A DNA stretch of 64,000 bases from a virus. Both the position numbers and the translations under genes were made by a program. Below are positions 1 through 64,000 of the stretch, one piece after another (positions within the stretch are counted from its first letter, which is position 1; the number at the start of each line of letters is the position of its first letter). The stretch is taken from IMG/VR virus record IMGVR_UViG_3300028388_004281, positions 1 to 64,000 of that record, one strand, 5' to 3'. The notes under the pieces were generated by a model. That model was not told where the DNA came from. It ran no database searches and was given only the letters and a program-made list of their open reading frames with translations.

Positions 1-581
1 CCGTGCGCAGCTACATGGACTTGAAGGGCGTGACCGAGGCCATGGCCACGTCCATGCACCGCACGCTGATGGACGGGCTGATCCAGGGCAGGGGACCGAG
101 GGACGTGGCCCGAGAATTGAACAGGAGCGTGGACGGCATAGGCAAGGTACGCGCCCGAACCATCGCCCGAACCGAGACCATACGAGCCCATGCCGAGGGG
201 CAGCTGGATGCGTTGAAGAACCTGGGTGTGGAGGAGGTGGGGGTGATGGTCGAGTGGAGCACGGCCGGGGACGACCGGGTGTGTCCGCTGTGTGCGGACA
301 TGGAGGCTGTGGTGCTCAAGATCGACGAGGCTCGGATGCTCATTCCCCGCCATCCCAACTGTCGATGTGCCTGGATCCCGGCCAACGTGGGCGAGCCTAC
401 TAAGGGGCAGGTGAGGGGTAAGAGCAGGATCGACAGTGCCGTCGATCGGTCCGTCAGGAGCGAGAAGCCAAGGGCGGACTCGGCCGCACAGGCCCGCAGG
501 CTGTCCACATGGGCAGGAGCCGACACGCGAGTGCGCAAGCGTCGGCCGCGTTCGAAGGTCCCACCCCAGAAAGGGAGATGA
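1..581 (+). CDS. Minor head morphogenesis protein (Mu gpF/SPP1 gp7-like), 3' part
   Basis: The reading frame is open from the left edge, so the true start lies outside the window; only the C-terminal 190 or so residues are present. The segment IARTETIRAHAEGQ, followed by a Cys pair (VCPLCADMEA) and then IPRHPNCRCAW, is the hallmark C-terminal region of the Mu gpF/SPP1 gp7 head-morphogenesis family. These proteins sit inside or at the portal vertex and act early in capsid assembly or DNA ejection. The tail after about residue 130 is basic (RKRRPRSK). Its position just before scaffold and capsid genes fits the usual portal, gpF, scaffold, capsid order. Confidence 0.8.
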   Translation, partial: VRSYMDLKGVTEAMATSMHRTLMDGLIQGRGPRDVARELNRSVDGIGKVRARTIARTETIRAHAEGQLDALKNLGVEEVGVMVEWSTAGDDRVCPLCADMEAVVLKIDEARMLIPRHPNCRCAWIPANVGEPTKGQVRGKSRIDSAVDRSVRSEKPRADSAAQARRLSTWAGADTRVRKRRPRSKVPPQKGR

Positions 582-582
582 T

Positions 583-831
583 ATGACCATGGACCACAAC
601 GGATTCAGCCCGACGCAGCGCCGCATGCTGGAGGTTCTGTCGGACGGCCAGCCCCATGCCAAGTCGGAGCTGCACAAGGCCTGCGGTCCCTGCAGCGAGA
701 AGACGGTGGTGGTGCACATCTTCAATCTGCGCAAGAAGCTGCAGAGGCACGGCCACGACGTGGCCTGTCGCAGGGTCAGGAGCCGTTGGTGCTATCAGCA
801 CGTTAGGCTGCTCGCACCGTCGGATGAGTAA
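583..831 (+). CDS. Small winged-helix DNA-binding protein
   Basis: An 82-residue protein starting at the ATG just after the head gene stop, with AAGGGAGA 6 bases upstream. Residues 8-75 read like the OmpR/PhoB-type effector domain: a first helix (TQRRMLEVLSDG), a recognition-type helix (SEKTVVVHIFNLRKKLQ) and a wing ending in RSRWCYQH. No receiver domain is attached. In the family such domains bind direct repeats upstream of promoters. Placement between head genes suggests a late-gene regulator or a moron, but no target is visible. Confidence 0.55.
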   Translation: MTMDHNGFSPTQRRMLEVLSDGQPHAKSELHKACGPCSEKTVVVHIFNLRKKLQRHGHDVACRRVRSRWCYQHVRLLAPSDE

Positions 832-837
832 TACCAT

Positions 838-940
838 TGATTTATAAACCGATAGATTAAACTCTCGTCGAAAATCACCACTTTCAGTTTACTAATCATC
901 GTTTCATAGGGTAAAGTTCCCGTAAAGGGGAACCCGCTCT
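838..940 (+). promoter_or_regulatory. AT-rich leader with hairpin over the RBS of the head operon
   Basis: This gap is markedly AT-rich compared with its surroundings and has promoter-like character (TTGATT, TTATAAA, GATTAA), without a convincing -35/-10 pair at good spacing. Immediately before the next ATG, GTTCCC (916-921) pairs with GGGAAC (928-933) across a GTAAAG loop. The only Shine-Dalgarno candidate, AAAGGGGA, lies in the loop and right arm, so ribosome access to the protease/scaffold gene could be controlled by the fold. Confidence 0.4.
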
Positions 941-2149
941 ATGGAACAGATTACGGCCAACATCTCCGGCTCCGTGCGGCGTGAGAAGCTGCACGGCCGC
1001 GAGTATCTGGTGGCTCCTCTGAGCCTGATCGTGCCCGGCATTCTCAACGGCTCCAACGGTCCGCTGCTCTACAGCGAGGCCGAGCTGCAGAACGACCCGT
1101 CGCGCTGGAACAGCGTGCCCATCGTGCTGGGCCATCCCACCGAACAAGGCCGCCCCCTCTCGGCCCGCAGCCCCAACGTCCTGGAAAAGTATCAACTGGG
1201 CTATGTCTTCAACGCCTTGTACGACGGGAAGCTGCGGGCCGAGGGATGGTTCGACGTGCAGTTGGTCAACAGCGTGGCGCCTGAAATCTACGGTGCGCTG
1301 ACCACCAGCAAGCCGCTGGAGCTCAGCACCGGATTGTCCGGTGACTACGACTGGACGGCCGGCACTCGAAACGGGAACAGCTACAAGGGGATGCTGAAGA
1401 ACTTCAGGCCGGATCATCTGGCCATCCTGCTGCACGATCGGGGTGCCTGCTCGTTGCAGGACGGGTGCGGCGTGAACGTAAACGCTGAATCCAGCGTTGA
1501 TGCCGATAATGAACCGAGTGATAAGGAGAACAACATGTCCAAAGAGACAGATCCGAAGGTGAAGAAGCTGGTGGATTCTCTGATCGCGAACTGCAACTGC
1601 TACGAGGAGGGCGATCGCGAGGTGCTGAACAGCTTCAGCGTCGAGAGGCTCGAATCCCTCAACGAGCACGTCAAGACACACAACGAGCTGGTGGCCAACA
1701 AGGCCCAGGCCGACGAGGCGATCGCCGATGCCGCGAAGGAGGGTGCCAAGGGGCTGAAGCAGTCCGAGCACGAGGAGGACCAGGTGACGACCAACAGCGG
1801 TCAGGAACCCCCGAAGCCCAAGACCACGGACGAGTGGCTGAAGGGGGCACCGGCCGAGGTGCAGAGCGTGGTGCGCAACGCCATGGCCGCCGAGAAGAAG
1901 CAGAAGGACTCGCTGATCGAGAAGATCACGGCCAACGAGCGCAACACGTTCACCGAGGATCACCTGCTGATGAAGGACGTGCAGGAGCTGGAGGCCATCG
2001 CGGCCATCGCCGAGGTGCCGCAGGCCAAGGGTCCTCCGCTGTACACCGGAGCGGTGGGCGGGGTCGCAACCACGAACAAGGACAGGCAGACTGAGGAAGA
2101 GGAGCCGCTGCCGCTTCCGACCATCAACTGGGCCGAGAAATCTGCCTAG
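941..2149 (+). CDS. Capsid maturation protease-scaffold fusion (DUF2213-like)
   Basis: A 402-residue protein. Residues 1-190 match the DUF2213 pattern seen in phage prohead protease genes: GHP near residue 65, a KYQLGYVFNA strand, KPLELSTGLSGDYD, then NFRPDHLAIL and GACS. Residues 200-400 are helical, charged and low in Cys, as expected for scaffold (delta) domains. The family cleaves scaffold and capsid N-termini inside the prohead. An internal ribosome site and in-frame ATG begin the scaffold half, as in lambda C/Nu3. It precedes the decoration and capsid genes. Confidence 0.7.
   Translation: MEQITANISGSVRREKLHGREYLVAPLSLIVPGILNGSNGPLLYSEAELQNDPSRWNSVPIVLGHPTEQGRPLSARSPNVLEKYQLGYVFNALYDGKLRAEGWFDVQLVNSVAPEIYGALTTSKPLELSTGLSGDYDWTAGTRNGNSYKGMLKNFRPDHLAILLHDRGACSLQDGCGVNVNAESSVDADNEPSDKENNMSKETDPKVKKLVDSLIANCNCYEEGDREVLNSFSVERLESLNEHVKTHNELVANKAQADEAIADAAKEGAKGLKQSEHEEDQVTTNSGQEPPKPKTTDEWLKGAPAEVQSVVRNAMAAEKKQKDSLIEKITANERNTFTEDHLLMKDVQELEAIAAIAEVPQAKGPPLYTGAVGGVATTNKDRQTEEEEPLPLPTINWAEKSA
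1535..2149 (+). CDS. Internal in-frame scaffold protein
   Basis: Within the protease gene, ATAAGGAGAACAAC sits just before an in-frame ATG, a stronger ribosome site than that of the full-length start. Translation from here gives a 204-residue helical, acidic/basic protein without the protease domain, ending at the same stop. Lambda Nu3 and many HK97-like phages make separate scaffold this way. The product would guide capsid shell assembly and be removed by the protease. Evidence is the ribosome site, frame and domain boundary. Confidence 0.6.
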   Translation: MSKETDPKVKKLVDSLIANCNCYEEGDREVLNSFSVERLESLNEHVKTHNELVANKAQADEAIADAAKEGAKGLKQSEHEEDQVTTNSGQEPPKPKTTDEWLKGAPAEVQSVVRNAMAAEKKQKDSLIEKITANERNTFTEDHLLMKDVQELEAIAAIAEVPQAKGPPLYTGAVGGVATTNKDRQTEEEEPLPLPTINWAEKSA

Positions 2150-2192
2150 TCGTTTTCCCATAGCTCAGCAAACTCGAATCAGGAGATAACAA

Positions 2193-2678
2193 ATGAAGGG
2201 CAACGAAATCATCGTCAGCGCGGAACCGCAGGGAAGGTTCCTGGAGGGCATCGTGTCGGGCACTCCGTCCCCCGGCACAGTGATGCAGATCACCGCCGCC
2301 ACGGAGCCGGTGAACGGCCGACACACGTGGGAGGCCTACAATCCCGGAGCGGACGGCAACCAGCGGCTGATCGCCGTGCTGCTGCCCGATGCGCTGCAGG
2401 GGAATATCTACTCCGACGCCTACACGAGCGGCGACCGCTGCTTCCTGTACTGCCCGATCGCGGGCGAGGAGCTGAACATGCTCGTGGCCGACGTGGACAC
2501 GGGCACCAGCGATTCGTTCGCCATCGGCGACATCATGATCGTGGACGACGGCACCGGCAAGCTGATTGCCACGACCGGCACGCCGGAGAGCGAGCCGTTC
2601 ATTATCATGGAGACCTATGCCGATCCGAGCGACACGCAGACAGACTACTGGCTGTGGTGCATGTTCACCGGCTACTAA
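2193..2678 (+). CDS. Probable head decoration protein
   Basis: A 161-residue acidic protein with GGAGATAACAA before the ATG. It is predicted mostly beta, with a run of alternating hydrophobic residues (RCFLYCPIAG, DIMIVDDGTGKLIAT) and no catalytic motif. The C-terminal half resembles phage head-decoration or stabilisation proteins in length and position, directly between scaffold and major capsid genes. Such proteins bind the outside of expanded capsids. The assignment rests mainly on gene order. Confidence 0.5.
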   Translation: MKGNEIIVSAEPQGRFLEGIVSGTPSPGTVMQITAATEPVNGRHTWEAYNPGADGNQRLIAVLLPDALQGNIYSDAYTSGDRCFLYCPIAGEELNMLVADVDTGTSDSFAIGDIMIVDDGTGKLIATTGTPESEPFIIMETYADPSDTQTDYWLWCMFTGY

Positions 2679-2716
2679 TCCCTACGACAGGCAACTTTTG
2701 GAAGGAGATACGACGC

Positions 2717-3850
2717 ATGTTTACTGATTACGTGCTGAACGGACAGGGCCACGGCGAGGTCGGCGAACAGCTGGCCGGGTGCCGCTACGAGCCCAACCTC
2801 TACAGGCCGTTTCGCGGAAAGAACGGCAAGGATTTCGTGACGATCAACACGGGCATCGACGACGAGGGGAAGCCCGTCCACAAGTCGTTCACGGTGAACG
2901 ACGCCCGCGACATGGGCATTCCGGTGCCCGTGACCAACGCTACGTCGCTCCGCAAGGACGAGTGGATCATGCTGGACACGGCGGTGATCCGAGCCGCCCG
3001 CGCCCGCCTGCGTGCCTGGTCCGATCTGGCCGCTGCAAGTTCCTTCGGCGGTTTCAACGGCATGGCGAAGATGGTCTTGGAGCACGAGACCATGAGCGAT
3101 CCCGGTGAAGCGATCGTGGACATGGACGGGCTGACTCCGGGCCGCACGGACGCACCGCTCTACCAGCTCGAAGGATTGCCGCTGCCGATCACGCACAGCG
3201 ACTTCTTCTTCAGCGAGCGCCGTCTGGCTGTATCCCGCAACACCGGAACGCCGCTGGACTCGACCATGGCCGAGGCTGCAGGTCGACGCGTGGCGGAGCA
3301 GATCGAGAAGACGCTGGTGGGTTCCGTGACTGGGATCACCTACGGCGACTCGACCAACTACACCGCCGCATTGGGTAGCAAGGTGTACGGCTACACCAAC
3401 TACCCGAACCGCATCACCAAGACGGACGTCACCACGCCCGACGGCACCAACGGCGCAACGACGGTGGACGACGTGCTGGCGATGGTCGAGCTGGCGTCCG
3501 ATAGCTACTTCTACGGACCCTTCATGCTGTACCACTCGACGGACTGGGACAAGTACATGGACGACGACTACCGGGCCAACGACAGCCGCACGCTGCGGCA
3601 GAGGCTGCGGGAGATCAGCCAGATCACGGACGTTCGCCGGCTGGACTTCCTGACCGATACGTTCACGCTGCTGCTGGTCCAGATGACGGCCGAGGTGGCA
3701 CGAGCGGTGATCGGCATGGACATCACCACGGTGCAGTGGCCCACATCCGGCGGCATGCGCCAGAACTTCAAGGTGATGGGCATCATGGTGCCGCAGCTCC
3801 GGGCCGACTACAACGGCAATACGGGTATCGTGCACGGCACCACTTCCTAG
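2717..3850 (+). CDS. Major capsid protein (HK97 fold, encapsulin/linocin-like branch)
   Basis: A 377-residue protein; the ATG is preceded by GAAGGAGATACGACGC. The phrases LPLPITHSDFFFSERRL, GTPLDSTMAEAAGRRVAEQIE and GYTNYPNR are typical of encapsulin/linocin-like capsid proteins (P-domain spine helix after an inner strand). Length and position after scaffold and decoration genes fit. It forms the icosahedral shell. The longer reading frame upstream of this ATG overlaps the decoration gene and lacks a ribosome site, so it is not used. Confidence 0.8.
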   Translation: MFTDYVLNGQGHGEVGEQLAGCRYEPNLYRPFRGKNGKDFVTINTGIDDEGKPVHKSFTVNDARDMGIPVPVTNATSLRKDEWIMLDTAVIRAARARLRAWSDLAAASSFGGFNGMAKMVLEHETMSDPGEAIVDMDGLTPGRTDAPLYQLEGLPLPITHSDFFFSERRLAVSRNTGTPLDSTMAEAAGRRVAEQIEKTLVGSVTGITYGDSTNYTAALGSKVYGYTNYPNRITKTDVTTPDGTNGATTVDDVLAMVELASDSYFYGPFMLYHSTDWDKYMDDDYRANDSRTLRQRLREISQITDVRRLDFLTDTFTLLLVQMTAEVARAVIGMDITTVQWPTSGGMRQNFKVMGIMVPQLRADYNGNTGIVHGTTS

Positions 3851-3876
3851 TCGACTGATCTGTGAGGAGCGGAAGC

Positions 3877-4194
3877 ATGTATCAGTTTGAATTGATCGCC
3901 GGTCGCCACGTGGACGAGAAGGGTACCAAGTACCAGCGTGGCGACCGCATCTCGAGCAACGTGGAGCTGGACAAGCGGTTCGGCTCCAACAAGTTCAGGC
4001 GCATCCAGCCGGAGCAGGGAGGCGGAACCGCGACAGTTCAGGCCGAACCGGAGCAGGACGACTGGGAGTCCGAGCTGGACTTAGAACGGATGTCGGTGCG
4101 GGAGCTGAGGGTGTTCGCCGAGCAGGAGGAGATCGACCTGGAGGGATGCACAAGGAAGGCTCAGATCGTAGAGCGCATCAGGGAGCACCTGTAG
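3877..4194 (+). CDS. Small head protein with SAP/HeH-like C-terminus
   Basis: A 105-residue protein with the strong site GGAGCGGA upstream of the chosen ATG. Residues 1-40 look like a small beta domain (GRHVDEKGTKYQRGDRI), as found in short proteins following capsid genes. Residues 70-105 (MSVRELRVFAEQEEIDLEG, then helix) match the helix-extended-helix SAP/LEM/Rho-N type. Such HeH tails bind nucleic acid or protein partners. Likely a head-tail joining or packaging accessory protein; exact role unknown. Confidence 0.5.
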   Translation: MYQFELIAGRHVDEKGTKYQRGDRISSNVELDKRFGSNKFRRIQPEQGGGTATVQAEPEQDDWESELDLERMSVRELRVFAEQEEIDLEGCTRKAQIVERIREHL

Positions 4195-4195
4195 C

Positions 4196-4606
4196 ATGGC
4201 ACGCCGCACCAACGAACTGAAGGTCCAGCAGGTTCTTCTCGACCACTACGACGGCAAGTCGGACCTGGACCCGTTCATCGACACGGCCACCGCCATGACG
4301 GACTACCTGGCCGGCAAGGACTCGGACGGCGTGCTCACCAGCGCTTTGCTGGAGCGGATCGAGACGTTCCTGGCGGCACACTACTACGGGCATGCCGACC
4401 AGTTCAAGGCCAGCGAGAAGCGGGGCAAGTCCAGCGCCGTCTACCAGGGCGAGTGGGGCATGGGGCTGCGCAGCACGCAGTACGGCCAGGTCGCTGTAGA
4501 TCTGGATCCGACGGGCACGCTGGCGTCGCTGGGCAAGCGCCCGCTGATGTTCAAGTGGATGGGACTGCCCCGCAGCGAGCAGACCAAGTACGAGGATCGA
4601 GACTGA
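4196..4606 (+). CDS. Head-tail connector (gp6-like), putative
   Basis: A 136-residue protein starting one base after the previous stop. It is helical at the N-terminus (DLDPFIDTATAMTDYLAG, then LLERIETFLAAHYY) and ends in a short conserved-looking KWMGLPRSEQTKY. The length, an LxxFID..A..M/V start and its place right after the capsid cluster fit adaptor proteins of the HK97 gp6/SPP1 gp15 type that ring the portal. Recognition is by pattern and synteny. Confidence 0.5.
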   Translation: MARRTNELKVQQVLLDHYDGKSDLDPFIDTATAMTDYLAGKDSDGVLTSALLERIETFLAAHYYGHADQFKASEKRGKSSAVYQGEWGMGLRSTQYGQVAVDLDPTGTLASLGKRPLMFKWMGLPRSEQTKYEDRD

Positions 4607-4962
4607 TGCCGTTCGGCCGCAGACCGATGAAGGCAGTCTACTGGGCGTTCAGCGGGTACGACGCCTACGGCGAGCCCACGGTGACGACGCCCGTGGAGCT
4701 GGACGTGCGGTGGGAGCAGGGGCTGGCCGAGGAGATCACCCCCAACCTGCAGCCGACGGCTGTGGACGCCACGGCGTGGGTGGACCGCGACGTAACGGTC
4801 GGCAGCATGTTCCGCATCGAGGCGCTGGTCGACACGCCCGGCACCGCCGACGAGATCCTGGAGGTCGTGGAGTTCCAGAAGATACCCGACATCAAGGGCC
4901 GGCTGTTCGAGCGAGTGGTACTGCTGCGCAAGTACAAGGATTCGCTGCCTACGGTGAGCTGA
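4606..4962 (+). CDS. Head closure / head-tail adaptor, putative
   Basis: A 118-residue protein whose ATG overlaps the preceding stop (ATGA-type coupling). It is all-beta in character, with WAFSGYDAYGEPTVTTPVELDVRW and repeated valine strands. That is the usual look of SPP1 gp16-like stopper proteins that follow the gp6-type connector. No enzymatic motif. Function inferred from order and fold character. Confidence 0.45.
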   Translation: MPFGRRPMKAVYWAFSGYDAYGEPTVTTPVELDVRWEQGLAEEITPNLQPTAVDATAWVDRDVTVGSMFRIEALVDTPGTADEILEVVEFQKIPDIKGRLFERVVLLRKYKDSLPTVS

Positions 4963-5384
4963 TGAGAAAGTTCCGCTTAGTTTTGGCATTTATTGCAATG
5001 GCGGCGGTCGCCGTGCTCGTCGCGATGCAGGTGCGGATGCTGAACGCTCAGACCCTCGCACCCATGCTGCGCGTGCCCTGCACCGTGGTGGAGGTGGTGG
5101 ACGGCGACACGGTCACAGTGGAGTTGCGGCTGCGGGCGCGGGTAAGGCTGAAGGACTGCTGGGCGCCGGAGTTGAACGAGCCTGGTGGGCAGGAGGCACG
5201 GGACGCGATGGTGCGGTTCACGCGGAACAAGGATGCCGTGCTGGAGGTTCCGTTCGATCGCATGAATCGATTGGACGATGTGCTGTCGTTCGGCCGCATC
5301 GTGGGACGTGTATACGCGGACGGCAGGGACGTCGGCAACAGGTTGATCGAGGGCGGTTTGGCTACATCAACTAGGAGCGAGTGA
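4962..5384 (+). CDS. Exported staphylococcal-nuclease-like protein
   Basis: A 140-residue protein. Residues 1-30 form a signal peptide or anchor (KFRLVLAFIAMAAVAVLVAM). The remainder is a compact SNase domain: VVEVVDGDTVTVE carries the metal-binding Asp-Asp-Thr, VRLKDCWAPELN the conserved Arg and the Glu of the PE motif, and GRIVGRVYADG, then VGNRLIEGGLA, is the usual C-terminal half. SNases hydrolyse DNA/RNA phosphodiesters with Ca2+. It is ATGA-coupled to the connector gene and followed by an exported protease. Being exported, it would act in the periplasm, at the cell surface or outside, perhaps on competitor or host DNA. Confidence 0.7.
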   Translation: MRKFRLVLAFIAMAAVAVLVAMQVRMLNAQTLAPMLRVPCTVVEVVDGDTVTVELRLRARVRLKDCWAPELNEPGGQEARDAMVRFTRNKDAVLEVPFDRMNRLDDVLSFGRIVGRVYADGRDVGNRLIEGGLATSTRSE

Positions 5385-5385
5385 C

Positions 5386-6096
5386 ATGAAACCCAGATGG
5401 TGGTGGCTGTTGCTGATCGCGGTTCTCTGGGGCAACGCCTTGGCGGGCGAGCGGATCGTGGACAACGTGGTGCGGGTGCATCTGGCCCAGACAGATGGAC
5501 GGATGACCGAGAACACTTACGGCAGCGGGGCGTACATGGGCAACCGTGTGGTGCTCAGCTGTGCCCATTTGTTCGACGACGGGCCGTCTTTGGTGGGCCG
5601 TGTGTACTTCCGGGATGGTGAGCAGCACGAGTTTGTGTGCCGCAGCTTGGACCGTCAGTGGGACCAGTCGGTGCTGCATCTTAAATCACAGCCGACTCGT
5701 CAGGGCCTGAAGCTGGCCCAGGCGGTGCCACAGATCGGCGATCCGGTGTTTGCCTACGGCTACGGTCGGGGAAATCGGGTGATGGTCACCAGCGGCCGGG
5801 TGCACGGCTACAGATCGTATAGTGCCAGCGTACCGAACAAAGACTGGATCGTGATGACCGGGCGCGTAGACAAGGGTTCCAGCGGCGGGCCGATCCTGAA
5901 CGAGCAGGGCTACGTGGTCGGCAACTTGTGGGGCACCAAGCCGGTTGATTCTGGCACCTGGCACACCGTAGGGATCATGACGGGACGCACTCGCAGGTTC
6001 CTGCTGCCCTGGAACGCCAAGCTGCAGGCCGTGGGCATCCGCAACGGACTGTACCCGCCGAGGTCCAGGGTCGCGTGTCCTCCGGGCGGGTCGTGA
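5386..6096 (+). CDS. Exported trypsin-like serine protease
   Basis: A 236-residue protein with AGGAGCGA upstream. Residues 1-20 are a classical signal peptide (WWWLLLIAVLWGNALA, cleavable after ALA). The S1-type triad is visible: His in VVLSCAHLF (about 59), Asp in RQWDQSVLHL (about 91) and Ser in DKGSSGGPI (about 168). It resembles the protease core of DegP/HtrA-like enzymes without a PDZ domain. It would act outside the cytoplasm. No other phage lysin is apparent here, so a lysis or host-envelope role is possible. Its TGA is followed in the same frame by the collagen-like frame. Confidence 0.75.
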   Translation: MKPRWWWLLLIAVLWGNALAGERIVDNVVRVHLAQTDGRMTENTYGSGAYMGNRVVLSCAHLFDDGPSLVGRVYFRDGEQHEFVCRSLDRQWDQSVLHLKSQPTRQGLKLAQAVPQIGDPVFAYGYGRGNRVMVTSGRVHGYRSYSASVPNKDWIVMTGRVDKGSSGGPILNEQGYVVGNLWGTKPVDSGTWHTVGIMTGRTRRFLLPWNAKLQAVGIRNGLYPPRSRVACPPGGS

Positions 6097-6111
6097 GTTA
6101 CTGCTCCCAGG

Positions 6112-6891
6112 GTGCGGACTGCACCCCAGCCGATACTTGTTGAACCGTCCAATCCGATCCCTGCTACTCAGTTTCCGCAGTCGGCTCCCGCGCCTGCTCC
6201 TTCTACAACGGCACCTCCTACGACGAGTGCTCCGCCGACAAACAACGGCAATCAGAACTCGGTCAACGTGAACGTGAGCTACAGCAAGCTGCTCGAACAC
6301 CTGAAGAACGATCCGGAGTTCATGGCGTCCGCCAAGGGCGACGAGGGTCCTCAAGGGCCGGAAGGGCCGGAAGGTCCGGAGGGACCGGCAGGCAGCGACG
6401 GGCAGGACGGGCAGGATGCACAGCTGACGCCGGAGCACTTGGCAACGATGACCGCCGCGATCATACAGACGCTCAAGGGCGACGAGGAGTTCCTGGCGTC
6501 GGTTACTGGACCTCCTGGCGATGTGACGACCGTGGACTTGTCGCCGTTGATCGCACGCATCGAGGCGTTGGAGCAGTCCACGGCCACGGTGCCCGTGGGC
6601 GGCGAGGCGCAGGCGGAGTGGAGCCATCTGGTGCTGCTCGCCTCGCAGAACGCCGACTACTGGAGCAGGCTGTCGGGCGAGTACGAGCGGGCATTGGGGT
6701 ACTACCACCAGCTGAAGCACTTGGAACCACCCACTGACAGTGACGTGGGTCCGCTGCCGTTGCTGGTGGCCTACAGCGGCGGTAAGGCCGTAAAGAGTTG
6801 GGTTGGCCTGCGGAACGTTTCGCAGGCGTTTTCGAGTCTCTCCCGCGGCGACTACGACGAGTTTCTGTACGCCGACGGGGGCAACCAATAG
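6112..6891 (+). CDS. Collagen-like, Pro/Thr-rich protein
   Basis: A 259-residue frame that begins at GTG with only a weak ribosome site and is in the same frame as the protease gene before it, after a single TGA. Residues 8-45 are Pro/Ala/Thr-rich (linker-like). Residues 75-100 contain Gly-X-Y triplets (GPEGPEGPEGPAG), then a helical region and a second short GPPG. Collagen-like segments form trimeric stalks in phage fibres. It may be an independent protein or a readthrough extension of the protease. Confidence 0.55.
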   Translation: MRTAPQPILVEPSNPIPATQFPQSAPAPAPSTTAPPTTSAPPTNNGNQNSVNVNVSYSKLLEHLKNDPEFMASAKGDEGPQGPEGPEGPEGPAGSDGQDGQDAQLTPEHLATMTAAIIQTLKGDEEFLASVTGPPGDVTTVDLSPLIARIEALEQSTATVPVGGEAQAEWSHLVLLASQNADYWSRLSGEYERALGYYHQLKHLEPPTDSDVGPLPLLVAYSGGKAVKSWVGLRNVSQAFSSLSRGDYDEFLYADGGNQ

Positions 6892-6902
6892 GAGCGACAA
6901 TC

Positions 6903-7121
6903 ATGCCGCTTGATCCAGAAGTGTCCGATCTGTTGAAAGGCGAGATGGTCAGTGGTGCTCGCGAGAGCGCCCGGCTGTCGGGTGCGGTGGACCGCAACCT
7001 GGTCCAGGGCCTGGGCGTGATCAACTCCACGTTGATCCAGCAGCACGGCGGTACGGCCGACGATGCAGCCCAGATGGCCGCGTTGCGCACGAGCATCTAT
7101 GTGCCCCAGAAGAACGCGTAG
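6903..7121 (+). CDS. Small hypothetical protein
   Basis: A 72-residue helical protein with GGAGCGACAATC before ATG. No recognised motif; rich in Gln, Ser and Ala (GVINSTLIQQHGGTADDAAQM). It follows the collagen-like gene by 11 bases and is closed by a strong hairpin, so it ends this transcription unit segment. Confidence 0.55.
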   Translation: MPLDPEVSDLLKGEMVSGARESARLSGAVDRNLVQGLGVINSTLIQQHGGTADDAAQMAALRTSIYVPQKNA

Positions 7122-7148
7122 TTTGGCTGCGAGGGTGGATGGGGGAAC

Positions 7149-7187
7149 GCCAGCCCCCGGTATCTATGACCCGCTTCGGGGGCTGGC
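7149..7187 (+). terminator. Hairpin, probable transcription terminator
   Basis: GCCAGCCCCCG pairs perfectly with CGGGGGCTGGC (11 bp, 17-base loop). It lies between two genes and is followed by TTCTCC rather than a long U run, so termination may be partial. Confidence 0.55.
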
Positions 7188-7212
7188 TTCTCCATGACAA
7201 GGGAGCGGAACC

Positions 7213-7377
7213 ATGAGCGATGACTTGGATGCCTGGGCCGAGTTCTTGAAGGAGACGGACGCCAATCATCACATGGCCCAGAACCATCAGATGATGTACG
7301 AGCAGACGATAGGAAACATCGCGGCATTGAAGGCCATCAACGACAGCGACATCGAGGAGGCGGTAAAAAACTCATGA
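7213..7377 (+). CDS. Small acidic hypothetical protein (54 aa)
   Basis: A short gene with the strong GGAGCGGA site and an ATGA overlap with the next gene. The 54-residue product (starting MSDDLDAWAEFLKETD) is acidic, helical and Met/His-rich in the middle. No family recognised; coding is supported by the ribosome site and coupling. Confidence 0.55.
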   Translation: MSDDLDAWAEFLKETDANHHMAQNHQMMYEQTIGNIAALKAINDSDIEEAVKNS

Positions 7378-7841
7378 ACGCTCCAGACGTGTCGCCTGTG
7401 ATAAAGGCCGAGGCCGCCCGCGGTCTGCTGGAGCGGCTGTGGGAGAAGACGGCGTTGGTGAGGCTGTTCAGGTACAACGCCTCGATGAAGCACGGCGTAC
7501 CGATCAAGGACCGCGAGTTCGAGTTCAAGGTGCCGGAGCCGCCCAAGGAGGTGGTCAAGGAGGTACCGGTCGAGAAGGAAGTCATCAAGGAGGTGCCGAT
7601 CGAGAAGGTCGTGGAGAAGGAAGTGCCCGCTCCGCAGGAGCCGGTGCAGGACGACCCGTGGCGGTGGACGAAGAACGCACTGGGAGCGTTGGCGGTGGCG
7701 GGGGCCACGGCGGCAGGCACGGCGGGCCTGATGAGCCTGGCTGGAGGCGGAAGAAACGAGGCGGCAGAGTCCGGGAGCGTGACGAAGTACAAGCAGAGTC
7801 CTCTGCAGTTCATAGAGGACCGGGGAGCACACTTGCCATGA
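7374..7841 (+). CDS. Single-pass membrane protein with Val-Pro/Glu-Lys repeat
   Basis: A 155-residue protein. After a helical N-terminus come tandem short repeats (KEVPVEKEVIKEVPIEK, about residues 58-85) that should form an extended charged rod. A hydrophobic Ala/Gly-rich helix follows (ALGALAVAGATAAGTAGLM, about 103-121), then a short tail. The rod-plus-membrane-helix design recalls envelope-spanning proteins, hence a spanin-like role is conceivable. Coupled by ATGA to the genes on both sides. Confidence 0.5.
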   Translation: MNAPDVSPVIKAEAARGLLERLWEKTALVRLFRYNASMKHGVPIKDREFEFKVPEPPKEVVKEVPVEKEVIKEVPIEKVVEKEVPAPQEPVQDDPWRWTKNALGALAVAGATAAGTAGLMSLAGGGRNEAAESGSVTKYKQSPLQFIEDRGAHLP

Positions 7842-8062
7842 GCGCGGCGATGGAAGATTTGTTGCGTGGACACCTGCAGCGGCAGAGGCAGATCCACCAG
7901 CGGAGCCTGAAGGCGGTGGCCGACATGGCGTCGGCGAACAGTGAGATGATCCTGATGAACGGTTTGGATGCGGTCATGTCCAGGAAGGAAGCACGGGCCG
8001 TGCTGAGCGGAGGACAAGACGATGGGCAGGGTGACGGAGTGGATGGAGAAGTTGTCGGCTGA
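7838..8062 (+). CDS. Small helical hypothetical protein
   Basis: A 74-residue protein, ATGA-coupled to the membrane protein gene. Residues 5-50 are amphipathic helix (LLRGHLQRQRQIHQRSLKAV), and the C-terminus is Gly/Asp-rich. No recognised family. Confidence 0.5.
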   Translation: MSAAMEDLLRGHLQRQRQIHQRSLKAVADMASANSEMILMNGLDAVMSRKEARAVLSGGQDDGQGDGVDGEVVG

Positions 8063-8303
8063 CGTGGACGAGCAGGAGCTGGACCTGTGGGGTACGCCCA
8101 CGCAGGGCCCGGTGGACCTCAGGACCAGCCCGAAGTTTCAGGAGATCGTCAGCATGCTGCACGAGCAGCCGCTGCTGGTGTCGCCCGTGCACGAGTGGCT
8201 GAAGGTCAAGCAGTCGCAGATGGCACAGGCTCAACTGGTCGTGCTGTACGGCCAAGAGCGAACCGAGCAGATGATGGAAGAGGCCAGACAAAGGGAGCGA
8301 TAA
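8022..8303 (+). CDS. Small hypothetical protein
   Basis: A 93-residue soluble, helical protein; GCGGAGGACAAGACG precedes the ATG. It overlaps the end of the previous gene by 41 bases in another frame. Contains FQEIVSMLHEQPLLVSP and a Gln-rich C-terminal helix. No function recognised. Confidence 0.5.
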   Translation: MGRVTEWMEKLSADVDEQELDLWGTPTQGPVDLRTSPKFQEIVSMLHEQPLLVSPVHEWLKVKQSQMAQAQLVVLYGQERTEQMMEEARQRER

Positions 8304-8305
8304 CA

Positions 8306-8503
8306 ATGGCGGAAAAGATATACCAGTTCCGAATCACGGCGGAGGTCGTGGACCAGAATGGTGACAGGATGTTCGATGCCCATGTCACCTACGAGAACAT
8401 GGACTACGGCAACGTGGTGGTCGTGGAGAAGGCCATCGTGGGCATGCTGGAACACCTCAGCCAGTTCGGCGAGGAGAAGGCCAAGACCAAGGGAAAAAAC
8501 TGA
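8306..8503 (+). CDS. Small hypothetical protein
   Basis: A 65-residue protein with GGGAGCGATAACA upstream. An N-terminal beta part (YQFRITAEVVDQNGDR) is followed by a helix and a lysine-rich tail (KAKTKGKN). No recognised motif. A stable hairpin follows the stop codon. Confidence 0.55.
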   Translation: MAEKIYQFRITAEVVDQNGDRMFDAHVTYENMDYGNVVVVEKAIVGMLEHLSQFGEEKAKTKGKN

Positions 8504-8504
8504 C

Positions 8505-8534
8505 CGGTGCCGAGGGACAGCCTCGGCAGTACCG
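8505..8534 (+). terminator. Hairpin after small gene
   Basis: TGCCGAGG (8508-8515) pairs with CCTCGGCA (8521-8528) around GACAG. The outer CGGT/ACCG can extend it with a two-base bulge. No U run follows, so it may be a processing or partial termination site. Confidence 0.4.
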
Positions 8535-8586
8535 ACACGTGATGACGTGGCTTCGATAACAACGGGAGCGTTTCTGGAAGTGATGT

Positions 8587-9096
8587 ATGGATCCTGCGGA
8601 ATGGCATGGATACGTGAACGACGGGGCGCTCGCGGCATTCGCCGTGTTCATCGTGTGGGCGCTCTGGCGAGCTGCGAATTCGGTGAGCAACAAAGTGTGG
8701 CCGCTGGTGAACCGCTACGTCGGCAGCACCGAGGAACTGCACAATGCTCTGAAGGAGAACCAGGACAAGCAGCACGAGCTATGTATGGGGCACCAGCGGA
8801 CGATCAACGGGCTGTCCGAGAGCGTCTCCGTCAACACGGGGATACAGCAGGAGCAGTGCCAGCACCTGCGGCGGCTGGTGGACATCCACGAGAAACCCGG
8901 CGAAGTGGTCAGCCAGTCCATAGCGCAGACCGAGGAGATGCACCGACACATGCAGAAGGAGAAGCGGGTTGTACTGCACATGTGCGAGATATGCCGCAGG
9001 GTGGTGCACGAGAACTTCGAGGACACGGCGGAGTCGGTGGATCCTCTGCTGCGAGAGGTGGAGAGGTTGATCCAGGATTCGGGTGAAGTGGAGTGA
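8587..9096 (+). CDS. Membrane-anchored coiled-coil protein
   Basis: A 169-residue protein. An N-terminal transmembrane helix (ALAAFAVFIVWALWRAANSV, about residues 14-33) is followed by long charged helices with heptad character (STEELHNALKENQDKQ, QCQHLRRLVDIHEKPGE). A CEIC pair lies near 137-140. Topology (short N-terminus, one helix, long soluble part) is that of an inner-membrane spanin or tail-associated membrane protein. Candidate lysis-accessory gene only. Confidence 0.45.
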   Translation: MDPAEWHGYVNDGALAAFAVFIVWALWRAANSVSNKVWPLVNRYVGSTEELHNALKENQDKQHELCMGHQRTINGLSESVSVNTGIQQEQCQHLRRLVDIHEKPGEVVSQSIAQTEEMHRHMQKEKRVVLHMCEICRRVVHENFEDTAESVDPLLREVERLIQDSGEVE

Positions 9097-9152
9097 GAAC
9101 TGTACTTTGGCACTGCAGCGCCAAGCCGGGGCTGCATGAGCAGGAGTGAACA

Positions 9153-9320
9153 GTGAAGAAAACATACGTGGTGCGTGTGGTACTTCAAGGGACCGTCGAG
9201 CTGGCCGACCATGGCTACACGTTCGGGCCGTTCGACGACTATCGTGCCGCCGAGGAGTGCGTGATTGCACTGGCCGGGCGGGACAACGTGCGTGGGGCAA
9301 TGATCGAGGAAGCAGAATAG
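9153..9320 (+). CDS. Small hypothetical protein (55 aa), GTG start
   Basis: A GTG start with AGGAG 6 bases upstream. The 55-residue product (starting MKKTYVVRVVLQGTVELA) has a beta-alpha-beta look (TFGPFDDYRAAEECVIALAG). Coding is supported by the ribosome site and fit between neighbours; no family recognised. Confidence 0.5.
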   Translation: MKKTYVVRVVLQGTVELADHGYTFGPFDDYRAAEECVIALAGRDNVRGAMIEEAE

Positions 9321-9331
9321 GGGAATAGGCT

Positions 9332-9637
9332 ATGGCAACGTATATCGAACTGCGGGGGCTGTACGGTAACGGCGACCTGGAAAACAAGGTCGAAGTCGCG
9401 TGTATCGTGGCAGCAGAATCCATTCGCAACGAGGACGCGGGAACCACGAACCATGCCAACCGATTGGTGTGGGCCAAGAGCGCGTTCTCCAACCCGAACA
9501 CCGTGGCTGTGCAGATGTTGATGGCACTGCTGGCGGCCAACAAGGATTTGACGGTGGCCCAGATCGAAGGGGCCAGCGATGCGGCCATTCAAACTGCAGT
9601 TGATAATGCCGTGGACATCTTCGCTGACGGGAGCTAG
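9332..9637 (+). CDS. Small virion-associated protein, putative
   Basis: A 101-residue mostly helical protein (NKVEVACIVAAESIRNED, ANRLVWAKSAFSNPNTVAV, then AQIEGASDAAIQTAVDNAVD). The VAAESI and RxxWA pattern is common in small proteins near phage tail or fibre genes, but no activity is known to me. It opens the block of adhesion-type genes. Confidence 0.5.
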   Translation: MATYIELRGLYGNGDLENKVEVACIVAAESIRNEDAGTTNHANRLVWAKSAFSNPNTVAVQMLMALLAANKDLTVAQIEGASDAAIQTAVDNAVDIFADGS

Positions 9638-9641
9638 TTAG

Positions 9642-10097
9642 ATGGCCAATAAGATATTGTGGGCCACGGAGACAGCCGCCACGCTGTTGAGCACTGAACT
9701 CAATAACGTGGCAGACGATGCTGTGGCAGTGGACGGGGCAGACTACGATAACGCCACCAACAAGTACCAGTTTGCGGATTTCCTGTTCTACGGGACGTTT
9801 GATGCAGCCTGCGACTCCGGTGCGTACGTCGAGCTGCACATCTTCTACAAACTCGACGGGACCAACTACGGCGATGGCGAAGACGGGGACGTTGCTGCGC
9901 CTGTAGCCAGCGGCAATTCTTTGGTAGGTGTGTTCAGCATCGGTGCCGACGCTGGGCCGATCTATCAGCAGGTGACCGGCGTTCAGTTGTCGCCGTTCGC
10001 GTTTAGAGCAGCAGTGAAGCTGGTCACTGGCCAGGATCTGACGGCAGTCGATACCCATTTCCTGAAGATGTATCCCTACAACCACGAAGTGCAATAG
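9642..10097 (+). CDS. Beta-rich hypothetical structural protein
   Basis: A 151-residue acidic, Gly/Asp/Tyr-rich protein (FYKLDGTNYGDGEDGD) predicted all beta. It starts 4 bases after the previous stop and is followed within 2 bases by the LamG-type gene. Composition and context suggest a fibre or baseplate component; no family recognised. Confidence 0.45.
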   Translation: MANKILWATETAATLLSTELNNVADDAVAVDGADYDNATNKYQFADFLFYGTFDAACDSGAYVELHIFYKLDGTNYGDGEDGDVAAPVASGNSLVGVFSIGADAGPIYQQVTGVQLSPFAFRAAVKLVTGQDLTAVDTHFLKMYPYNHEVQ

Positions 10098-10098
10098 C

Positions 10099-11646
10099 GT
10101 GCGACAGCGACCGCCGACATTTCGGGTAAACCAACGCAGCTCGCTGGCCAGCAATTTGGTTTTCGCGGGTCTAGGTGGCGGTGCGTCAACGCTAAAGTAC
10201 GCGGACGCGAGCGGCCACGACAACCACGGCACGCTGACCAACATGGCACCGGCGACGGATTGGGTGTGGGTGCCGGAGCTGGGGCGGTTCGGAAGTGCTC
10301 TCAATGGGTCGAACCAATACATTATTCTTCCGCAGATATACAGCGGAACAACAGTCGGAACAATATGCGCATGGGCGAAAAAAAATAACACGACCGGAGA
10401 CACGCGACTTGTAAATGCTGGATCTTATCTTTCACGGCTATATTTGTACGTCAATGGCGCTACACTAACAGCACGATTTGGTGGGCAATCAGCATTTACG
10501 GGAGGCACAATCACAGCATCACAATGGCATCACCTGGCAGTAACATGGTCTGGGGCTTCAGCTACTTTGTACCTGGATGGTGTCGCGTCTGGCACTGGAA
10601 CAGGTGCCGCTGGTGGCGATCAATATTGTCAGATCGGATGCTATGACGATCCTGGCGCGCCGACCGCATTCTGGCCTGGTGGCGCATCAGATGTGCTGAT
10701 GTATTCTGGTCACGTCCTCTCCCTCTCCGAGATCCAGCAGCTCGCCGACCCGTCGAACGTAATGCTTAGCGGGCTGATCCTGCCGCCACGACGGCGGGTG
10801 TGGGCGGTGCCTGCGGCGGCGGGTGGCGATATAACAGGCTCGGCTTCCGTGAGTCTCACGGCGTCCGGCACGCTGTCCGCAAGCGGAGACCTGTCGGGCT
10901 CTTCCAGCCTGTCGATCACGTCGTCTGGCAGTCTGGCCGGTGGAGGGGCCGTGAACGGCTCCGGTGCATTATCGTTCTCGGCGTCAGGATCGTTGCAAAG
11001 TCGTGGAGACCTGTCTGGCACCTCCAGCCTGTCGCTCGCGGCATCCGGTTCGTTGTCGGCCGCTGGATCGTTGGCCGGCAGTGGCAGCATTGATTTGTCG
11101 GCAGCGGGATTCCTGACGGCGTCCGGTGCGTTGTCAGCCTCTGGTGCCATGTCCCTGACAGGGGATGGCTCCATGCAGGCTGGTGGTGCTCTGTCCGGCA
11201 CGTCGTCTCTGTCGCTGACTGCCAGCGGAGCCATGTACCCGCCCGGCGCACTGGTGTCCGAGGCAACCATCAGTCTGGCTGCTTCTGGTGCGTTGACGGG
11301 CAAGGGCTCGCTGACGGTCGAAGCGACTATAGGCTTGGAAGCATCCGGCGTTCTGACCGGCAAGGGCTCGCTGTCTGCGACGGGGTCGCTCGTCGTAGGG
11401 GCCGAAGGCGATCTGCAGAACGGCACACCTGGTGCGGTGTCGGGCACGTCCGGCATCGCAATCGGCATGACAGGGGCTCTGACCGGCAGAGGTCTGCTGT
11501 CGGGGACCGTTGACATGGCATTGTCGGCGGCAGCTGCCGCGATCGATGCTGCTGCTGAAGAGACAGCTCGCAGATACGTGCTCAGCTACACAAACACCCG
11601 CCTGGTCATAACGGGCGACGGTGATCGAACTACTCTGGTCATATAG
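10099..11646 (+). CDS. LamG-domain adhesin with Ser/Gly repeat stalk
   Basis: A 515-residue protein from GTG. Residues 15-215 form a concanavalin-like LamG/Laminin_G_3 jelly-roll: HGTLTN, SALNGSNQYI, QWHHLAVTWSG, ATLYLDGVASG, then LSLSEIQQLADPS. Residues 245-480 are about a dozen imperfect repeats of 17-20 residues of the form SGSSSLSITSSGSLAG, likely a beta-helical or extended stalk. LamG modules bind carbohydrate. It is probably a receptor-binding or capsid-adhesion fibre. The LamG-coding part is more AT-rich than the repeat part, suggesting domain replacement. Confidence 0.65.
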   Translation: MRQRPPTFRVNQRSSLASNLVFAGLGGGASTLKYADASGHDNHGTLTNMAPATDWVWVPELGRFGSALNGSNQYIILPQIYSGTTVGTICAWAKKNNTTGDTRLVNAGSYLSRLYLYVNGATLTARFGGQSAFTGGTITASQWHHLAVTWSGASATLYLDGVASGTGTGAAGGDQYCQIGCYDDPGAPTAFWPGGASDVLMYSGHVLSLSEIQQLADPSNVMLSGLILPPRRRVWAVPAAAGGDITGSASVSLTASGTLSASGDLSGSSSLSITSSGSLAGGGAVNGSGALSFSASGSLQSRGDLSGTSSLSLAASGSLSAAGSLAGSGSIDLSAAGFLTASGALSASGAMSLTGDGSMQAGGALSGTSSLSLTASGAMYPPGALVSEATISLAASGALTGKGSLTVEATIGLEASGVLTGKGSLSATGSLVVGAEGDLQNGTPGAVSGTSGIAIGMTGALTGRGLLSGTVDMALSAAAAAIDAAAEETARRYVLSYTNTRLVITGDGDRTTLVI

Positions 11647-11657
11647 GAGAATTGCGC

Positions 11658-12056
11658 ATGTCGGCGTCGAACTATCTGGAAAATGCACTGCTAGACCACT
11701 TGTTCGGAAAGTCTACGTATGCGTCGCCCACGACGATCTACGTAGCGCTGCTGACCGATGCCCCGGACGAGACGGGCACGGCTGGCAGCGACTTCACGGA
11801 GGCGGATTACACGAGCTACGCCCGAGTCAGCACCACCGACTCCGACTGGAACAGCGCCAGCGGCGGGTCGCTGACCAACGGCAACGCCATCACGTTCCCG
11901 GCCTGCACGGGCGGCAGCAGCACGGTGACTCACTTCGCCTTGCTGGATCAGGCGCAGAACTTGCTGGTGACCGGTGCATTGGACAGCTCCCTGGCCGTGT
12001 CGAATGGCATCACTCCTGAGTTTGCGGCCTCGGCACTTACTTGCACGCTGGACTAA
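11658..12056 (+). CDS. Tail fibre-like protein (gp80-type family)
   Basis: A 132-residue protein; TAGGAGA lies upstream and the ATG is chosen over a TTG six bases earlier. The opening YLENALLDHLFG, followed by PTTIYVALLTDAP, is a widespread signature of a small structural protein family encoded next to phage fibre genes. The C-terminal half is beta. Probably a virion protein; biochemical function unknown. Confidence 0.6.
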   Translation: MSASNYLENALLDHLFGKSTYASPTTIYVALLTDAPDETGTAGSDFTEADYTSYARVSTTDSDWNSASGGSLTNGNAITFPACTGGSSTVTHFALLDQAQNLLVTGALDSSLAVSNGITPEFAASALTCTLD

Positions 12057-12060
12057 CACC

Positions 12061-12408
12061 ATGGCAGCTCAAACGCACAGAGTGCGAGTTGGCGACACGC
12101 TCACGCCGTTCAAGTTCCAGCTGAAGTATCTGGACGAGGACACGGGCACCTACCTGGCCTACGACCTGACGAGCAAGAGCGCCTATCTCGTGATCGAAGA
12201 CGAAGCCGGGAATGACGTTGTGGCTGGCACAGCGGCGGCCAATGAGTGCACGGTCACCGACGCATCGAACGGCAAGGGGGAGTACGACTTCAAGTCTACC
12301 GAGGTGGATGACTCGGGCCTGTTCTACATGTACGTTCAGGTATACTCGGGGGACGAGCGAGTCAGCTTCCCCGACAAGGACAAGCAACTCAGGCTGTTGG
12401 TTCAATAA
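12061..12408 (+). CDS. BppU-N-like immunoglobulin-fold baseplate/fibre protein
   Basis: A 115-residue beta protein: DTLTPFKFQLKYLDEDTG, SAYLVIEDEAGNDVVAG, GKGEYDFKSTEVDDSGLFYM, YVQVYSGDERVSFPD. This order (RxGDT start, strands, then GxYxFxxxDVxxxGxYxxx) matches the N-terminal domain family of baseplate upper proteins, which docks fibres to the baseplate. Starts 4 bases after the previous stop. Confidence 0.5.
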   Translation: MAAQTHRVRVGDTLTPFKFQLKYLDEDTGTYLAYDLTSKSAYLVIEDEAGNDVVAGTAAANECTVTDASNGKGEYDFKSTEVDDSGLFYMYVQVYSGDERVSFPDKDKQLRLLVQ

Positions 12409-12422
12409 CAGGAGATCAAACA

Positions 12423-12893
12423 ATGGCGTCCAAGGTATTCATCACAGCGATCAACGAGATCATGACGGCGTACTTCGTCACGCCCGGCAACGACATCAAG
12501 TGCAAGCTTTGCATGTCCAACAACACGTGCGCCACGGACGCGTTGGACGGCAGCGTGCAGTACCTGACCGACGTGTCGGACCTGGACGAGTGCGACGCCA
12601 CGGGCTACGCGGACACTACGCTCACCACGCCGAGCAACGCCGTGGACGACGCCAACGACCGGGCGGAGTTCGACGACAGCGGTGCGGCATCGGTGGTGTT
12701 CAGCGGACTGGGCGGCGACGGCACGCGGGACTACAGCGGCGTGCTGCTGTACCGCGAGGGCGGCGACACGGGGACCGCCACGGACGACGAGTGCATCGCC
12801 TGGCTGGAGTTCGGATCGGCCGTGTCGAAGGAAAGCACCTCAGTGACAGTCACTTGGAATGCCGAGGGCATCATCCAGGGCGCCAACGCGTAA
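12423..12893 (+). CDS. Hypothetical structural protein
   Basis: A 156-residue acidic protein with AGGAGATCAAACA upstream. Contains CKLCMSNNTC and later DYSGVLLYREGG and ECIAWLEFG, with predicted beta sandwich character. Similar small proteins accompany the gp80-type fibre gene. No function assigned. Confidence 0.5.
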   Translation: MASKVFITAINEIMTAYFVTPGNDIKCKLCMSNNTCATDALDGSVQYLTDVSDLDECDATGYADTTLTTPSNAVDDANDRAEFDDSGAASVVFSGLGGDGTRDYSGVLLYREGGDTGTATDDECIAWLEFGSAVSKESTSVTVTWNAEGIIQGANA

Positions 12894-12948
12894 CACATGA
12901 TCATTGGCGAGACTGCTGCAAAGATAACTAGATCGGAGAGGACATGAA

Positions 12949-13992
12949 ATGGGCATCCTCCACATGAACACGGCCGACGTGGGCGACGACAGCCTCTGGC
13001 AGTCGAGCACTCTCACGGTCAGTTCTACGCAAGCCAGGACTGGAACCTACTCCTTTGCACAGGGCGCTGCTGGGCGGGGCGTAGCTTCTTTTCAGAGCAC
13101 GGATGAGGGATACATGCGATCCGCATATTTCGTGACTGATGGCGCAACGCATTCCTTGCAAGGCCACTTCGGGATTGCGCTGAAAGAGGGTTCCAGGTAT
13201 CACCTGATACTGTTCGTCGATGCCACGAATGGCGCGCTGGAGCTGTATCGCCAATCTAGTTCGAATTTGCTGGCCTCTGAGTCTGGCGGTGCTGCGAAGG
13301 CGACGTGGGGGGCGATCGAGATATATTGGTTGATCGCCAACGCGGGCGGCCGATGCACCGTCAAGGTGAACGGTACCACTCTGATTGATTTCACGGGGGA
13401 CACCCAAAATGCCGGCGTTGGGGTTGTCAATGCCATCGAAATCGGCGCGATTGATGGAGGTGGATGGGGCTCTGCAAGCACTCTGCCCGTGTACCACGAC
13501 GACATCATGGTGCGAGACGATCAGTGGCCGTATCGTGGTGGCATTCATGTACTGGTGCCCGATGCCGCTGGTGATTACGAGCATTGGAGCACCGCAGGAC
13601 CTCCAGGAACTGCCACGTCTACCGGCACCGGCTACGGTTACGTGGACGAACTGCCCACCAGCTACGAAGACTACCTTTGGACTGACGGCACTGTGGGAGG
13701 CACTGAGCATCTGTGCCACATAACCACGTTGGAAGACAACGTGTGGAACATTCGCGGAGTTGGTGTGCACGTGAACAATCGTTCCGACGAGTCGAGCGAT
13801 GCGTTCGTGCGTACCCTGCTGCTGCCAGCCGACGGGGGCGCCTCTGTCGAGGTTGGCAGCGACTGGGGTGTTGAAACCTATCAGTCCTGGGCTCGCACGT
13901 TCTATGCGGTGAACCCGCACGACGCGGCAGTGTGGGAGAAGGCCGACATAGACGACGTGCAGATCGGAGTGGAGTCTCGTGTTCCTGCATAG
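12949..13992 (+). CDS. LamG-like adhesin, copy 1 of tandem pair
   Basis: A 347-residue beta-rich protein. Residues 23-200 are LamG-like (TVSSTQARTGTYSF near the start; RCTVKVNGTTLIDFTG, then VYHDDIMVRDDQWPYRG). The C-terminal half (HVLVPDAAGDYEHWS, YEDYLWTDGTVGGTEH) is shared in layout with the next gene. Such proteins recur in phages of aquatic bacteria next to fibre genes and probably bind surface glycans. Confidence 0.55.
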   Translation: MGILHMNTADVGDDSLWQSSTLTVSSTQARTGTYSFAQGAAGRGVASFQSTDEGYMRSAYFVTDGATHSLQGHFGIALKEGSRYHLILFVDATNGALELYRQSSSNLLASESGGAAKATWGAIEIYWLIANAGGRCTVKVNGTTLIDFTGDTQNAGVGVVNAIEIGAIDGGGWGSASTLPVYHDDIMVRDDQWPYRGGIHVLVPDAAGDYEHWSTAGPPGTATSTGTGYGYVDELPTSYEDYLWTDGTVGGTEHLCHITTLEDNVWNIRGVGVHVNNRSDESSDAFVRTLLLPADGGASVEVGSDWGVETYQSWARTFYAVNPHDAAVWEKADIDDVQIGVESRVPA

Positions 13993-14001
13993 GGGTGAAT
14001 C

Positions 14002-14997
14002 ATGGGCATCATAGCGGCGCTGACCGCCGATCTACAAGACATCAACGTCTTCGATACGGTTGCAGGAACTACCACTCCATCCGTGTCTAGTTCGCAGGCA
14101 CGCACGGGAAGTTACAGCTATTCCCTGACCGGCGGAAGCCCTACGGAACCTTACGTCAGGAAATCGGTCCCGATCCGTGCTGACTATTATGTTGGATTCG
14201 CGGCACGTACCACCGATAATACATCTAATATCATCCAGCTTAGATTCATGGAGGATTCGACTACCCACATCACGGTTTCTCTTGCTATCGATGATCTGGA
14301 AGTCTCGTGTATGAATGGTACGTGGCAAGTTATTACGAGTGCTCTGATTTCGGAATCGTTGTCTCCAAAGAACAAGTGGCAGTACTTCGAGGTCTATGCC
14401 AAGGTCGATGACACTGTGGGGCAGGTGATCGTCAAGATAGGTGGCAGGACGGTGATGACGGCCACTGGCGTCGATACGAGATATAGCGTGGGTGGTGTGG
14501 GGCAAATCAACACAATTCAGTTTCGGAATCCGTTCATTTTGAATTCACGAATTCACTACATCGACGACGTAGTTATTCGTGATGATGATTGGCCAGGGCG
14601 GGCATCATTGCGTGTGCTTGCCCCGACGGCGGATGGTACGGACGACAGTTGGTCGGCGTCGACGGGCAGCGACAAGTATGCCGTGTGCGACGACAATCCG
14701 CCAAACGATTACTCGGACTACATCTCTACAGATGCCACAGTGGCGAACACCAAGCAACTGTTTGACCCTGATACGCTTTCTGCGGGATGGCTCACGGCCA
14801 AATCGTTCGTAGCTGTCTACAATAGGGCCACCATGGATGACATAGCTACCGAGAACATCCGTGGCATTATCTACAACGGCTCGACCTACACGAATGGCGA
14901 GTCGACCGAGGTCGATGAGATGGGGTCGTCATATGCTTCTGCTTTCAAGGAAGTCACCAGCATGACCAGCATTGAGACTGGAGTGGAGACTTTGTAA
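14002..14997 (+). CDS. LamG-like adhesin, copy 2 of tandem pair
   Basis: A 331-residue paralogue of the preceding protein with the same milestones: VSSSQARTGSYSYS, GGRTVMTATG, YIDDVVIRDDDWPGRA, RVLAPTADGTDDSW, YSDYISTDATV and a closing TGVET. It starts 9 bases after copy 1. Sequence divergence is strong, so the duplication is old or the copies diversified under selection for different receptors. Confidence 0.55.
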   Translation: MGIIAALTADLQDINVFDTVAGTTTPSVSSSQARTGSYSYSLTGGSPTEPYVRKSVPIRADYYVGFAARTTDNTSNIIQLRFMEDSTTHITVSLAIDDLEVSCMNGTWQVITSALISESLSPKNKWQYFEVYAKVDDTVGQVIVKIGGRTVMTATGVDTRYSVGGVGQINTIQFRNPFILNSRIHYIDDVVIRDDDWPGRASLRVLAPTADGTDDSWSASTGSDKYAVCDDNPPNDYSDYISTDATVANTKQLFDPDTLSAGWLTAKSFVAVYNRATMDDIATENIRGIIYNGSTYTNGESTEVDEMGSSYASAFKEVTSMTSIETGVETL

Positions 14998-15686
14998 TGG
15001 CCAACGTGCGAGTCGACACGTCGCAGACGATCGTCAATGCCCCAACCGAGGCTACGTTGCAGGTCGGCAGCATGCACTCTGTGGTTGATCATGCCTTGGA
15101 GGTGACAGCACAGGTCGGCGGCATGCACGCACAGGTGGATTATGCCACGGAAGTGACGACGCAAATCGGCAACATGATGTTGCTGGTCGATGCTCAGATC
15201 AGCGGCGGTCAACCCGATCCTGTGGTGATTGAGTTCACGGTGCCTGCCGAGGCTTCCGCTGTGGGCGAGGTCAACAGCAGCACGGAACTGTCGCCCGTGG
15301 TGGTAGAGTTTTCCGTGGGTGCCGTGGGCGAGGTGATGACGGCGGCGGTCATCGAGTTTGCGGTGGCAGTGGCGAACGTTTCTGGCGACAACAACGCCCA
15401 CGTGATATTGCCCCCGACGGATCTCGTAATAGAGTTCCAGGGCGTGACGGTAGCCACCGGACAGGGGACCACGATAACCCCGCCCGTCATCGAATTCACG
15501 GCACCGGTCACGGCGGAGACGTGGGGATTGCGGACGGACGTGGACGACGTGCCGGTGATCGAATTCACGACCGCCAACAGGTCGTTCCAGATAGGGATCA
15601 TAACGGACCCGGTGGACGGGGGCGGCGGGTATCCCGCAGAGACCGGGCCTCCGCTGCTGCTGCCCAACGCGTGGAAATGTACTTGA
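14997..15686 (+). CDS. Repeat protein with PVVIEF-type beta repeats
   Basis: A 229-residue protein. The first 65 residues contain three related units (LQVGSMHSVVDHALEVT, AQVGGMHAQVDYATEVT, TQIGNMM). The rest contains about six strands of the form VVIEFTV/VIEFAV spaced 20-30 residues apart. Such repeats suggest a beta-solenoid or linker between adhesins. The ATG overlaps the TAA of the preceding gene. No enzyme motif. Confidence 0.5.
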   Translation: MANVRVDTSQTIVNAPTEATLQVGSMHSVVDHALEVTAQVGGMHAQVDYATEVTTQIGNMMLLVDAQISGGQPDPVVIEFTVPAEASAVGEVNSSTELSPVVVEFSVGAVGEVMTAAVIEFAVAVANVSGDNNAHVILPPTDLVIEFQGVTVATGQGTTITPPVIEFTAPVTAETWGLRTDVDDVPVIEFTTANRSFQIGIITDPVDGGGGYPAETGPPLLLPNAWKCT

Positions 15687-15699
15687 GAGAGGATAGACG

Positions 15700-16068
15700 A
15701 TGGCCAGAACCGAAGTGGACCTGACGGGCTGGGATGCCGGCGACACGACTCCCGGGCTGCTGCATCGAGGTGTGTTGTCGCTGACGGACGATGAGTCGAC
15801 GACCGGCGTGGCCGACGTGCGGGGCATGCCCATCGGTCGCATCCGCAACGAAAGCGGATCGCAGATCGTAGTCACGCTGTACGAGGCCGGCTCGGCCGAC
15901 GGGACGGCGATCAGCCTGTACGACCAGAACGGCGATGCCATACCCGCGCTGACCATTCCCGACGACTCGTCGCACGCGATACCGACGGATGCGCTGCTGT
16001 GCATCGAGTACTTGATTCTGAAACTGGCCAGCGGGACGGCGGAAGTGACGCTGCTGATGATGCGATGA
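15700..16068 (+). CDS. Beta-sandwich structural protein
   Basis: A 122-residue protein with GAGAGGATAGACG upstream. Strand-rich segments (GVLSLTDDES, SQIVVTLYEAGSADGTAISLYD, LCIEYLILKLASGTAEVTLLM) suggest a small jelly-roll. It is the last protein of the adhesion block and overlaps the gp10-like tail gene by 4 bases. Confidence 0.45.
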   Translation: MARTEVDLTGWDAGDTTPGLLHRGVLSLTDDESTTGVADVRGMPIGRIRNESGSQIVVTLYEAGSADGTAISLYDQNGDAIPALTIPDDSSHAIPTDALLCIEYLILKLASGTAEVTLLMMR

Positions 16069-16517
16069 TAACGGCCGAGATCAAAGGACTGGACAAGCTG
16101 CAGAAGGAGCTGAGGGCGTTGTCTCGCAAGGCGAAGGCAGGGGCGCGGGAGGACGTGATCGTGGGGTTCACGCAGTCGTACGCCATTTGGGTGCACGAGA
16201 TACAGGCCCGGCACAAGCCCGGCAAGCAATGGAAGTACCTGGAGTCGCCCGCCCGCAGGCTGGCTACGACCGGCGAGCTGATACGACTGATCAAGACGGT
16301 GTACGAGAAAACCAACAGCCTAACGTCGGGAATGACGCTAGCCGGATTGAGAATACAGCGCGAGGCACAGGAGATCGTGCCCATAGACACTGGTGCCCTG
16401 AGAGCAAGCGCGTTCACGGCCAAGGAATCGAACGTCGAAGCCAATGCGCGCCGGGCTTTTGCCGAGAGCGAATACAAGCGTATCGCTGGTGAATTTAAGA
16501 AGAAAAACAGAAAGTGA
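16065..16517 (+). CDS. Tail completion protein (HK97 gp10-like)
   Basis: A 150-residue basic protein; ATG overlaps the previous TGA. The N-terminal helix (LDKLQKELRALSRKAK) and the motif EIVPIDTGALRASAF are the typical signature of the HK97 gp10/Mu gpG neck family, which joins tail and head. Residues 28-60 include SYAIWVHE. Sits immediately before the tail terminator and tail tube genes, as usual. Confidence 0.65.
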   Translation: MITAEIKGLDKLQKELRALSRKAKAGAREDVIVGFTQSYAIWVHEIQARHKPGKQWKYLESPARRLATTGELIRLIKTVYEKTNSLTSGMTLAGLRIQREAQEIVPIDTGALRASAFTAKESNVEANARRAFAESEYKRIAGEFKKKNRK

Positions 16518-16942
16518 TGAACCATAGCCCGTCGGAAGTACTGAGGCAGCTGCTCATCGATCTCGGCCTGGGAACCTCGGGCACGACGTGGACGGTGTAT
16601 GTTAACACGATGCCGGAGACGCCGGACAACTGCATCTCGGTCAACGATACGGAGGCCGTGGACACGGCCCGCGCACAGGCGACCGGTGTCACCACCTCCG
16701 TGCACGGGGCCCAGATACTGGTGCGTGGCGTTACGTTCGCCACGGCCAGGGCCAAGGTGCAGGCGATACACGCGGCTCTGGACGAGTCCGTGCTGAGGAC
16801 GGCGGTGACGGTCAGCACCACCAACTACGTGGTGCAGGCCGTGAGCCGCATCGGAGAGGGAATCCCGCTGGGGACGGACGGCGTCAGCAAGCGCCATCTG
16901 CACAGCATCAACGTGAGAGTGAGTCTATCTCAGAACAATTGA
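16514..16942 (+). CDS. Tail terminator / minor capsid-type protein
   Basis: A 142-residue protein, ATGA-coupled to the gp10-like gene. Alternating alpha/beta with VHGAQILVRGVTFATARAKVQAIHAAL, a pattern shared by lambda gpU-like and Minor_capsid_3-type tail terminators. These cap the tail tube and interface with the neck. Placement just before the tube protein supports this. Confidence 0.6.
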   Translation: MMNHSPSEVLRQLLIDLGLGTSGTTWTVYVNTMPETPDNCISVNDTEAVDTARAQATGVTTSVHGAQILVRGVTFATARAKVQAIHAALDESVLRTAVTVSTTNYVVQAVSRIGEGIPLGTDGVSKRHLHSINVRVSLSQNN

Positions 16943-16954
16943 TAGGAGGACGAA

Positions 16955-17407
16955 ATGGTCACAGCAAGAGAGACACCTACCGGAACGATGCTGGTCGACG
17001 GCTATTCGACCAAGATTGCATTCGCAGCCGATCCCGACATCGCCCTGTGGGAGCGGACCGTCACTCCGCCGGGTATTGACGGCGGGGACGAGATCGACAC
17101 GACCACGATGCACAACAGCACGTGGAGGACCATGGCCGCGAGGTCGTTGAAGACGCTGACCAACAGCACCATGACCTGCGGCTACGACCCGACGGTCTAC
17201 GACCTGATCCTGGATCTGATCAACGTCGAGACCGAGGTCACGGTGCATTTTCCGGACGGCAGCACGCTGGACTTCTACGGGTTCCTGAAGAACTTCACAC
17301 CCAACGAGCACAGCGAGGGTTCGCTGCCCGAGGCCACCGTGGAGATCGTGCCCACCAACCGGGTGCCCGGCACCACGACCGAGAGTGCGCCGACGTTCAC
17401 CGACTGA
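16955..17407 (+). CDS. Major tail tube protein
   Basis: A 150-residue protein with AGGAGGACGAA upstream. Beta-rich, with DTTTMHNSTWRTMAARSLKTLTNSTMTCGYDP and a C-terminal ATVEIVPTNRVPG. This PPG/ID-TTM-N-S....L motif order is characteristic of lambda gpV/TP901 tail tube proteins. It polymerises around the tape measure. Located two genes before the tape measure with chaperones between. Confidence 0.7.
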   Translation: MVTARETPTGTMLVDGYSTKIAFAADPDIALWERTVTPPGIDGGDEIDTTTMHNSTWRTMAARSLKTLTNSTMTCGYDPTVYDLILDLINVETEVTVHFPDGSTLDFYGFLKNFTPNEHSEGSLPEATVEIVPTNRVPGTTTESAPTFTD

Positions 17408-17430
17408 TGTTCTAGCTAGGAGCGGACAGA

Positions 17431-17814
17431 ATGACAGAGCCCATGCGTTTCGAAACGTTCGAGCTGCACACGGAGCCGGTATACATCGGCGACACAGTGT
17501 ACACGTTGAAGGAGGCGACCATCGGGGTCGCGGCCAAGTACCGCAACGCCCTGCTGGACTGCGCCACACTGGGACCCGACGGCAAGCCCAGCAAGTTCAG
17601 CGGCATGGCGGACGTGGAGCCGTTGCTCGTATCGCTGTGCCTGTTTGACGTGGACGGCAACGAGGTGCCGCTGGCCACCGTGAACCAGTGGCCCAGCCGC
17701 ATCGTCAAGCAGCTGTTCAACCGCGTGAAGGAAGTCAGCGACCTGGACGAGGACGAGGAGGACTCCTCGGGAAACGAACCACGGCCGATACGCACGATGC
17801 ATGGTTCCGCGTAG
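17431..17814 (+). CDS. Tail assembly chaperone G (frame 0 product)
   Basis: A 127-residue acidic protein with GGAGCGGA upstream. N-terminal beta part (FELHTEPVYIGDTVYTLKEATIG) and the C-terminal run DLDEDEEDSS are usual in lambda gpG-like chaperones. A slippery heptamer near its end allows extension into the T frame. It acts in the cytoplasm with the tape measure and tube subunits and is not part of the virion. Confidence 0.7.
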   Translation: MTEPMRFETFELHTEPVYIGDTVYTLKEATIGVAAKYRNALLDCATLGPDGKPSKFSGMADVEPLLVSLCLFDVDGNEVPLATVNQWPSRIVKQLFNRVKEVSDLDEDEEDSSGNEPRPIRTMHGSA

Positions 17815-18119
17815 CGTCGCTGCTCGGGATGACGCTGGACGAGTGTCGGCAGCGCATGAGCGTTCGGGAGTTCAAGCGATGGAGCTACTGGCTGGCGAGC
17901 GAGTGGGACAGGCCGAGCCGTACGGATTACTATCTGATGCAGCTGACCATGGAGGTTCGGCTGCTCAGGTACCAGATGGCCAGCAAGACGGCCAAGTCCG
18001 TGGCGATGGCCGACATGTTGATACGGTTCGGTGATTCGCACGGCAGGCAGGAGGCCATTCCGGAGACCAAGTTGAGATGGTTTGCGAAAGTGGGGTACAA
18101 GCGTGGCAGGCACAGTTGA
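17431..18119 (+). CDS. Tail assembly chaperone GT (-1 frameshift fusion)
   Basis: A -1 slip at G_GGA_AAC (17769-17775) joins the first 115 codons of the G protein to an overlapping frame that ends at 18119. The T half (about 114 residues: DAWFRVASLLGMTLDECRQR, FKRWSYWLASE, RTDYYLMQLTMEVR) is the DUF4035-like or gpT-type domain. The frame has no good start of its own. Fusion product recruits tail tube subunits to the tape measure in lambda. Confidence 0.7.
17769..17775 (+). promoter_or_regulatory. Programmed -1 frameshift site GGGAAAC
   Basis: The heptamer fits X_XXY_YYZ exactly in the G frame (tcG GGA AAC). It lies 40 bases before the G stop and upstream of the T frame, the same arrangement as lambda GGGAAAG. 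Confidence 0.75.
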
Positions 18120-20430
18120 ACTGCAGAGGCTGATGGTTCGCCTGTCCGGCGATCCCAGGAAGCTGCTCGATGCCTACGAGAAGGTGGGCAACGCATCCAA
18201 GCGAGTCGGTCGGGCGATGCGTACGTACCTCACGCTGCCGTTGCTGGGCGTTGGGGCGTTTGCGGTGCGCCAGTTCTCCAAGTTCGACCAGGCCATGACG
18301 GAATCTACGTCGATCATGAAGACGCCGGGGGACCAGATAGAACGAATGAGGAACTTGGCGCTCGAACTGTCCACCAAGGCCGTGCAGGGCCCGGAGGAAC
18401 TGGCCCGTTCGTATTTCTTTCTGGCATCCGCAGGATTGGACGCGGAGAAGGCGATGGCGGCGCTGCCTGCTGTGTCGCAGTTCGCGACTGCCGGTGCGTT
18501 CGACATGGCGAGGGCCACGGACCTGCTGACCGATGCCCAGTCGGCTCTGGGTATAACGAGTAAATCAGCCATCATCAACTATCGGGAGATGGTTCGGTTG
18601 AGCGACGTGCTCGTAAAGGCCAACACCCTGGCCAACGCTTCGGTGGAGCAGTTCTCTGTGGCGCTGACGTCGAAGGCTGGAGCTGCTCTCAAGTCCGTGA
18701 ACAAGGACGTGGAAGAAGGAACGGCCATTCTGGCGGCGTATGCCGACCAGGGCATCAAGGCCGAGCTGGCCGGCAACACGCTGTCCAGGTTCTTGCTGAT
18801 CCTGCAGAAGGCAGCCATCAGCAATGCCGGTGCGTTCAGACGATTCGGTTTCGAGCTGTACGACGCACAAGGCAACATGAGGAACTTCGCGGACGTGGTG
18901 GACAATCTGGAGCGGATTCTGCTCCCCATGGCACCGGAGATGCGGTCCGCTACGCTGGCCGCCATGGGATTCGATGCTCGGATTCAAGCTGCCATCCTGC
19001 CGCTGCTAGGGACCAGCGATGCTATCAGGCGGTATGAGAGGGAGTTGCGGCATGCCGGCGGCACGACCGACGAGGTGGCGAACAAGCAGCTGAAGTCGTT
19101 CGGCAACCAGCTCAAGATCACGTGGAATCAGATCAAGGTGGCTGCAATCGGGATCGGCAAGGACTTGGCACCCGCCCTGTTGAGTTTGAACCGGAGTCTG
19201 CGGTCCCTCATAAGCTACTGGGAGGAGTTGAGCCCGAGCGTGCGCACGGCCGTGGTGGCGATAGCGGCATTCACCGCAGCGGCGGGTCCGGCCATGATCA
19301 TGGCAGGGCACTTTGCGTTCGCTCTGAAGATGCTCGGTGGGAGTGCGCTGCTCACCGGATTGGCTCTGAAGGGTCTGGGAGTGGCTTTGGCTCTGGTCGC
19401 GGCCTACAGCATCGGCAAGTGGGTGCATAATCAGCTGCCGTGGATACAAGAGTACAACGCCGAGATAGAGTCGATGGCCGAAAGACACAAGTCGGCCATG
19501 CAGTCCATGGCAGATGCCAGTCGGGATGCGTTCGATGCAATTGCCGCTGCTGAAGGAATCGATCGGGGTGCCGCCATAGACACGGCGATAGATTCCGCGA
19601 CGAGTTCGGTGCGACAGTACACACGTGAGGTGCAGGATGCCCAGCGCCAGGTGGACGAGATGAACGAGGGGTGGTGGGCGTTCGCCGAAGAAATAGAAGC
19701 CAACGAGCAGCGGCTGGAGCAAGCGCTGCAACGACAGGCGCGGGCCCGGAAGAACCTGAACGATCTGGTGGAGGAAAGGAAGAACTTCGAGCAGTCGGCA
19801 ACGGTGGCAGCGGTGGAAGCCATGAACGCCGAGCAGGACGCAATCGACGAGATAAAAGAGAAGGTGGAAACGCTGACGGATAAGCTGAAGGAGTCCTACG
19901 CTACACTGGGCTGGAACGCCGACGCGACGGAGATCTGGAAACTGAAGCAGCAGGGGGCGACCGACGAGATGCTTCGAGAGGCCGTGGCCATCGAGCGAAT
20001 GACGAGGGCGGCAGAGAAGCGCAGAGACATGCTGGAGAAGGGCAAGAGCGTCGTCGAGAAGTACCTGACCCCGTTCCAGAAGCTGCGCAAGGAGCATGCC
20101 GAACTGCTGCAGCTCAGGCGCATGGGGGCCATCGACCAGGGAACGTACCATCGGGGCAACATGCAGCTGATCGAGCAGTACAAGAGCGAGATGGACGCGC
20201 TGAAGAAGAAGGCCGTCATCAAGATATCGGTGGACACCAGCGCCGTGCGGGGAGGTACGGCGGAGTTTGCGAACATGCTGGCGTCCGTTCGGCCCGAGGC
20301 CCGCTTCTCGTACGAGGGGCGCAAGGACCAGAAGTCGTTCAAGCGGATGGAGACGCATCTGGAGCGGTTGGTTTCCATCGAGGAGGAGCGAATGCGCAGG
20401 GGCGCGGAAATCGGAGTGGCTGGACTATGA
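18103..20430 (+). CDS. Tape measure protein (TP901-type)
   Basis: A 775-residue protein starting at GTG overlapping the GT frame. Residues 1-300 match the TP901 tape-measure core (YLTLPLLGVGAFAVRQFSKFDQAM, SYFFLASAGLDAEKAMAALP, ATDLLTDAQSALG, NTLSRFLLILQKAA). Two hydrophobic helices follow (about 378-440), then long coiled coil with Glu/Gln/Lys-rich heptads to 690. By the usual 1.5 A per residue rule the tail would be roughly 115 nm. It sets tail length and is ejected with DNA. Confidence 0.85.
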   Translation: MAGTVELQRLMVRLSGDPRKLLDAYEKVGNASKRVGRAMRTYLTLPLLGVGAFAVRQFSKFDQAMTESTSIMKTPGDQIERMRNLALELSTKAVQGPEELARSYFFLASAGLDAEKAMAALPAVSQFATAGAFDMARATDLLTDAQSALGITSKSAIINYREMVRLSDVLVKANTLANASVEQFSVALTSKAGAALKSVNKDVEEGTAILAAYADQGIKAELAGNTLSRFLLILQKAAISNAGAFRRFGFELYDAQGNMRNFADVVDNLERILLPMAPEMRSATLAAMGFDARIQAAILPLLGTSDAIRRYERELRHAGGTTDEVANKQLKSFGNQLKITWNQIKVAAIGIGKDLAPALLSLNRSLRSLISYWEELSPSVRTAVVAIAAFTAAAGPAMIMAGHFAFALKMLGGSALLTGLALKGLGVALALVAAYSIGKWVHNQLPWIQEYNAEIESMAERHKSAMQSMADASRDAFDAIAAAEGIDRGAAIDTAIDSATSSVRQYTREVQDAQRQVDEMNEGWWAFAEEIEANEQRLEQALQRQARARKNLNDLVEERKNFEQSATVAAVEAMNAEQDAIDEIKEKVETLTDKLKESYATLGWNADATEIWKLKQQGATDEMLREAVAIERMTRAAEKRRDMLEKGKSVVEKYLTPFQKLRKEHAELLQLRRMGAIDQGTYHRGNMQLIEQYKSEMDALKKKAVIKISVDTSAVRGGTAEFANMLASVRPEARFSYEGRKDQKSFKRMETHLERLVSIEEERMRRGAEIGVAGL

Positions 20431-21365
20431 GCGCTACCTGGGTCGGCAGAACCAACTGGTCGGTCAACCGCGACGAGGACGGGCACCGGGAGTACACACT
20501 GGAATCCAAGGTGGTGTGCACGTCCGTGTTGGACGGGCCCGCCTCGGTGCTCACGGCCAGCGGGCTGCCTGCGGTCGGTACCTACTGGTTCTTCGGTGGA
20601 GACGTGGACGTCTGGGCCTACTGCTGGCCTACCGCATCCGCGACCCCCATGGTCAGCGACGAGCCGGGCTACTGGTGGAAGGTCACGCAGAAGTTCTCCA
20701 CCAAGCCGTACAAGCGCTGCCAGAGCCAGTCGATAGAGGACCCGTTGCTGGAGCCCGCGAGGATCAGCGGCAGCTTCAACAGCTCTCCGTACACCACGCT
20801 GAAGGACCGCAACGGGGATTTGATCGAGTCGTCCAGCCACGAGTCCATCGCCGTCGAGTACGACATCTCGGACCACATCGTAGTGATCGAGATGAATGTG
20901 GCTTCGCTCGACATTGCCGAGCTGGTGGAGTACAACAACACGCTCAACGACGCGGAGCTGTGGGGCGTGGCGGCCCGCAAGATACGGCTCGTCAATCCCA
21001 CGTGGACGCGCAACGTGTACGGCACCTGCAACTACTACTTCACGGTGCACTACGAGTTTGCCATCCGCGACAAGACGTGGGACGAGACCGAGATAGCCGA
21101 CGCCGGCAAGCGCTGCATCAAGGGTGACTGGACCGAGGCGGATCCGCCCGTGTGGACGGACAGTGGATTGGACGGCAGTGACATCGGACACTTTCAGGTG
21201 GCCAAGGACCCGAACGGCGACATCGAAGGCAGCAAGATTCTGCTTGATGGAACCGGCAGCCGCCTCACGGATCTGGACAATCCCGTGTTTCTGGATCCCA
21301 TCGAACTGTACGACGAGAAGAACTTCCTGCTGTTGGGCATCCCAACTGACCTGGAGCTTGCATAA
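20427..21365 (+). CDS. Distal tail / tail tip protein, putative
   Basis: A 312-residue protein, ATGA-coupled to the tape measure. Beta-rich and Trp/Tyr/Asp-rich (VGTYWFFGGDVDVWAYCW, GTCNYYFTVHYEFAIRD). No recognisable enzymatic motif. The gene after a tape measure is normally the distal tail or baseplate hub, which is the basis for the call. Confidence 0.5.
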   Translation: MSATWVGRTNWSVNRDEDGHREYTLESKVVCTSVLDGPASVLTASGLPAVGTYWFFGGDVDVWAYCWPTASATPMVSDEPGYWWKVTQKFSTKPYKRCQSQSIEDPLLEPARISGSFNSSPYTTLKDRNGDLIESSSHESIAVEYDISDHIVVIEMNVASLDIAELVEYNNTLNDAELWGVAARKIRLVNPTWTRNVYGTCNYYFTVHYEFAIRDKTWDETEIADAGKRCIKGDWTEADPPVWTDSGLDGSDIGHFQVAKDPNGDIEGSKILLDGTGSRLTDLDNPVFLDPIELYDEKNFLLLGIPTDLELA

Positions 21366-21366
21366 C

Positions 21367-21789
21367 ATGGCGAACGAAGCGAACATCACGTCCGGCCTGA
21401 ACATCAGCAAGAGCAACCTGCAGTACCGCTCCTATCCCACCAGCTTCAAGGCCGACGTCGCGGGCAGCAAGGGCCCGTCTCCCGGCTCCATCACGGTGGA
21501 CCAGAACGGTACGGACGTGGACCTGAGCGAGATCGGCACGCCGGGGTTCTGCCGCGTCATGAACCAGGACTCGACCTACACGATCATCGTCGGGCTCTGG
21601 AATGGCTCGACGCTGTATCCGATCATCGACCTGCTGCCGGGCGAGCACTATACGGTGCGGCTGTCCGAGTGGTTCGGCGAGGAGTTCGGCACTGGCACGG
21701 GCACGGCCACCACGGGCACGGGCAACACGCTGCGGGTCAAGTCCGTGAGCGGCAACGCGGAGACGTTGGTAGAGGTGTTCGACAAATGA
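21367..21789 (+). CDS. Small beta-sandwich tail protein
   Basis: A 140-residue protein starting 1 base after the preceding stop. Strands GFCRVMNQDSTYTIIVGLWNG and YPIIDLLPGEHYTVRLSEWFG, then a Gly/Thr repeat (GTGTGTATTGTG). The GLWxGxxxYPIxxLLPGE pattern looks like small tail or head-decoration sandwiches. Probable virion protein. Confidence 0.5.
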   Translation: MANEANITSGLNISKSNLQYRSYPTSFKADVAGSKGPSPGSITVDQNGTDVDLSEIGTPGFCRVMNQDSTYTIIVGLWNGSTLYPIIDLLPGEHYTVRLSEWFGEEFGTGTGTATTGTGNTLRVKSVSGNAETLVEVFDK

Positions 21790-22220
21790 CGCAGGTTCAG
21801 GAGCGGAACCGATTCACGTACGTCCTCAACGTGTACCACGAGCAGCACGGCGAGGAGCCGGTGGGCGACAGGCTCGCCGTGTCGTGCGATCTAGACCTCA
21901 ACGCGGAGTCCTACCAGCGGCGACAGATCATAGGCGAGGATTGGTCCCCTCTCGACCTGGGCTGGATGAAGCCTGAGGACGTCGGCTACGTCCTCATCCA
22001 AAATCGGGAGGGGACTGGGTACCAGCCGGTCGTCCCCAGCGACGAAGAGCTGCTCGACGTAGGCCGCCGCATCCTCTACGTCGGTAATCCTGGCGACAGC
22101 GCAGGCTGGCTGGTGCCTCCTCGCCACTTCCTCCTGTCCATGCCGATCGATGTGTCCGTCCTGCGCATGCGCTGTACGCACGGGCGAGCCAAGGTGCGAA
22201 CTGCAGTCTACCCGAGGTGA
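21786..22220 (+). CDS. Hypothetical tail-associated protein
   Basis: A 144-residue protein, ATGA-coupled. It has segments RNRFTYVLNVYHEQHG, ILYVGNPGDSAGWLVPPRHFLLSMP and a basic C-terminus. No recognised family; in the tail tip cluster. Confidence 0.5.
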   Translation: MTQVQERNRFTYVLNVYHEQHGEEPVGDRLAVSCDLDLNAESYQRRQIIGEDWSPLDLGWMKPEDVGYVLIQNREGTGYQPVVPSDEELLDVGRRILYVGNPGDSAGWLVPPRHFLLSMPIDVSVLRMRCTHGRAKVRTAVYPR

Positions 22221-22223
22221 CCG

Positions 22224-22730
22224 ATGGCCAAGGCGTACGTGCTCAACGAGTCTGATCTATCGGTACTCAAGCAGATGGTAGACTGGTGGCGTCGCACCAC
22301 GCGACCCTCAACGAAGACTGACAGCTCGTCTGACATACAATCGCCCGACACCTACGTCGCCCTGCTGCCCGACGGCGGCATACCGGGCACCAGCGGCAGC
22401 GACGTGGGCTCCGCGCTCTGTGACATCTACCGCATCGAGAAGTCCGGCAGCGATGGTACCCTGAAGACGCTGAACATCGAGCGTCGGGTGTTCAACCTCT
22501 CGGAGAGCACCATCACCGGCTCCTACGCCCCGGTTACCCGCACCAAGAGCGGGGCCTGGTTGTTCACTGCCGCCTACAACGAGAACACCGACACGGGCAC
22601 GGGCACCGACTGCATCTCGTCGCTGGACGGACACGTGCTGGACGATCTGGCTGTAGAGACCGCCCCCGCCTACGTGCTGGGAGTGGACAGCAACGGGTGC
22701 TTGGTGAAGATAGAAGTGGACGAGTGCTAG
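22224..22730 (+). CDS. Hypothetical tail tip/fibre protein
   Basis: A 168-residue protein starting with a helix (ESDLSVLKQMVDWWRR), followed by a Ser/Asp/Thr-rich beta region ending DSNGCLVKIEVDEC. This helix followed by a beta end resembles small tail-tip proteins in environmental siphoviruses. Function not known. Confidence 0.5.
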   Translation: MAKAYVLNESDLSVLKQMVDWWRRTTRPSTKTDSSSDIQSPDTYVALLPDGGIPGTSGSDVGSALCDIYRIEKSGSDGTLKTLNIERRVFNLSESTITGSYAPVTRTKSGAWLFTAAYNENTDTGTGTDCISSLDGHVLDDLAVETAPAYVLGVDSNGCLVKIEVDEC

Positions 22731-22731
22731 C

Positions 22732-23265
22732 GTGACCAAGCTGTGGATGAACGACGACAAGTTGGTCATAGACGGTACGGGCAAGATCGTGCTGTGCGGC
22801 GACTGCCCCTGCACAGGCACGGCCAGCATGGTGGACTGTGCCGAATGCATCAGCGGCGAGGCTCCCTGGCAGGTGAGCGTGGAGATACCGTCGCTGGGAG
22901 ATACGGTCAACTGCTCGGACTGTGCTGACTTCGGTGGCACGTATGTCATATCTGGAGTCAGCAACTGTGAATGGCAGGGAACGTTTGCAAATCCCACAAG
23001 CTGCCCGGCTCCCACGGGTGATGACGAAATCATCGTGTACTTCAACTTGCTCCAAAGCGGGTTCGATTTGATCGTGGGTGTCGTGCTAACGTACAAGAAC
23101 GGAACTCTCATATGCAGGTGGTACCGCACGTTCGTTTCCACGGCATCCATCGACTGCGACTTCGACGATCTGCACGTGTATCCGTTCGACGCCTTGTATT
23201 GTGACAATTCGGGAACCACGGGCACAGCTTCGGGCTCCATGGATGCCATTGTTAATGCCGTATGA
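22732..23265 (+). CDS. Cysteine-rich hypothetical protein
   Basis: A 177-residue protein from GTG with 12 cysteines in pairs (LCGDCPCTG, DCAECISG, NCSDCADFGG), consistent with zinc binding or disulphides. LWMNDDKLVIDGTGKIVLC opens it. It is coupled by ATGA to the first glycosyltransferase gene, so it is the last tail gene or the first of the sugar cassette. Confidence 0.5.
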   Translation: MTKLWMNDDKLVIDGTGKIVLCGDCPCTGTASMVDCAECISGEAPWQVSVEIPSLGDTVNCSDCADFGGTYVISGVSNCEWQGTFANPTSCPAPTGDDEIIVYFNLLQSGFDLIVGVVLTYKNGTLICRWYRTFVSTASIDCDFDDLHVYPFDALYCDNSGTTGTASGSMDAIVNAV

Positions 23266-24692
23266 CTTGGCGATGCAAACGATGCGGATTGGTCTTGACT
23301 GGACGGCTCAAATACCCGATCCGTTGTGCTTGCGGACATGTTCAGCATGAACCTGCGAACGGGCAGACTAATGAGCTGCTGGAGAAGTGCGACACGTGTG
23401 GCAACTACATGGGGGGCAACCGCTGCAGGCTGATCGACGCTGGATGTCGCAGAACTTTCCTGAAGAGGCTGCGAGAGGGAATCTGTCCGATAGGGAGGTG
23501 GAATCCAACGATGAAGTGGGCGTACGGAATCACCACGGTGCCGGAGCGCATAGAGAACGGGCTGCTGCAGCGCACCATCGATTCGCTGGCCAAGGCTGGG
23601 TTCCCGGACCCGCACGTCTACGTCGACGGCATGCCGCCCGAGGGCTGGTCCACTCCAGGAGGCCATACCTGCCGCACCGGCAAGGTCCGGGCGTTCGGCA
23701 ACTGGTGCTGTGCTGTATGGGAGATGTTCTGCCGCGAGCCCAACGCCGACCGCTACGCCGTGTTCCAGGACGACTTCGTATCGTACCGCAACCTGCGGGA
23801 GTACCTGGAGCGGTGCCATTATCCAGACCGGGGATATCTCAACCTCTACACGTTCAAGCAGAACGAGAAGAACATCTGCGGTTGGTACGAGAGCAACCAG
23901 CTGGGCAAGGGAGCCGTGGCGCTGGTGTTCAGCAGCGAGGCCATCCGTGCCCTGTTCAGTACGCAGTACATGATCGACAGGCCGATGAATGCCACCCGAG
24001 GGCACAAGGCCATCGACGGCGGCATCGTCAGTGCCTTCAAGAAGATGAAGCCGCCGTGGAAGGAGTACGTGCACAACCCGTCGCTCGTGCAGCACGTCGG
24101 GGATGTCAGCGCCGTGGGTAACCGCAAGCACCCGCAGGCCCGCACGTTCAGGGGCGAGGACTTCGACGCCGTGCAGCTGCTGGAGGAGCACGGCGAGCTG
24201 CCCGATCCCAGCACGTTCCGCATCGGCATTGCGGGATTCATAGACGACGAGGTGGTGCACGAGCTGATCGTGAACACGGACATCGACTCCTGGATCGCAC
24301 GGCCCCGAACCAACGTGATGCGGAGCGAGGTGTTCGACCGGGTGGACACGATACTGTGCCCGCATGGCAACGAGCCGAAGCTGAAGGAGTTCCTGCGCGG
24401 GGTGGACGTGGTGGTGCTGCACGAGCACCCCGTATACCAGAAGCTGCTGGCGATGGCCAAGGACCAGTACAAGCGCACCGTGCTGGTAACGTCGGCCGTG
24501 GAGCCCGAGCCCTGGTTTGCACAGGTAGACCAGTTCGTGTGCACGACGCTGGACAGCTACAATGCACTGGTGAAGCTGTACGACAGGCCGAGGTGTGCGG
24601 AGTTCTCGTGGCCGTCCAAGTGGCACACGGGGGCGGATAAGGAGTTCAGTTTACTGGCTCGCACGGGCGAGCATCGAGTGGCGGTGGTCTAG
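23262..24692 (+). CDS. Zinc-ribbon glycosyltransferase with two GT-like halves
   Basis: A 476-residue protein. Residues 4-60 carry Cys pairs (CKRCG, CACGH, CDTCG). Residues 87-290 look like a GT-A/GT25-type domain: WAYGITTVPERIENGLLQRTIDSL, YAVFQDDF (DxD-like), GYLNLYTFKQ, then GKGAVALVFSSEA. Residues 320-470 resemble half of a GT-B fold (TILCPHGNEPKLKEFLRGVDVVVLHEHP). Probably transfers a sugar from a nucleotide donor; acceptor unknown. First clear member of an 11-kb glycan operon. Confidence 0.55.
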   Translation: MTWRCKRCGLVLTGRLKYPIRCACGHVQHEPANGQTNELLEKCDTCGNYMGGNRCRLIDAGCRRTFLKRLREGICPIGRWNPTMKWAYGITTVPERIENGLLQRTIDSLAKAGFPDPHVYVDGMPPEGWSTPGGHTCRTGKVRAFGNWCCAVWEMFCREPNADRYAVFQDDFVSYRNLREYLERCHYPDRGYLNLYTFKQNEKNICGWYESNQLGKGAVALVFSSEAIRALFSTQYMIDRPMNATRGHKAIDGGIVSAFKKMKPPWKEYVHNPSLVQHVGDVSAVGNRKHPQARTFRGEDFDAVQLLEEHGELPDPSTFRIGIAGFIDDEVVHELIVNTDIDSWIARPRTNVMRSEVFDRVDTILCPHGNEPKLKEFLRGVDVVVLHEHPVYQKLLAMAKDQYKRTVLVTSAVEPEPWFAQVDQFVCTTLDSYNALVKLYDRPRCAEFSWPSKWHTGADKEFSLLARTGEHRVAVV

Positions 24693-24711
24693 CCATGAGA
24701 GGAGCGGAATC

Positions 24712-25977
24712 ATGGTGCAACCTTTCGGGCGCTGCCGGGTCTGCGGCAGCACGGATCTTCAGTTCCTGTTCTCCATCGGGGAACAGTATCTCAACGACTT
24801 CGTGGAGCCGGGCTACGAGTATTCGGGCACGAAGTACCCCATCGAGCTGGAGCTGTGCAACGACTGCACACTGGTGCAGCTCCGCCATACGGCTCCGCAG
24901 GAGCTGCTCTACTCCAGGCACTACTGGTACCGCAGCGGTGTGACGCACACCATGCGCACGCATCTCCGGGACACCGTCGGATCGTGCTTGAATTTGGTCA
25001 GCACGTGGGAGGGAGACGTCTTCTTGGACATCGGTTCCAACGACGGAACCCTGCTGCGCAACGTGCCCTCCCATCTGCACCGGGTCGGCGTCGAGCCCGC
25101 CATCAACCTGGCCGAGGAGGGTGCCGAGGGGGTCGACTGCTTCATCAACAACTTCTGGAGTGCCGATGTTTACGGGCGGCACGTCCGCAGGCCCGCGAAG
25201 ATCGTGACCGCCCTGGGCATGTTCTACGACCTGGACGATCCCAACAAGTTCATCGGAGACGTCGCCGAGGTGCTGGCCGAGGACGGCATGTTCGTCGCCC
25301 AGCTGATGTGCCTGCGGAACATGCTGGACCAGCGAGACGTGGGCAACCTGACGCACGAGCACCTGGAGTTCTACAGCCTGCGATCGCTGGAGCGTCTGCT
25401 GGGTACCCACGGTCTGGAGATCATGGACATCGAGCATAACCGTGTGAACGGAGGGAGCTATCGCCTGTACTGCAGGCACGCCGGATCGAAGGTGGAGCCG
25501 TTCATGTACGCCGACCATCGCGTGGGCAACGTGCGGGCCATGGAGCAGGGTTTGGACGAGCCGCGCACGTACAGGCTCTTCCTGCGGGAGCTGGAGCGCA
25601 CTAAGGACGTGGTGTACGAGTTCATCGAAGGCGAGTACTGCCGGGGCCGCAGGACGTGGGTCTACGGCGCATCGACCAAGGGCAACGTGCTGCTGCAGTA
25701 CTACAGACTGGACAAGCGACTGGTGCAGGGAGCGGCGGAGCGCAGCCCGGAGAAGTGGGGCAGGGTCACCATCGGCACGGGCATCCCGATCGTCTCGGAG
25801 GAGGAGGCCCGGAAGGCACGGCCCGACTACTTCCTCGTGCTGCCTTATGCGTTCCTGGACGAGTTCGTCGACCGCGAGCGGGAGTGGCTGCACGCCGGTG
25901 GCAGGTTCGTCGTGCCGCTGCCGGAGCCTCGCATAGTAGGATGCCGCAACGGGGTGGTCACGGAGGTGCCGCTGTGA
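24712..25977 (+). CDS. Sugar C-methyltransferase (NovU/TylC3-like)
   Basis: A 421-residue protein with GGAGCGGA upstream. It has the three-part layout of this family: an N-terminal zinc-binding CRVCG ... CNDCTLVQLRH, a SAM domain with FLDIGSNDGTLL (about 102-113) and ERNMLDQRDVGNLTHEHLEFYS-like sequence. The C-terminal domain has VYGASTKGNVLLQYY and a PDYFLVLPYAFLDEF ending. Family members put a methyl group on C3 of 4-keto-6-deoxy sugars. The next gene makes such a keto sugar. Confidence 0.75.
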   Translation: MVQPFGRCRVCGSTDLQFLFSIGEQYLNDFVEPGYEYSGTKYPIELELCNDCTLVQLRHTAPQELLYSRHYWYRSGVTHTMRTHLRDTVGSCLNLVSTWEGDVFLDIGSNDGTLLRNVPSHLHRVGVEPAINLAEEGAEGVDCFINNFWSADVYGRHVRRPAKIVTALGMFYDLDDPNKFIGDVAEVLAEDGMFVAQLMCLRNMLDQRDVGNLTHEHLEFYSLRSLERLLGTHGLEIMDIEHNRVNGGSYRLYCRHAGSKVEPFMYADHRVGNVRAMEQGLDEPRTYRLFLRELERTKDVVYEFIEGEYCRGRRTWVYGASTKGNVLLQYYRLDKRLVQGAAERSPEKWGRVTIGTGIPIVSEEEARKARPDYFLVLPYAFLDEFVDREREWLHAGGRFVVPLPEPRIVGCRNGVVTEVPL

Positions 25978-26915
25978 CGCAACGCATACTGATCACGGGC
26001 ATAACGGGACAGGACGGCAGCTTCCTGGCTCACAGGCTGTCGAAGACGTATGACGTGCACGGTATAGTGCGCCGCAGCAGCTGCGACAACACGTGGCGGC
26101 TGGAGGGAATCAAGGGCCGCATAACGCTGCACCAGGGGGACGTGTCCGACATGTGGTCCGTGGCCCGCGTGGTGAACCAGGTCCGGCCGAATCGTATCTT
26201 CAACTTGGCGGACCAGGACGACGTGCGGTTTTCGTTCGACACTCCGCAGTACTCGATGGACGTGACTGCGGCGTCCGTCATGCGGCTGCTGGAATGCGTG
26301 CGGTCGGTGGTGCCCCGCTGCATGGTGTTCCAGCCCGTGTCGGCCACCGTGTTCGGCGACGCTCCGCCGGTGCAGACGGAGCAGTCTGAACTCAGACCGA
26401 TGAGTCCCTACGCCATAGGCAAGGCGACGGCCTTGTACGCCTGCAGGTACTATCGACGCATACACGACCTGCACATCACCTGCGGCATCCTGTTCAACCA
26501 CCACAGCCCTCGCCGCAAGCGGGGCTACCTGATCGATACGATCTGCAGCAAGGTGTTGAAGGTCGTCCAGGGTGAGGCGCATTCGGTGGAGGTCTACGAT
26601 CCCGAGATGCGGGTGGACGTCGGGTACGCCAAGGACTTCATGCAGCTCGCGTGCGACCTGCGGGAGCCGGACGACTTCCTGTTCTGCACGGGCAAGCCCT
26701 ACATGGTGTCGGAGCTGGTGGACCATGCCCTGCAGTGCGCGGGCGTGCAGGCGTGTGTGCGTGCGATCGAGCGGCCCATGGAGGGGCCGAGGCTGGAGCT
26801 GATAGGTGACAACTCCAAGTTGTTCATGGCGTTGGGCCACACGCGGCACCTGCTGGACGCGAAGGACATGATTTCTATGCAGATGAGGAGCATGCTATGC
26901 GGGTCGGCAGCATAG
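25974..26915 (+). CDS. gmd: GDP-mannose 4,6-dehydratase-like SDR
   Basis: A 313-residue extended SDR; GTG overlaps the preceding stop with GGAGGTG upstream. ILITGITGQDGSFLAHRL is the NADP-binding motif. GIVRRSSCDN, TLHQGDVSD, NLADQDDVRFSF, SPYAIGKATA (catalytic Tyr/Lys) and LFNHHSPRR are the hallmark GMD series. It converts GDP-mannose to GDP-4-keto-6-deoxymannose in the cytoplasm, feeding aminotransferase, methyltransferase and glycosyltransferase steps encoded nearby. Confidence 0.8.
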   Translation: MTQRILITGITGQDGSFLAHRLSKTYDVHGIVRRSSCDNTWRLEGIKGRITLHQGDVSDMWSVARVVNQVRPNRIFNLADQDDVRFSFDTPQYSMDVTAASVMRLLECVRSVVPRCMVFQPVSATVFGDAPPVQTEQSELRPMSPYAIGKATALYACRYYRRIHDLHITCGILFNHHSPRRKRGYLIDTICSKVLKVVQGEAHSVEVYDPEMRVDVGYAKDFMQLACDLREPDDFLFCTGKPYMVSELVDHALQCAGVQACVRAIERPMEGPRLELIGDNSKLFMALGHTRHLLDAKDMISMQMRSMLCGSAA

Positions 26916-27907
26916 GATACGCCACGGACCAGGGACTGGGTCATTTGTTGAAGTGGTTCTACGACCGTGGCATCGTAGACGACGTGATGGTCTACCGCCA
27001 CGGCTCCCGCACCACGCACATGGAGTGGTATCCCGAGGGCACGGTGGAGCTGGTGGGCAGGCCGTTCACCGGGCCGGACGTCGACAGGTTCATCGACACG
27101 ATAGACACGGTGCTGTTCTTCGAGACTCCGTTCGACTGGCAGTTCCCTGGCGTGTGCCGCAAGCGGGGCGTGAAGACCGTGATGATGCCCATGCACGAGT
27201 GGTTCCCTCGACGCCCGCCGCACGACTTCGACGTCTACCTTTGCCCCTCGCTGCTGGACCAGGAGTACTTCCTGGGCCACCCGTTCCTGCCGGTGCCCGT
27301 TGATCCCGGCACGTGGCGTCTGCACACCGAGGCCAAGCGGTTCCTGCACAACGCCGGCAACGTGGGCCACCGCCACCACAAGGGCACGGCCGAGGTGATA
27401 CAGGCGCTGCCGCTGCTGGATGAATCTGTGGACTTCACCATCCGCTGCCAGGACACACCACTCTGGAACCGACTGGCCAAGCTGTACCCGCAATGCTTCC
27501 AGGACGTGCGATGCAACCTAACCGTGGAGACCGGGACCATCCCCTACGAGCAACTGTTCGTTGACCACGACGTGTACGTAGCACCGGAGAAATTGAATGG
27601 GCTTTCACTCCCGCTTCAGGAGGCGTGCGCTGCAGGACTGGCTGTCATGGCAAGCAACCGGTTTCCCGCCAACACGTGGCTGCCAAGCGAGCCGCTCATA
27701 CCCGTCGAGACCTACCACAAGGCAGCCATCGGCCCCGGCTACCTTCCGTTCCAGGAGGCTGTCGTTTCACCGCAGGCTGTTGCCGATAAAATCAACGCGT
27801 GGAACGGACGGGACGTAACGGAGTACTCGCAGTATGGACGAAGGTGGGCGGAGGAGAACTGCTGGGAAGCATTGAAGCCCAGATACCGGGAGGTGCTCGC
27901 ACCGTGA
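26897..27907 (+). CDS. GT-B (GT4-like) glycosyltransferase
   Basis: A 336-residue protein overlapping the GMD gene by 19 bases. The two-Rossmann layout is visible: VGSIGYATDQGLGHLLKWF at the start; HNAGNVGHRHHKGTAEVIQALP as second-domain start; VDHDVYVAPEKLNGLSLPLQEACAAGLAVMASN with the donor-binding E-x7-E style segment. Likely transfers a sugar from GDP/UDP donor; substrate not predictable. Confidence 0.65.
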   Translation: MRVGSIGYATDQGLGHLLKWFYDRGIVDDVMVYRHGSRTTHMEWYPEGTVELVGRPFTGPDVDRFIDTIDTVLFFETPFDWQFPGVCRKRGVKTVMMPMHEWFPRRPPHDFDVYLCPSLLDQEYFLGHPFLPVPVDPGTWRLHTEAKRFLHNAGNVGHRHHKGTAEVIQALPLLDESVDFTIRCQDTPLWNRLAKLYPQCFQDVRCNLTVETGTIPYEQLFVDHDVYVAPEKLNGLSLPLQEACAAGLAVMASNRFPANTWLPSEPLIPVETYHKAAIGPGYLPFQEAVVSPQAVADKINAWNGRDVTEYSQYGRRWAEENCWEALKPRYREVLAP

Positions 27908-28800
27908 AGATCATGCACATCGCCCGCCACGACGGGCAGGACAACGACGACGAGGGTGCCATCTCCCATGCGCTGGAGCAGCTGGGACACGAGGTGCTGC
28001 GCGTGCACGAAGATCCTCGCAAACGGGGTGCGAGTCCGTTGGAGCAAGATCCTGATCTGGTTCTGTTCCACAAATGGAGAGAGTTCTATTTGCTTTCCCA
28101 GTTCGAATGCCCGTGCATCATGTGGTACTGGGACTTGGTGTCGTCGTCCGATCCGAAGTTCAGCAAGCGGGTGGCGGGCCGTGAGGGCAGAATGTACCAG
28201 GCGCTGGAACACTGCGACATGGCGTTCGTTTCGGACGGTGATTTCGTGGCCCGCGACAGGACCGGCAAGTGCCGACACATGTTCCAGGGAGCCGACGAGC
28301 GACGCATGACACCGCCGAACAACGGCGAGAAGGTTTATCCGCTGCTGTTCACTGGCATGGTGCATGGGCACACGCAGACCCGCATCGACCATCTCAACAG
28401 GCTGCGTGACAAATATAGAGACAAGCTGAAGGTGGTCACGACGCCGCATCGCGTGCACGGAGAGAAGCTGGCTCACCTCCTGTCCAGATCGGCCATAGCG
28501 ATAGCTCCGCTGGGGGCCACCAGCGATTACTACTGGAGCAACCGGGTATATCTGACCATAGGGCTGGGCGGGTTCCTGCTGCACCCGTACTGCAAGCAGC
28601 TTACGGAGCACTATGTCCCGGACAAAGAATTGGTGTACTACCGTGACCATGAGGATTGCGAGTGGGTGATAGACTACTATCTGCGCCATCCGGAGGAGCG
28701 CCACCAGATAGCCTCGGCCGCGTACGAACGCACGCTGCAAGAGCACACGTACCGGCACCGCTGCCAGGAGCTTTTGGAGACTGTGGAGAACGAGCTGTGA
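27904..28800 (+). CDS. GT-B glycosyltransferase (CgeB-like)
   Basis: A 298-residue protein from GTG, coupled to the previous gene. Opens KIMHIARHDGQDNDDEGAI, then DLVLFHKWREFYLL, and has the C-terminal CgeB/DUF3880-type region: NRVYLTIGLGGFLLHPYCKQL, then LVYYRDHEDCEWVIDYYLRH. This ending (GCGGFLLT..L...F......Y.D..EL) typifies spore-maturation CgeB-like transferases. Confidence 0.6.
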   Translation: MKIMHIARHDGQDNDDEGAISHALEQLGHEVLRVHEDPRKRGASPLEQDPDLVLFHKWREFYLLSQFECPCIMWYWDLVSSSDPKFSKRVAGREGRMYQALEHCDMAFVSDGDFVARDRTGKCRHMFQGADERRMTPPNNGEKVYPLLFTGMVHGHTQTRIDHLNRLRDKYRDKLKVVTTPHRVHGEKLAHLLSRSAIAIAPLGATSDYYWSNRVYLTIGLGGFLLHPYCKQLTEHYVPDKELVYYRDHEDCEWVIDYYLRHPEERHQIASAAYERTLQEHTYRHRCQELLETVENEL

Positions 28801-29636
28801 AGATTGCTCTTGCTACGCTGTGCTTGAACGAGATGCAGTGGCTGCCCAAGCTGTACGAGCAGCACAAGGACTGGCCCGACCTGGATCGTTGGGTGTTCGT
28901 GGAGGCGGCCGATCGCGTATTCGCGAGAGTCAATCCAGAGCTGGTCAGCGGCCACGGGCTGTCGGTGGACGGCACCACGGAGTTTCTAGACGGACTGGCC
29001 GAGAAGGACGACAGGATCACCGTCGTGCACCACGGCATCAGCAACCACAACGCATCGGATCTCTGCAAGATGCAGGCTCGGCAAAGGTATCTGGACGTGT
29101 TGGAACGAGTGGAGCCGGACTACATTGTGATATTGGATGCCGACGAATTCTACTGCCGCGACGGCCAGCAGGAGATCAACGACATATTCCACGGGCATCG
29201 CACCAAAACATTCTTCTGCTTCAACTTCGTGCATCCCTGGCGGCCGCCGTCCATCGCAGGCGAGCCGTTGTTCAGGTACCGAGTGCGAGGATGGTTCTGG
29301 GACATGGACCACATGAAGGGTATCAAATGGACGAAGGGCCTGCGGTACGTGGACTGCCACCAGCATCCCAGACGACCCGACATGCAGCACGGCATGATAC
29401 GGATGCACCGCCCGGACTGCGTGCACATGGCTTTCGCCTCCGATCCCAGACACAGGATGGCGAAGCATCGATACTACGAGGCCCGCGGCGAGGCCGAAAA
29501 TCCTCAGCATCAGAGCTACGTGCAGAGCCGCAGGTGCTACGAGACGTGGGAGCCGGGCATGCGTCTTCCTCATCACGGCAGGGTTGTCCCCTATGACGGG
29601 CCCATACCAGAGGTGTTTAATGCCAAAGAAATATGA
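28797..29636 (+). CDS. GT-A (GT2/GT92-like) glycosyltransferase
   Basis: A 279-residue protein from GTG coupled to the previous gene. KIALATLCLNEMQWLPKLYEQ is the N-terminal nucleotide-binding strand; DYIVILDADEFYCRDGQ gives the DxD metal motif (about residue 115-125). HPRRPDMQHGMIRMHRPD and a final basic region follow. Fits inverting GT-A enzymes that use Mn/Mg-bound NDP-sugar. Confidence 0.65.
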   Translation: MKIALATLCLNEMQWLPKLYEQHKDWPDLDRWVFVEAADRVFARVNPELVSGHGLSVDGTTEFLDGLAEKDDRITVVHHGISNHNASDLCKMQARQRYLDVLERVEPDYIVILDADEFYCRDGQQEINDIFHGHRTKTFFCFNFVHPWRPPSIAGEPLFRYRVRGWFWDMDHMKGIKWTKGLRYVDCHQHPRRPDMQHGMIRMHRPDCVHMAFASDPRHRMAKHRYYEARGEAENPQHQSYVQSRRCYETWEPGMRLPHHGRVVPYDGPIPEVFNAKEI

Positions 29637-30156
29637 CAAGCCAATAGAATCTGACGCATTTTGGTTGGATAGGTTGCGTAGGGCCAGAAGATCCGGATAC
29701 ATTGGCAATGCAATATTTGATGGCGTAGGGCGAAAGAGGTGGGCGGGCATAAATGCATATCGGAAAAGGTTGTTTTCCAAAGTAATAAAACCTGGCAGTA
29801 CGGTCATTGATATCGGGTGTGGATATGGTGCATGTTATCCCCTAATGCCAAATGGTGTTCTGTATTACGGGATAGATATATCGCAAAGCCTAATCGCCGA
29901 AGCTATAAGGTTGTTTCCAACCGGCAATTTCAGCGTTTGCGATTGGAGAACACTGGATGTGCCACGTCACAGTTATGATTATTCTATCTTATGGTCAATG
30001 AAAGTTATGATATGCGATAACCTAGGAGACGAAGTATGGGATGATTTGGAGGCAAAAGCTCTTCATTTGTCCAAAATTGTTATCGTAGGGGAATTCGGAA
30101 ACGGGCACGGCGAACATAAGATAATCTATAGGGAAAACATCGATGAAGATACATAG
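29620..30156 (+). CDS. SAM-dependent methyltransferase, AT-rich
   Basis: A 178-residue class I methyltransferase. VIDIGCGYGACYPL (motif I, about residue 60) and YYGIDISQSLIAEAIRLF (motif II) are clear, and YSILWSMKVMICDN holds the motif IV region. ATG chosen after AGAGGTG, 17 bases before the previous stop. Codons and base content are far more AT-rich than both neighbours, a sign of recent acquisition. Probably methylates the sugar or lipid-linked glycan. Confidence 0.6.
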   Translation: MPKKYDKPIESDAFWLDRLRRARRSGYIGNAIFDGVGRKRWAGINAYRKRLFSKVIKPGSTVIDIGCGYGACYPLMPNGVLYYGIDISQSLIAEAIRLFPTGNFSVCDWRTLDVPRHSYDYSILWSMKVMICDNLGDEVWDDLEAKALHLSKIVIVGEFGNGHGEHKIIYRENIDEDT

Positions 30157-30892
30157 GATGCCCGTCGATTTCTACACCGACATGCTCCGACGCGGCCAGC
30201 GGTTCGTGCTGTTCGGCTACAGCGATGCGGAGTGGTTCTGCGTCTTGGGGCAGGATATAGGACGGCTGACGGGAGCCGGGCAGCCGCTGACCGAGGAGGC
30301 GGGACGCGATCTGTTCGACGTCGTGCGCCGGAGGTGGGACGACCCCCACGTGATGTTCGCGGTCCCGCTATGCATGTGGACGGACGGTACCTTGTGGCAC
30401 GAGTTCGGAGTGAGGGTCGACACGGAGCTGTCCAGGGCGGGCATACGGATGGACTGCTACGAGCGCGACATGATCCTGGACGAGCTGGCGGAGAGGGCCG
30501 GACTGTATCCGTGGATCAGGCAGCTCAGAGAGATGCGGGTGGCGATGGTGGGCAACCAGCACCTGCGCAGGTTCGACGCGTTTCCGCTGGTGCAGTTCGT
30601 CGAGATTCCGCAGTGCGACCTGCACACGCAGTCCACCTGCGTGCAGCTGGCGGTGCAGGAGCTGATCTCTGGCACGCAGTCCATAGAGGTTTGTCTGGTG
30701 TCGGCCGGCATCGGGTCGGCGTTCGTGATCGACAAGGCCATGGACTACATGCCGAACACCACGTTCATCGACTGCGGCTCGATCTGGGACGCGTTCGTGG
30801 GCATCGGGGGACAGCGGGAGTGGCGTGCCAAGCTGTATACCGACCCCGCCAAGCTGGAGGAGTGGAAGCGTGTCTGCACGACAGGTGAATGA
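30143..30892 (+). CDS. GT-D-like glycosyltransferase, putative
   Basis: A 249-residue protein. FVLFGYSDAEWFCVLG resembles the N-terminal FGDGE-type motif of the DUF1792/GT-D fold. VCLVSAGIGSAFVIDKAMDYMPNTTFIDCGSIWDAF resembles its C-terminal Rossmann-like part. GC-rich like the rest of the cassette. If right it adds a hexose to a growing glycan; recognition is only moderate. Confidence 0.4.
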   Translation: MKIHRMPVDFYTDMLRRGQRFVLFGYSDAEWFCVLGQDIGRLTGAGQPLTEEAGRDLFDVVRRRWDDPHVMFAVPLCMWTDGTLWHEFGVRVDTELSRAGIRMDCYERDMILDELAERAGLYPWIRQLREMRVAMVGNQHLRRFDAFPLVQFVEIPQCDLHTQSTCVQLAVQELISGTQSIEVCLVSAGIGSAFVIDKAMDYMPNTTFIDCGSIWDAFVGIGGQREWRAKLYTDPAKLEEWKRVCTTGE

Positions 30893-31490
30893 AGAGCGGG
30901 ACCAGGACCGGGTGCACGATCTGTTCGAGATGTTCGAGCAGCAGAAGCAGATCATGTTCCACCAGCAGCGCTCCATCTATCGCTGGCTCTCGCAGTACGT
31001 CGTCGGCAAGACGGTGGTCGAGGCGGGCTGCGGCACGGGGTTGGGCACGGCCATGCTGGAACGGCGTGCCGCCAAGATCCTGGGCACGGACAAGTTGCAG
31101 CGCAACGTGGACTTCGCTCGCTGCGTGTATCCCTGGATAGACTTCGGCGTGTGGGACCTCAACGACCGCTCGTACCTCCGTGCCGACGTGGCCGTGGCTG
31201 TGGAGTGCGTGGAGCACGTGCGGGACACGCAGGCGGCAATCGAGCATCTGATCGCGGTCGTATCTCCTGCCAACGGAACGTGCTGGATTACCCTGCCCAA
31301 CGGCAACACCAAGCCGCGTCCCCCCGAGAATCCCTACCACGTGTTCGAGCCCACCCCGCAGGAGATGATCGGCATGGTGCATGCGGTCAACACGTGCTGG
31401 GCGGTCCGCATCCGCGACTGGGAGAGCTGGATCGTGCAGAGCGAGACGACGACGAAGGACCCGCTGGTCTATGAGGTGTACTGGCGATGA
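30870..31490 (+). CDS. SAM-dependent methyltransferase
   Basis: A 206-residue protein. GTG preceded by CTGGAGGAG is preferred to a GTG 15 bases later. VVEAGCGTGLGTAMLERRA is motif I, ILGTDKLQRNVDFA motif II, VAVAVECVEHVRDTQAAIEHL motif IV, and WITLPNGNTKPRPPENPYHV follows. UbiE/Methyltransf_11-type fold. Presumed O-methylation of a sugar in the same pathway. Confidence 0.65.
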   Translation: MSARQVNEERDQDRVHDLFEMFEQQKQIMFHQQRSIYRWLSQYVVGKTVVEAGCGTGLGTAMLERRAAKILGTDKLQRNVDFARCVYPWIDFGVWDLNDRSYLRADVAVAVECVEHVRDTQAAIEHLIAVVSPANGTCWITLPNGNTKPRPPENPYHVFEPTPQEMIGMVHAVNTCWAVRIRDWESWIVQSETTTKDPLVYEVYWR

Positions 31491-32353
31491 AGCACTTACT
31501 GGTCTGCAGCAGCGTGAGCATTCCCGGAGCCGGTCGATACATCCCCGAGTGGCGGTATCTGGACCCGTCGGACTACCGCGTCGAGTTCAACGTCACGGAG
31601 GGCAAGCCGGACGCGATCGTGTGCATGAGCATCAGCAGCATGCTGCATGCCGAGTGCGCCGTCAAGCGCTGGCCGTACGTGCCGCTGTACGTGTACCACT
31701 GGGACTGCTACTCGTGGGTGTGGACGAGGCCGAGGGCGGGCGAGTACGACTACCATCGCTACGGACGACTGCTCCAGCAGGCCCGCGAGGTGTGGGTGCC
31801 GAGCCTGTGCACCGGGCTGCAGGCGAACCAGTGGTGGGGCATCACCAACTGGCACCGCATCCTGTGCTCCGTGCCGTGGGTATGGGATTGCAGCGGCATA
31901 AGTGACGAGGGATACATACTGTGCCCCCTGCGGCGGCTGCCCGACAATTGGGTGGACGAATTCAGCGAGGCTTGCCAAGAGCTGGGGCTGCCTTTCGTGA
32001 TGACGTCGCATTCGCGCAGCTTCCAGGCGTATCAAGATCTGGTCGCTCGTTGTCGCTTCCTGGTATCGCACTATGAGGAAGCAAGCACCGGGGGCCTGAC
32101 GCTGCTGGAGGCGTACCGACTGGGCAAGCCGTGCCTGATCAACGGGTCCGATTTAAACGGGGCCAAGGACTACTTCGGCGACCGGGCGGAGTACTTCATC
32201 TGCGGCGACCGCAAGAATTTCCGGCACAAGCTGAAGTACCTGTACCACCATCCGCCCCTGCTGCCTGCGGACCATCGCGAGTGGGTCGAAGCCAACTTCA
32301 ACGACCAGCGCATGCTGGCCGACATACTGGAGCGCATCCATGCGAACGCTTAG
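31487..32353 (+). CDS. GT-B (GT4-like) glycosyltransferase
   Basis: A 288-residue protein ATGA-coupled. Acceptor-side features: YVYHWDCYSWVW and REVWVPSLCTGLQANQWWG. Donor-side features: ILCPLRRLPDNWVDEFSEACQ, ARCRFLVSHYEEASTGGLTLLEAYRLGKPCL (the E...G..LLEA signature) and YFGDRAEYFICGD. Belongs to the cluster of cassette transferases. Confidence 0.65.
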   Translation: MKHLLVCSSVSIPGAGRYIPEWRYLDPSDYRVEFNVTEGKPDAIVCMSISSMLHAECAVKRWPYVPLYVYHWDCYSWVWTRPRAGEYDYHRYGRLLQQAREVWVPSLCTGLQANQWWGITNWHRILCSVPWVWDCSGISDEGYILCPLRRLPDNWVDEFSEACQELGLPFVMTSHSRSFQAYQDLVARCRFLVSHYEEASTGGLTLLEAYRLGKPCLINGSDLNGAKDYFGDRAEYFICGDRKNFRHKLKYLYHHPPLLPADHREWVEANFNDQRMLADILERIHANA

Positions 32354-32723
32354 CCAGCTGCAGGACCGTCTGAAGCATTATGACGACGCCCAGTACATCT
32401 ACTGGACCAACGGGTCCCATGTCGTCTGGCACTTCGGCACGGGCGAGAACGTCGAGCTGTTGTTCCTGTATTCCGCCGATTCAGGAGACGGATCCAGATT
32501 GTGTTATGCCATGGCGAGCTGCATGATCGAGCAGGACCGTACGCCGTACCACAGCGTCTACGCGTTTCGCCGTGCGGACAACGACGATGGCAGGCGATTC
32601 TATGACAGGTTGGGTTTCACGCAGGTCGATCTGGGGCCGTCGGTGTACCGTGTCGGGGGCACGACGCTGATGTGGATCACGTGGGCTGATCTGCTGATCA
32701 GGCTGAATCTAGTTTCTAGTTAG
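32340..32723 (+). CDS. GNAT-like acetyltransferase
   Basis: A 127-residue protein overlapping the previous gene by 14 bases. VELLFLYSADSGDGSRLCYAM approximates the acetyl-CoA-binding region, and SVYAFRRADNDDGRRFYDRLGFTQVD is the typical N-x2-A-x-x-x-Y-x2-x-GF ending of GNAT folds. It may N-acylate the 4-amino sugar produced by the nearby aminotransferase, as PerB-type or WbtK-type enzymes do. Confidence 0.55.
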   Translation: MRTLSQLQDRLKHYDDAQYIYWTNGSHVVWHFGTGENVELLFLYSADSGDGSRLCYAMASCMIEQDRTPYHSVYAFRRADNDDGRRFYDRLGFTQVDLGPSVYRVGGTTLMWITWADLLIRLNLVSS

Positions 32724-32732
32724 GAGCGAGAC

Positions 32733-33704
32733 ATGAGAGAAGTTCGAGGCACGCCGGTATGCGTGGTGGGAGGGGCCGGATTTCTCGGCAGCCACCTGGT
32801 GAATCATTTGATCGATGATCGGGACTGCAAAGTAGTGGTGCTGGACAACCTGTGCGTGGGCAAGACAAAGCACGTGCACCCGGAGGCCGTGTTCATCCAC
32901 CACGACATCACGGGCAGCGAGGAGTTCGTGCGGCAGGTTCTGCAGGAGTACGAGGTGGAGTTCGTGTTCAACTACGCCGCGTGGCCGTACATACCCGACA
33001 GCTTCGAACGGCCGCTGCAGGTGTTCTCGGTCAATGCCACGGGGGCGATCAAGGTCATCAACGCCGCGCAGGACGCCGGATGCGCGGGGATTCTGCAGGT
33101 GTCGTCGGCCGAGATCTACGGCAGCTGCCGCGAGGGCAAGCTCACCGAGAGGTCGGAGGTGGCACCGCACAGTACCTACGGAGCGGCCAAGGCCGCGGTG
33201 GACTACTACTGCCAGAGTGCATGGCGGGAGCGCGTGACGCCCGTGGTAGCTTTGCGGCAGTTCAACTGCGTGGGCGAGCGTGAGACGCATCCGTACATCA
33301 TCCCAGAGATCGTCAGCCAGCTGCACGGCTACCACGACCAGACGCGGCCCAAGATCCGGCTGGGCAACAACTCGTACCGCGACTTCCTCTACGCGGGCGA
33401 CGCGGTGCGTATGGCCGTGGAGCTGCTGGAGAAGGGAACGTTCGGCGAGGTCTACAACTTGGGTTCCGAGTACGGGTTGCAGATGTACGAGCTGGCCGAG
33501 ACGATCGGGCAGGTCATGGGATACCGGTCCGTGCTGATCGAGGAGGAGGCGGCACGCAAGCGGCCCTGGGAGATCTGGCACCTGCAGTCCGACAACTCCA
33601 AGCTCTACTCGACTATCCTGTCCAGGCCGAGGGTGTCGCTCACCGACGCCTTGCACCGCACGGTTCAATACTTCCGGGACAACGGCAACAGATGGGACTG
33701 GTGA
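32733..33704 (+). CDS. NAD-dependent sugar epimerase/dehydratase (extended SDR)
   Basis: A 323-residue protein with AGGAGCGAGAC upstream. VCVVGGAGFLGSHLVNHL is the NAD motif (GxxGxxG). VVLDNLCVGK, FNYAAWPYIPDSF, QVSSAEIYG, STYGAAKAAVDYY (catalytic Tyr/Lys) and FLYAGDAVRMAVELL follow in the right order. Likely acts on a UDP/GDP-sugar, either epimerising C4 or dehydrating. Followed after one base by the aminotransferase. Confidence 0.7.
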   Translation: MREVRGTPVCVVGGAGFLGSHLVNHLIDDRDCKVVVLDNLCVGKTKHVHPEAVFIHHDITGSEEFVRQVLQEYEVEFVFNYAAWPYIPDSFERPLQVFSVNATGAIKVINAAQDAGCAGILQVSSAEIYGSCREGKLTERSEVAPHSTYGAAKAAVDYYCQSAWRERVTPVVALRQFNCVGERETHPYIIPEIVSQLHGYHDQTRPKIRLGNNSYRDFLYAGDAVRMAVELLEKGTFGEVYNLGSEYGLQMYELAETIGQVMGYRSVLIEEEAARKRPWEIWHLQSDNSKLYSTILSRPRVSLTDALHRTVQYFRDNGNRWDW

Positions 33705-33705
33705 C

Positions 33706-34677
33706 ATGCAACCGTTCGAGCAGCTGGAGTGTGAGTTCGCGGAGTTCGTGGGAGTAGGGCCCGAGCAGGTCGTGGCCTGCAGCAGCGGCACGACGGCGCT
33801 GCACCTGGCGTTGGAGGCATTGGAGCTGCGCATGGGCAGCACGGTGCTGGTGCCGGAGTTCACCATGGTGGCCTGCGCACGAGCCGCGGTGATGGCGGGC
33901 CTGCGGCCGTCGTTCGTCGACTGCGGCGAGGATCTGCTGATGCGGCCGGATCTCGCGGCGCAGCGGATGGACTCCAACGTGAGCGCCGTGATGCCGGTGC
34001 ACGTGTACGGCCGACGCTGCGACGTGGAGTCCATCGTCGACTGCACCGCACCGTTGGGGGCGGCCTTGGTCGAGGACTGCGCGGAGTTTCACGGGGCTCC
34101 CTTGAGCGGGCTGTCCGATGCCTACTGCTATTCGTTCTATGCCAACAAGATCATCGCTGGCGAGGAGGGCGGGGCCGTCGTGTTCGACCACAAGCCGCAC
34201 GCTCGACTGGCCCGCTGCCTGCGGTGCCAAGGGTTCACCGACCGCCACGACTTCCTGCACATGCCCAGGGGCATCAACGGCAGGCTGAGCAACGCCAACG
34301 CCGAGCTGATTCTGGAGAGCCTGCGCTGCGTGGAAGAGAACTTGTCACGACGCCGGGATGTAGAGTACTGGTACGACGAGCTGGTGCCGGCCGAGTGGCG
34401 CATGCCGTCCCGCGAGGCTCCGTGGGTGTACGACGTGCGGCTGCCGAACGACGTGGACGTGGAGGAGATCGTGGGGTTGCTGAACGAGCGCGGCATTGCG
34501 GCCCGAATGCCGTTCCGTCCCATGAGCGAGCAGCGGGAGTTCTACTCGCCTCGGTTCCCGGAGCTGGAGGCGTTCCGACAGTCGCTGTGCATGATGTACT
34601 TGCCCTTGCAACCGGAGATGCGGCATGCGGACGTGGAACGTATTGCGTACTGCCTCGAAAGACTAGTTACAAGCTAG
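33706..34677 (+). CDS. DegT/DnrJ/EryC1 sugar aminotransferase
   Basis: A 323-residue PLP enzyme: VACSSGTTALHLALEAL (phosphate-binding), VLVPEFTMVACARAA, LVEDCAEFHGA (Asp binding pyridine N), YSFYANKIIAGEEGGAVV with the PLP-lysine, then GRLSNANAELILESL. Converts 4-keto to 4-amino sugar. With the GMD-like enzyme this could yield GDP-perosamine or a branched variant. Last gene of the rightward operon; slightly shorter than typical family members (about 360-380). Confidence 0.75.
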   Translation: MQPFEQLECEFAEFVGVGPEQVVACSSGTTALHLALEALELRMGSTVLVPEFTMVACARAAVMAGLRPSFVDCGEDLLMRPDLAAQRMDSNVSAVMPVHVYGRRCDVESIVDCTAPLGAALVEDCAEFHGAPLSGLSDAYCYSFYANKIIAGEEGGAVVFDHKPHARLARCLRCQGFTDRHDFLHMPRGINGRLSNANAELILESLRCVEENLSRRRDVEYWYDELVPAEWRMPSREAPWVYDVRLPNDVDVEEIVGLLNERGIAARMPFRPMSEQREFYSPRFPELEAFRQSLCMMYLPLQPEMRHADVERIAYCLERLVTS

Positions 34678-34683
34678 GGATTA

Positions 34684-34751
34684 GGTGCCCCTAACCCCCC
34701 ATATTAGGTATGCAGTCCGCTCCCTGTATGCCTTGCGGGGGTAGGGGCACC
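34684..34751 (+). ncRNA. Nested hairpin with anti-Shine-Dalgarno loop
   Basis: GGTGCCCCTAACCCCC (34684-34699) pairs with GGGGGTAGGGGCACC (34737-34751) with one bulged A. Inside, GGTATGCAG (34707-34715) pairs with CTGTATGCC (34724-34732) using two G-U pairs. The inner loop is TCCGCTCC, the exact complement of the ribosome site GGAGCGGA used by several genes of this phage. It could end the late operon transcript or be a stable 3' RNA. Confidence 0.5.
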
Positions 34752-34941
34752 GTTGCTGGCAGCTAATGGCCCAATCAGGCCACCTCAGACGTCGTCCAAC
34801 GAGCGTTATGAGGCCGGTAGGTAAGTTATACCGCCCAGCGTATTTCGTGCGTTAGTCGATGCCTGCGGGGCCTCTACTACCTAGTACCCCATAGGTAGTA
34901 ATAATAGCTACTTAATAGCTATACATTAGGGGCATTATAAA

Positions 34942-34973
34942 ACCCCCTACGCCACGTGTTGGACGTAGGGGGT
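34942..34973 (-). terminator. Terminator of the leftward operon
   Basis: ACCCCCTACG pairs perfectly with CGTAGGGGGT (10 bp, 12-base loop). Read on the minus strand it is followed by TTTATAAT, and it lies just past the stop of the last leftward gene. Fits an intrinsic terminator. Confidence 0.7.
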
Positions 34974-34996
34974 ATAGGTTGGAGCGTGTGAGACCC

Positions 34997-35230
34997 TCAG
35001 ACAAGGTAACCGGTCTCGGCCTGTTGGGTGTGGTAGCGGCACGCTTGATGACCGCGTACTAGGTCGTACGTCTCCCACAGCCGTAAGCTACGGGTCGTGT
35101 CGGAAGGTAGACACCCGTGGTACAATCGGAGCATGCTATGCACCGACACTCCGCATATAGCGTGGTTCCACCCGATCGCATAGTGTGTCGTGTAGCAACG
35201 TACGTTGATCATCTTTTCTTCCTTGGACAT
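34997..35230 (-). CDS. Small hypothetical protein
   Basis: A 77-residue protein with AAGGAGCAGCGGCC before the ATG. His/Tyr/Trp-rich (HYAIGWNHAICGVSVHSM, RLWETYDLVRGHQACRYH). Last leftward gene before the terminator. No recognised family. Confidence 0.5.
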   Translation of the reverse strand: MSKEEKMINVRCYTTHYAIGWNHAICGVSVHSMLRLYHGCLPSDTTRSLRLWETYDLVRGHQACRYHTQQAETGYLV

Positions 35231-35454
35231 GGCCGCTGCTCCTTCAGTAGTTCCTTATGGATCCTGTACAACTGGATCGTCTCATGAACATTCAGTAGCT
35301 CCGTACTACCGACGCCTCCAAGACAGCGACGCACACAGCGATCGGAGTAGGGATGCCTCGCTTGGTATTTCATACGGCATTGCTCCGCCTCCTGCAGGGT
35401 CTTGTGGACGTGAGAGCACGTACCGTCTACCATACCCACTACCGTGTATACCAT
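35209..35454 (-). CDS. Small hypothetical protein
   Basis: An 81-residue protein; ATGGAGAACTACG upstream provides a site. GTCSHVHKTLQEAEQCRMKYQ looks like a small alpha/beta protein; the C-terminus is basic. It overlaps the gene on its left by 22 bases and lies inside the 3' half of the gene on its right in another frame. Confidence 0.45.
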   Translation of the reverse strand: MVYTVVGMVDGTCSHVHKTLQEAEQCRMKYQARHPYSDRCVRRCLGGVGSTELLNVHETIQLYRIHKELLKEQRPCPRKKR

Positions 35455-35575
35455 CGTAGTTCTCCATATAGTCTAGGTAGTCCTCTGCAAGGGACTTGTC
35501 TGTCGTGTTGACTAGCTCCAAGCCGGTGTCGTCCTGCACAATCCACCGGCCTGCCGAGTACTTCAATTGGCACAT
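35306..35575 (-). CDS. Small hypothetical protein, long out-of-frame overlap
   Basis: Starts at an ATG behind a strong AGGAGCGAACGG site. The first 50 residues look genuine (MCQLKYSAGRWIVQDDTGLE, LAEDYLDYMENYDG). The rest is Arg/Ser-rich and lies over the neighbouring frame, so the original protein may have continued in that frame before a frameshift. Function unknown. Confidence 0.4.
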   Translation of the reverse strand: MCQLKYSAGRWIVQDDTGLELVNTTDKSLAEDYLDYMENYDGIHGSGYGRRYVLSRPQDPAGGGAMPYEIPSEASLLRSLCASLSWRRR

Positions 35576-35591
35576 CCGTTCGCTCCTCGTG

Positions 35592-37322
35592 CTACTTCGT
35601 AACGTAGACCAGTTTGTTGATGGCCCGTGTGATTGCGACATACAGCAGATTGTACTCCTGCGTGCGCTGCCACTTCGTGCGGGCCATAGGGTGCGGAAAT
35701 TCGCTGCCGTCGCAGTTGAGCAGGAACACGTTGCCGGCCTCCAATCCCTTGGCACGATGTACGCTAGAGAATAGAACGCCCTGCGGCGTAACCAGCTTGG
35801 GGCCCTCGTAGTATCCCTTGGCGTTGCGCTCCGTCTTGCAATCCTTGTTATAGCAGCGGTCCGTAGACTCGTTGTACGAACGGCCGCACTTGGGGCAGAT
35901 CTTGCCGGTGAAGATCGTGGATACGTTATCTAGTACGTCTGCGACGGTCTTGGTCCCGTCGGCCAACGTTATTATGCAGTCACGGCGGTCGCCCAGAGCG
36001 ATTAGTCGTGGCTCGCTGGGGTTCTTCTTGCGGTGTTCCTTCTCGGTCTCTCGGTCGTACCATGCCTCTGTCTTGTCGATGAGGTCCGGTACGTCCGTGG
36101 CGTCCATGCGCTTGACGAAGTTCACTAGCTCCGTACCGAACTCCCGGCCGCGTACCGTGGCCTTGCGACCCGCCTTGATGAAGCGGAGAGCCTGCGAGAT
36201 CAGCGGGGCGTTAACGCGACTCAGTACCATGTCGCCGTCCTGTACCTCGTCGGCATACTTAGACTTGGGCAGCCTGGACACGGAGCCGTCAGTGTTCGAC
36301 TCATGGGCACGAAATATGCAGTCGCCTAGTCTGGATAGGACGGTGTTAGCTTCCGACACGATGGCCTTACCGCAGCGGCGGGTCTCCGTGAGCCGTAACG
36401 TGTCGGCCCCTAGCATCTCACGCACTCGTGGTATGGACTCCGTGTCGGCACCGGCGAACCCGTAGATGGCTTGGTTTACGTCACCCACTACGACTACACT
36501 GCGGCCCGCACGCCGGACGAACTCCTGCTTGCAACGCGGCAGGTCCTGTCCCTCATCGACCATGACTACGTCGCTCTTGAATATAGGGAGGTCCAAGACG
36601 ACTGGCAGCCAGTTCTGGTCGTTGAAGTCTATCTCGCCCAGCAGCTTGGGATCGAGGCTGAGACGTAGGATCTCAGGTACGATGCGATACACACGCTCTC
36701 GACTGCCGTTCAGGTCAACGTCGAAGTGTGCTACTAGTCCGTCGAGTACTTCGTCCGTGACGTGGGTGGGATCGAACTGGCCGTCTTCGTAGCCCGCCAG
36801 CGTCAGCTTGCAGAGGCCTACCAGCTTCTCTACGGCTGGTAGCATGACTGGCTCGCTGCGCAGTATCTCACGTGGGTCCTTGCCGAGATAGTAGGCTACT
36901 AGGTTACGTGTATGACTGTCCGTGACCTGCAGCCTACCGAACGTCTTGTAGATAGCCGAGTTGCCTAACGAATTGACGGTGGCGAACTTTAGCTGTACGC
37001 CTGCAGACACCAATAGGTCAGCCAACCACCCCCACTTCTCTCCGAACTCTGTAACGATGGATTTGTTGAAGGCGCAGTAGGTTATGGTCTTGCAACCGTT
37101 GTACTGTTGGAGGTGGTCCCAGACTGCCTGTTGTTCGTCGCTTGGTAATACCTCACCCATGCGTTCCACGAACTGGTCCCAGACTTTCCTGGGGGCCAAC
37201 GAGGCTGCGCAACCGACGATCATGGTAAACGTCTTGCCAGTGCCCGCTAGAGCCTCGACAACTAGGTTATTGGGACGGCTGCTCTTGCTTTCGGCCAGCT
37301 TCTGTTTAATGGTCTTCTTCAC
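35592..37322 (-). CDS. Superfamily I UvrD/Rep-like DNA helicase
   Basis: A 576-residue protein from GTG with AGGAGCGGACAC upstream. Motif I NLVVEALAGTGKTFTM (about residue 20-35), Ia TYCAFNKSI, II VVMVDEGQDLP, III VVVGDVNQAIYGFAG, V SSVHRAKGLEAGNVF and VI YNLLYVAITRA are all present. A zinc-binding insert (CPKCGRSY ... CYNKDC) lies near 480. ATP-driven 3'-5' unwinding in replication or recombination repair is the family function. First gene of its local cluster, with the small leftward genes downstream. Confidence 0.85.
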   Translation of the reverse strand: MKKTIKQKLAESKSSRPNNLVVEALAGTGKTFTMIVGCAASLAPRKVWDQFVERMGEVLPSDEQQAVWDHLQQYNGCKTITYCAFNKSIVTEFGEKWGWLADLLVSAGVQLKFATVNSLGNSAIYKTFGRLQVTDSHTRNLVAYYLGKDPREILRSEPVMLPAVEKLVGLCKLTLAGYEDGQFDPTHVTDEVLDGLVAHFDVDLNGSRERVYRIVPEILRLSLDPKLLGEIDFNDQNWLPVVLDLPIFKSDVVMVDEGQDLPRCKQEFVRRAGRSVVVVGDVNQAIYGFAGADTESIPRVREMLGADTLRLTETRRCGKAIVSEANTVLSRLGDCIFRAHESNTDGSVSRLPKSKYADEVQDGDMVLSRVNAPLISQALRFIKAGRKATVRGREFGTELVNFVKRMDATDVPDLIDKTEAWYDRETEKEHRKKNPSEPRLIALGDRRDCIITLADGTKTVADVLDNVSTIFTGKICPKCGRSYNESTDRCYNKDCKTERNAKGYYEGPKLVTPQGVLFSSVHRAKGLEAGNVFLLNCDGSEFPHPMARTKWQRTQEYNLLYVAITRAINKLVYVTK

Positions 37323-37432
37323 GTGTCCGCTCCTGTAGGTAGTATGGTTTAGTAAACTACACGTACTCCCAAACTAAACTCGGGTATCGTGTATAAGCAG
37401 CGACGAGCCACGTTCTTCTTCGGTCATAATAG

Positions 37433-37711
37433 CTAGAGTCCCGTGGCATTCCGGACAGATGGTAGAAGGTGGCCGTTCTTGCCATACTTGTATGCGTGGA
37501 ACGTGTAGCCCTCTTCAGAGCAGCTCACAAAGCCAGTGACTGTCTTGCCTTGTACCGAGACTTGACCCGGTGCCGAGAACATCGTGTCAGGCACACCGAT
37601 ACGGCGTACGGTGCGGTATACTCCGTCGGAGCAAGGGCAATTACGAACGCCGATGAGTTGTGCCCAGGGGCCTGGTGACAATACCGATTCTGATCCGTTG
37701 GGGCATTTCAT
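37433..37711 (-). CDS. Small hypothetical protein
   Basis: A 92-residue protein with AAAGGTTCAATC before the ATG. Starts CPNGSESVLSPG and has YTFHAYKYGKNGHLLPSV. Cys residues at 3, 25, 27 and 64 may bind metal. Overlaps the adjacent HTH gene by 4 bases. Confidence 0.5.
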   Translation of the reverse strand: MKCPNGSESVLSPGPWAQLIGVRNCPCSDGVYRTVRRIGVPDTMFSAPGQVSVQGKTVTGFVSCSEEGYTFHAYKYGKNGHLLPSVRNATGL

Positions 37712-37914
37712 GATTGAACCTTTCGTGGGCGGCCACGTCGCTCTGCCCTCCGACGCTTGGAGGCAGAACGGGCTGTGGCAGGATGGACAGTGTACATGAC
37801 GGCACCGTTTGGTAATCGATGAGCCGTTGCCGCAAGACGCCCGCCGCGAATCATGCGGCGGACGTGTGACTCGTCGCAGCCTATGACGGCCGCGGCCTCC
37901 TTAGTTGTTAGCAT
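37708..37914 (-). CDS. Excisionase-type HTH protein with AT-hook tail
   Basis: A 68-residue protein with GGAGGAAGAGG upstream. TTKEAAAVIGCDESHVRRMIRGGRLAA is a MerR/excisionase HTH_17 helix-turn-helix with wing. The C-terminus RRAERRGRPRKVQS contains an AT-hook core (GRPRK). Likely a small transcription or DNA-architecture factor of the leftward unit. The longer upstream frame lacks a ribosome site. Confidence 0.65.
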   Translation of the reverse strand: MLTTKEAAAVIGCDESHVRRMIRGGRLAATAHRLPNGAVMYTVHPATARSASKRRRAERRGRPRKVQS

Positions 37915-38071
37915 CCTCTTCCTCCATTTCGTTTTCATCGTACAGATCGTCCGGGGACAGGTTGTAATTGTGCATGATATGCTGGGCAGCCTGTGCAAGG
38001 TATTGAGCGCCCGTCCTAGCTAGCTCGTCGAAAAGAAACACGGTGGTTTGGATTGCTTCGTCTCTTGTCAT
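37901..38071 (-). CDS. Small acidic hypothetical protein (56 aa)
   Basis: ATG after AAGGAGAACGATT. The 56-residue product is helical with acidic end (DDLYDENEMEEEDANN). It overlaps the HTH gene start by 14 bases, suggesting translational coupling. No family recognised. Confidence 0.55.
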   Translation of the reverse strand: MTRDEAIQTTVFLFDELARTGAQYLAQAAQHIMHNYNLSPDDLYDENEMEEEDANN

Positions 38072-38106
38072 AATCGTTCTCCTTGGTAATCGTCGTGCGG
38101 TCAATT

Positions 38107-38157
38107 TGTCCGTCGTCGTACCGTAGTTCAGTTGATTTATCTATCAGCTCCTTGTGA
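38107..38157 (-). pseudogene. Decayed copy of a small-gene 5' end
   Basis: Read on the minus strand this stretch repeats the leader and first codons of the gene starting at 40149. It has ACAAGGAGCTGATAG, then ATAAATCAACTGAAC in place of ATGAATCAACTGAAC, then TACGGTACGACGACGGAC. The start codon is lost and seven bases are missing, and the copy runs out into the next ribosome site. A relic of duplication followed by deletion. Confidence 0.65.
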
Positions 38158-38416
38158 TCCACAGAACAATCTTACCACGGCTGGGACCTCTACCAGGATA
38201 GTTGCGGTCTGCTCTCCAGAACCTCACATCCCTATCTTCTGTGACACCCGCATACTCTCTCGCGCTATCCCAATCGTAGTCAAAGTATTCTACATTCTTG
38301 TCATCATTCATGGCGTACAATGTTCCCAGCATGCACTCCCACAACGCCGGGCGGTGCTTCTTAGTGGGCTTCATCTTGCGACCCTCAACATCGAACTTTC
38401 TCGTCGTCTCGTTCAT
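38144..38416 (-). CDS. Small early-type protein
   Basis: A 90-residue protein using the shared leader AAAGGAGCTGACAG. Basic N-terminus (RKFDVEGRKMKPTKKHR) then acidic aromatic middle (NVEYFDYDWDSAREYAG) and basic C-terminus. No recognised family. Such small proteins in early phage operons often target host functions. Confidence 0.55.
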   Translation of the reverse strand: MNETTRKFDVEGRKMKPTKKHRPALWECMLGTLYAMNDDKNVEYFDYDWDSAREYAGVTEDRDVRFWRADRNYPGRGPSRGKIVLWITRS

Positions 38417-38598
38417 CTGTCAGCTCCTTTCACAACTTCGTTCTTCCGAACTACGACCGCTTGGCCGCCGAGATCCCAGTCCCGGCATTCGAGGGTTTCG
38501 TTAAGCACGACTGCCACCCACAGCGTGTGACCGTTGCGTGTCCAGACGACCACGTCTCCCGGTTTGATTCTGTCAGAATTGGTTCGTCGTTTCTTCAT
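38413..38598 (-). CDS. Small beta-barrel-like protein
   Basis: A 61-residue protein with the shared leader TACAAGGAGCTGACAG. KPGDVVVWTRNGHTLWVAVVLNE, then QAVVVRKNEVV, looks like a small SH3/KOW-type barrel. ATGA-coupled to the next leftward gene. Confidence 0.55.
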   Translation of the reverse strand: MKKRRTNSDRIKPGDVVVWTRNGHTLWVAVVLNETLECRDWDLGGQAVVVRKNEVVKGADR

Positions 38599-38614
38599 CT
38601 GTCAGCTCCTTGTA

Positions 38615-38896
38615 TCATGCACCATAATTGCCGCGAGGGAACGCCTCGCGTAGGATTCTCTCCTGCCTCGCCTCAGACTGCGACCCGAGCCACTCCACCG
38701 CCTCCGGGTCGTCCCCATGGTCCATCGGATAGCCCGTCGCAAACCCGCAGGTTGTCACCGCTTCCCTTACATCCGATGCGTCGAGTGTGACCTGCTCGGC
38801 ATCGCCGAAGCATGCCAGTATGTCGTACCCGATGCGCTGCCACGTCCTCTTCAACGCCCTGATTGCTCGCTCTTCTATTTCAATGTTCTTCTTCAT
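38615..38896 (-). CDS. Small helical hypothetical protein
   Basis: A 93-residue protein with the shared leader ACAAGGAGCTGACAG. IEERAIRALKRTWQRIGYDIL is an amphipathic helix; the C-terminal EARQERILREAFPRG is also helical. No recognised family. Confidence 0.55.
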   Translation of the reverse strand: MKKNIEIEERAIRALKRTWQRIGYDILACFGDAEQVTLDASDVREAVTTCGFATGYPMDHGDDPEAVEWLGSQSEARQERILREAFPRGNYGA

Positions 38897-38927
38897 CTGT
38901 CAGCTCCTTGTCATTGAGGGACCTGCC

Positions 38928-38968
38928 TCATCAGCACCGGTAAGTCAGTTCCGGCGGACGCCCTGAGG
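38928..38968 (-). repeat. 3'-end repeat element, copy A
   Basis: This stretch repeats, with a single central difference, the 38 or so bases at 39866-39905 (ACCGGTAAGTCAGTTCCGG followed by CGGACGCCC-GAGGGGCGT). On the minus strand it can fold as two small stems, CCGG/CCGG and ACGCCCC/GGGGCGT (one mismatch in this copy). It lies directly after a leftward stop codon, so it looks like a duplicated transcript-end or mRNA-stability element. Confidence 0.65.
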
Positions 38969-38978
38969 GGCGTTTCGG

Positions 38979-39272
38979 CTATAGCTTGCGTCCGAAGGTT
39001 ACCAGCTCACCTCGGCATTCGTAAGTCAATGCTACACGGCGGAGGTTGCCGTTGTCGTATCCGTAGCAGTCCACCATGACCCACGTGTTAGGACGAAGAC
39101 TAAACAAGTGGCGATCGTGATCACGAGTGAACCAATACCATTCCTTGCCATCGATTTCGAGGACTACGAACGGAGTTTCGCCAGGCCCACCATAACAAGC
39201 ACTGGTTCCGGTCCGTACCACCCAGGCGCTACCGCTGATCTTCGTTCCTTTGGTCACTTTCTTCGTTGCCAT
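38979..39272 (-). CDS. Small hypothetical protein
   Basis: A 97-residue protein with a variant shared leader (GAAAGGAACTGACAG). Lys-rich N-terminus (ATKKVTKGTKISGS), then beta strands (FVVLEIDGKEWYWFTRD, TWVMVDCYGYDNGNLRRV). Probably a small beta fold; function unknown. Confidence 0.55.
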   Translation of the reverse strand: MATKKVTKGTKISGSAWVVRTGTSACYGGPGETPFVVLEIDGKEWYWFTRDHDRHLFSLRPNTWVMVDCYGYDNGNLRRVALTYECRGELVTFGRKL

Positions 39273-39302
39273 CTGTCAGTTCCTTTCCTGAAGGTTAGTA
39301 GG

Positions 39303-39485
39303 TTACACCCGATTTAATTTGCCGTTGGGTGTGACTTCGAAAATCGAGGCCACCCGTGCGTAAGCAGGCAAGCACATCAAAGCATCGTACATACAATCGG
39401 CCTGGACATCTTTTTCTTCTAACTCTCCGGTTGCGTCGTATCGTTCGTTGCCTCGTTGATAATAGATTCGGTACTTCATCTTCAT
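39303..39485 (-). CDS. Small hypothetical protein (60 aa)
   Basis: Uses the shared leader (TAAGGAGCTGACAA). MKYRIYYQRGNERYDATGE, then ADCMYDALMCLPAYARVASIFEV, suggests a beta-beta-alpha-beta fold of the kind common in small phage early proteins. Confidence 0.55.
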   Translation of the reverse strand: MKMKYRIYYQRGNERYDATGELEEKDVQADCMYDALMCLPAYARVASIFEVTPNGKLNRV

Positions 39486-39534
39486 TTGTCAGCTCCTTAC
39501 GTGTTGATGGGAATTAGAGAAATCGGTTTGTTGA

Positions 39535-39834
39535 TTAACGGTTTGTCGAGTTGAACTGCTCCAGACGATCAATGCGCTTCAGGTACTCCATGCGAACGGA
39601 GTCAGCCACTTGCCTGTTAGTCAGGTTGGCCAGCACGATCCTACGCAGAGCATCTTCGTTCAAGTCGTTGACGACTCTAGTAAGACTATCCCTCTTGCAT
39701 TCGGGGCATTCATGACGATTGACAACTCCATGTCTCTTCATCTCAACCACCGTTCGCGAATTGACAGCGAGTCTGGCATCCAGGTTTCGCTCTACCGTTT
39801 TGTCGCAGCAACCGTAGTGAATCTTGACCTTCAT
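39535..39834 (-). CDS. Small zinc-binding-like hypothetical protein
   Basis: A 99-residue protein with CAGGAGCGAAACG before ATG. Cys pairs YGCCDKTV and HECPECKRD could form a zinc ribbon. A helical second half follows (DALRRIVLANLTNRQVADSV). Unknown role. Confidence 0.55.
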   Translation of the reverse strand: MKVKIHYGCCDKTVERNLDARLAVNSRTVVEMKRHGVVNRHECPECKRDSLTRVVNDLNEDALRRIVLANLTNRQVADSVRMEYLKRIDRLEQFNSTNR

Positions 39835-39862
39835 CGTTTCGCTCCTGGGTTTCGTGGTGACT

Positions 39863-39907
39863 CGTCAGTACCGGTAAGTCAGTTCCGGCGGACGCCCCGA
39901 GGGGCGT
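39863..39907 (-). repeat. 3'-end repeat element, copy B
   Basis: Second copy of the element at 38928-38968. Here the outer stem ACGCCCC/GGGGCGT is perfect. It starts 6 bases beyond the stop of the next leftward gene, the same position as copy A. Confidence 0.65.
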
Positions 39908-39912
39908 TGACG

Positions 39913-40149
39913 TTACTCCTCTTCTACCACCTCGATCATCTCTGCGGCATACGGATCGTACTCTGAATCGACAAGGCCTGTCAGACGACACGTAACGTTG
40001 ATGGGAAACAGTTCAACATCGTTGTTGCCGCAGTAAACTTGGACGAGGTAGTCGAACACCTTCCGCCAGTCCTCTCCAGGACCGATGACCCAAGTGATGG
40101 GCTCAATTCGTCCGTCGTCGTACCGTAGTTCGCAGTTCAGTTGATTCAT
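39913..40149 (-). CDS. Small acidic hypothetical protein, first gene of leftward unit
   Basis: A 78-residue protein with leader ACACAAGGAGCTGACAG. NQLNCELRYDDGRIEPITW, then DWRKVFDYLVQVYCGNNDVELF, then an acidic end (AEMIEVVEEE). First coding gene after the long structured leader and promoter. The decayed copy at 38107-38157 derives from its 5' end. Confidence 0.55.
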   Translation of the reverse strand: MNQLNCELRYDDGRIEPITWVIGPGEDWRKVFDYLVQVYCGNNDVELFPINVTCRLTGLVDSEYDPYAAEMIEVVEEE

Positions 40150-40164
40150 CTGTCAGCTCCTTGT

Positions 40165-40471
40165 GTTGGGTTTCGTCGCAACTCGTCAGGCACGGCTGCG
40201 AATGCCGTGCGACCCAGAGGGGCTGCTCGTTTGCGCGAGCACCCCGTGGCTTGGGCGACCTCCTCCCAACTCCGTCGAGTTGCGTTGCATCCGACCGATC
40301 CGGCTGCTGTTGTGTGCTACTTGCTTTCGCTTGCGCTGCGGTGGTTAGCCGCGAGCCGGACCCCGCGTCAGTCCTGCGGTGGGTCAGGAGTCGAATGCCG
40401 CTCCTGTGGAAGAGGTCTCGGTTGTGTGCCCGGTTAGATCCGGGTAGGGGAAACGGTTGTCGTTCGTTTCC
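40165..40471 (-). ncRNA. Hairpin-rich leader RNA, candidate structured ncRNA
   Basis: About 300 bases without a convincing gene but dense in perfect inverted repeats. CGCAACTCG (40177) pairs with CGAGTTGCG (40276), GCACGGC (40190) with GCCGTGC (40204), TCCGGCT (40299) with AGCCGGA (40354). CAGGAG (40385) pairs with CTCCTG (40401), CCCGG (40429) with CCGGG (40440), GGAAACG (40449) with CGTTTCC (40465). GTTGGG (40165) can pair with CCCAAC (40265), crossing the first pair, so alternative folds or a pseudoknot are possible. It lies between a leftward promoter and the first leftward ATG. Confidence 0.55.
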
Positions 40472-40523
40472 GCCGTTCGAGTTGTCAAAGATCAGTAACC
40501 GTTAAGCGTCCTTGCCTACGGCA

Positions 40524-40551
40524 AGTATAACGTAGTATCGGCGGAAGTAAA
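40524..40551 (-). promoter_or_regulatory. Leftward promoter
   Basis: On the minus strand TTTACT (40551-40546), a 16-base spacer and TATACT (40529-40524). The block TACGTTATACT recurs with one change at the other leftward promoter (42284-42274). It would drive the structured leader and small early genes. Confidence 0.5.
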
Positions 40552-40552
40552 T

Positions 40553-40565
40553 ACCCGTAGCGGGT
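40553..40565. repeat. ACCCGTAGCGGGT inverted repeat, copy 1
   Basis: A 5-bp inverted repeat with a TAG centre adjoining the -35 box of the leftward promoter. The same 12 bases recur at 40668-40679. Possible operator pair. Confidence 0.35.
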
Positions 40566-40605
40566 AATTCCTGCAAAAAACTGAAAATATTTTAGGGCAT
40601 GGTAA

Positions 40606-40637
40606 AACCCCGGTGAATTCGTGGATCCACCGGGGTT
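40606..40637 (-). terminator. Terminator after the ParB-like gene
   Basis: AACCCCGGTG pairs perfectly with CACCGGGGTT (12-base loop). On the minus strand the stem is followed by TTTTACC. It lies 46 bases beyond the ParB-like gene stop and separates the two leftward units. Confidence 0.7.
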
Positions 40638-40667
40638 ACAGGTACCCCGAGAGGGGGGGGGGTATTT

Positions 40668-40679
40668 ACCCGTAGCGGG
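40668..40679. repeat. ACCCGTAGCGGG repeat, copy 2
   Basis: Second copy of the element beside the leftward promoter, here just past the ParB-like gene stop. Between the two copies is a tract of 10 G (40653-40662). Confidence 0.35.
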
Positions 40680-40682
40680 CTA

Positions 40683-41939
40683 TTACACGGGGTCGCCTAG
40701 GTCGATGCCGCCTAGGCACGGGCTGTCGGTCAGTACCGGTATGCCGTCCTCGTCCTTGGAGTACTCCAACGCTAGAGCGTCCGTCGTCATGCGCTTGTTG
40801 GAAACGAAGAGGCCCCAAGCTTTGATGAGGATCGCGATGCGTTCGGCCATGCTGCCACCGTCCTCCTGTATCATGGCGGACAGTGCCTGTCGTACCGGAT
40901 CGAACTTGACATCACCTGCTGCCAGTAGCACGAAGAACTCGCAGGCCTTGTCCCAGTACTTGAAGTCTACCAGCTGTTCACTAGGCTGCGCCGTTACGCT
41001 GTACTCGCCGTCCTCGCCCGTACCGGATGCCGCCATCAGGTACAGTAGTCCGGAGGAGTAGCCAGGCGATAGATACTTGCCGACCGTATTGGTAGTACCG
41101 TTCTCCTCGTAGATGTGCCGCACCGCATCCAGCAGCTTGGTGTGGCGGGACAGGAAGTCAAGCGCCTCCGCGTGCGTGCGCCTAGGAGCGTACGCGTCGG
41201 AGCCTGCGCCTGTACGTGCCCACGTGATACGTATGGCATGGTCTAGCATCCGTGCCAGCCGTTGACGGTCTCTGCGGTCTACCGTCTTGAAGTACTCGCT
41301 GCGAAAGATTACGTCGGCTAGAGTACGAGGACGACCTGTGTCAATAGTGTTGACTACTGCGTCGGTCTCGTCGATACCGAAGACTACCAGCTTGTCGATG
41401 GTAGGCTCGGTCTTCCAGTTGTCCCATTGCCCCTGCTTGGCCGTCCACTCCAGGGCGGCGAGGGCCAGGGCGATGAGCGTGTGCTGGCCATTGAGGATAA
41501 GGCCGGTACGGCCGATGATGATCGGCTCGCCGTTCAGCTGCCAGTTACCTCGCAGGATCTCCTGCCGAAGTACCATGACGGTACCTAATGACAGGTGTCG
41601 GTTACTGATGTTGTTGTTACAGCGTACCTTGACTCCTTGCTGGTCCTTGGCAGCTGGTAACCGTAGGTGGAACTCGGTGCCGAACTTGACGTTCTCCGAC
41701 TCCTCCTGCCATCCTAGCAGCTCCTTGGCCTTGTCGGCGGTCAGGGGCGTTGCCAGCTGCGTGCGTAGTCTGTCGTATAATACCTCGCGTTTCGGGGTTG
41801 CCAGCTCCTTCTTCTGGGACTTAGGTTTCTTGGTGGTTGACGTCCTGTCCGACCGAGACGGGGCGGACGCGGTGCCTTGGGACTTCGTACTCTTGCTGCT
41901 GGGGGTCTTCCTCCTGGGGGTCTTCGTAGCTGTTACCAT
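40683..41939 (-). CDS. ParB-like phage protein with basic N-terminal tail
   Basis: A 418-residue protein with AAGGAGCTACGGA upstream. Residues 1-48 are Lys/Ser/Thr-rich. Residues 100-200 (SNRHLSLGTVMVLRQEILRGNWQLNGEPI, then GLILNGQHTLIALALAALEW and VNTIDTGRPRTLADVI) match a ParB/Srx-like family in phages where NGQHRL is the core motif (here His-Thr instead of His-Arg). The C-terminal 200 residues are helical. Members are thought to bind DNA; some ParB-fold proteins hydrolyse CTP or ATP. Role here unknown. Confidence 0.55.
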   Translation of the reverse strand: MVTATKTPRRKTPSSKSTKSQGTASAPSRSDRTSTTKKPKSQKKELATPKREVLYDRLRTQLATPLTADKAKELLGWQEESENVKFGTEFHLRLPAAKDQQGVKVRCNNNISNRHLSLGTVMVLRQEILRGNWQLNGEPIIIGRTGLILNGQHTLIALALAALEWTAKQGQWDNWKTEPTIDKLVVFGIDETDAVVNTIDTGRPRTLADVIFRSEYFKTVDRRDRQRLARMLDHAIRITWARTGAGSDAYAPRRTHAEALDFLSRHTKLLDAVRHIYEENGTTNTVGKYLSPGYSSGLLYLMAASGTGEDGEYSVTAQPSEQLVDFKYWDKACEFFVLLAAGDVKFDPVRQALSAMIQEDGGSMAERIAILIKAWGLFVSNKRMTTDALALEYSKDEDGIPVLTDSPCLGGIDLGDPV

Positions 41940-42027
41940 TCCGTAGCTCCTTGATGTACTGGTGGTAGAAATACTCCGGCCTCTCTTCCGCCAGCTTGCG
42001 TAGCTGGCTTAGCCTATTGCGTTTCAT
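41821..42027 (-). CDS. Small hypothetical protein overlapping the ParB-like gene
   Basis: A 68-residue protein with GGAAGGATCGT upstream. KRNRLSQLRKLAEERPEYFYHQYIKEL is a good helix; the C-terminal half is Gln/Glu-rich and shares 119 bases with the basic tail of the ParB-like gene in another frame. Overlaps the upstream gene by 4 bases. Confidence 0.45.
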   Translation of the reverse strand: MKRNRLSQLRKLAEERPEYFYHQYIKELRNGNSYEDPQEEDPQQQEYEVPRHRVRPVSVGQDVNHQET

Positions 42028-42221
42028 ACGATCCTTCCTACCGTCACTGGCACAGCGTCTGTGACGGGCTCTAGAGTAGTACGTATGTCCCTGCGGCTGT
42101 ATGCCGCAACTACCTCCCGTGCATGATCATTGTCATGCTTGCCGTACGGCACGCCGTCCACGTCACCGTACTCACTCCTGTCGACCCCTAACAATGCAGC
42201 GGTTTCAATCACTCTCACCAC
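42024..42221 (-). CDS. Small hypothetical protein, GTG start
   Basis: A 65-residue protein; AAGGAGTTAAGGAC precedes tandem GTG codons. RVIETAALLGVDRSEYGDVDG and REVVAAYSRRDIRTTLEPV. First gene of the rightmost leftward unit. Unknown function. Confidence 0.5.
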   Translation of the reverse strand: MVRVIETAALLGVDRSEYGDVDGVPYGKHDNDHAREVVAAYSRRDIRTTLEPVTDAVPVTVGRIV

Positions 42222-42322
42222 GTCCTTAACTCCTTGTCGTGAGGGTACTAAAACGAAAACGGCACACGCTAGTAATATAACGTATGCCTAGGTCACGTAA
42301 TAGCCTACTACCTAATAGTACA

Positions 42323-42332
42323 GTAGTACTAC
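42323..42332. promoter_or_regulatory. Palindromic operator candidate GTAGTACTAC, copy 1
   Basis: A perfect 10-bp palindrome 29 bases before the rightward -10 box. The identical palindrome occurs at 60387-60396 before the other TATAAT promoter. Also overlaps TAATAGTACA, which recurs at 51480-51489. Confidence 0.45.
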
Positions 42333-42339
42333 TTAGGAG

Positions 42340-42367
42340 TAGACCGTGCCTTATACGTTAGTATAAT
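42340..42367 (+). promoter_or_regulatory. Rightward early promoter
   Basis: TAGACC, a 16-base spacer ending in AG, and consensus TATAAT (42362-42367). The same spacing and shared bases (ACCGT-CCTT, AG) are seen at 60412-60439. Drives the recombination/repair operon starting 128 bases downstream. Confidence 0.6.
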
Positions 42368-42494
42368 GGTTTTTGACCCCTAAGTAAATAGGGGGGTAGA
42401 GGGGTAAATTTCGGCGGTTTTCGGGGGCGGCCTACGCGGCGAGTATAGTATTACTAACGGCCCATGCAGGGCCTCTAGAAAGCGAAGGTGCGAC

Positions 42495-42704
42495 ATGCCG
42501 AGACCAAGTATCTACCCGTGGGATAAGTGGCTGCAGATGGGCAACCGTCTGAGGATCGTGCGTGGTAAGGATTACAACTGCCAGCCGTACGCCATGACGA
42601 TCCGTCTGAGACAGGAGGCGTCGAAGCGTAACCGACGCGTGTCTCTAAATATAGTTGGTGATATTATTACTGCTACTGTATTGAAGAAGAGGAGCAACTC
42701 GTGA
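42495..42704 (+). CDS. Small basic hypothetical protein
   Basis: A 69-residue protein, first gene of the rightward early operon. GRLRIVRGKDY-type beta strand and KRNRRVSLNIVGDIITATVLKKR suggest a small basic beta fold. PRPSIYPWDKWLQ at the start recalls short phage DNA-associated proteins. ATGA/GTGA-coupled to the resolvase gene. Confidence 0.55.
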   Translation: MPRPSIYPWDKWLQMGNRLRIVRGKDYNCQPYAMTIRLRQEASKRNRRVSLNIVGDIITATVLKKRSNS

Positions 42705-43165
42705 TAAGAATTCAAGGGGACCTATTCATCGGCATCGACCCTGGCAAGTCTGGAGGCGTGGGTTTCATCTTCGACAGATCCGCCGTGGCCACGCCGATGC
42801 CAACCACGGAGCGGGATATATACGGACTACTTGCCAACATGCAGTCCAGCCACGCGCCCAGGGCCATTATTGAGAAGGTCCATTCCATGCCGAAGCAAGG
42901 TGTAGTCAGCTCGTTCACGTTCGGCCGGAACTATGGGTTTCTGCGCGGATGCCTGGTGGCGTTGAATATCTCGTTCAGAGAAGTGCCGCCGCAGGCATGG
43001 CAGCGGTATCTGGAGATACCGAAGCGCAAGAAAGACGAGACGCAGCCGCAGTTCAAGAGGCGGCTCGTGGTAGTAGCTCAACAAATGTTTCCGCACTTGA
43101 AGTTGACTCAGAAGACGGCGGACGCAGTATTGATAGCAGAGTACTGTAGGAGATGCGGCGGATGA
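42701..43165 (+). CDS. RuvC-like Holliday junction resolvase
   Basis: A 154-residue RNase H-fold nuclease from GTG. Catalytic acidic positions are visible: Asp in FIGIDPGKSGGVGF (about 11), Glu in RAIIEKVHSM (about 66), and Asp in KTADAVLIAEYC (about 144). PQAWQRYLEIPKRKKDETQ is the usual middle segment. Resolves branched DNA before packaging. Confidence 0.75.
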   Translation: MIRIQGDLFIGIDPGKSGGVGFIFDRSAVATPMPTTERDIYGLLANMQSSHAPRAIIEKVHSMPKQGVVSSFTFGRNYGFLRGCLVALNISFREVPPQAWQRYLEIPKRKKDETQPQFKRRLVVVAQQMFPHLKLTQKTADAVLIAEYCRRCGG

Positions 43166-43692
43166 GGTACAAAGACCACAGAGAGCAGTGGACCAAGTGT
43201 CGAAAGTGTAATTTATGGAAGACTAGAACCTCCGTAGTACTGGCCCGTGGCAAGCTACCGTGTGACGTGTTGTTCGTAGGGGAGGCGCCTGGAGCCAGCG
43301 AGGACGTGCTGGGTAGACCATTCGTCGGTCCGGCCGGCAAGCTGCTGGACCGTGTCATACAACAGTCGTTGCCTGAGCAGGTAAGATACTGCATCACGAA
43401 CCTCGTGGCGTGCATACCGGTAGATGACGATGGGCAGAAGACCATCGAGCCACCGGACTACGCCATACGTGCCTGCAACCTACGGCTGCTGGAAATAGTA
43501 GACATGGCGCATGCTAAACTACTGGTGGCGGTAGGCAAGTGCGCCGCGAAGCACCTGAGAGGTGTGAATGGGCCGCTAGTGGAGGTCATACACCCTGCTG
43601 CAATACTGCGAATGGATGCCAGCCAGCAAGGTCTGGCCTACCAGCGTACACTGGTAGCATTGGACGACGCCGTGGAGGAGTACCTGTCATGA
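43153..43692 (+). CDS. Uracil-DNA glycosylase, family 4-like
   Basis: A 179-residue protein overlapping the resolvase gene. The iron-sulphur family signature is present: CRKCNL near 16-21, VLFVGEAPGASEDVLGRPFVGPAGKLLD (motif A, with the catalytic-region GEAPG), YCITNLVACIP, and VIHPAAILR as the C-terminal motif with His. Removes uracil (or a modified base) from DNA. Coupled to the DenV gene. Confidence 0.8.
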   Translation: MRRMRYKDHREQWTKCRKCNLWKTRTSVVLARGKLPCDVLFVGEAPGASEDVLGRPFVGPAGKLLDRVIQQSLPEQVRYCITNLVACIPVDDDGQKTIEPPDYAIRACNLRLLEIVDMAHAKLLVAVGKCAAKHLRGVNGPLVEVIHPAAILRMDASQQGLAYQRTLVALDDAVEEYLS

Positions 43693-44060
43693 CACGCGTA
43701 AACGTCGGCATACTGCCTAGAGAGCTGCCGGATCGTTTGTTGCTGGCCGAAGTGCACGAGATACTGCGTATACCTCGTCGGGTACGGCAGATAGCCAAGG
43801 CTCACAAGCGCATTATGCTGCCGCCGCGGTTCAAGCTAGGAGCAGGGCACGTGTCGTTCTTCTACGGCAGGCTGGGTTATCTTCGTAGGCGTTATAATAC
43901 GTTAGTAGTTGAATGCCATGCTAGGGGGTTCAAGGTACGGGATAGCTCGGAGGAGTTCGAGGGGTTGCCTACGGCGTACATGAGGGACTACCACGAGACA
44001 CCGCGTGATCGGAAGATAATAAAGGAGAGGATACAGTCGAAGGGTTTCAAGTTGCGATAG
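43689..44060 (+). CDS. denV: T4 endonuclease V-like pyrimidine-dimer glycosylase
   Basis: A 123-residue protein. MTRVNVGILPRELPDRLLLAEVHEILRIP parallels T4 DenV, including Thr2 (the nucleophile after Met removal) and the Glu of the AE..E segment. FKLGAGHVSFFYGRLGYLRRRYNTLVVECHARGF is the signature central block. It incises UV-induced cyclobutane dimers, so the phage is probably exposed to sunlight. ATGA-coupled to the UDG gene. Confidence 0.85.
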   Translation: MTRVNVGILPRELPDRLLLAEVHEILRIPRRVRQIAKAHKRIMLPPRFKLGAGHVSFFYGRLGYLRRRYNTLVVECHARGFKVRDSSEEFEGLPTAYMRDYHETPRDRKIIKERIQSKGFKLR

Positions 44061-44121
44061 TTTCTAGAATAGAGAGCAGTTGGGCATACGGTACAACTGC
44101 TTAGTGGTGGTGGAGGCAACA

Positions 44122-44766
44122 ATGCCAGGAATAGGTAGCTATAAGCAGCATCTACCTAAGAGTTTAGACAGAGTCAGTTCCCGGCTCTACATGTCTCTCC
44201 TACCATTATCTAGGAGGTCACCGCGAAAAAGGTGCATACACTGTGGAAGAATGATATCTTTAGTGAATTATGGTAAACAGAGGCATGTTCCGCCTGAGTA
44301 TCGTAGTTCCAATTACCCGATCGGCGAACAGTCAAGGTGTGATGACTGCTACTATGAGAGTTGGTCACAACCTATCGGGTGGAGATACTATGAGAGATGC
44401 TATTTCAGCGATGGAAGATACTCTTGTGTAGTATGCCGGTCAATGTGCAATACAGAATACAAATTGGACTCGCATGTGGGTAGAGTACTACCGAATCGTT
44501 TACGTAGAAGATATCCACAACTAGTGATCAAAAGGGCTATTAGGTACAGCATAGGATTGAGCAATCCATGCTGTATGAGGAGTCCGTGTGTTCGAGTACT
44601 ACGTAACCTATATCTCAGGAGGTTATCCCCATGTCTAGAAAGAGAAGCAGCAATTCTGAAAACGCAACAAGCCCAGTTGGTACTGATACGGATCAGAAGG
44701 AAATTAAGCAATGCACGAGAAGTGCCGCAGTATCTGCTCAAGGAATTAAGAACGGCTGTGACCTAG
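44122..44766 (+). CDS. Cysteine-rich zinc-binding protein, AT-rich
   Basis: A 214-residue basic protein. ATG chosen after GGTGGAGGCAACA. Three Cys pairs in the form CIHCGR, CDDCYYE and CVVCRSMC suggest two zinc knuckles. The Arg/Leu/Tyr-rich C-terminus overlaps the next gene by 136 bases. Base content is lower in GC than the surrounding genes. Could be an HNH-like or nucleic-acid-binding protein, but no catalytic motif is certain. Confidence 0.4.
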   Translation: MPGIGSYKQHLPKSLDRVSSRLYMSLLPLSRRSPRKRCIHCGRMISLVNYGKQRHVPPEYRSSNYPIGEQSRCDDCYYESWSQPIGWRYYERCYFSDGRYSCVVCRSMCNTEYKLDSHVGRVLPNRLRRRYPQLVIKRAIRYSIGLSNPCCMRSPCVRVLRNLYLRRLSPCLEREAAILKTQQAQLVLIRIRRKLSNAREVPQYLLKELRTAVT

Positions 44767-44936
44767 GACAGTTCTTACTTGCGGTCATGACGGATCTTGT
44801 ACACGGAGATATGACTCCACAAGTAGGAAATGCAGTAACGAATGCCGCTGGTAGAGTTCTGAAGCTGACGGAGCTGCAACTAAAATACGGTCGAATCAGT
44901 CAAGGACCGGACCCTGGATTCAAGCTGTTAGACTAG
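44631..44936 (+). CDS. Small hypothetical phage protein
   Basis: A 101-residue protein with an unusually strong AGGAGGTTATCCCC site. GQFLLAVMTDLVHGDMTPQVGNAVTNAAGRVLKLTELQLKYGR-type sequence (a DL-x-x-G-x(2)-TPQxGNA pattern) occurs in small proteins of many phage early operons. Function unknown. The overlap with the previous frame argues one of the two is shorter than drawn. Confidence 0.6.
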   Translation: MSRKRSSNSENATSPVGTDTDQKEIKQCTRSAAVSAQGIKNGCDLGQFLLAVMTDLVHGDMTPQVGNAVTNAAGRVLKLTELQLKYGRISQGPDPGFKLLD

Positions 44937-44962
44937 CTTTCCATAAATTAGGAGCGATGGTG

Positions 44963-46024
44963 ATGGCAAAGAAACAGAAGAGAGAACCGTTGTGGAAGGG
45001 GCCGGAGAAGGACGGCGTGACGCAGTCGCTGCTCAGCAGGTTCCTGGTGTGCAGGGAGAGGTTCAGGGTGCTAGTGGTGGAGGGCCTGCGACCGGCCGAC
45101 GACTTCAACCATAGGCTGGAGTTCGGCAGCATGTGGCATATCTGCGAGGAGAACTCCGAGGGGAACTGGGAGTCTGAGCTGAGAGAGTACTGTCAGCGGT
45201 TGTGTGCCACGTATCCGCTGCGGCAGTCGGAGGTGGTGAAGTGGTACGAGGTGTGTAAGCGACAGTTTCCTATCTACCGTGCATACTGGCGTGCGCATAG
45301 ACAGAATGAGAAGGCCACGCCAATCTACGAGGAGGAGACATTCGGTGAAACGTACGAGGTGCCAAGCGGTGGCAAGGTACTACTGCGTGGCAAGTGGGAC
45401 GGCGTGTTCCAAGTGGGCCGCAAGGTCATGCTGCAGGAGAACAAGACCAAGGGGGACATCGACGAGCAGTCGGTGCAGAACCAGCTGCGGTTCGACCTGC
45501 AGACGATGTTCTACCTAGTGGCTCTGAAGTTGAGGATGAATCGCGACAAGTCGCTGCAACGTACGGTAGGCAAGGGAGCCAAGATAGCTGGCGTACGATA
45601 CAACGTGGTACGTAGGCCACTGTCAGGCGGCAAGGGCAGTATCAGACCGTACAAGGCTACCAAGACGAAACCTGCCGAGACGGATCAGCAATACTACGAC
45701 CGACTGGCCGGTATAATACGAGAGGAGCCCGAGTACTACTTCATGCGATGGGACTCCGTAGTGACGGCGGCGGACGTGGAGAGGTTCGAGCGGCAGTTTC
45801 TGAGTCCTATACTGGAGCAGCTGCTGGATTGGTGGGACTGTGTGAGCGGGGGCGAGCCGAACTTCGGTATCCACTGGCGCTTTCCGTATGGAGTGTACAG
45901 TCCCATGATGAACGGTCGTATGAGTGAGGTGGATGAGTACCTAGACAGTGGGAGTATGCTGGGATTGGATCGGGTCAATACTTTGTTCAGGGAGCTGGAA
46001 GATGCCGACAGTGAGAAAGGTTAG
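44963..46024 (+). CDS. PD-(D/E)XK nuclease (Cas4/RecB-like)
   Basis: A 353-residue protein; the second ATG is chosen because GGAG lies 8 bases upstream of it. SLLSRFLVCRERFRVLVVEG is the N-terminal tryptophan/arginine motif region, HRLEFGSMWHICEE follows, and the active site is VLLRGKWDGVF ... VMLQENKTKGDID (Asp, Glu-x-Lys). QLRFDLQTMFYLVAL is the QxxxY-type motif of RecB-family exonucleases. Works with the following Sak4-like ATPase in recombination. Confidence 0.75.
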   Translation: MAKKQKREPLWKGPEKDGVTQSLLSRFLVCRERFRVLVVEGLRPADDFNHRLEFGSMWHICEENSEGNWESELREYCQRLCATYPLRQSEVVKWYEVCKRQFPIYRAYWRAHRQNEKATPIYEEETFGETYEVPSGGKVLLRGKWDGVFQVGRKVMLQENKTKGDIDEQSVQNQLRFDLQTMFYLVALKLRMNRDKSLQRTVGKGAKIAGVRYNVVRRPLSGGKGSIRPYKATKTKPAETDQQYYDRLAGIIREEPEYYFMRWDSVVTAADVERFERQFLSPILEQLLDWWDCVSGGEPNFGIHWRFPYGVYSPMMNGRMSEVDEYLDSGSMLGLDRVNTLFRELEDADSEKG

Positions 46025-46838
46025 TGCCAAGCCTCGTGCGAAGCGACGAGGCGCTGGAGTACTTGGAAGGATCGGGCCGATCTCGGAGCGCAATACGTCG
46101 AACATTGCCATTAATGTATATGGACGCAGTGGCAGCGGCAAGACGACGTTTGCATGTACGTTTCCCAAACCGCTGCTGCTGATCGGGACGGAGGACGGCA
46201 CGCAGAGCGTACACAACGTGAAGGGCGTGGAGTTCGTACGGCTGCAGGAGTCCTCCGAGATAAGGGAGGTCATAGAGGCCCAGCAGGCCGAGAGGCGCTG
46301 GCGCACCGTAGTACTGGATACAGCCAGCATGCTACAGGACATGGTGTTGAAGGAGATACTCGGGATAGACGAGCTGCCTGCCCAGAAATCCTTCGGAATG
46401 GCTAGCCGAGAGAATTGGGGACAGTGTGCGTTGCAGACGAAGGAGATACTGCGGGCCGTTATAGGTCTTAGAGTAAAGGCGGACTGCAGCGTAGTCGTAC
46501 TGGCGCAGGAAAGGGAGTTCGATACGGACAGTGAGAGCGATCTGATTATGCCGTATGTAGGTAGTGCTCTTAGTCCGTCTGTCACGGGGTGGCTGAATCC
46601 TGCATGCGATTATATCGTGCAAACGTTCATTCGGCGTGTGATGGTCGAGAAGACGGTGAAGATGGGCGGCAAGACCGTGAAGAAAAGACAGCCGGGCAAG
46701 GGGGTAGAATACTGTATAAGGACGGGACCGGACGCCGTGTACACTACGAAGTTCCGTGTGCCGAAAGGCACGCCACTTCCAGAGGATATCGTGGACCCTG
46801 ACTATAGGAAGGTGCTGGAGTTAATCAAGGGAGCATAG
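46002..46838 (+). CDS. RecA-like AAA ATPase (Sak4-like)
   Basis: A 278-residue protein with GGGAGCTGGAAG upstream. INVYGRSGSGKTTFACTFPKPLLLIGTEDG gives Walker A and the following strand; RTVVLDTASMLQDM is Walker B. CSVVVLAQEREF and PSVTGWLNPACDYIVQTF complete a phage AAA_24/Sak4 core. Single-strand annealing or strand-exchange ATPase; neighbours a nuclease and an acidic-tailed DNA-binding candidate. Confidence 0.75.
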   Translation: MPTVRKVSAKPRAKRRGAGVLGRIGPISERNTSNIAINVYGRSGSGKTTFACTFPKPLLLIGTEDGTQSVHNVKGVEFVRLQESSEIREVIEAQQAERRWRTVVLDTASMLQDMVLKEILGIDELPAQKSFGMASRENWGQCALQTKEILRAVIGLRVKADCSVVVLAQEREFDTDSESDLIMPYVGSALSPSVTGWLNPACDYIVQTFIRRVMVEKTVKMGGKTVKKRQPGKGVEYCIRTGPDAVYTTKFRVPKGTPLPEDIVDPDYRKVLELIKGA

Positions 46839-46839
46839 G

Positions 46840-47040
46840 ATGCTAGTACTGTCTAGGAAGAGGAACGAGGAGCTGGTCATAGACGGCAATATCAGGTTGA
46901 TTGTCGTAGAGATTCGAGGGGATCGCGTGCGACTGGGTATTGATGCGCCTAAGGACGTGATTGTTATGCGGAAGGAGGTGTTGCAGGCTATACAGAGAAG
47001 TGTAGACGTCGGAGGTACTGTTGATGATAGCGTTCAATAG
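46840..47040 (+). CDS. csrA: Carbon storage regulator CsrA
   Basis: A 66-residue protein whose first 50 residues are a complete CsrA: MLVLSRKRNEELVIDG, IRLIVVEIRGDRVRLGIDAP and VIVMRKEV. Arg44-equivalent and the Leu4/Arg6 RNA-binding residues are retained. CsrA dimers bind GGA in hairpin loops near ribosome sites and block or promote translation. It starts one base after the ATPase stop with GGGAGCATAGG. The C-terminal 16 residues are an acidic extension. A phage copy could redirect host metabolism or time phage mRNAs. Confidence 0.9.
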   Translation: MLVLSRKRNEELVIDGNIRLIVVEIRGDRVRLGIDAPKDVIVMRKEVLQAIQRSVDVGGTVDDSVQ

Positions 47041-47050
47041 GAGCAATGCA

Positions 47051-48046
47051 ATGGCAAGAAGGGTTTCCAAGAGCAGCCTGTTCGGTAAGTATGCGGACAG
47101 GGTTCGCAAGGCCACGATAGAGCATCGTACGGATGAGACTAACTTCGGAAGCGGCGGTGATCTACCGGCTGGGATTGAAGGAGGCGTAGCGCAGCTGGTA
47201 GACTGCAAGTTTGATACGTATAAGAGGGGAGACAATACGGGCGAGACGTATTTCTACGCGGCTGGGATTGTCAAGGAGCCGAAGGTCCACGATGGGATGC
47301 GGGTAGAGGGACTGCGCACGTCTATTATGGAGCCAATCTGCGATACACCGAACCGCTCGCGTGCCACGGTTGAAGAGCACGTGGAGCACGTACTGAACGA
47401 GCTGCGCAAGCTAGGTGTAGACTCCTCGGAGCTGGACCACGAGGACTACGAGGCAGTATGCGAGTCGCTGAAGGAGGAGAAGCCCCACTTCAGGTTTCGC
47501 ACATGGAGAGGGGACCCGACACCACAGTATCCGAATCCTCGTACGAACGAGCAATGGAAGGGGTCGTGCGAATACGTGGAAGACGGTGATGTGGAGGACC
47601 TCGTCGACGAGACTGAGGAGTATGAGGAGCCGGAGGAAGAGGAGGAGCCAGAGGAGAGCGAGGCTGCGGAACTCGATGGTAAAGCGGCGGACGCAGGGGA
47701 CGATGAAGCGATTGCCGCTATCCAGGAAGCTGCCACTGCCGCTGGTATTGACACGGACGAGTATGAGACCTGGACCGAAGTAGTCGAGACTCTGGATGGT
47801 TCCGAGGAACCACAGGAGGAGGCCGAAGAAGAAGAGGAGGAGACTGAAGAGGAGGAGACCGAAGAGGAGGACGACTGGGAACCGGAGAAGGGGGAGGTCT
47901 ACCTGTTCAAGCCGCCTAGATCACGTAAGGCAGTGGAGGTTGAAGTGACGGCGGTGTTCAAGTCCAAGCGTACGGCCAACGTCAAAGCGTTGGACGACGG
48001 CCGCGTGTTCAAGTCAGTCTCCTGGGATGCGCTATCTGCTGATTAG
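47051..48046 (+). CDS. Acidic-tailed DNA-binding/recombination accessory protein
   Basis: A 331-residue protein with TAGGAGCAATGCA upstream. Residues 1-170 contain an OB-like region (GVAQLVDCKFDTYKRGDNTGE, TYFYAAGIVKEPKVHDGMRV). Residues 180-275 are extremely Glu-rich (EEPEEEEEPEESE, EEEEEETEEEETEEED), then a short beta C-terminus (EVYLFKPPRSRKAVEVEVTAVFK). Position beside nuclease and Sak4-like genes and the acidic tail suggest an SSB-like role. Confidence 0.5.
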   Translation: MARRVSKSSLFGKYADRVRKATIEHRTDETNFGSGGDLPAGIEGGVAQLVDCKFDTYKRGDNTGETYFYAAGIVKEPKVHDGMRVEGLRTSIMEPICDTPNRSRATVEEHVEHVLNELRKLGVDSSELDHEDYEAVCESLKEEKPHFRFRTWRGDPTPQYPNPRTNEQWKGSCEYVEDGDVEDLVDETEEYEEPEEEEEPEESEAAELDGKAADAGDDEAIAAIQEAATAAGIDTDEYETWTEVVETLDGSEEPQEEAEEEEEETEEEETEEEDDWEPEKGEVYLFKPPRSRKAVEVEVTAVFKSKRTANVKALDDGRVFKSVSWDALSAD

Positions 48047-48092
48047 TACACGTGAGCGGTGGATTGTTTTGTCAGCGCAGTCTACTGCTCTG

Positions 48093-48126
48093 GGACGGGC
48101 GGGGTAATGGATTGGGACGCCCGTCC
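48093..48126 (+). terminator. Terminator-like hairpin
   Basis: GGACGGGCG pairs perfectly with CGCCCGTCC (16-base loop), followed by GTCCCTCTTCCTT. It lies between the acidic-tailed gene and the small zinc protein. Confidence 0.55.
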
Positions 48127-48151
48127 GTCCCTCTTCCTTAGAGGTACTGTT

Positions 48152-48271
48152 ATGAATCGTAAGAGACGACCACTACGTCGTAGATGCAAGGCCTGCGGAG
48201 GCACCGGCGTAAGTAGTCGTAAGGGACGATGCGTGCCGTGCAACGGGACCGGATGGATCAAGCCTAAGTGA
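48152..48271 (+). CDS. DnaJ-type zinc-knuckle miniprotein (39 aa)
   Basis: ATG after TTAGAGGTACTGTT. The 39-residue product has CKACGGTGV and CVPCNGTGW, two CxxCxGxG halves of a DnaJ-like zinc site, on a basic background. Similar short proteins occur in phage genomes; a second one lies near 62 kb. Overlaps the HNH gene start. Confidence 0.55.
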   Translation: MNRKRRPLRRRCKACGGTGVSSRKGRCVPCNGTGWIKPK

Positions 48272-48846
48272 CGCTGAGACTACCAAGGATGCGATACCGC
48301 AGATGGCGGCGGAGACCGGAGGTCTTGCTGTGTCCCAACATACCCAAGCCGATGCACGGGCTGGCACCTCGGGTGATACTGGGCAATAGCTGGTGGAATA
48401 AGACACGGCGCGAGGCGTACAATAGCACTAATCGTCGCTGTGTAGCGTGTGGTGTGCATAAGTATCGGGCCAAGTCTAGGAAGTGGCTTGAAGGCCACGA
48501 GCTGTATCATACGGATTATCGGCTGGGACGGCTTACGTATCTGGAGACGGTACCGCTGTGCCACTTCTGTCACAACTACATCCACGACGGTAGGTTGCAG
48601 ATGCTGTTGGAACAGGGTCTGGTACACCATCAGAAGTATGCTGCAATTATACAGCACGGAAATCGGGTGCTAGCGGAGGCCGGTATGCAGAGGCAGACTA
48701 GAATGCAGCGGGAGGAGTATGTAGCCAGATTGTCGGTGATAGGAGAGCTAGCGGAGTGGAGCGAGTGGCGTCTGGTACTGTTCGGGAAGGAGTACCCGCC
48801 GTTGTATGCGAACGAGAATGAATGGAGACTTGCGCATGGCAGGTAG
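48268..48846 (+). CDS. HNH endonuclease-like protein
   Basis: A 192-residue basic protein from GTG. CVACGVHKYRAKSRKWLEGHELYHTDYRLGR-type block, then VPLCHFCHNYIHDG, gives the two zinc Cys pairs and the HNH core histidines (EGHELYH, NYIHDG). May be a homing-type or packaging-related nuclease. Overlaps the start of DNA polymerase by 11 bases. Confidence 0.65.
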   Translation: MTLRLPRMRYRRWRRRPEVLLCPNIPKPMHGLAPRVILGNSWWNKTRREAYNSTNRRCVACGVHKYRAKSRKWLEGHELYHTDYRLGRLTYLETVPLCHFCHNYIHDGRLQMLLEQGLVHHQKYAAIIQHGNRVLAEAGMQRQTRMQREEYVARLSVIGELAEWSEWRLVLFGKEYPPLYANENEWRLAHGR

Positions 48847-50848
48847 AATCGGCCTCGATACCGAGACCACCGGACTGGATATATCCCACGGAGCCAGGCC
48901 GTACTTCGTAGGGGTATCGTACCGTGAGGGCAACGAGTTCATGACCATGTCGTGGTCGTGGAAGGTCGATCCGGTAACCCGACGGGTCCTGTACGATACG
49001 AACGAGATGGAGGAGGTCCAGGATCTCCTCGATAGCGTGGACGAGATAGTGATACACAATGCGAAGTTCGACTTCCGGGCCCTGGACGCGGCGTTCAGGG
49101 ACGTAGGGATGAATCTTCGGTGGGACTGGTCGAAGGTAAGGGATTCCCTAATTGCGAGCCATCTAGTTAATAGCATTCCCCCGCATAACCTGGCGACAAT
49201 GTCTCTCGTGTATCTAGGTCTGGACACGGACAGGTTCGACAAGGACCTGAAGTCGGCATGCATGAAGGCCCGGAGGATCGCATCCAGGAAAGGGTGGAGG
49301 GTATCGGGACCGGATCAGCCTGACATGCCAAGTGTCAAGGGTGAGGCATGGAAGATGGACGGATGGATCCCTGGTCAGCTGGCGGTCGAGGAGGGATATC
49401 CACCCGATCATGAATGGATGACCGTGCTTGAAAGGTACTGCGAGGCCGATACCATCTCGTGCCTGGAACTCTACAGGGTATTGTCCGAGTCGATTGGTAG
49501 GAACGGGCTTCGATCGATATACGACGAGAGAATGAAGGTCGTCCCGATAGTCGCCGGGATGGAGACCAACGGAGTATCCATAAGTCGGAGGAGACTGGAA
49601 AGGCAGCTCAATGAGTATAGGAAACAGTCGGAGGAACTGGGGGCCGTATGCACCGGAATAGCATCGGACAGGTACAGGTACGACCTGACCCTACCCAAGA
49701 GCGGCAATAACAAGTCACTACTGTCATTTATATTCGATACGATGGAACTCCCTGTGGTGAAGAAGTCCGGTAAGACCGGAGTACCGTCACTGGATCAGTC
49801 GGTCGTCGGGGAGTACCTGGCTACGCTACCGGAGGAGTCGGACGGATTCAGGTTCATGAGGTCACTGTCCGAGAAGAGGAGACGCGATACCGGGATATCA
49901 TACATGGAGGGGTACAGAAGGTTCTGGATACCGCTAGACGGATCCGATGAGTGGTATACCCTCCATCCGTCACTGAACCCGACCGGGACCGGTACACTAC
50001 GATGGTCATCGTCGAACCCGAACGAGCAGAACATAAGCAAGAAGGAAGGGTTCAACCTACGCTACTGCTTCGGGCCGGCTCCGGGTCGTGAGTGGTGGTC
50101 CCTAGACTACAAGAACCTGGAGCTGAGGATACCGGCGTTCGAGTCCGACGAGACTGATCTGATCCATGTCTTCGAGCATCCGGATGATCCGCCGTACTTC
50201 GGGAGCTACCACCTGGTAGTAGCGGATCTGCTGTACCCGAGGGAGTTCCGTAGGTACGGGACAAGGTTCAAGGACAAGTTCATATCGACGAAGTACAAGT
50301 GGATCAAGAACGGGAACTTCGCAGTAATCTACGGAGCGCAGAGGGAGACGGCCGACAGGGCGTACCATATTGACGGAGCGTACGATGCAATACGGAGTAG
50401 GTTCCCCAGGATAGCGGAGCTGAACGACAGGATGATATCGATGGCCGGAAGGACCGGGTACGTGGAAACGATTCCGGATCGATCGATTACCGACTCAGGC
50501 AAGGGATATCCGATAAGATGCCCTAGAGGGTATCGGGGACTGGTATCGCCTACGGTTCCGTTGAACTACCATGTCCAGTCGACTGCCATGTGGATAACGA
50601 TGAAGGCCATGATTCGGTGCCAGGGATACCTGGATTCGATCGGGAGTAGGAACGAATACAGGATGGTCATGCAGGTCCACGATGAACTGGTATTCGACTT
50701 CCCGAGGAGGAGCGGAAGGGGTAACCTGCCGAAGGTCAGAAGGCTGGCCCGACTGATGGCCCTGGGAGGGGACGACGTGGGTATCCCGACGCCGGTAAGT
50801 ATCGAGTACCATCCGAACGACTGGAGTACCGGGGAGTCGGTACATTAG
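48836..50848 (+). CDS. Family A DNA polymerase with 3'-5' exonuclease
   Basis: A 670-residue protein; the ATG is preferred over two upstream ATGs because GGAGA lies 7 bases before it. Exonuclease: GLDTETTG (about 5-12), VIHNAKFDF, and the final exo Asp in RYCEADTISCLEL. Polymerase: motif A WSLDYKNLELR (about 420), motif B KYKWIKNGNFAVIYG with Phe at the 762-equivalent, motif C MQVHDELVFDF (about 612). Replicates the phage genome and would have to accept modified nucleotides if the neighbouring pathway is active. First gene of the compositional block. Confidence 0.9.
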   Translation: MAGRIGLDTETTGLDISHGARPYFVGVSYREGNEFMTMSWSWKVDPVTRRVLYDTNEMEEVQDLLDSVDEIVIHNAKFDFRALDAAFRDVGMNLRWDWSKVRDSLIASHLVNSIPPHNLATMSLVYLGLDTDRFDKDLKSACMKARRIASRKGWRVSGPDQPDMPSVKGEAWKMDGWIPGQLAVEEGYPPDHEWMTVLERYCEADTISCLELYRVLSESIGRNGLRSIYDERMKVVPIVAGMETNGVSISRRRLERQLNEYRKQSEELGAVCTGIASDRYRYDLTLPKSGNNKSLLSFIFDTMELPVVKKSGKTGVPSLDQSVVGEYLATLPEESDGFRFMRSLSEKRRRDTGISYMEGYRRFWIPLDGSDEWYTLHPSLNPTGTGTLRWSSSNPNEQNISKKEGFNLRYCFGPAPGREWWSLDYKNLELRIPAFESDETDLIHVFEHPDDPPYFGSYHLVVADLLYPREFRRYGTRFKDKFISTKYKWIKNGNFAVIYGAQRETADRAYHIDGAYDAIRSRFPRIAELNDRMISMAGRTGYVETIPDRSITDSGKGYPIRCPRGYRGLVSPTVPLNYHVQSTAMWITMKAMIRCQGYLDSIGSRNEYRMVMQVHDELVFDFPRRSGRGNLPKVRRLARLMALGGDDVGIPTPVSIEYHPNDWSTGESVH

Positions 50849-50851
50849 AAA

Positions 50852-50871
50852 AGGCCGGGACGGCCCGGCCT
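50852..50871. terminator. Bidirectional terminator between polymerase and H1-like genes
   Basis: AGGCCGGG/CCCGGCCT with a 4-base loop. On the minus strand it is followed by TTTTCT, fitting an intrinsic terminator for the H1-like gene. On the plus strand it follows the polymerase TAG by 3 bases. Confidence 0.65.
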
Positions 50872-50898
50872 GATATGGGGATTCGATCGATGGAAGTA

Positions 50899-51423
50899 CT
50901 AGCCGTCGAAGGGCGCTCCCTCCAGCTTGGACTTCGCCCCCTTGGCGGTGAGGTAGGCCGAAAGCCCTTGGCCTTCGATCATTCCGACCGCGGCGTATCC
51001 GGCGGCCACGAGGCATCGGGGGTTGGAGTCGGCCTTCCCGCTCGTTCCTCTGAGAAGACCGTAGGTATCGAACCGGGTGTACTTGCACCTCCCGGCGAGG
51101 TCGTCGATGGACCGTGCGGAGGAGGCCTTCGTGGCTCCAAGCTTCCTCAGCATCTGGACGAGCTTCCGACGCCGGATACCGGGGGCCTCCGTCCCCATGG
51201 ACCTGGACCGGCCGTTGGCGGTAGCCTCGGCCTTCGCCTTCACGGGGGCCGCCTTCTTCGTAGCCGTCTTCTTCGTAGCCGTCTTCTTCGTGGCCTTCTT
51301 CACGGTAGCCTTTCCTGCAGGGACCTTCGCCTTGGGGGCGGTCTTCGTCCGCTTCCGGGGGCTCTCGACGGCCTGGGCGGTGGCAGGCTTCTCGACGGCG
51401 GTCTTGCTGGTGGTCTCGGTCAT
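50899..51423 (-). CDS. Histone H1-like DNA-binding protein
   Basis: A 174-residue protein; ATG after AGGAGCGAAGAA. Residues 20-80 are a Lys/Ala/Thr-rich tail with repeats (KKATKKTATKKTATKKAA), like bacterial H1 homologues and HU extensions. Residues 90-170 form a compact domain (RRRKLVQMLRKLGATKASSA, RFDTYGLLRGT, CLVAAGYAAVGMIEGQ) with winged-helix character. Likely binds phage DNA. It is the only minus-strand gene in a rightward block and shares that block's codon use. Confidence 0.6.
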   Translation of the reverse strand: MTETTSKTAVEKPATAQAVESPRKRTKTAPKAKVPAGKATVKKATKKTATKKTATKKAAPVKAKAEATANGRSRSMGTEAPGIRRRKLVQMLRKLGATKASSARSIDDLAGRCKYTRFDTYGLLRGTSGKADSNPRCLVAAGYAAVGMIEGQGLSAYLTAKGAKSKLEGAPFDG

Positions 51424-51513
51424 TTCTTCGCTCCTGATTGAAGGTTGTCGTTTCCCCGGGAACATACCCGTGGTATTAGTAATAGTACACTACCGACCAG
51501 GATTGTAAACCCC
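51424..51513. promoter_or_regulatory. Divergent promoter region
   Basis: Ninety bases between the H1-like gene and the fusion gene. TATTAGTAATAGTACAC resembles the early control region; TAATAGTACA matches 42313-42322 exactly. No clear -35 box. Probably drives both directions. Confidence 0.35.
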
Positions 51514-52434
51514 ATGCAGATGAAATCTAGGAGAAAATTCCTACCCCCTGTCCTCCTGGGTCTGGATGGAGGGGATCGGGAGGCGGATCCGCTCGACCCG
51601 GAGTACTACTCGGGGGCACGCCTGAGGCTCCTGAGCGGCCTGGACCGGGATAGGTACTTGGAGTCGTTCGGTAGGGATAACCTGCACCGTAGGCCGTCTC
51701 CGGGGTCCAGGGACCGATCCGCATGGGACCGGATATCGGGGAGGCTGGAAGGCAGAAGAGTCGTCGCCCTCGGGAGGCGTGCCGCCAGGGCGACCGGGGC
51801 CTCCGATATCTGGTTCCGGTGGACCGTAGCAGGAGGGATCGTGGTGTCCTCGATGCCGCATCCGAGCGGACTCAACCGGTGGTGGAACGACCCGAGGAAC
51901 ATGGATACGGCAGGAAGGTTCGTACGGACGTTGCTGGCACCATGCATCCACGTGGAGGGGCCAGACGGGTCCGGTAAGTCGACCTTGGTACCGAGGCTGG
52001 CCAATAGACTGAACCTCAGGGGGGTACAGACGCAGGGCCCTCCGAGGTCGTGGAGTGAATGCCTAGGAAGAGTGGAACGCCGGATCATTCCTGGGGTCGT
52101 ATGCGATAGATCGTCCGGACTGGTCAGCGAGCTGGTCTACGGTCCGGTCCTTCGTGGGGAAACGCTCGGTAAGGAGGAGTGGATATGGGATCTCGTGAAG
52201 GCCGTAAGAGGGTCGGTTGTATTCGTGTACTGCCGGCCTCCAATCGATTCCATGCAGATGGACTTCCGTCCAGATGAGGACCCGGTTCATGTCGGCGGAG
52301 TAGTAGCCCGCTATGGCAGGATAGTCGACAGGTACGACGAAGTGATGGACAGGATCGAGGCTATCGGAGGAACGGTGGTAAGATATGACAGAACGGTCAT
52401 GGGATTCGAGGAGCTGATCGAATGTGTGGAGTAG
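51514..52434 (+). CDS. UDG-superfamily domain fused to thymidylate-kinase-like domain
   Basis: A 306-residue protein. Residues 25-140 have features of a divergent uracil-glycosylase fold: GRRVVALGRRAA as an internal strand-helix, and MPHPSGLNRWWNDPRN (about 115-130), the HPSG-N-W C-terminal active-site segment. The N-terminal GEAPG motif is not evident. Residues 143-305 are a P-loop nucleoside monophosphate kinase: HVEGPDGSGKSTL (Walker A, about 149), CDRSSGLVSELVYGP (DR(S/Y) motif), VYCRPP. The fusion suggests base recognition coupled to nucleotide or base phosphorylation. Confidence 0.6.
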   Translation: MQMKSRRKFLPPVLLGLDGGDREADPLDPEYYSGARLRLLSGLDRDRYLESFGRDNLHRRPSPGSRDRSAWDRISGRLEGRRVVALGRRAARATGASDIWFRWTVAGGIVVSSMPHPSGLNRWWNDPRNMDTAGRFVRTLLAPCIHVEGPDGSGKSTLVPRLANRLNLRGVQTQGPPRSWSECLGRVERRIIPGVVCDRSSGLVSELVYGPVLRGETLGKEEWIWDLVKAVRGSVVFVYCRPPIDSMQMDFRPDEDPVHVGGVVARYGRIVDRYDEVMDRIEAIGGTVVRYDRTVMGFEELIECVE

Positions 52435-53783
52435 TGGCGGTAGCCGGTCCGAACGCAGCGGGGATGGTCGATAGGCTGGAAGGCCCTACGGCAATGGATC
52501 ATAGGGGGGTGAGATCCGGTATGAGGTATGGATCGAACTGGGCCATGAGGCACGTAAGACTGCCGATAGTCGGGGTCGGCGAGGAGCATGACCAACCTAT
52601 GGCAAGGTCCGGATGGATCATAGGGTTCGTAGGGGAGCTAATGAACTTCCGTGAGTTACATGGGACGAGGTACGAGTGCGATGCCGAGCTTGCGGCGGAC
52701 GTATGGATAGATAACGGAATGGCAGGGTTCCGTCTATATGACGGATTCTGGCACCTGGTAGCCATCGAGGAGCGTACCGGAGACGTATACGTCGTAGCCG
52801 ACTACCTGGCCCAGAAGCCAGTCTACGTGAGGATAGGGGATGACTACTCGGCCGTAGCATCGGAGCCCGATACGCTGGCGGCGTTGTCCCCTACCATACC
52901 GGACCGGATCTACCTATCGGCCGTAGTGAAGTGGGGGTACTGCCCGGAGACGAGAAGGACTCCGTACGTCGGGATATCGAGAGTGCTACCCGGCGAGGCC
53001 TGGCATATTCCGTACTACGGAAGGCCGGAGTCGACGGTCGTCGATCCGGTTGCTCCGATTCTCGGGGCGTCCCCTAGGGATCTCAGGCTGGCCGTAATAA
53101 GATCGGTCACCAGAAGAATCCAGTCATCGGACGTACCGATCGGGTGCCTGGTAAGCGGCGGGGTAGATAGCTCGGTCGTGTATTCCCTCGCCGGGAGGAA
53201 CTCGGACGTCCGGGGGTACCATATACCGAACGGGGAGGACGAATACGCCCAGGAGGTGGCTCCGGACGCCGTAAGGGTGGATCCGAGCCTGGTCCCCCTC
53301 CACGAGGCGGCGGATTGGATGCAGGAGCCGATCGATCTAGGGTCACTGGTTCCGCAGGCGTGCATGTCGGCGTCGGTAAGGGCCGTGGGAGGGGAGGTGG
53401 TGTGTCTGACCGGGGACGGAGCCGACGAGCTGTTCGGCGGGTACGGAAGGGCAGGGAGGTACGACAGCCAGGCCAGTGACGTCTGGCAGGAGCTTGTGGC
53501 ATGGCATCTTCCGAGGCTGGACAGGATCATGATGCGGAACCTGATCGAGGTACGGAGTCCGTTCCTGGGGAGGGAGGTAGTCAGGATCGCTCTCGGGATT
53601 CCCTGGAGGGAGAGGACCTCGAAGGGGTTCCTGAAGGAGGCGTTCCGTGGGCTAGTGTCGGATAGGATAGTGGATAGACCGAAGGTTCCATTGAAGACCG
53701 GCGATGTAGAGTCGGATCGGGAAGGCAGAAGCCTGGACCTGGTAAGTCGTTTCATTAAGAAGGAGTGGGGGATACCCGAATGA
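52422..53783 (+). CDS. Asparagine synthase-like glutamine amidotransferase
   Basis: A 453-residue AsnB-type enzyme starting at ATG with Cys2 exposed (MCGVVAV), as required for the class II glutaminase nucleophile. N-terminal domain: MDHRGVRSG and IGFVGELMNF. Synthase domain: IGCLVSGGVDSSVVYSLAG (PP-loop, about 244), VCLTGDGADELFGGYGR, IEVRSPFLGREVV. It should activate a carboxylate with ATP and amidate it with ammonia from glutamine. In this operon a nucleotide or DNA-linked carboxylate is a plausible target. It overlaps the kinase fusion and the methyltransferase gene. Confidence 0.8.
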   Translation: MCGVVAVAGPNAAGMVDRLEGPTAMDHRGVRSGMRYGSNWAMRHVRLPIVGVGEEHDQPMARSGWIIGFVGELMNFRELHGTRYECDAELAADVWIDNGMAGFRLYDGFWHLVAIEERTGDVYVVADYLAQKPVYVRIGDDYSAVASEPDTLAALSPTIPDRIYLSAVVKWGYCPETRRTPYVGISRVLPGEAWHIPYYGRPESTVVDPVAPILGASPRDLRLAVIRSVTRRIQSSDVPIGCLVSGGVDSSVVYSLAGRNSDVRGYHIPNGEDEYAQEVAPDAVRVDPSLVPLHEAADWMQEPIDLGSLVPQACMSASVRAVGGEVVCLTGDGADELFGGYGRAGRYDSQASDVWQELVAWHLPRLDRIMMRNLIEVRSPFLGREVVRIALGIPWRERTSKGFLKEAFRGLVSDRIVDRPKVPLKTGDVESDREGRSLDLVSRFIKKEWGIPE

Positions 53784-56071
53784 AGGCCAGACCTGGAGTG
53801 CTTGGAATTACCAGCGGCATCGGATCGATGCTGGTAGGTGCAAGGCAGGCCCGTTTCAAGGTAGCGGGGAATATCGAGTGGAGAGGGTACTACCATACAG
53901 GAACGTTCGAGAGGAACTTCGACGGAGCGTTTATGACGAAGCGGATCGAGGACCTCCCGGGTAGTACCCTGGATTCCCTTCGGGGGATCGATCTGGTGAT
54001 GGGTCATCCCGAGTGCGGGGCCTGGTCCCAGATGCAAGGATGCAATAATTTCAGGGAGCAGGCCACGAGGATAGTGAACCCGAGGAATCCATGCGACATA
54101 CCCTTGTTCGTGAGTATGGTATCCAAAGTCAGACCGAGGTTCTTCGCGATGGACGACCTACCGAAGTCGCTCGGGGCATACACGATGGAGGACTACGCGA
54201 AGGCGCTTCCCGACTACGACCTCTTTCCAGAGTGGGTAAGCAACTACCACTACGGGAATATCCAGAGACGGAGGGAAAGAATGTTCATGATCGGCTCGCT
54301 CAGGGGTGAGAGATGGGTATTCATCCCTGGGGAGGAGGACCATGACCTGACATTGTCATCGGTGCTGGTAGACCTTCCGGTGTGGCCGGAGGCCGGAGCG
54401 ATACCGAACCACGATCCGCATAACGAGACCGAGGAATGCGGGCGCGGACTGCATATGAACTATCCGTGGCATAGGCCGACGTGGGGCGAGTTCAGGGAAT
54501 GGTTCGAGAGGGTGGATGAAGGCCAGTCGTTCCGGTACTACTCGCCGCATGCTCCCGAGGGGGAGACGAAGGTGAAGCCCGGATGGTATAAGCAGTACTG
54601 GAACGGAACATGCGCCGTTCTGGACGGAGGATCGGGCCATGTCCATCCGCTTCGGAACCTGCCGTTCACCGTAAGGGAGAGGGCCAGAATCCAGGGATTC
54701 CCGGACTGGTTCCTGTTCCATGGTACCAGACTGAACGATAGTGGTGAATGGATCCACGAGAGGAATATCGATATCATTAAGCAGACCGGCAAGGCCATGC
54801 CGATACAGTTCAATCGGTACCTGGCAAGGCAGATCATGGCGCATATCAAAGGTCGGCAGTTCAGGTCGTCGGGTAGACGACTAATTAAGCCGCATCCTAT
54901 GGTAACGGAGGCGAAGGAGTGGTACTGCTCGAACGTCGGGTATTCCGACCAGGAGGCGGCATGCAAGGTATGCTGGATCGGCAGAGAATGCGGAATCCGG
55001 GACGGTCATATGGTCCAGGTCGGTACCCCGAAGGCAGAACCACCGAAGGAGGAGGTACCGAAGGCCGGTACGTTCAGGAAGTCCGGTCGGAAACGGAAGG
55101 CCCGGTCGGTGAAGGTGGAGCCGGCGGAGATACGGAGAACTCCGATGGAGGTGATCAATGTCGAAAGGTCCGAGGATCCAAACGGAACTCCGGTGGTGGA
55201 CGAGGTCCATATCCGTGACGGGGTAGTTCCGGATGACTACCATTGCGACTGCAAGTACTGTACCCGATCGATCGGCGAGCTGAGGGCTCCGGACGGGTCC
55301 TACTACTCCAGGAACGAAAGGAGGAGGTACTACGGAAGCATGGAGAAGGGCGGAAGTGGCCATGTAGCGAAGACCCCGTTGCACATAGCCCGGTGGGCGA
55401 TCCAGAGGTACACGAGGCCTGGAGACTGGGTACTGGATCCGACCGCTGGCGCCGGGACTACGCTAGTCGAGGCCCTGATTCAGGACAGGAACACGGTAGG
55501 GGTCGAGTTGCAGTTCAAGAAGATACTGCTGGATAACGTATCACGGTTCGTATCGGACTCGGCTCGGGCCGTGGTAGGGATCGGGGATGCAAGGTGGATC
55601 GACGGGGTACTCGACGACTTGGATTTCAAACTCTCTTTGGTAGTAAACAATCCTCCGTACTCCGGAGACGAGCACTGGACTACGTACAATGTTCCGGAGG
55701 ACTCCCCCGAGAATACATGGTCGACGACCCTCAGTTCGTACGACAGGAAGCTGGCGAACATAGCCTTCCTGAAGGAGAACGATGAGTACTGGAGAACGCT
55801 CGGGTCGATATACAGGAAGTGTACCAGGAGGCTGAAGGTAGGAGGCCGATTCGTTATCGGGGTCAAGGATCAGATGAGAAGTAAGAGGCCTGACATGCTC
55901 CATATGAAGGTCGCGGAGGTTCTCGATAGGATACCGGGCCTGAAGTTCGAGGGCACGGCATTCCTGAAGCACTATCCGAAGACCCTGCATCTTAACTCGT
56001 ACCCGAAGCTGTACGGCGTCGATCCTCCGTACTACCAGACGATAGTCGTTTTCAGAAAGGTAAGGGGATAG
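53780..56071 (+). CDS. Double DNA methyltransferase: C5-cytosine type fused to amino type
   Basis: A 763-residue protein; ATG overlaps the previous stop. Residues 1-360 follow C5-MTase order: GITSGIGSMLVGARQARF (motif I-like), VMGHPECGAWSQM (motif IV, catalytic Cys about 79), RRRERMFMIG (VIII), TVRERARIQGFPDWF (IX), KQTGKAMPIQFNRYLARQI (X). Residues 380-405 hold Cys residues that may bind zinc. Residues 500-763 are an N6/N4 amino-MTase: TPLHIARWAI, WVLDPTAGAGTTLVEAL (about 550-566), VVNNPPYSG (motif IV NPPY). Both active sites look intact. Could methylate two bases for self-protection, or act on a modified cytosine. Confidence 0.8.
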   Translation: MKARPGVLGITSGIGSMLVGARQARFKVAGNIEWRGYYHTGTFERNFDGAFMTKRIEDLPGSTLDSLRGIDLVMGHPECGAWSQMQGCNNFREQATRIVNPRNPCDIPLFVSMVSKVRPRFFAMDDLPKSLGAYTMEDYAKALPDYDLFPEWVSNYHYGNIQRRRERMFMIGSLRGERWVFIPGEEDHDLTLSSVLVDLPVWPEAGAIPNHDPHNETEECGRGLHMNYPWHRPTWGEFREWFERVDEGQSFRYYSPHAPEGETKVKPGWYKQYWNGTCAVLDGGSGHVHPLRNLPFTVRERARIQGFPDWFLFHGTRLNDSGEWIHERNIDIIKQTGKAMPIQFNRYLARQIMAHIKGRQFRSSGRRLIKPHPMVTEAKEWYCSNVGYSDQEAACKVCWIGRECGIRDGHMVQVGTPKAEPPKEEVPKAGTFRKSGRKRKARSVKVEPAEIRRTPMEVINVERSEDPNGTPVVDEVHIRDGVVPDDYHCDCKYCTRSIGELRAPDGSYYSRNERRRYYGSMEKGGSGHVAKTPLHIARWAIQRYTRPGDWVLDPTAGAGTTLVEALIQDRNTVGVELQFKKILLDNVSRFVSDSARAVVGIGDARWIDGVLDDLDFKLSLVVNNPPYSGDEHWTTYNVPEDSPENTWSTTLSSYDRKLANIAFLKENDEYWRTLGSIYRKCTRRLKVGGRFVIGVKDQMRSKRPDMLHMKVAEVLDRIPGLKFEGTAFLKHYPKTLHLNSYPKLYGVDPPYYQTIVVFRKVRG

Positions 56072-56072
56072 T

Positions 56073-56465
56073 ATGGATGTCCATGGGAAGTATTACAATC
56101 CTGGGGGGAAGGAACGAACCGGTAAACGAAGACCGAATCGGAAGGAGGATACATGCCTCTGCTCTGCAATCGAGGAGGACTGCATAGCGCACCTATCGGT
56201 TGCCCTATCGAATGGGGATGGGAAGGTCGCAAGAAGAATCAGTTCAGTTCTGCACCTGTGCTGCTCCTTGATTAAGAATGCCCAGGAGGGAGGGACGAAT
56301 CCGAAGCGACAGAGGGCCCGAAAGTATATTGTGAAGCAGTTCGGGATGATAATGGAATACGCAGCGAAAGGTGGACTGGGGCTATCGGAGATCGGTAGCA
56401 AGTTCGGAAATACCCAGCATATAAGGCACTTTATCGATCAGGAGATTGGGAATGCTGGTAGTTAA
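56073..56465 (+). CDS. Hypothetical protein
   Basis: A 130-residue protein with AAGGTAAGGGGATAGT upstream. Basic N-terminus (ERTGKRRPNRKED), CLCSAIEEDCIAH, a helical core and a C-terminal LGLSEIGSKFGNTQHIRHFI that could be a helix-turn-helix. It lies between the methyltransferase and hydroxymethylase genes and overlaps the latter by 14 bases. No family recognised. Confidence 0.5.
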   Translation: MDVHGKYYNPGGKERTGKRRPNRKEDTCLCSAIEEDCIAHLSVALSNGDGKVARRISSVLHLCCSLIKNAQEGGTNPKRQRARKYIVKQFGMIMEYAAKGGLGLSEIGSKFGNTQHIRHFIDQEIGNAGS

Positions 56466-57297
56466 CGGATCTAGTTTCAGTGATATCTACATGTCACTAG
56501 AGGGGATGATAGTAACTGCGGATCGGGTTGGTAATCCAAGGTGGCAGGGGATGGATGTATCGGGAAGGCCGGGATCCGATCTCCATGAACTAGTGAACAT
56601 TGTATTCGAGGTTCCGTTAGGCGGAATCGAGGACCTCGGCCACTGGAGGAATGACATAGGCCCGAACCTTCCGTGGGCCGATGATCATTTCGACGAGCGT
56701 GTCGGCGGCGAGCCTCTGAACCCCGGAGTGCAGTGGCGTAACTGGCCATGGGGCAGAAGCGCGGATAAGTTCAGGGACAATGATGAACTGTTCAATCACA
56801 CGTACATGGAACGGCTGTGGCCTAGGTACGCGAGGAGAACGCTAGGGGGTAGGCTAGACCTAGCGGAGCACGGGGCCCGTAGAACCACGGATGGGGCCAG
56901 GCCGCGTAGGGGGATAGGGTGGGAGTACGGCGACCTTCAGAGCGTGGTGGATCTCCTCGTGAAGGAGCCTGGAACCCGCCAGGCGTGGATCCCGTTATTC
57001 CATCCCGAGGATACGGGGTACGGAGACGGCGGGAGGAAGCCCTGCACGCTAGGGTACCAGTTCATGGTAAGGAACGGATCGATCGGGATATGGTATCCGC
57101 TGAGGGCCTGCGATCTTACGCACCACTGGAAGGACGACTGCTACCTGGCAGTCAGGCTTCTTCTGTGGGTACTTGGAATGTGCAGGGAGGCCGATCACGG
57201 ATATTGGGACTCGGTAGTCCCTGGAGGCTATGCCATGCATATGACATCTCTTCACGTATTCGAGAACGACTGGAGGGCACTGTGTCGCAGTTCGTAA
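56452..57297 (+). CDS. dCMP hydroxymethylase-like thymidylate synthase homologue
   Basis: A 281-residue protein; GGAG 7 bases before the chosen ATG. RQAWIPLFHPED, KPCTLGYQFMVRNG (nucleophile Cys about 198), YPLRACDLTHHWKDDCYLAV and HMTSLHVFENDW are the thymidylate synthase superfamily series. In thymidylate synthase the RS-x-D-x7-N segment ends in Asn (Asn177 in E. coli). Here the position is Asp (about 229), as in T4 gp42 (RNDY). SLHVF also matches T4 SLHVY. This predicts dCMP as substrate and a 5-hydroxymethyl product using methylene-tetrahydrofolate. Confidence 0.7.
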   Translation: MLVVNGSSFSDIYMSLEGMIVTADRVGNPRWQGMDVSGRPGSDLHELVNIVFEVPLGGIEDLGHWRNDIGPNLPWADDHFDERVGGEPLNPGVQWRNWPWGRSADKFRDNDELFNHTYMERLWPRYARRTLGGRLDLAEHGARRTTDGARPRRGIGWEYGDLQSVVDLLVKEPGTRQAWIPLFHPEDTGYGDGGRKPCTLGYQFMVRNGSIGIWYPLRACDLTHHWKDDCYLAVRLLLWVLGMCREADHGYWDSVVPGGYAMHMTSLHVFENDWRALCRSS

Positions 57298-57683
57298 GCG
57301 TCGGTAGATTCCATCGGAAGTTCGGCCTAAGATCGGCGGACGATTGTCCCGATCCGAGACTAGTCGATGACGGAGTGTTCCTGTTCCGATACCAGTTTCT
57401 GATGGAGGAAATGCAGGAGCTGATCCATTCGCACAGGAACGGAGACGTCGCCGGCGTGGCCGACGCCTTGGTCGATCTGGTCTACGTGGCTTTAGGTACG
57501 GCCCACCTCTACGGAATACCGTTCGACGAGGTATTCGACGAGGTCCAGAGGGCAAATATGTCTAAGGAGAGATCGACCGGAGACGACGACGGTCGGTCGA
57601 AGCGCGGGAGCGGACTCGATGTCGTGAAGCCGGATGGATGGACCCCACCGGATATCGAATCGATCATAGGGAGATATACCTAA
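57282..57683 (+). CDS. MazG-like nucleotide pyrophosphohydrolase
   Basis: A 133-residue protein from GTG with GGAGG upstream, overlapping the hydroxymethylase end. FRYQFLMEEMQELIHSHRNGD has the EExxE metal site, VADALVDLVYVALGTAHLYG the D-x3-D site, and VQRANMSKE the typical end. All-alpha NTP-PPases hydrolyse (d)NTPs to monophosphates; in modifying phages this can remove an unmodified dNTP or supply dCMP for hydroxymethylation. Confidence 0.75.
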   Translation: MSQFVSVGRFHRKFGLRSADDCPDPRLVDDGVFLFRYQFLMEEMQELIHSHRNGDVAGVADALVDLVYVALGTAHLYGIPFDEVFDEVQRANMSKERSTGDDDGRSKRGSGLDVVKPDGWTPPDIESIIGRYT

Positions 57684-58171
57684 TGAACTCGGTAGTCTGG
57701 ATGATAGGTGAGCCTGAAGGCCCCAAGGCGCAACGGATCCGCGAGAGACTGATCAGGTACGTAAGGTTCGCCCGGGACCTGGAGTCATTATCTACATGCA
57801 GACGAAGGTCGGTCGGGTGCGTGATAGCAAGCGACGACCTGACGTCGGTAGCGTCAATAGGATACAACGGCCAGCCTAGAGGCACCCCCAACGACGGATG
57901 CTCGGGGGAGGTCGGATCGTGCGGATGCATCCATGCCGAGGCGAATGCCTTGGTCAAGATACCGGGATGGTACAGCGATACGACGATGTTGGTTACATGC
58001 TCTCCGTGCGCCCACTGCTCGGGACTTATCGTGAACAGCGGAAAGGTATCGGTAGTACTGTACGATAGTACGTATCGGGTATCGGATGGGCTGTATATAC
58101 TAGGCCTGGCCGGAGTGGCGGTATTCAGGACCCCTGAAATTCTAGGGAGCGGGAAAGGCGACGACGTATGA
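57683..58171 (+). CDS. dCMP/cytidine deaminase family enzyme
   Basis: A 162-residue protein; ATG overlaps the MazG stop. CRRRSVGCVIASDD, GYNGQPRGTPND, GCIHAEANALVKIP (zinc His and catalytic Glu) and MLVTCSPCAHCSGLIVNSG (zinc Cys pair) are the ComEB/dCMP deaminase set. Converts dCMP to dUMP, influencing the pool shared with the hydroxymethylase and providing dUMP that the UDG genes guard against. Confidence 0.85.
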   Translation: MNSVVWMIGEPEGPKAQRIRERLIRYVRFARDLESLSTCRRRSVGCVIASDDLTSVASIGYNGQPRGTPNDGCSGEVGSCGCIHAEANALVKIPGWYSDTTMLVTCSPCAHCSGLIVNSGKVSVVLYDSTYRVSDGLYILGLAGVAVFRTPEILGSGKGDDV

Positions 58172-60387
58172 AGGATCTACCTAATGGACTGAGGCCGTAT
58201 TCGTTCCACGGCCTCGACCTCGATTTCGGAGGAGGGGATGAAGCTACATGCGACTGCCCGTGGTGCGGAAGGGTGAACAAGTTTAGCATCAACATGGATA
58301 CTGGACAGTGGCATTGCTGGACATGTTCCGAAGGCAATGACAATGGGGGAGGCAATATACACACGTTCATGCAAGTGCTGTGGAGGTATAGCAGCGAGGC
58401 GACGACATCTAAGGACTACCAGACATTTGCTGAGGATCGCAAGCTGTTGTATCCCGAGACGCTCGTGGAGTGGAGCGTAGTTAAGTCCTGCGTCACTGGC
58501 GACTGGCTCGTACCGGGATACAACCCGGACGGTAAGATGACCACCCTGTATCGTTACGTCTACTCGTACTCCAAGAAACGGTGGCTGCTACTCACTACTC
58601 CGACGCTAGGCCACAGGCTGTTCGGTGGCAATCTGTACGATCCAAGCAAGCCTACTGTGTATGTTACGGAAGGACCGTGGGATGCCATGTCGCTGTGGGA
58701 GGTCGTGAGGCGGGCCAAGCTGGACGATAATGGACGGTTGGTGCTTACGGCTAGTCAGTCGTCTAGCGTAGGTTCTGCTGTGAACGTGTTGGGTATACCA
58801 GGCTGCATGACGTTCGCCGACTCTTGGCATAGGTTGTTTGGGGGTAGGACCGTGGTGCTGTTGCTGGACAACGACCACCCTACACGGAACCCCAAGACGG
58901 GTAAGCTAGTTGCTCCGGCATCTCGCGTAGGCACGAGACGCATAGCAGAACGGTTGGGCAAGGCAGACCACCCACCTGACTCCGTATCGTTCTGTGCGTG
59001 GGGTGCTCCGTCTAGGATGTACAGCGAGGATCTGCCAGCAGGCTACGACGTGCGCGACCATCTTACGGCAGAAGGCAGCGGCGTGTCGGAGAGGGTCAGG
59101 TCGCTGAGTTCTCTGATAGACATGGTCGTGCCGGCTCCCGAGGATTGGTTCAAGCCGAGCAAGGCTGGATCCAACGGCAGCGATGCCATGACGCTGGGTA
59201 CTTGCACGGAGTACCGTAGACTCGTAACGTGTTGGCGTAAGGCGCTGCGATGGACGTCCGGGCTAGACTGCGCGTTGTCGGTAATGCTGGCCAGCATCGC
59301 TAGCACGAAGGCCGTGGGAGACCAGCTGTGGGTCAAGATCATAGGACCTGCTGCCTGTGGCAAGAGTACATTGTGCGAGGCAGTGAGCACCAACAAGCAG
59401 TACGTGCTGGCTAAGAGCACGATCCGTGGGTTCCACAGCGGGTTCGGCGATGGAGAGGAGGACTGTAGTCTGTTGTCCATGCTCTACGGGCGCACGTTGG
59501 TCACGAAGGACGGTGACACGCTTATCCAATCGCCTAATCTGGGACAGATACTTAGCGAGGCACGGGACGTCTACGACAGTGTGAGCCGTACGCACTATCG
59601 CAACCGTAACAGTCGAGACTACAGTGGTGTGCGTATGACGTGGATACTGTGCGGCACGAGTTCTCTGCGGTGTATCGACAGCAGCGAGCTAGGCGAGCGG
59701 TTCCTGGACTGTGTTATCATGGACGGCATTGACGATGAGCTAGAGGACGACATCCTATGGCGAGTAGTCAACCGTGCCGATCGGAACCTAGCGATCGAAG
59801 CAGACGGCAAGCCAGAGACCCACTACGAGCCGGAGCTGGTAGAGGCTATGGCGGCTACCGGAGGCTATGTGCAGTATCTGCGAGAGAACGCCCGCGACCT
59901 ATTGGAGACGACGGAGTTCTCGGACAACGCCAAACGACGCTGCGCTAGGCTCGGGAAGTTTGTAGCCTACATGCGTGCCAGACCTAGTAAGCATCAGGAC
60001 GAGAGCGCCGAGCGGGAGTTTAGCACACGACTGGCATCACAGCTTATACGGCTATCTAAGTGTATGGCAGTAGTGATGAACCGCACTAGTGTAGATGAGG
60101 ACGTGATGGCTAGGGTGCACAAGGTGGCATATGATACATCAAGGGGCCACACCTACGACATATGCAAGTATCTATACGATACGGACGGGGCTGAGCTACG
60201 TGCCGTAGCGCTGAACACCGCACTTGCAGAGAGCAGGGTCAAGGAGCTACTGAGATTCATGAGACAGATAGGAGCACTACGGCTGCATAGTGCCAAGGTA
60301 CAGGGAGTGGTGAAGCGACGGTGGGTACTGTCGGATTACATGAGACGATTGTTCGATGAGGTTGAACAACCCCCTACCCTTACTTAG
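58168..60387 (+). CDS. Primase-helicase
   Basis: A 739-residue protein, ATGA-coupled to the deaminase gene. N-terminal zinc finger CDCPWCGRVNKF ... WHCWTCSEG (about 28-55). Toprim-like core: PTVYVTEGPWDAM (about 165) and TVVLLLDNDHP. C-terminal ATPase with KIIGPAACGKSTLCEA (about 393) and LVTKDGDTLIQSPNL. Synthesises primers and unwinds DNA for the family A polymerase. Its first 130 or so bases share the codon style of the block to the left; the remainder does not. Confidence 0.8.
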   Translation: MKDLPNGLRPYSFHGLDLDFGGGDEATCDCPWCGRVNKFSINMDTGQWHCWTCSEGNDNGGGNIHTFMQVLWRYSSEATTSKDYQTFAEDRKLLYPETLVEWSVVKSCVTGDWLVPGYNPDGKMTTLYRYVYSYSKKRWLLLTTPTLGHRLFGGNLYDPSKPTVYVTEGPWDAMSLWEVVRRAKLDDNGRLVLTASQSSSVGSAVNVLGIPGCMTFADSWHRLFGGRTVVLLLDNDHPTRNPKTGKLVAPASRVGTRRIAERLGKADHPPDSVSFCAWGAPSRMYSEDLPAGYDVRDHLTAEGSGVSERVRSLSSLIDMVVPAPEDWFKPSKAGSNGSDAMTLGTCTEYRRLVTCWRKALRWTSGLDCALSVMLASIASTKAVGDQLWVKIIGPAACGKSTLCEAVSTNKQYVLAKSTIRGFHSGFGDGEEDCSLLSMLYGRTLVTKDGDTLIQSPNLGQILSEARDVYDSVSRTHYRNRNSRDYSGVRMTWILCGTSSLRCIDSSELGERFLDCVIMDGIDDELEDDILWRVVNRADRNLAIEADGKPETHYEPELVEAMAATGGYVQYLRENARDLLETTEFSDNAKRRCARLGKFVAYMRARPSKHQDESAEREFSTRLASQLIRLSKCMAVVMNRTSVDEDVMARVHKVAYDTSRGHTYDICKYLYDTDGAELRAVALNTALAESRVKELLRFMRQIGALRLHSAKVQGVVKRRWVLSDYMRRLFDEVEQPPTLT

Positions 60388-60396
60388 TAGTACTAC
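60387..60396. promoter_or_regulatory. Palindromic operator candidate GTAGTACTAC, copy 2
   Basis: Same perfect palindrome as at 42323-42332, here starting at the primase stop and followed by GTACTACTTAG. It precedes a TATAAT promoter. Confidence 0.45.
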
Positions 60397-60411
60397 GTAC
60401 TACTTAGTAAG

Positions 60412-60439
60412 TGCACCGTCCCTTGATACGAAGTATAAT
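60412..60439 (+). promoter_or_regulatory. Rightward promoter for the small-gene cluster
   Basis: TGCACC, 16-base spacer ending AG, and TATAAT (60434-60439). Spacer begins GT-CCTT as at 42346. About 40 bases before a GAGGGAGAAAAAT ribosome site. Confidence 0.6.
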
Positions 60440-60479
60440 AAGTTTAGCTTGGTAAGTAAACCCCTAGAGGGAGAAAAAT

Positions 60480-60716
60480 ATGGCACGCAGCATAAGCCGT
60501 TACAAGATAAGGCGTTACGACCGCCCCGACGACCGCTATGCTAAGTACATGCCGTCGCCTGCCGAGATACGCGAGGCGTGCGCCGCGATACGTAGCACGT
60601 GGTCTACTACGGAGGAGAACAAGCGTCGTGCCACGGCATACCGTAAGATAGCTGTAGAGTTCGATCTACCGGTGCACACAGCCAAGGGTCCGCGATACAT
60701 GTCGGAGTTGATCTAG
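60480..60716 (+). CDS. Small basic hypothetical protein
   Basis: A 78-residue protein behind GAGGGAGAAAAAT. Arg/Tyr-rich N-terminus (SISRYKIRRYDRPDDRYAKY) then PSPAEIREACAAIRSTWSTTE, a pattern like the N-terminal part of small phage proteins with an IREACAxIRxxWS helix (a similar helix, IEQACKLIQDGWF, occurs in the protein at 63313). No known function. Confidence 0.55.
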   Translation: MARSISRYKIRRYDRPDDRYAKYMPSPAEIREACAAIRSTWSTTEENKRRATAYRKIAVEFDLPVHTAKGPRYMSELI

Positions 60717-60720
60717 AGCC

Positions 60721-61011
60721 ATGCAACGCAAGACCGATCTGGAGATGTGGTGCGGAGCCGTAAGACGCTGCGTAGCTCACAACCGTACCAACTCCGATAA
60801 GCGTAAACCCCGTGCCAATTGTACGGCCTGCTTGCTATGCTGGCTAAGCTACAAACTGGGCACTAGCATCTACTATGACGAGGTAGCGGAGATACTGGAC
60901 GCCGTCAGTCCTGGACGTTCCAGGGCGCTACGACGTATCAACCCCGTAGAGTGCTGTAAGGAGCATACCGATGGCAAGCGACATGCTAAGAAGAAGGCTG
61001 GCACAGGCTGA
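60721..61011 (+). CDS. Cysteine-containing hypothetical protein
   Basis: A 96-residue protein. CGAVRRCVAHNRTNSDKRKPR and NCTACLLCWLS give Cys pairs that may bind zinc. YYDEVAEILDAVSPGRSRALRRI is helical. Overlaps the next gene by 41 bases. Confidence 0.5.
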   Translation: MQRKTDLEMWCGAVRRCVAHNRTNSDKRKPRANCTACLLCWLSYKLGTSIYYDEVAEILDAVSPGRSRALRRINPVECCKEHTDGKRHAKKKAGTG

Positions 61012-61273
61012 GAGCGCGTCCCTGGTGCAGGCCCAGGCCGAGCAGCATCGGCAGATCATGCAGGAGCAGCAGCATCGGTGGACCCACAACTTCGTCATGG
61101 AAACCGCCCGCGACTTGTTCGTCAGCGACTTCAACTGGGACAGGGACGACGGGATCCACAGGGACGAGGCCAGGATCGCCTTGGGCAAGGCCAAGCTGAT
61201 GGCCGAGGAATTCGGGATCATCATCAAGCAGGCTGCTCACGCGAAGGGAGGGGGTGATGACCACGAAGATTGA
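60971..61273 (+). CDS. Helical hypothetical protein
   Basis: A 100-residue protein, Gln/Glu-rich helix ([21 protein letters not shown]), then [19 protein letters not shown] and an [17 protein letters not shown] helix. The C-terminal KGGGDDHED is encoded by the recurrent junction element. Confidence 0.5.
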
Positions 61274-61760
61274 TCTGACGAGCGTGCTGGAAAAGCACGG
61301 CAAATGGCTGCGAAACGAAAAAGACGGTGAACGGGCCGATCTCCGCAGGGCCAATCTCAGCGGGGCTGATCTTAGCTGGGCTGATCTTTGCTGGGCCGAT
61401 CTCCTCGGGGCCAATCTCCTCGGGGCCAATCTCCGCAGGGCCGATCTCAGCTGGGCCGATCTCCGCAGGGTTGATCTCCGCTGGGCCGATCTCAGCAGGG
61501 CCAGACTCAGCTGGCAATCTCATGCACTCCTGTCCGAGATTCTCGTGCGGGCTGCTGGTGATCACGTCGAGCGCCGGATGCTTGCAGGGCTAGTGGCAGT
61601 CAGCGTCGACTGGTGTTGGGACAGGTTCCTGGCAATCGAGCATCCCCAAAAGCAGTGGGCCATAAACGAACTGACGAAGTGGGTGCGGCCTGAGGATGGT
61701 GCACCACAGGTGATCCGTGAAGCCGCCGAAGCGAAGGGAGGGGATGATGAAAGATCCTGA
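61257..61760 (+). CDS. Pentapeptide-repeat protein
   Basis: A 167-residue protein; GGGAGGGG lies 5 bases before the chosen ATG. Residues 26-82 are 11 or so tandem pentapeptides of the A(D/N)Lxx type ([18 protein letters not shown]), forming a right-handed square beta-helix. Some family members (Qnr, MfpA) mimic DNA and bind gyrase; others have unknown roles. The C-terminal half is helical, ending KGGDDERS from the junction element. Confidence 0.7.
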
Positions 61761-61959
61761 TGGTTTGCTTTTGCGAATGGCTTTGAGTATGTACTTGGGC
61801 GAGCGGTGCCAAGGCTGCGGAAAGATATTCGATACGGTGGAGTCGCTTGATGATACGGTGTGGTGGCCGCATGATGGCGGACGTATCGGACACAAGACAT
61901 GTTTCGAGGCTGATCAAGCGAAGGGAGGAGATGATGAGAACACTGTGTCCGACATGTAG
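61747..61959 (+). CDS. Small CxxC protein
   Basis: A 70-residue protein starting inside the junction element. [22 protein letters not shown] and [13 protein letters not shown] hold a CxxC and a later His/Cys that could bind zinc. Ends [14 protein letters not shown]. Confidence 0.5.
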
Positions 61960-62119
61960 CGGAAAAGGGTCAATCGCAGATCCGAAGTGCACGAACTTAA
62001 CCATGGGCTACTGTGGTCCAAACGGCGAGACTATGCCACAGATCATGTGCCAGTCGTGCCAAGGCACGGGATGGGTGGAAAAAGCTCAGTCGCTTTCGGC
62101 GGGAGGGGATGATGAGTGA
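61934..62119 (+). CDS. DnaJ-type zinc-knuckle protein (61 aa)
   Basis: [10 protein letters not shown] near the start and CQSCQGTGW near the end are CxxCxGxG-type halves, with CGPNG between. Starts inside a junction element and ends SAGGDDE in the next one. Confidence 0.55.
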   Translation: MRTLCPTCSGKGSIADPKCTNLTMGYCGPNGETMPQIMCQSCQGTGWVEKAQSLSAGGDDE

Positions 62120-62345
62120 ACCATGCAAGCAGCGGTGGACAGTGGATGCCGAAAGGAGCTTCGGAGATGGCTGGGTTGTGCGTGACGGCGATGGTCGCGT
62201 TCGTGCCGTCGGCAATACGGAGGAGGAGGCGAGGGGCGCGGCATTCGCCTGCGCCAGAATCGACGGGCTGCGGTTGATCATACACCCCGCAGGGATGGAG
62301 GCGACAGAACGATATTACAGAGGCAAGGGAGGGGATGAATCATGA
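62112..62345 (+). CDS. Small hypothetical protein
   Basis: A 77-residue protein: FGDGWVVRDGDGRVRAVGNTEEEARGAAFACARIDG gives a beta-beta-alpha pattern typical of small phage proteins with a ubiquitin-like or YegP-like look. Ends GKGGDES at a junction element. Confidence 0.5.
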   Translation: MSEPCKQRWTVDAERSFGDGWVVRDGDGRVRAVGNTEEEARGAAFACARIDGLRLIIHPAGMEATERYYRGKGGDES

Positions 62346-62533
62346 AATGGAACGTGTATGTTACAATTCAAGGTCCAGAAGGAACGTCCGAGATTCCAAG
62401 CAACACCAATCCTATCGACGCGGAAGACATGCAAACTCTGATTCGTGGTTTGGATTTACCTACACCGCAGTTTTTGGGCATACCATTACAGTATGTCGGC
62501 CTTCGTATTGAGCAAGTTAAAGGTGGCGAATGA
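62342..62533 (+). CDS. Small hypothetical protein (63 aa)
   Basis: ATGA-coupled to the preceding gene. WNVYVTIQGPEGTSEIPSNT, then DMQTLIRGLDLPTP, suggests a small alpha/beta protein. Less GC-rich than neighbours. Ends VKGGE. Confidence 0.5.
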   Translation: MKWNVYVTIQGPEGTSEIPSNTNPIDAEDMQTLIRGLDLPTPQFLGIPLQYVGLRIEQVKGGE

Positions 62534-62545
62534 AGGGAGGGGATG

Positions 62546-62812
62546 ATGAGTTACCTGATTGCACGATTAAAACAGGCGGAGATCGAACAGCAGCGGGTCC
62601 AGATCGAGCGGCTCACGCAGGAACTAGAATCTATCCGCGCCTACTGGTACGGTGAAATGGAAGCCGCTGCACAGTGGAAGCGCGAACGAGATGAGGCACG
62701 TGGGATAGCAAAATCGCTTTACGCTTGGATGGGAGTAGGGGATGCACTAGAAACGAAGCGAACTGCACTGCGCCACTGCCCGTGGCTGGAGGCGGGAGGG
62801 GATGAATCGTAA
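62546..62812 (+). CDS. Coiled-coil hypothetical protein, paralogue A
   Basis: An 88-residue protein. AEIEQQRVQIERLTQELESI is a coiled coil, WKRERDEARGIAKSLYAW a second helix, and the end reads LRHCPWLEAGGDES. Shares a 35-base near-identical DNA block and the CPWLE ending with the next gene and its appended frame. Confidence 0.55.
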   Translation: MSYLIARLKQAEIEQQRVQIERLTQELESIRAYWYGEMEAAAQWKRERDEARGIAKSLYAWMGVGDALETKRTALRHCPWLEAGGDES

Positions 62813-63060
62813 TGGTAGTGAGTTGCTCGAAGTGTGCGAGGCAGTGGGTTGGCGCGATAAATGAGCAGTGTCCATGGTGCGAGATCGATCGGCAGCGGGT
62901 CCAGATCGAGCGGCTGCAGGCAGAGATCGCAATAGAGCGACAGGTATCGACTGACATGGGGAAATTATGTGAGCGGTACTACCGAGAACGCAATGCGGCA
63001 CGGGATGAGATAGGGCGACTACGAACGGAGCTAGACAAGCGAACTGCGGCAGCAACGTAG
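62812..63060 (+). CDS. Zinc-ribbon coiled-coil protein, paralogue B
   Basis: An 82-residue protein. CSKCARQW ... CPWCEIDR is a zinc ribbon, then DRQRVQIERLQAEIAIERQ matches paralogue A. It stops at TAG; the following in-frame ATG codons continue the similarity to paralogue A, so this gene may be split or read through. Confidence 0.55.
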   Translation: MVVSCSKCARQWVGAINEQCPWCEIDRQRVQIERLQAEIAIERQVSTDMGKLCERYYRERNAARDEIGRLRTELDKRTAAAT

Positions 63061-63147
63061 ATGTACACGATGTTGGGCACGGCAGATCCCATGGAAATGA
63101 GACTGGAGTTGCTGGGCTACTGTCCCTGGCTGGAGGACACACAATGA
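63061..63147 (+). CDS. 28-residue continuation of paralogue B after an in-frame TAG
   Basis: Begins at ATG directly after TAG in the same frame. MYTMLGTADPMEMRLELLGY, then CPWLEDTQ, aligns without gaps to the last 25 residues before AGGDES of paralogue A. No separate ribosome site. Either a detached C-terminus or a recoded extension. Confidence 0.4.
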   Translation: MYTMLGTADPMEMRLELLGYCPWLEDTQ

Positions 63148-63308
63148 CACTAGAGAGCAGAGCGTTGATGACGGCGGCTGCGTTCTTCGTCACCTGCGGG
63201 CTGTACCTGCACGTGCTGCTGGACGACCGGCCGGAGCCGTGGCTGATCATCCCGATGTTCGTCGTGATGTCGGTGATCACGGCGATAGTGGCCGGGGGCA
63301 GGAGGTAG
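63144..63308 (+). CDS. Holin-like small membrane protein (54 aa)
   Basis: ATGA-coupled to the frame before it. Two hydrophobic helices (LMTAAAFFVTCGLYLHVLL and WLIIPMFVVMSVITAIVAG) are joined by a charged turn (DDRPEP), with a GGRR end. Size and topology fit class II holins, but many small phage membrane proteins look like this. Confidence 0.45.
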   Translation: MTLESRALMTAAAFFVTCGLYLHVLLDDRPEPWLIIPMFVVMSVITAIVAGGRR

Positions 63309-63312
63309 CGGG

Positions 63313-63549
63313 ATGGTGAGGCCTCCGGCATCTCCGGTTCCTCTGGAACGCTGGTGCGGGCACTGCGGCAGGTCGTGCCTCAAGCGCTCCACGCGTGCCA
63401 AGTGCCCGCACTGCCACCACCACGAGCTGTGCGACTATCTTCCCACGCTGCAGCAGATAGAGCAGGCGTGCAAGTTGATCCAGGACGGGTGGTTCGCGGA
63501 CGGACTGTGGGATGATAGCATAATAGGAAGAGAGAGTAGTAGGAGATAG
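63313..63549 (+). CDS. Zinc-ribbon hypothetical protein
   Basis: A 78-residue protein with AGGAGGTAGCGGG upstream. WCGHCGRSCLKRSTRAKCPHCHHHELCDY is a zinc ribbon. YLPTLQQIEQACKLIQDGWFADGLWDD is a helical segment common in small proteins located before terminase genes. Function unknown. Confidence 0.55.
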   Translation: MVRPPASPVPLERWCGHCGRSCLKRSTRAKCPHCHHHELCDYLPTLQQIEQACKLIQDGWFADGLWDDSIIGRESSRR

Positions 63550-63551
63550 TA

Positions 63552-64000
63552 ATGGGAAGTAAGATGATCAAGCCGACTAGGAGGAAACGCAAGGTTGATC
63601 TAGGTGCATTGACGCCGATGCAGCGCATGTTCATTGAGGAGTTACTGGCGGACGAGGGGTTCAGTACAATACAGGCCGCGAAGCGTGCAGGGTATAAGAG
63701 TCCGTCAGCTGTAGCGAATCTACTGAAGAACCCTGAGGTCAATGCGGCGCTGGGACAGGCTCTGCAGGAACGGATCAATCGCTGTAAGTTGACGGCTACG
63801 GACGTTCTGAACCACCTGCATACTGCGTTGTTCCTGGATCCGCTGGAGTTGTTCGAGTGTACGCCGAACGGTGCGTATGTAGTGCGGTCGCTGGAGGACA
63901 TACCTGCCCATATCAGACGCTGTATCACTAAGATAAAACAGCGCACGCGCATTGTCGGCGAGGATACGGAGGTATACTTAGAGGTTGAGCTAATGTCGAA
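63552..64000 (+). CDS. Terminase small subunit, 5' part
   Basis: The frame is open to the right edge (149 codons). LTPMQRMFIEELLADEGFSTIQAAKRAGYKSPSAVANLLKNPEVNAAL is the N-terminal HTH and following helix of the Terminase_2/XtmA family, and NRCKLTATDVLNHLHTALFLDP continues it. It recognises packaging sites and loads the large subunit. Its location fits wrap-around to the missing large terminase and portal before the gene at the left edge. Confidence 0.8.
   Translation, partial: MGSKMIKPTRRKRKVDLGALTPMQRMFIEELLADEGFSTIQAAKRAGYKSPSAVANLLKNPEVNAALGQALQERINRCKLTATDVLNHLHTALFLDPLELFECTPNGAYVVRSLEDIPAHIRRCITKIKQRTRIVGEDTEVYLEVELMS

Follow-up and report, generated by a model that had tools for sequence, protein, structure and literature searches.

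Does a block of seven adjacent viral genes encode a pathway for cytosine hypermodification, and is that pathway one that has already been described? The window, that is the whole stretch of DNA that was analysed, comprises bases 1-64000 of the 68,203-base virus record IMGVR_UViG_3300028388_004281. The original prediction had placed in it seven rightward genes coupled by short overlaps. All seven ORFs are present, on the + strand, and they are joined by overlaps or 1-base gaps (Table 1). The proposed start at 51424, however, is not a start codon, and a stop codon follows at 51439-51441. Start candidates of the first ORF are TTG 51445 and ATG 51514, of which the latter is more plausibly used. 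For the MazG gene, the start is GTG 57282, which is preceded by a GGAGG Shine-Dalgarno sequence, and not the first GTG of its ORF (56919). Moreover, the operon runs on into a primase gene at 58168 via an ATGA overlap. The predicted domain identities of the seven genes agree with Pfam and PHROG matches, even if the Pfam match for UDG is below the cut-off. A much clearer UDG is encoded elsewhere in the same phage (43153-43692), which rules out that the UDG-like domain is its sole uracil glycosylase.

Table 1. Features of the operon, with E-values of Pfam and PHROG matches.
Feature	Position in window	Strand	Remarks
UDG-like domain fused to dNMP (thymidylate-type) kinase	51514..52434	+	Alternative start TTG 51445; PHPSGLNRWWND motif; Pfam UDG 7e-4 (below cut-off), PHROG_12275 3e-14, thymidylate kinase PHROG 5e-10
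AsnB-type amide synthetase with N-terminal class-II glutamine amidotransferase domain	52422..53783	+	Pfam Asn_synthase 4e-34, GATase_6 2e-11
C5-cytosine-methyltransferase-derived transferase domain	53765..54970	+	Pfam DNA_methylase 5e-16; start at ATG 53780 also possible
N6/N4 amino-methyltransferase domain	55205..56071 (domain start approximate)	+	DPTAGAGTT, NPPYSG; fused to C5 domain here; Pfam N6_N4_Mtase 2.5e-14
130-aa protein	56073..56465	+	No Pfam or PHROG match
Thymidylate synthase (TS)-like dCMP-modifying enzyme (predicted)	56446..57297	+	PHROG_160 3e-21
MazG/PRA-PH-type nucleotide pyrophosphohydrolase	57282..57683	+	Pfam PRA-PH 5e-17
dCMP deaminase	57638..58171 (start may be ATG 57683)	+	Pfam dCMP_cyt_deam_1 5e-17, PHROG_174 7e-33

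A neighbourhood search had been proposed as a check of the original prediction. Scans of viral contigs with a single sequence, either the AsnB or the C5 domain of the window, gave no matches, and alignments were required. Scanning IMG/VR with an alignment of TS-like proteins yielded 80 loci, or 79 after removal of one duplicate. An AsnB gene is found in seven of them, a C5 homologue in seven and both in six (p=2e-7); the remaining AsnB locus, L100, shares its contig with L125, which has a C5 gene too. A scan with an alignment of the C5 family, whose query members came from TS-linked loci and which was run by C5 sequence only, identified L105-L140, 36 loci that clearly belong to the family. Of these, 29 contain AsnB (28 distinct, because of one near-duplicate pair) and 32 a TS-like gene; three of the remaining four lie on contigs that are short or cut, and the TS of L125 is encoded elsewhere on its contig. 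AsnB and the C5 homologue share a strand and lie within about 1.6 kb of each other wherever scored (26/26 loci), and co-orientation of the C5 homologue with the TS-like gene holds in 28/28. The gene set thus recurs in many independent viral contigs as a conserved module and is not a chance neighbourhood.

The original prediction had treated two further parts as integral, which the comparison does not support. In about eleven related loci the N6/N4 domain is encoded by a gene of its own, and others lack it; UDG-like genes stand alone in several related modules. The core of the module therefore consists of the TS-like enzyme, the C5 homologue and AsnB, together with dCMP deaminase, MazG/dUTPase and kinase. 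The 130-aa protein is not conserved among related modules. Clustering for extra conserved genes added to the known parts only DNA polymerases, an SNF2-type helicase, a pyrophosphatase of the dUTPase_2 type and some genes of low frequency. Finally, among 84,980 prokaryote species genomes a single contig carries a member of the C5 family (L163, in a Myxococcaceae MAG), and this contig has the same length and coordinates as an IMG/VR locus (L136). The C5 family therefore looks like a phage family.

That the module is directed at cytosine, as had been claimed, is supported by its TS-like protein, whose best match in a single-sequence PDB search is the CMP hydroxymethylase MilA. The protein combines the TS fold with a catalytic Cys (Cys200) and with Asp231 at the position of E. 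coli N177 (D179 in dCMP hydroxymethylase). It further has Thr201 at the H147 position and Glu48, which by our reading would be the equivalent of the folate-activating Glu. The Asp is invariant across relatives, including 28 module loci. Asp at position 177 and a changed residue 147 mark TS proteins from contigs with modified cytosine (PMC8670742). Judged from these residues, the enzyme quite probably modifies dCMP at C5. Hydroxymethyl would be the most likely form of the substituent, which we regard as reasonably probable, with hydroxy or methyl as alternatives. MazG is a probable dCTP/dUTP pyrophosphatase.

Three known systems resemble this nucleotide-level part. The T4-type dCMP hydroxymethylase cassette (gp42, dCTPase, dNMP kinase and dCMP deaminase) has the same functional set of nucleotide genes, and equivalents of the Cys, Asp179 and Glu60 of gp42 are found in the window protein. 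However, the latter belongs to a different branch, the water-activating Asp145 of the T4 enzyme is not kept (the aligned position is Arg197), and no glucosyltransferase was recognised in the module. The cassettes of TS, PRA-PH, dCMP deaminase and 5hmC carbamoyltransferase described by MetaGPA (PMC8670742) share their three nucleotide-level Pfam domains and the TS Asp177 with the window; a 5hmC carbamoyltransferase was found in none of the 46 related TS records searched. Finally, the profile of the TS family has its best PDB match, slightly above TS or MilA, in the dCMP hydroxylase AfhB of phage HY126 (9iqu/9iqc, E=4e-7, C-terminal half). AfhB is flavin-dependent according to the PDB title, whereas the window family appears to keep the folate-activating Glu.

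The C5 domain is predicted to have a C5-methyltransferase fold: its AF2 model has a pLDDT of 91.5 and its best PDB fold match is M.HaeIII (E=1e-16). Its motifs read HPEC, MDDLP, QRRRER and TGKAMP. We compared 33 aligned members of the family with CmoX and with ordinary C5 methyltransferases of phages. The catalytic Cys and both Arg of motif VIII are kept in 33/33 members, and the ribose-binding Glu in 32/33. Other active-site residues have changed. All 33 members have Asp for the Glu of motif VI, 27/33 have Thr for the adenine-stacking Phe, and the adenine-binding Asp is unconserved across the alignment. In the 32 aligned members that have the position of the motif X Asn, the residue is always basic, with Lys in 28 and Arg in 4. 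Thus, the AsnB-linked family carries Asp-Asp/Asn-Leu and Gly-Lys in place of the canonical 5mC signature (ENV in motif VI, GN in motif X). Every AsnB-linked member has Lys in motif X, and Arg occurs in six members without AsnB. In L068, a TS-linked homologue that is more distant, motif X has Asn, and the canonical Glu-Asn is present. Among the ordinary phage C5 methyltransferases of the same scan, none of which has AsnB nearby, motif X has Asn in 17/19. The other two, both from L142, have Lys, and these, like the Lys enzyme of L143, adjoin a gene for a TS-like protein that has the cytosine-type Asp. Sorted by TS linkage, Lys/Arg stand at 34:0 and Asn at 2:18, counts in which the family members are related and not phylogenetically independent.

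In the AsnB of the window, Cys2, SGGVDSS, TGDGADE, RPK and K421 are present, and both the SGGxDSS motif and the catalytic Lys of ATP-pyrophosphatase synthetases are in place. Among its relatives Cys2 of the glutaminase domain is found in 26/26, but the oxyanion residue Asn74 is Val in 23/26, as it is in the window protein. It is therefore not certain that the enzyme draws ammonia from glutamine. On balance, we think it somewhat more likely than not that AsnB acts on a carboxylate of the base. The claim that the module holds more than classical hydroxymethylcytosine synthesis needs is supported.

The original prediction could match the gene set to no described pathway. Strictly this holds, but the logic of an AsnB-type ligase next to a C5 homologue is that of CmoX and CmoY, published in December 2025 (PMC12783734). 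In the Synechococcus phage S-B43, CmoA makes Cx-SAM, which the C5 homologue CmoX uses to form 5-carboxymethylcytosine, and the AsnB-like CmoY ligates glycine to give the 5cxmC-glycine amide (PMC12783734). Arg350 of CmoX, at the position of HhaI Asn304, holds the carboxylate, and an engineered M.MpeI N374K, with Lys at the equivalent position, transfers carboxymethyl (PMC12783734). For a second cluster of ligases with a glutaminase domain, the use of ammonia has been predicted (PMC12783734). The motif X Lys of the window family occupies this same position, the family shares with CmoX the C5-methyltransferase fold and the catalytic Cys, and an AsnB-type ligase gene adjoins.

However, the published CmoX search relied on an SPPC motif plus Arg350 (PMC12783734), and the window family has HPEC or HPKC and mostly Lys; its few Arg members lack SPPC. 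It also has Asp for Glu in motif VI, does not keep the cofactor residues F25 and D69 of CmoX, is linked to a TS with Asp177 and has an AsnB with a glutaminase domain. Moreover, CmoA is missing. None was found in the window's own record, so that a phage-encoded CmoA was rejected there, nor in 29 related records (11 of them > 60 kb; records may be incomplete), whereas the same search recovered it in 3/3 control records with CmoX-type (Arg) and AsnB genes. A small methyltransferase as a hidden CmoA was also rejected, since PF13649 matches are sporadic (6/16 family records). Nor was CmoA found in the Myxococcaceae MAG with L163, which, as binned, is the putative host and the only MAG with a member of the family. 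By its residues (HPEC, Lys) and without CmoA in these records and the MAG, the window family is not CmoX and at most in part like CmoX/CmoY. The module is partly explained by the pathway of PMC12783734 and yet distinct from it, sharing its logic but not its membership.

Another close system on the CmoX side is the Streptomyces phage TurkishDelight, in which a C5 methyltransferase (Arg), an AsnB with glutaminase and CmoA are encoded in a row (gp123-gp125), a set also found in the IMG/VR loci L008 and L011-L013. As in the window, an AsnB with a glutaminase domain lies beside a C5 homologue, and the AsnB proteins share about 31% aligned identity with that of the window. Unlike the window, this type has the CmoX-type Arg, CmoA and an AsnB with intact Asn74, and no TS match.

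Taken together, the module very probably serves cytosine hypermodification. Its best explanation, which we favour by a modest margin over even chance, is a two-stage process in which dCMP is modified first, a carboxylate group is then placed on DNA and this group is finally amidated. In the first stage, on free nucleotides, MazG would remove dCTP and dUTP, the TS-like enzyme would add a one-carbon group, most likely hydroxymethyl, to C5 of dCMP, the kinase would phosphorylate the product and dCMP deaminase would feed dUMP. In the second stage, on polymerised DNA, the C5-derived enzyme would install a carboxylate-bearing group at or on the 5-substituent. Three regions of its active site would be affected: the acid that faces the base has gone from Glu to Asp, the side of the cofactor has Thr for Phe and lacks the Asp, and the pocket for the group has Lys for Asn. 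This Lys would hold the carboxylate of the incoming group. AsnB would then adenylate this carboxylate and convert it to an amide. The resulting base may help the phage to escape restriction.

This two-stage explanation is supported by the strand linkage of AsnB, C5 and TS genes, the co-occurrence of AsnB and C5, the Lys at the Arg350 position and the TS Asp177. Against it count the missing source of carboxymethyl, with no CmoA in the 29 related records or the MAG, the Val at the glutaminase oxyanion position in 23/26 AsnB relatives, the Lys/Arg of TS-linked C5 enzymes that have no AsnB, and the kinship of the family members, owing to which neither the residue nor the linkage statistics are independent. 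Simple C5 transfer, moreover, would be blocked if the first stage substitutes all C5 positions. If dCMP already has a substituent at C5, plain C5 transfer cannot take place. The C5 homologue is nevertheless linked to TS, and we therefore favour action on a pre-modified base; that the enzyme acts on the TS product seems to us evenly balanced. Ordinary C5 methyltransferases react with 5hmC, with loss of formaldehyde and subsequent methylation or with thiol coupling (PMC11347137; PMC7176277), and such action is therefore chemically plausible. Tentatively, the C5-derived enzyme may have been re-purposed to couple a carboxylate-bearing group to TS-made 5-hydroxymethyl- (or 5-hydroxy-) cytosine in DNA, for amidation by AsnB. 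An amino acid could, for example, be joined via an exocyclic methylene to give a carboxymethylaminomethyl-type cytosine, or an O-carboxymethyl group could be formed. Because F25 and D69 of CmoX are not kept, the use of SAM or Cx-SAM is uncertain, and we consider Cx-SAM a doubtful donor.

Host-made Cx-SAM would offer an unlikely alternative: the C5 domain, as a CmoX/CmoY-type enzyme without its own CmoA, would transfer carboxymethyl to unmodified cytosine at chosen sites, AsnB would produce 5-carbamoylmethylcytosine, and TS would belong to ordinary or partial nucleotide metabolism. The Lys at the carboxylate position and the glutaminase domain of AsnB fit this, and CmoA of E. coli is able to serve SpCmoX in vivo (PMC12783734). 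However, the contrast in CmoA between the related records (0/29) and the CmoX(Arg)/AsnB records (3/3), its absence from the sole putative host MAG and the loss of SPPC, F25 and D69 argue against it. So does the consistently present TS Asp177, CmoA-linked phages having no TS match in a search without positive control.

Less likely still, the C5 homologue might be an oxygen alkyl- or methyltransferase, or another modifier, that acts on the hydroxyl of TS-made 5-hydroxymethyl- or 5-hydroxycytosine, with Lys/Arg as acid/base and AsnB working elsewhere or finishing the group. TS-linked C5 enzymes without AsnB have Lys/Arg too, and the residue may therefore serve another purpose than holding a carboxylate; it tracks TS linkage even in AsnB-free Arg loci and in the separate C5 lineages L142 and L143. 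The TS family profile matches the dCMP hydroxylase 9iqu as closely as it does TS or MilA and points the same way. Yet O-alkylation would not need the invariant Cys nucleophile (33/33), the linkage to AsnB would go unexplained, and the association of Lys/Arg with TS lies largely inside one family. Least probable is an unrelated neighbourhood of nucleotide-metabolism genes, an ordinary protective double methyltransferase and a metabolic asparagine synthetase: every domain has common metabolic or restriction-protective relatives, but strict co-occurrence and co-orientation across many contigs and non-canonical active-site residues fixed across the C5 family speak against it.

The module is thus real, conserved and a distinct variant, with an open chance of new base chemistry. 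The candidate set extends past the SPPC/Arg350 filter of the published search, so that the window family would escape current surveys of carboxylate-type DNA modification. With the two-stage pathway, phages would have a second route to carboxylate handles on cytosine. The pathway would join two known logics, the 5-hydroxymethyl handle and the carboxyl handle, and would provide a compact set of enzymes with which to write amide-bearing bases. If the C5-derived enzyme is indeed re-purposed for the TS product, the outcome would be a DNA base with no described precedent that we could find, and the C5-methyltransferase fold would gain a new reaction.

At the IMG/VR loci recovered with the alignment of the module's TS-like protein (79 after removal of one duplicate), a protein family of ~270 amino acids is present in 55 and never occurs together with the C5-methyltransferase homologue (p=1e-4). 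Its usual slot has MazG on one side and TS on the other, and in one locus (L068) this slot is occupied by the C5 gene. The AF2 model of the family is itself TS-like (pLDDT 88), its top PDB match being the phage dCMP hydroxylase 9iqu (E=1.4e-4).

Further C5 homologues with Lys at motif X are found at loci L142 and L143, where TS-like genes adjoin them and AsnB is absent. A glycosyltransferase-like gene lies close to the L143 homologue, and possibly likewise in L142. At another locus, L139, an intein-like insert containing a DUF559-type nuclease domain splits the C5 homologue exactly at the catalytic Cys.

Elsewhere in the window, the phage-encoded CsrA gene lies between an upstream AAA_24 (Sak4-like) gene and downstream replication genes, and a pentapeptide-repeat gene is part of the downstream series of small ORFs. 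Read by eye, the DNA polymerase A proteins of L142 and L143 start with a UDG-like stretch carrying a GEAPGxxE motif. Finally, the phage that carries the module encodes a second, clear UDG-superfamily gene; the module's UDG-like domain therefore probably does not serve as its general uracil glycosylase.

Features of the window (bare coordinates) and of IMG/VR loci (L-prefixed)
Feature	Position	Pfam E-value
Second UDG-superfamily gene	43153-43692	1e-19
CsrA	46840-47040	2.5e-21
Pentapeptide-repeat protein	61254-61760	8e-29
~270-aa family members	L003:7165-8004; L004:6637-7446; L005:5627-6415; L029-L099, e.g. L031:163-966	
C5 homologues, motif X Lys	L142:7923-9206; L142:9382-10347; L143:4510-5541	
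C5 homologue with intein-like insert	L139:8816-10978	
DNA polymerase A, UDG-like start	L142:12685-15240; L143:7992-10415
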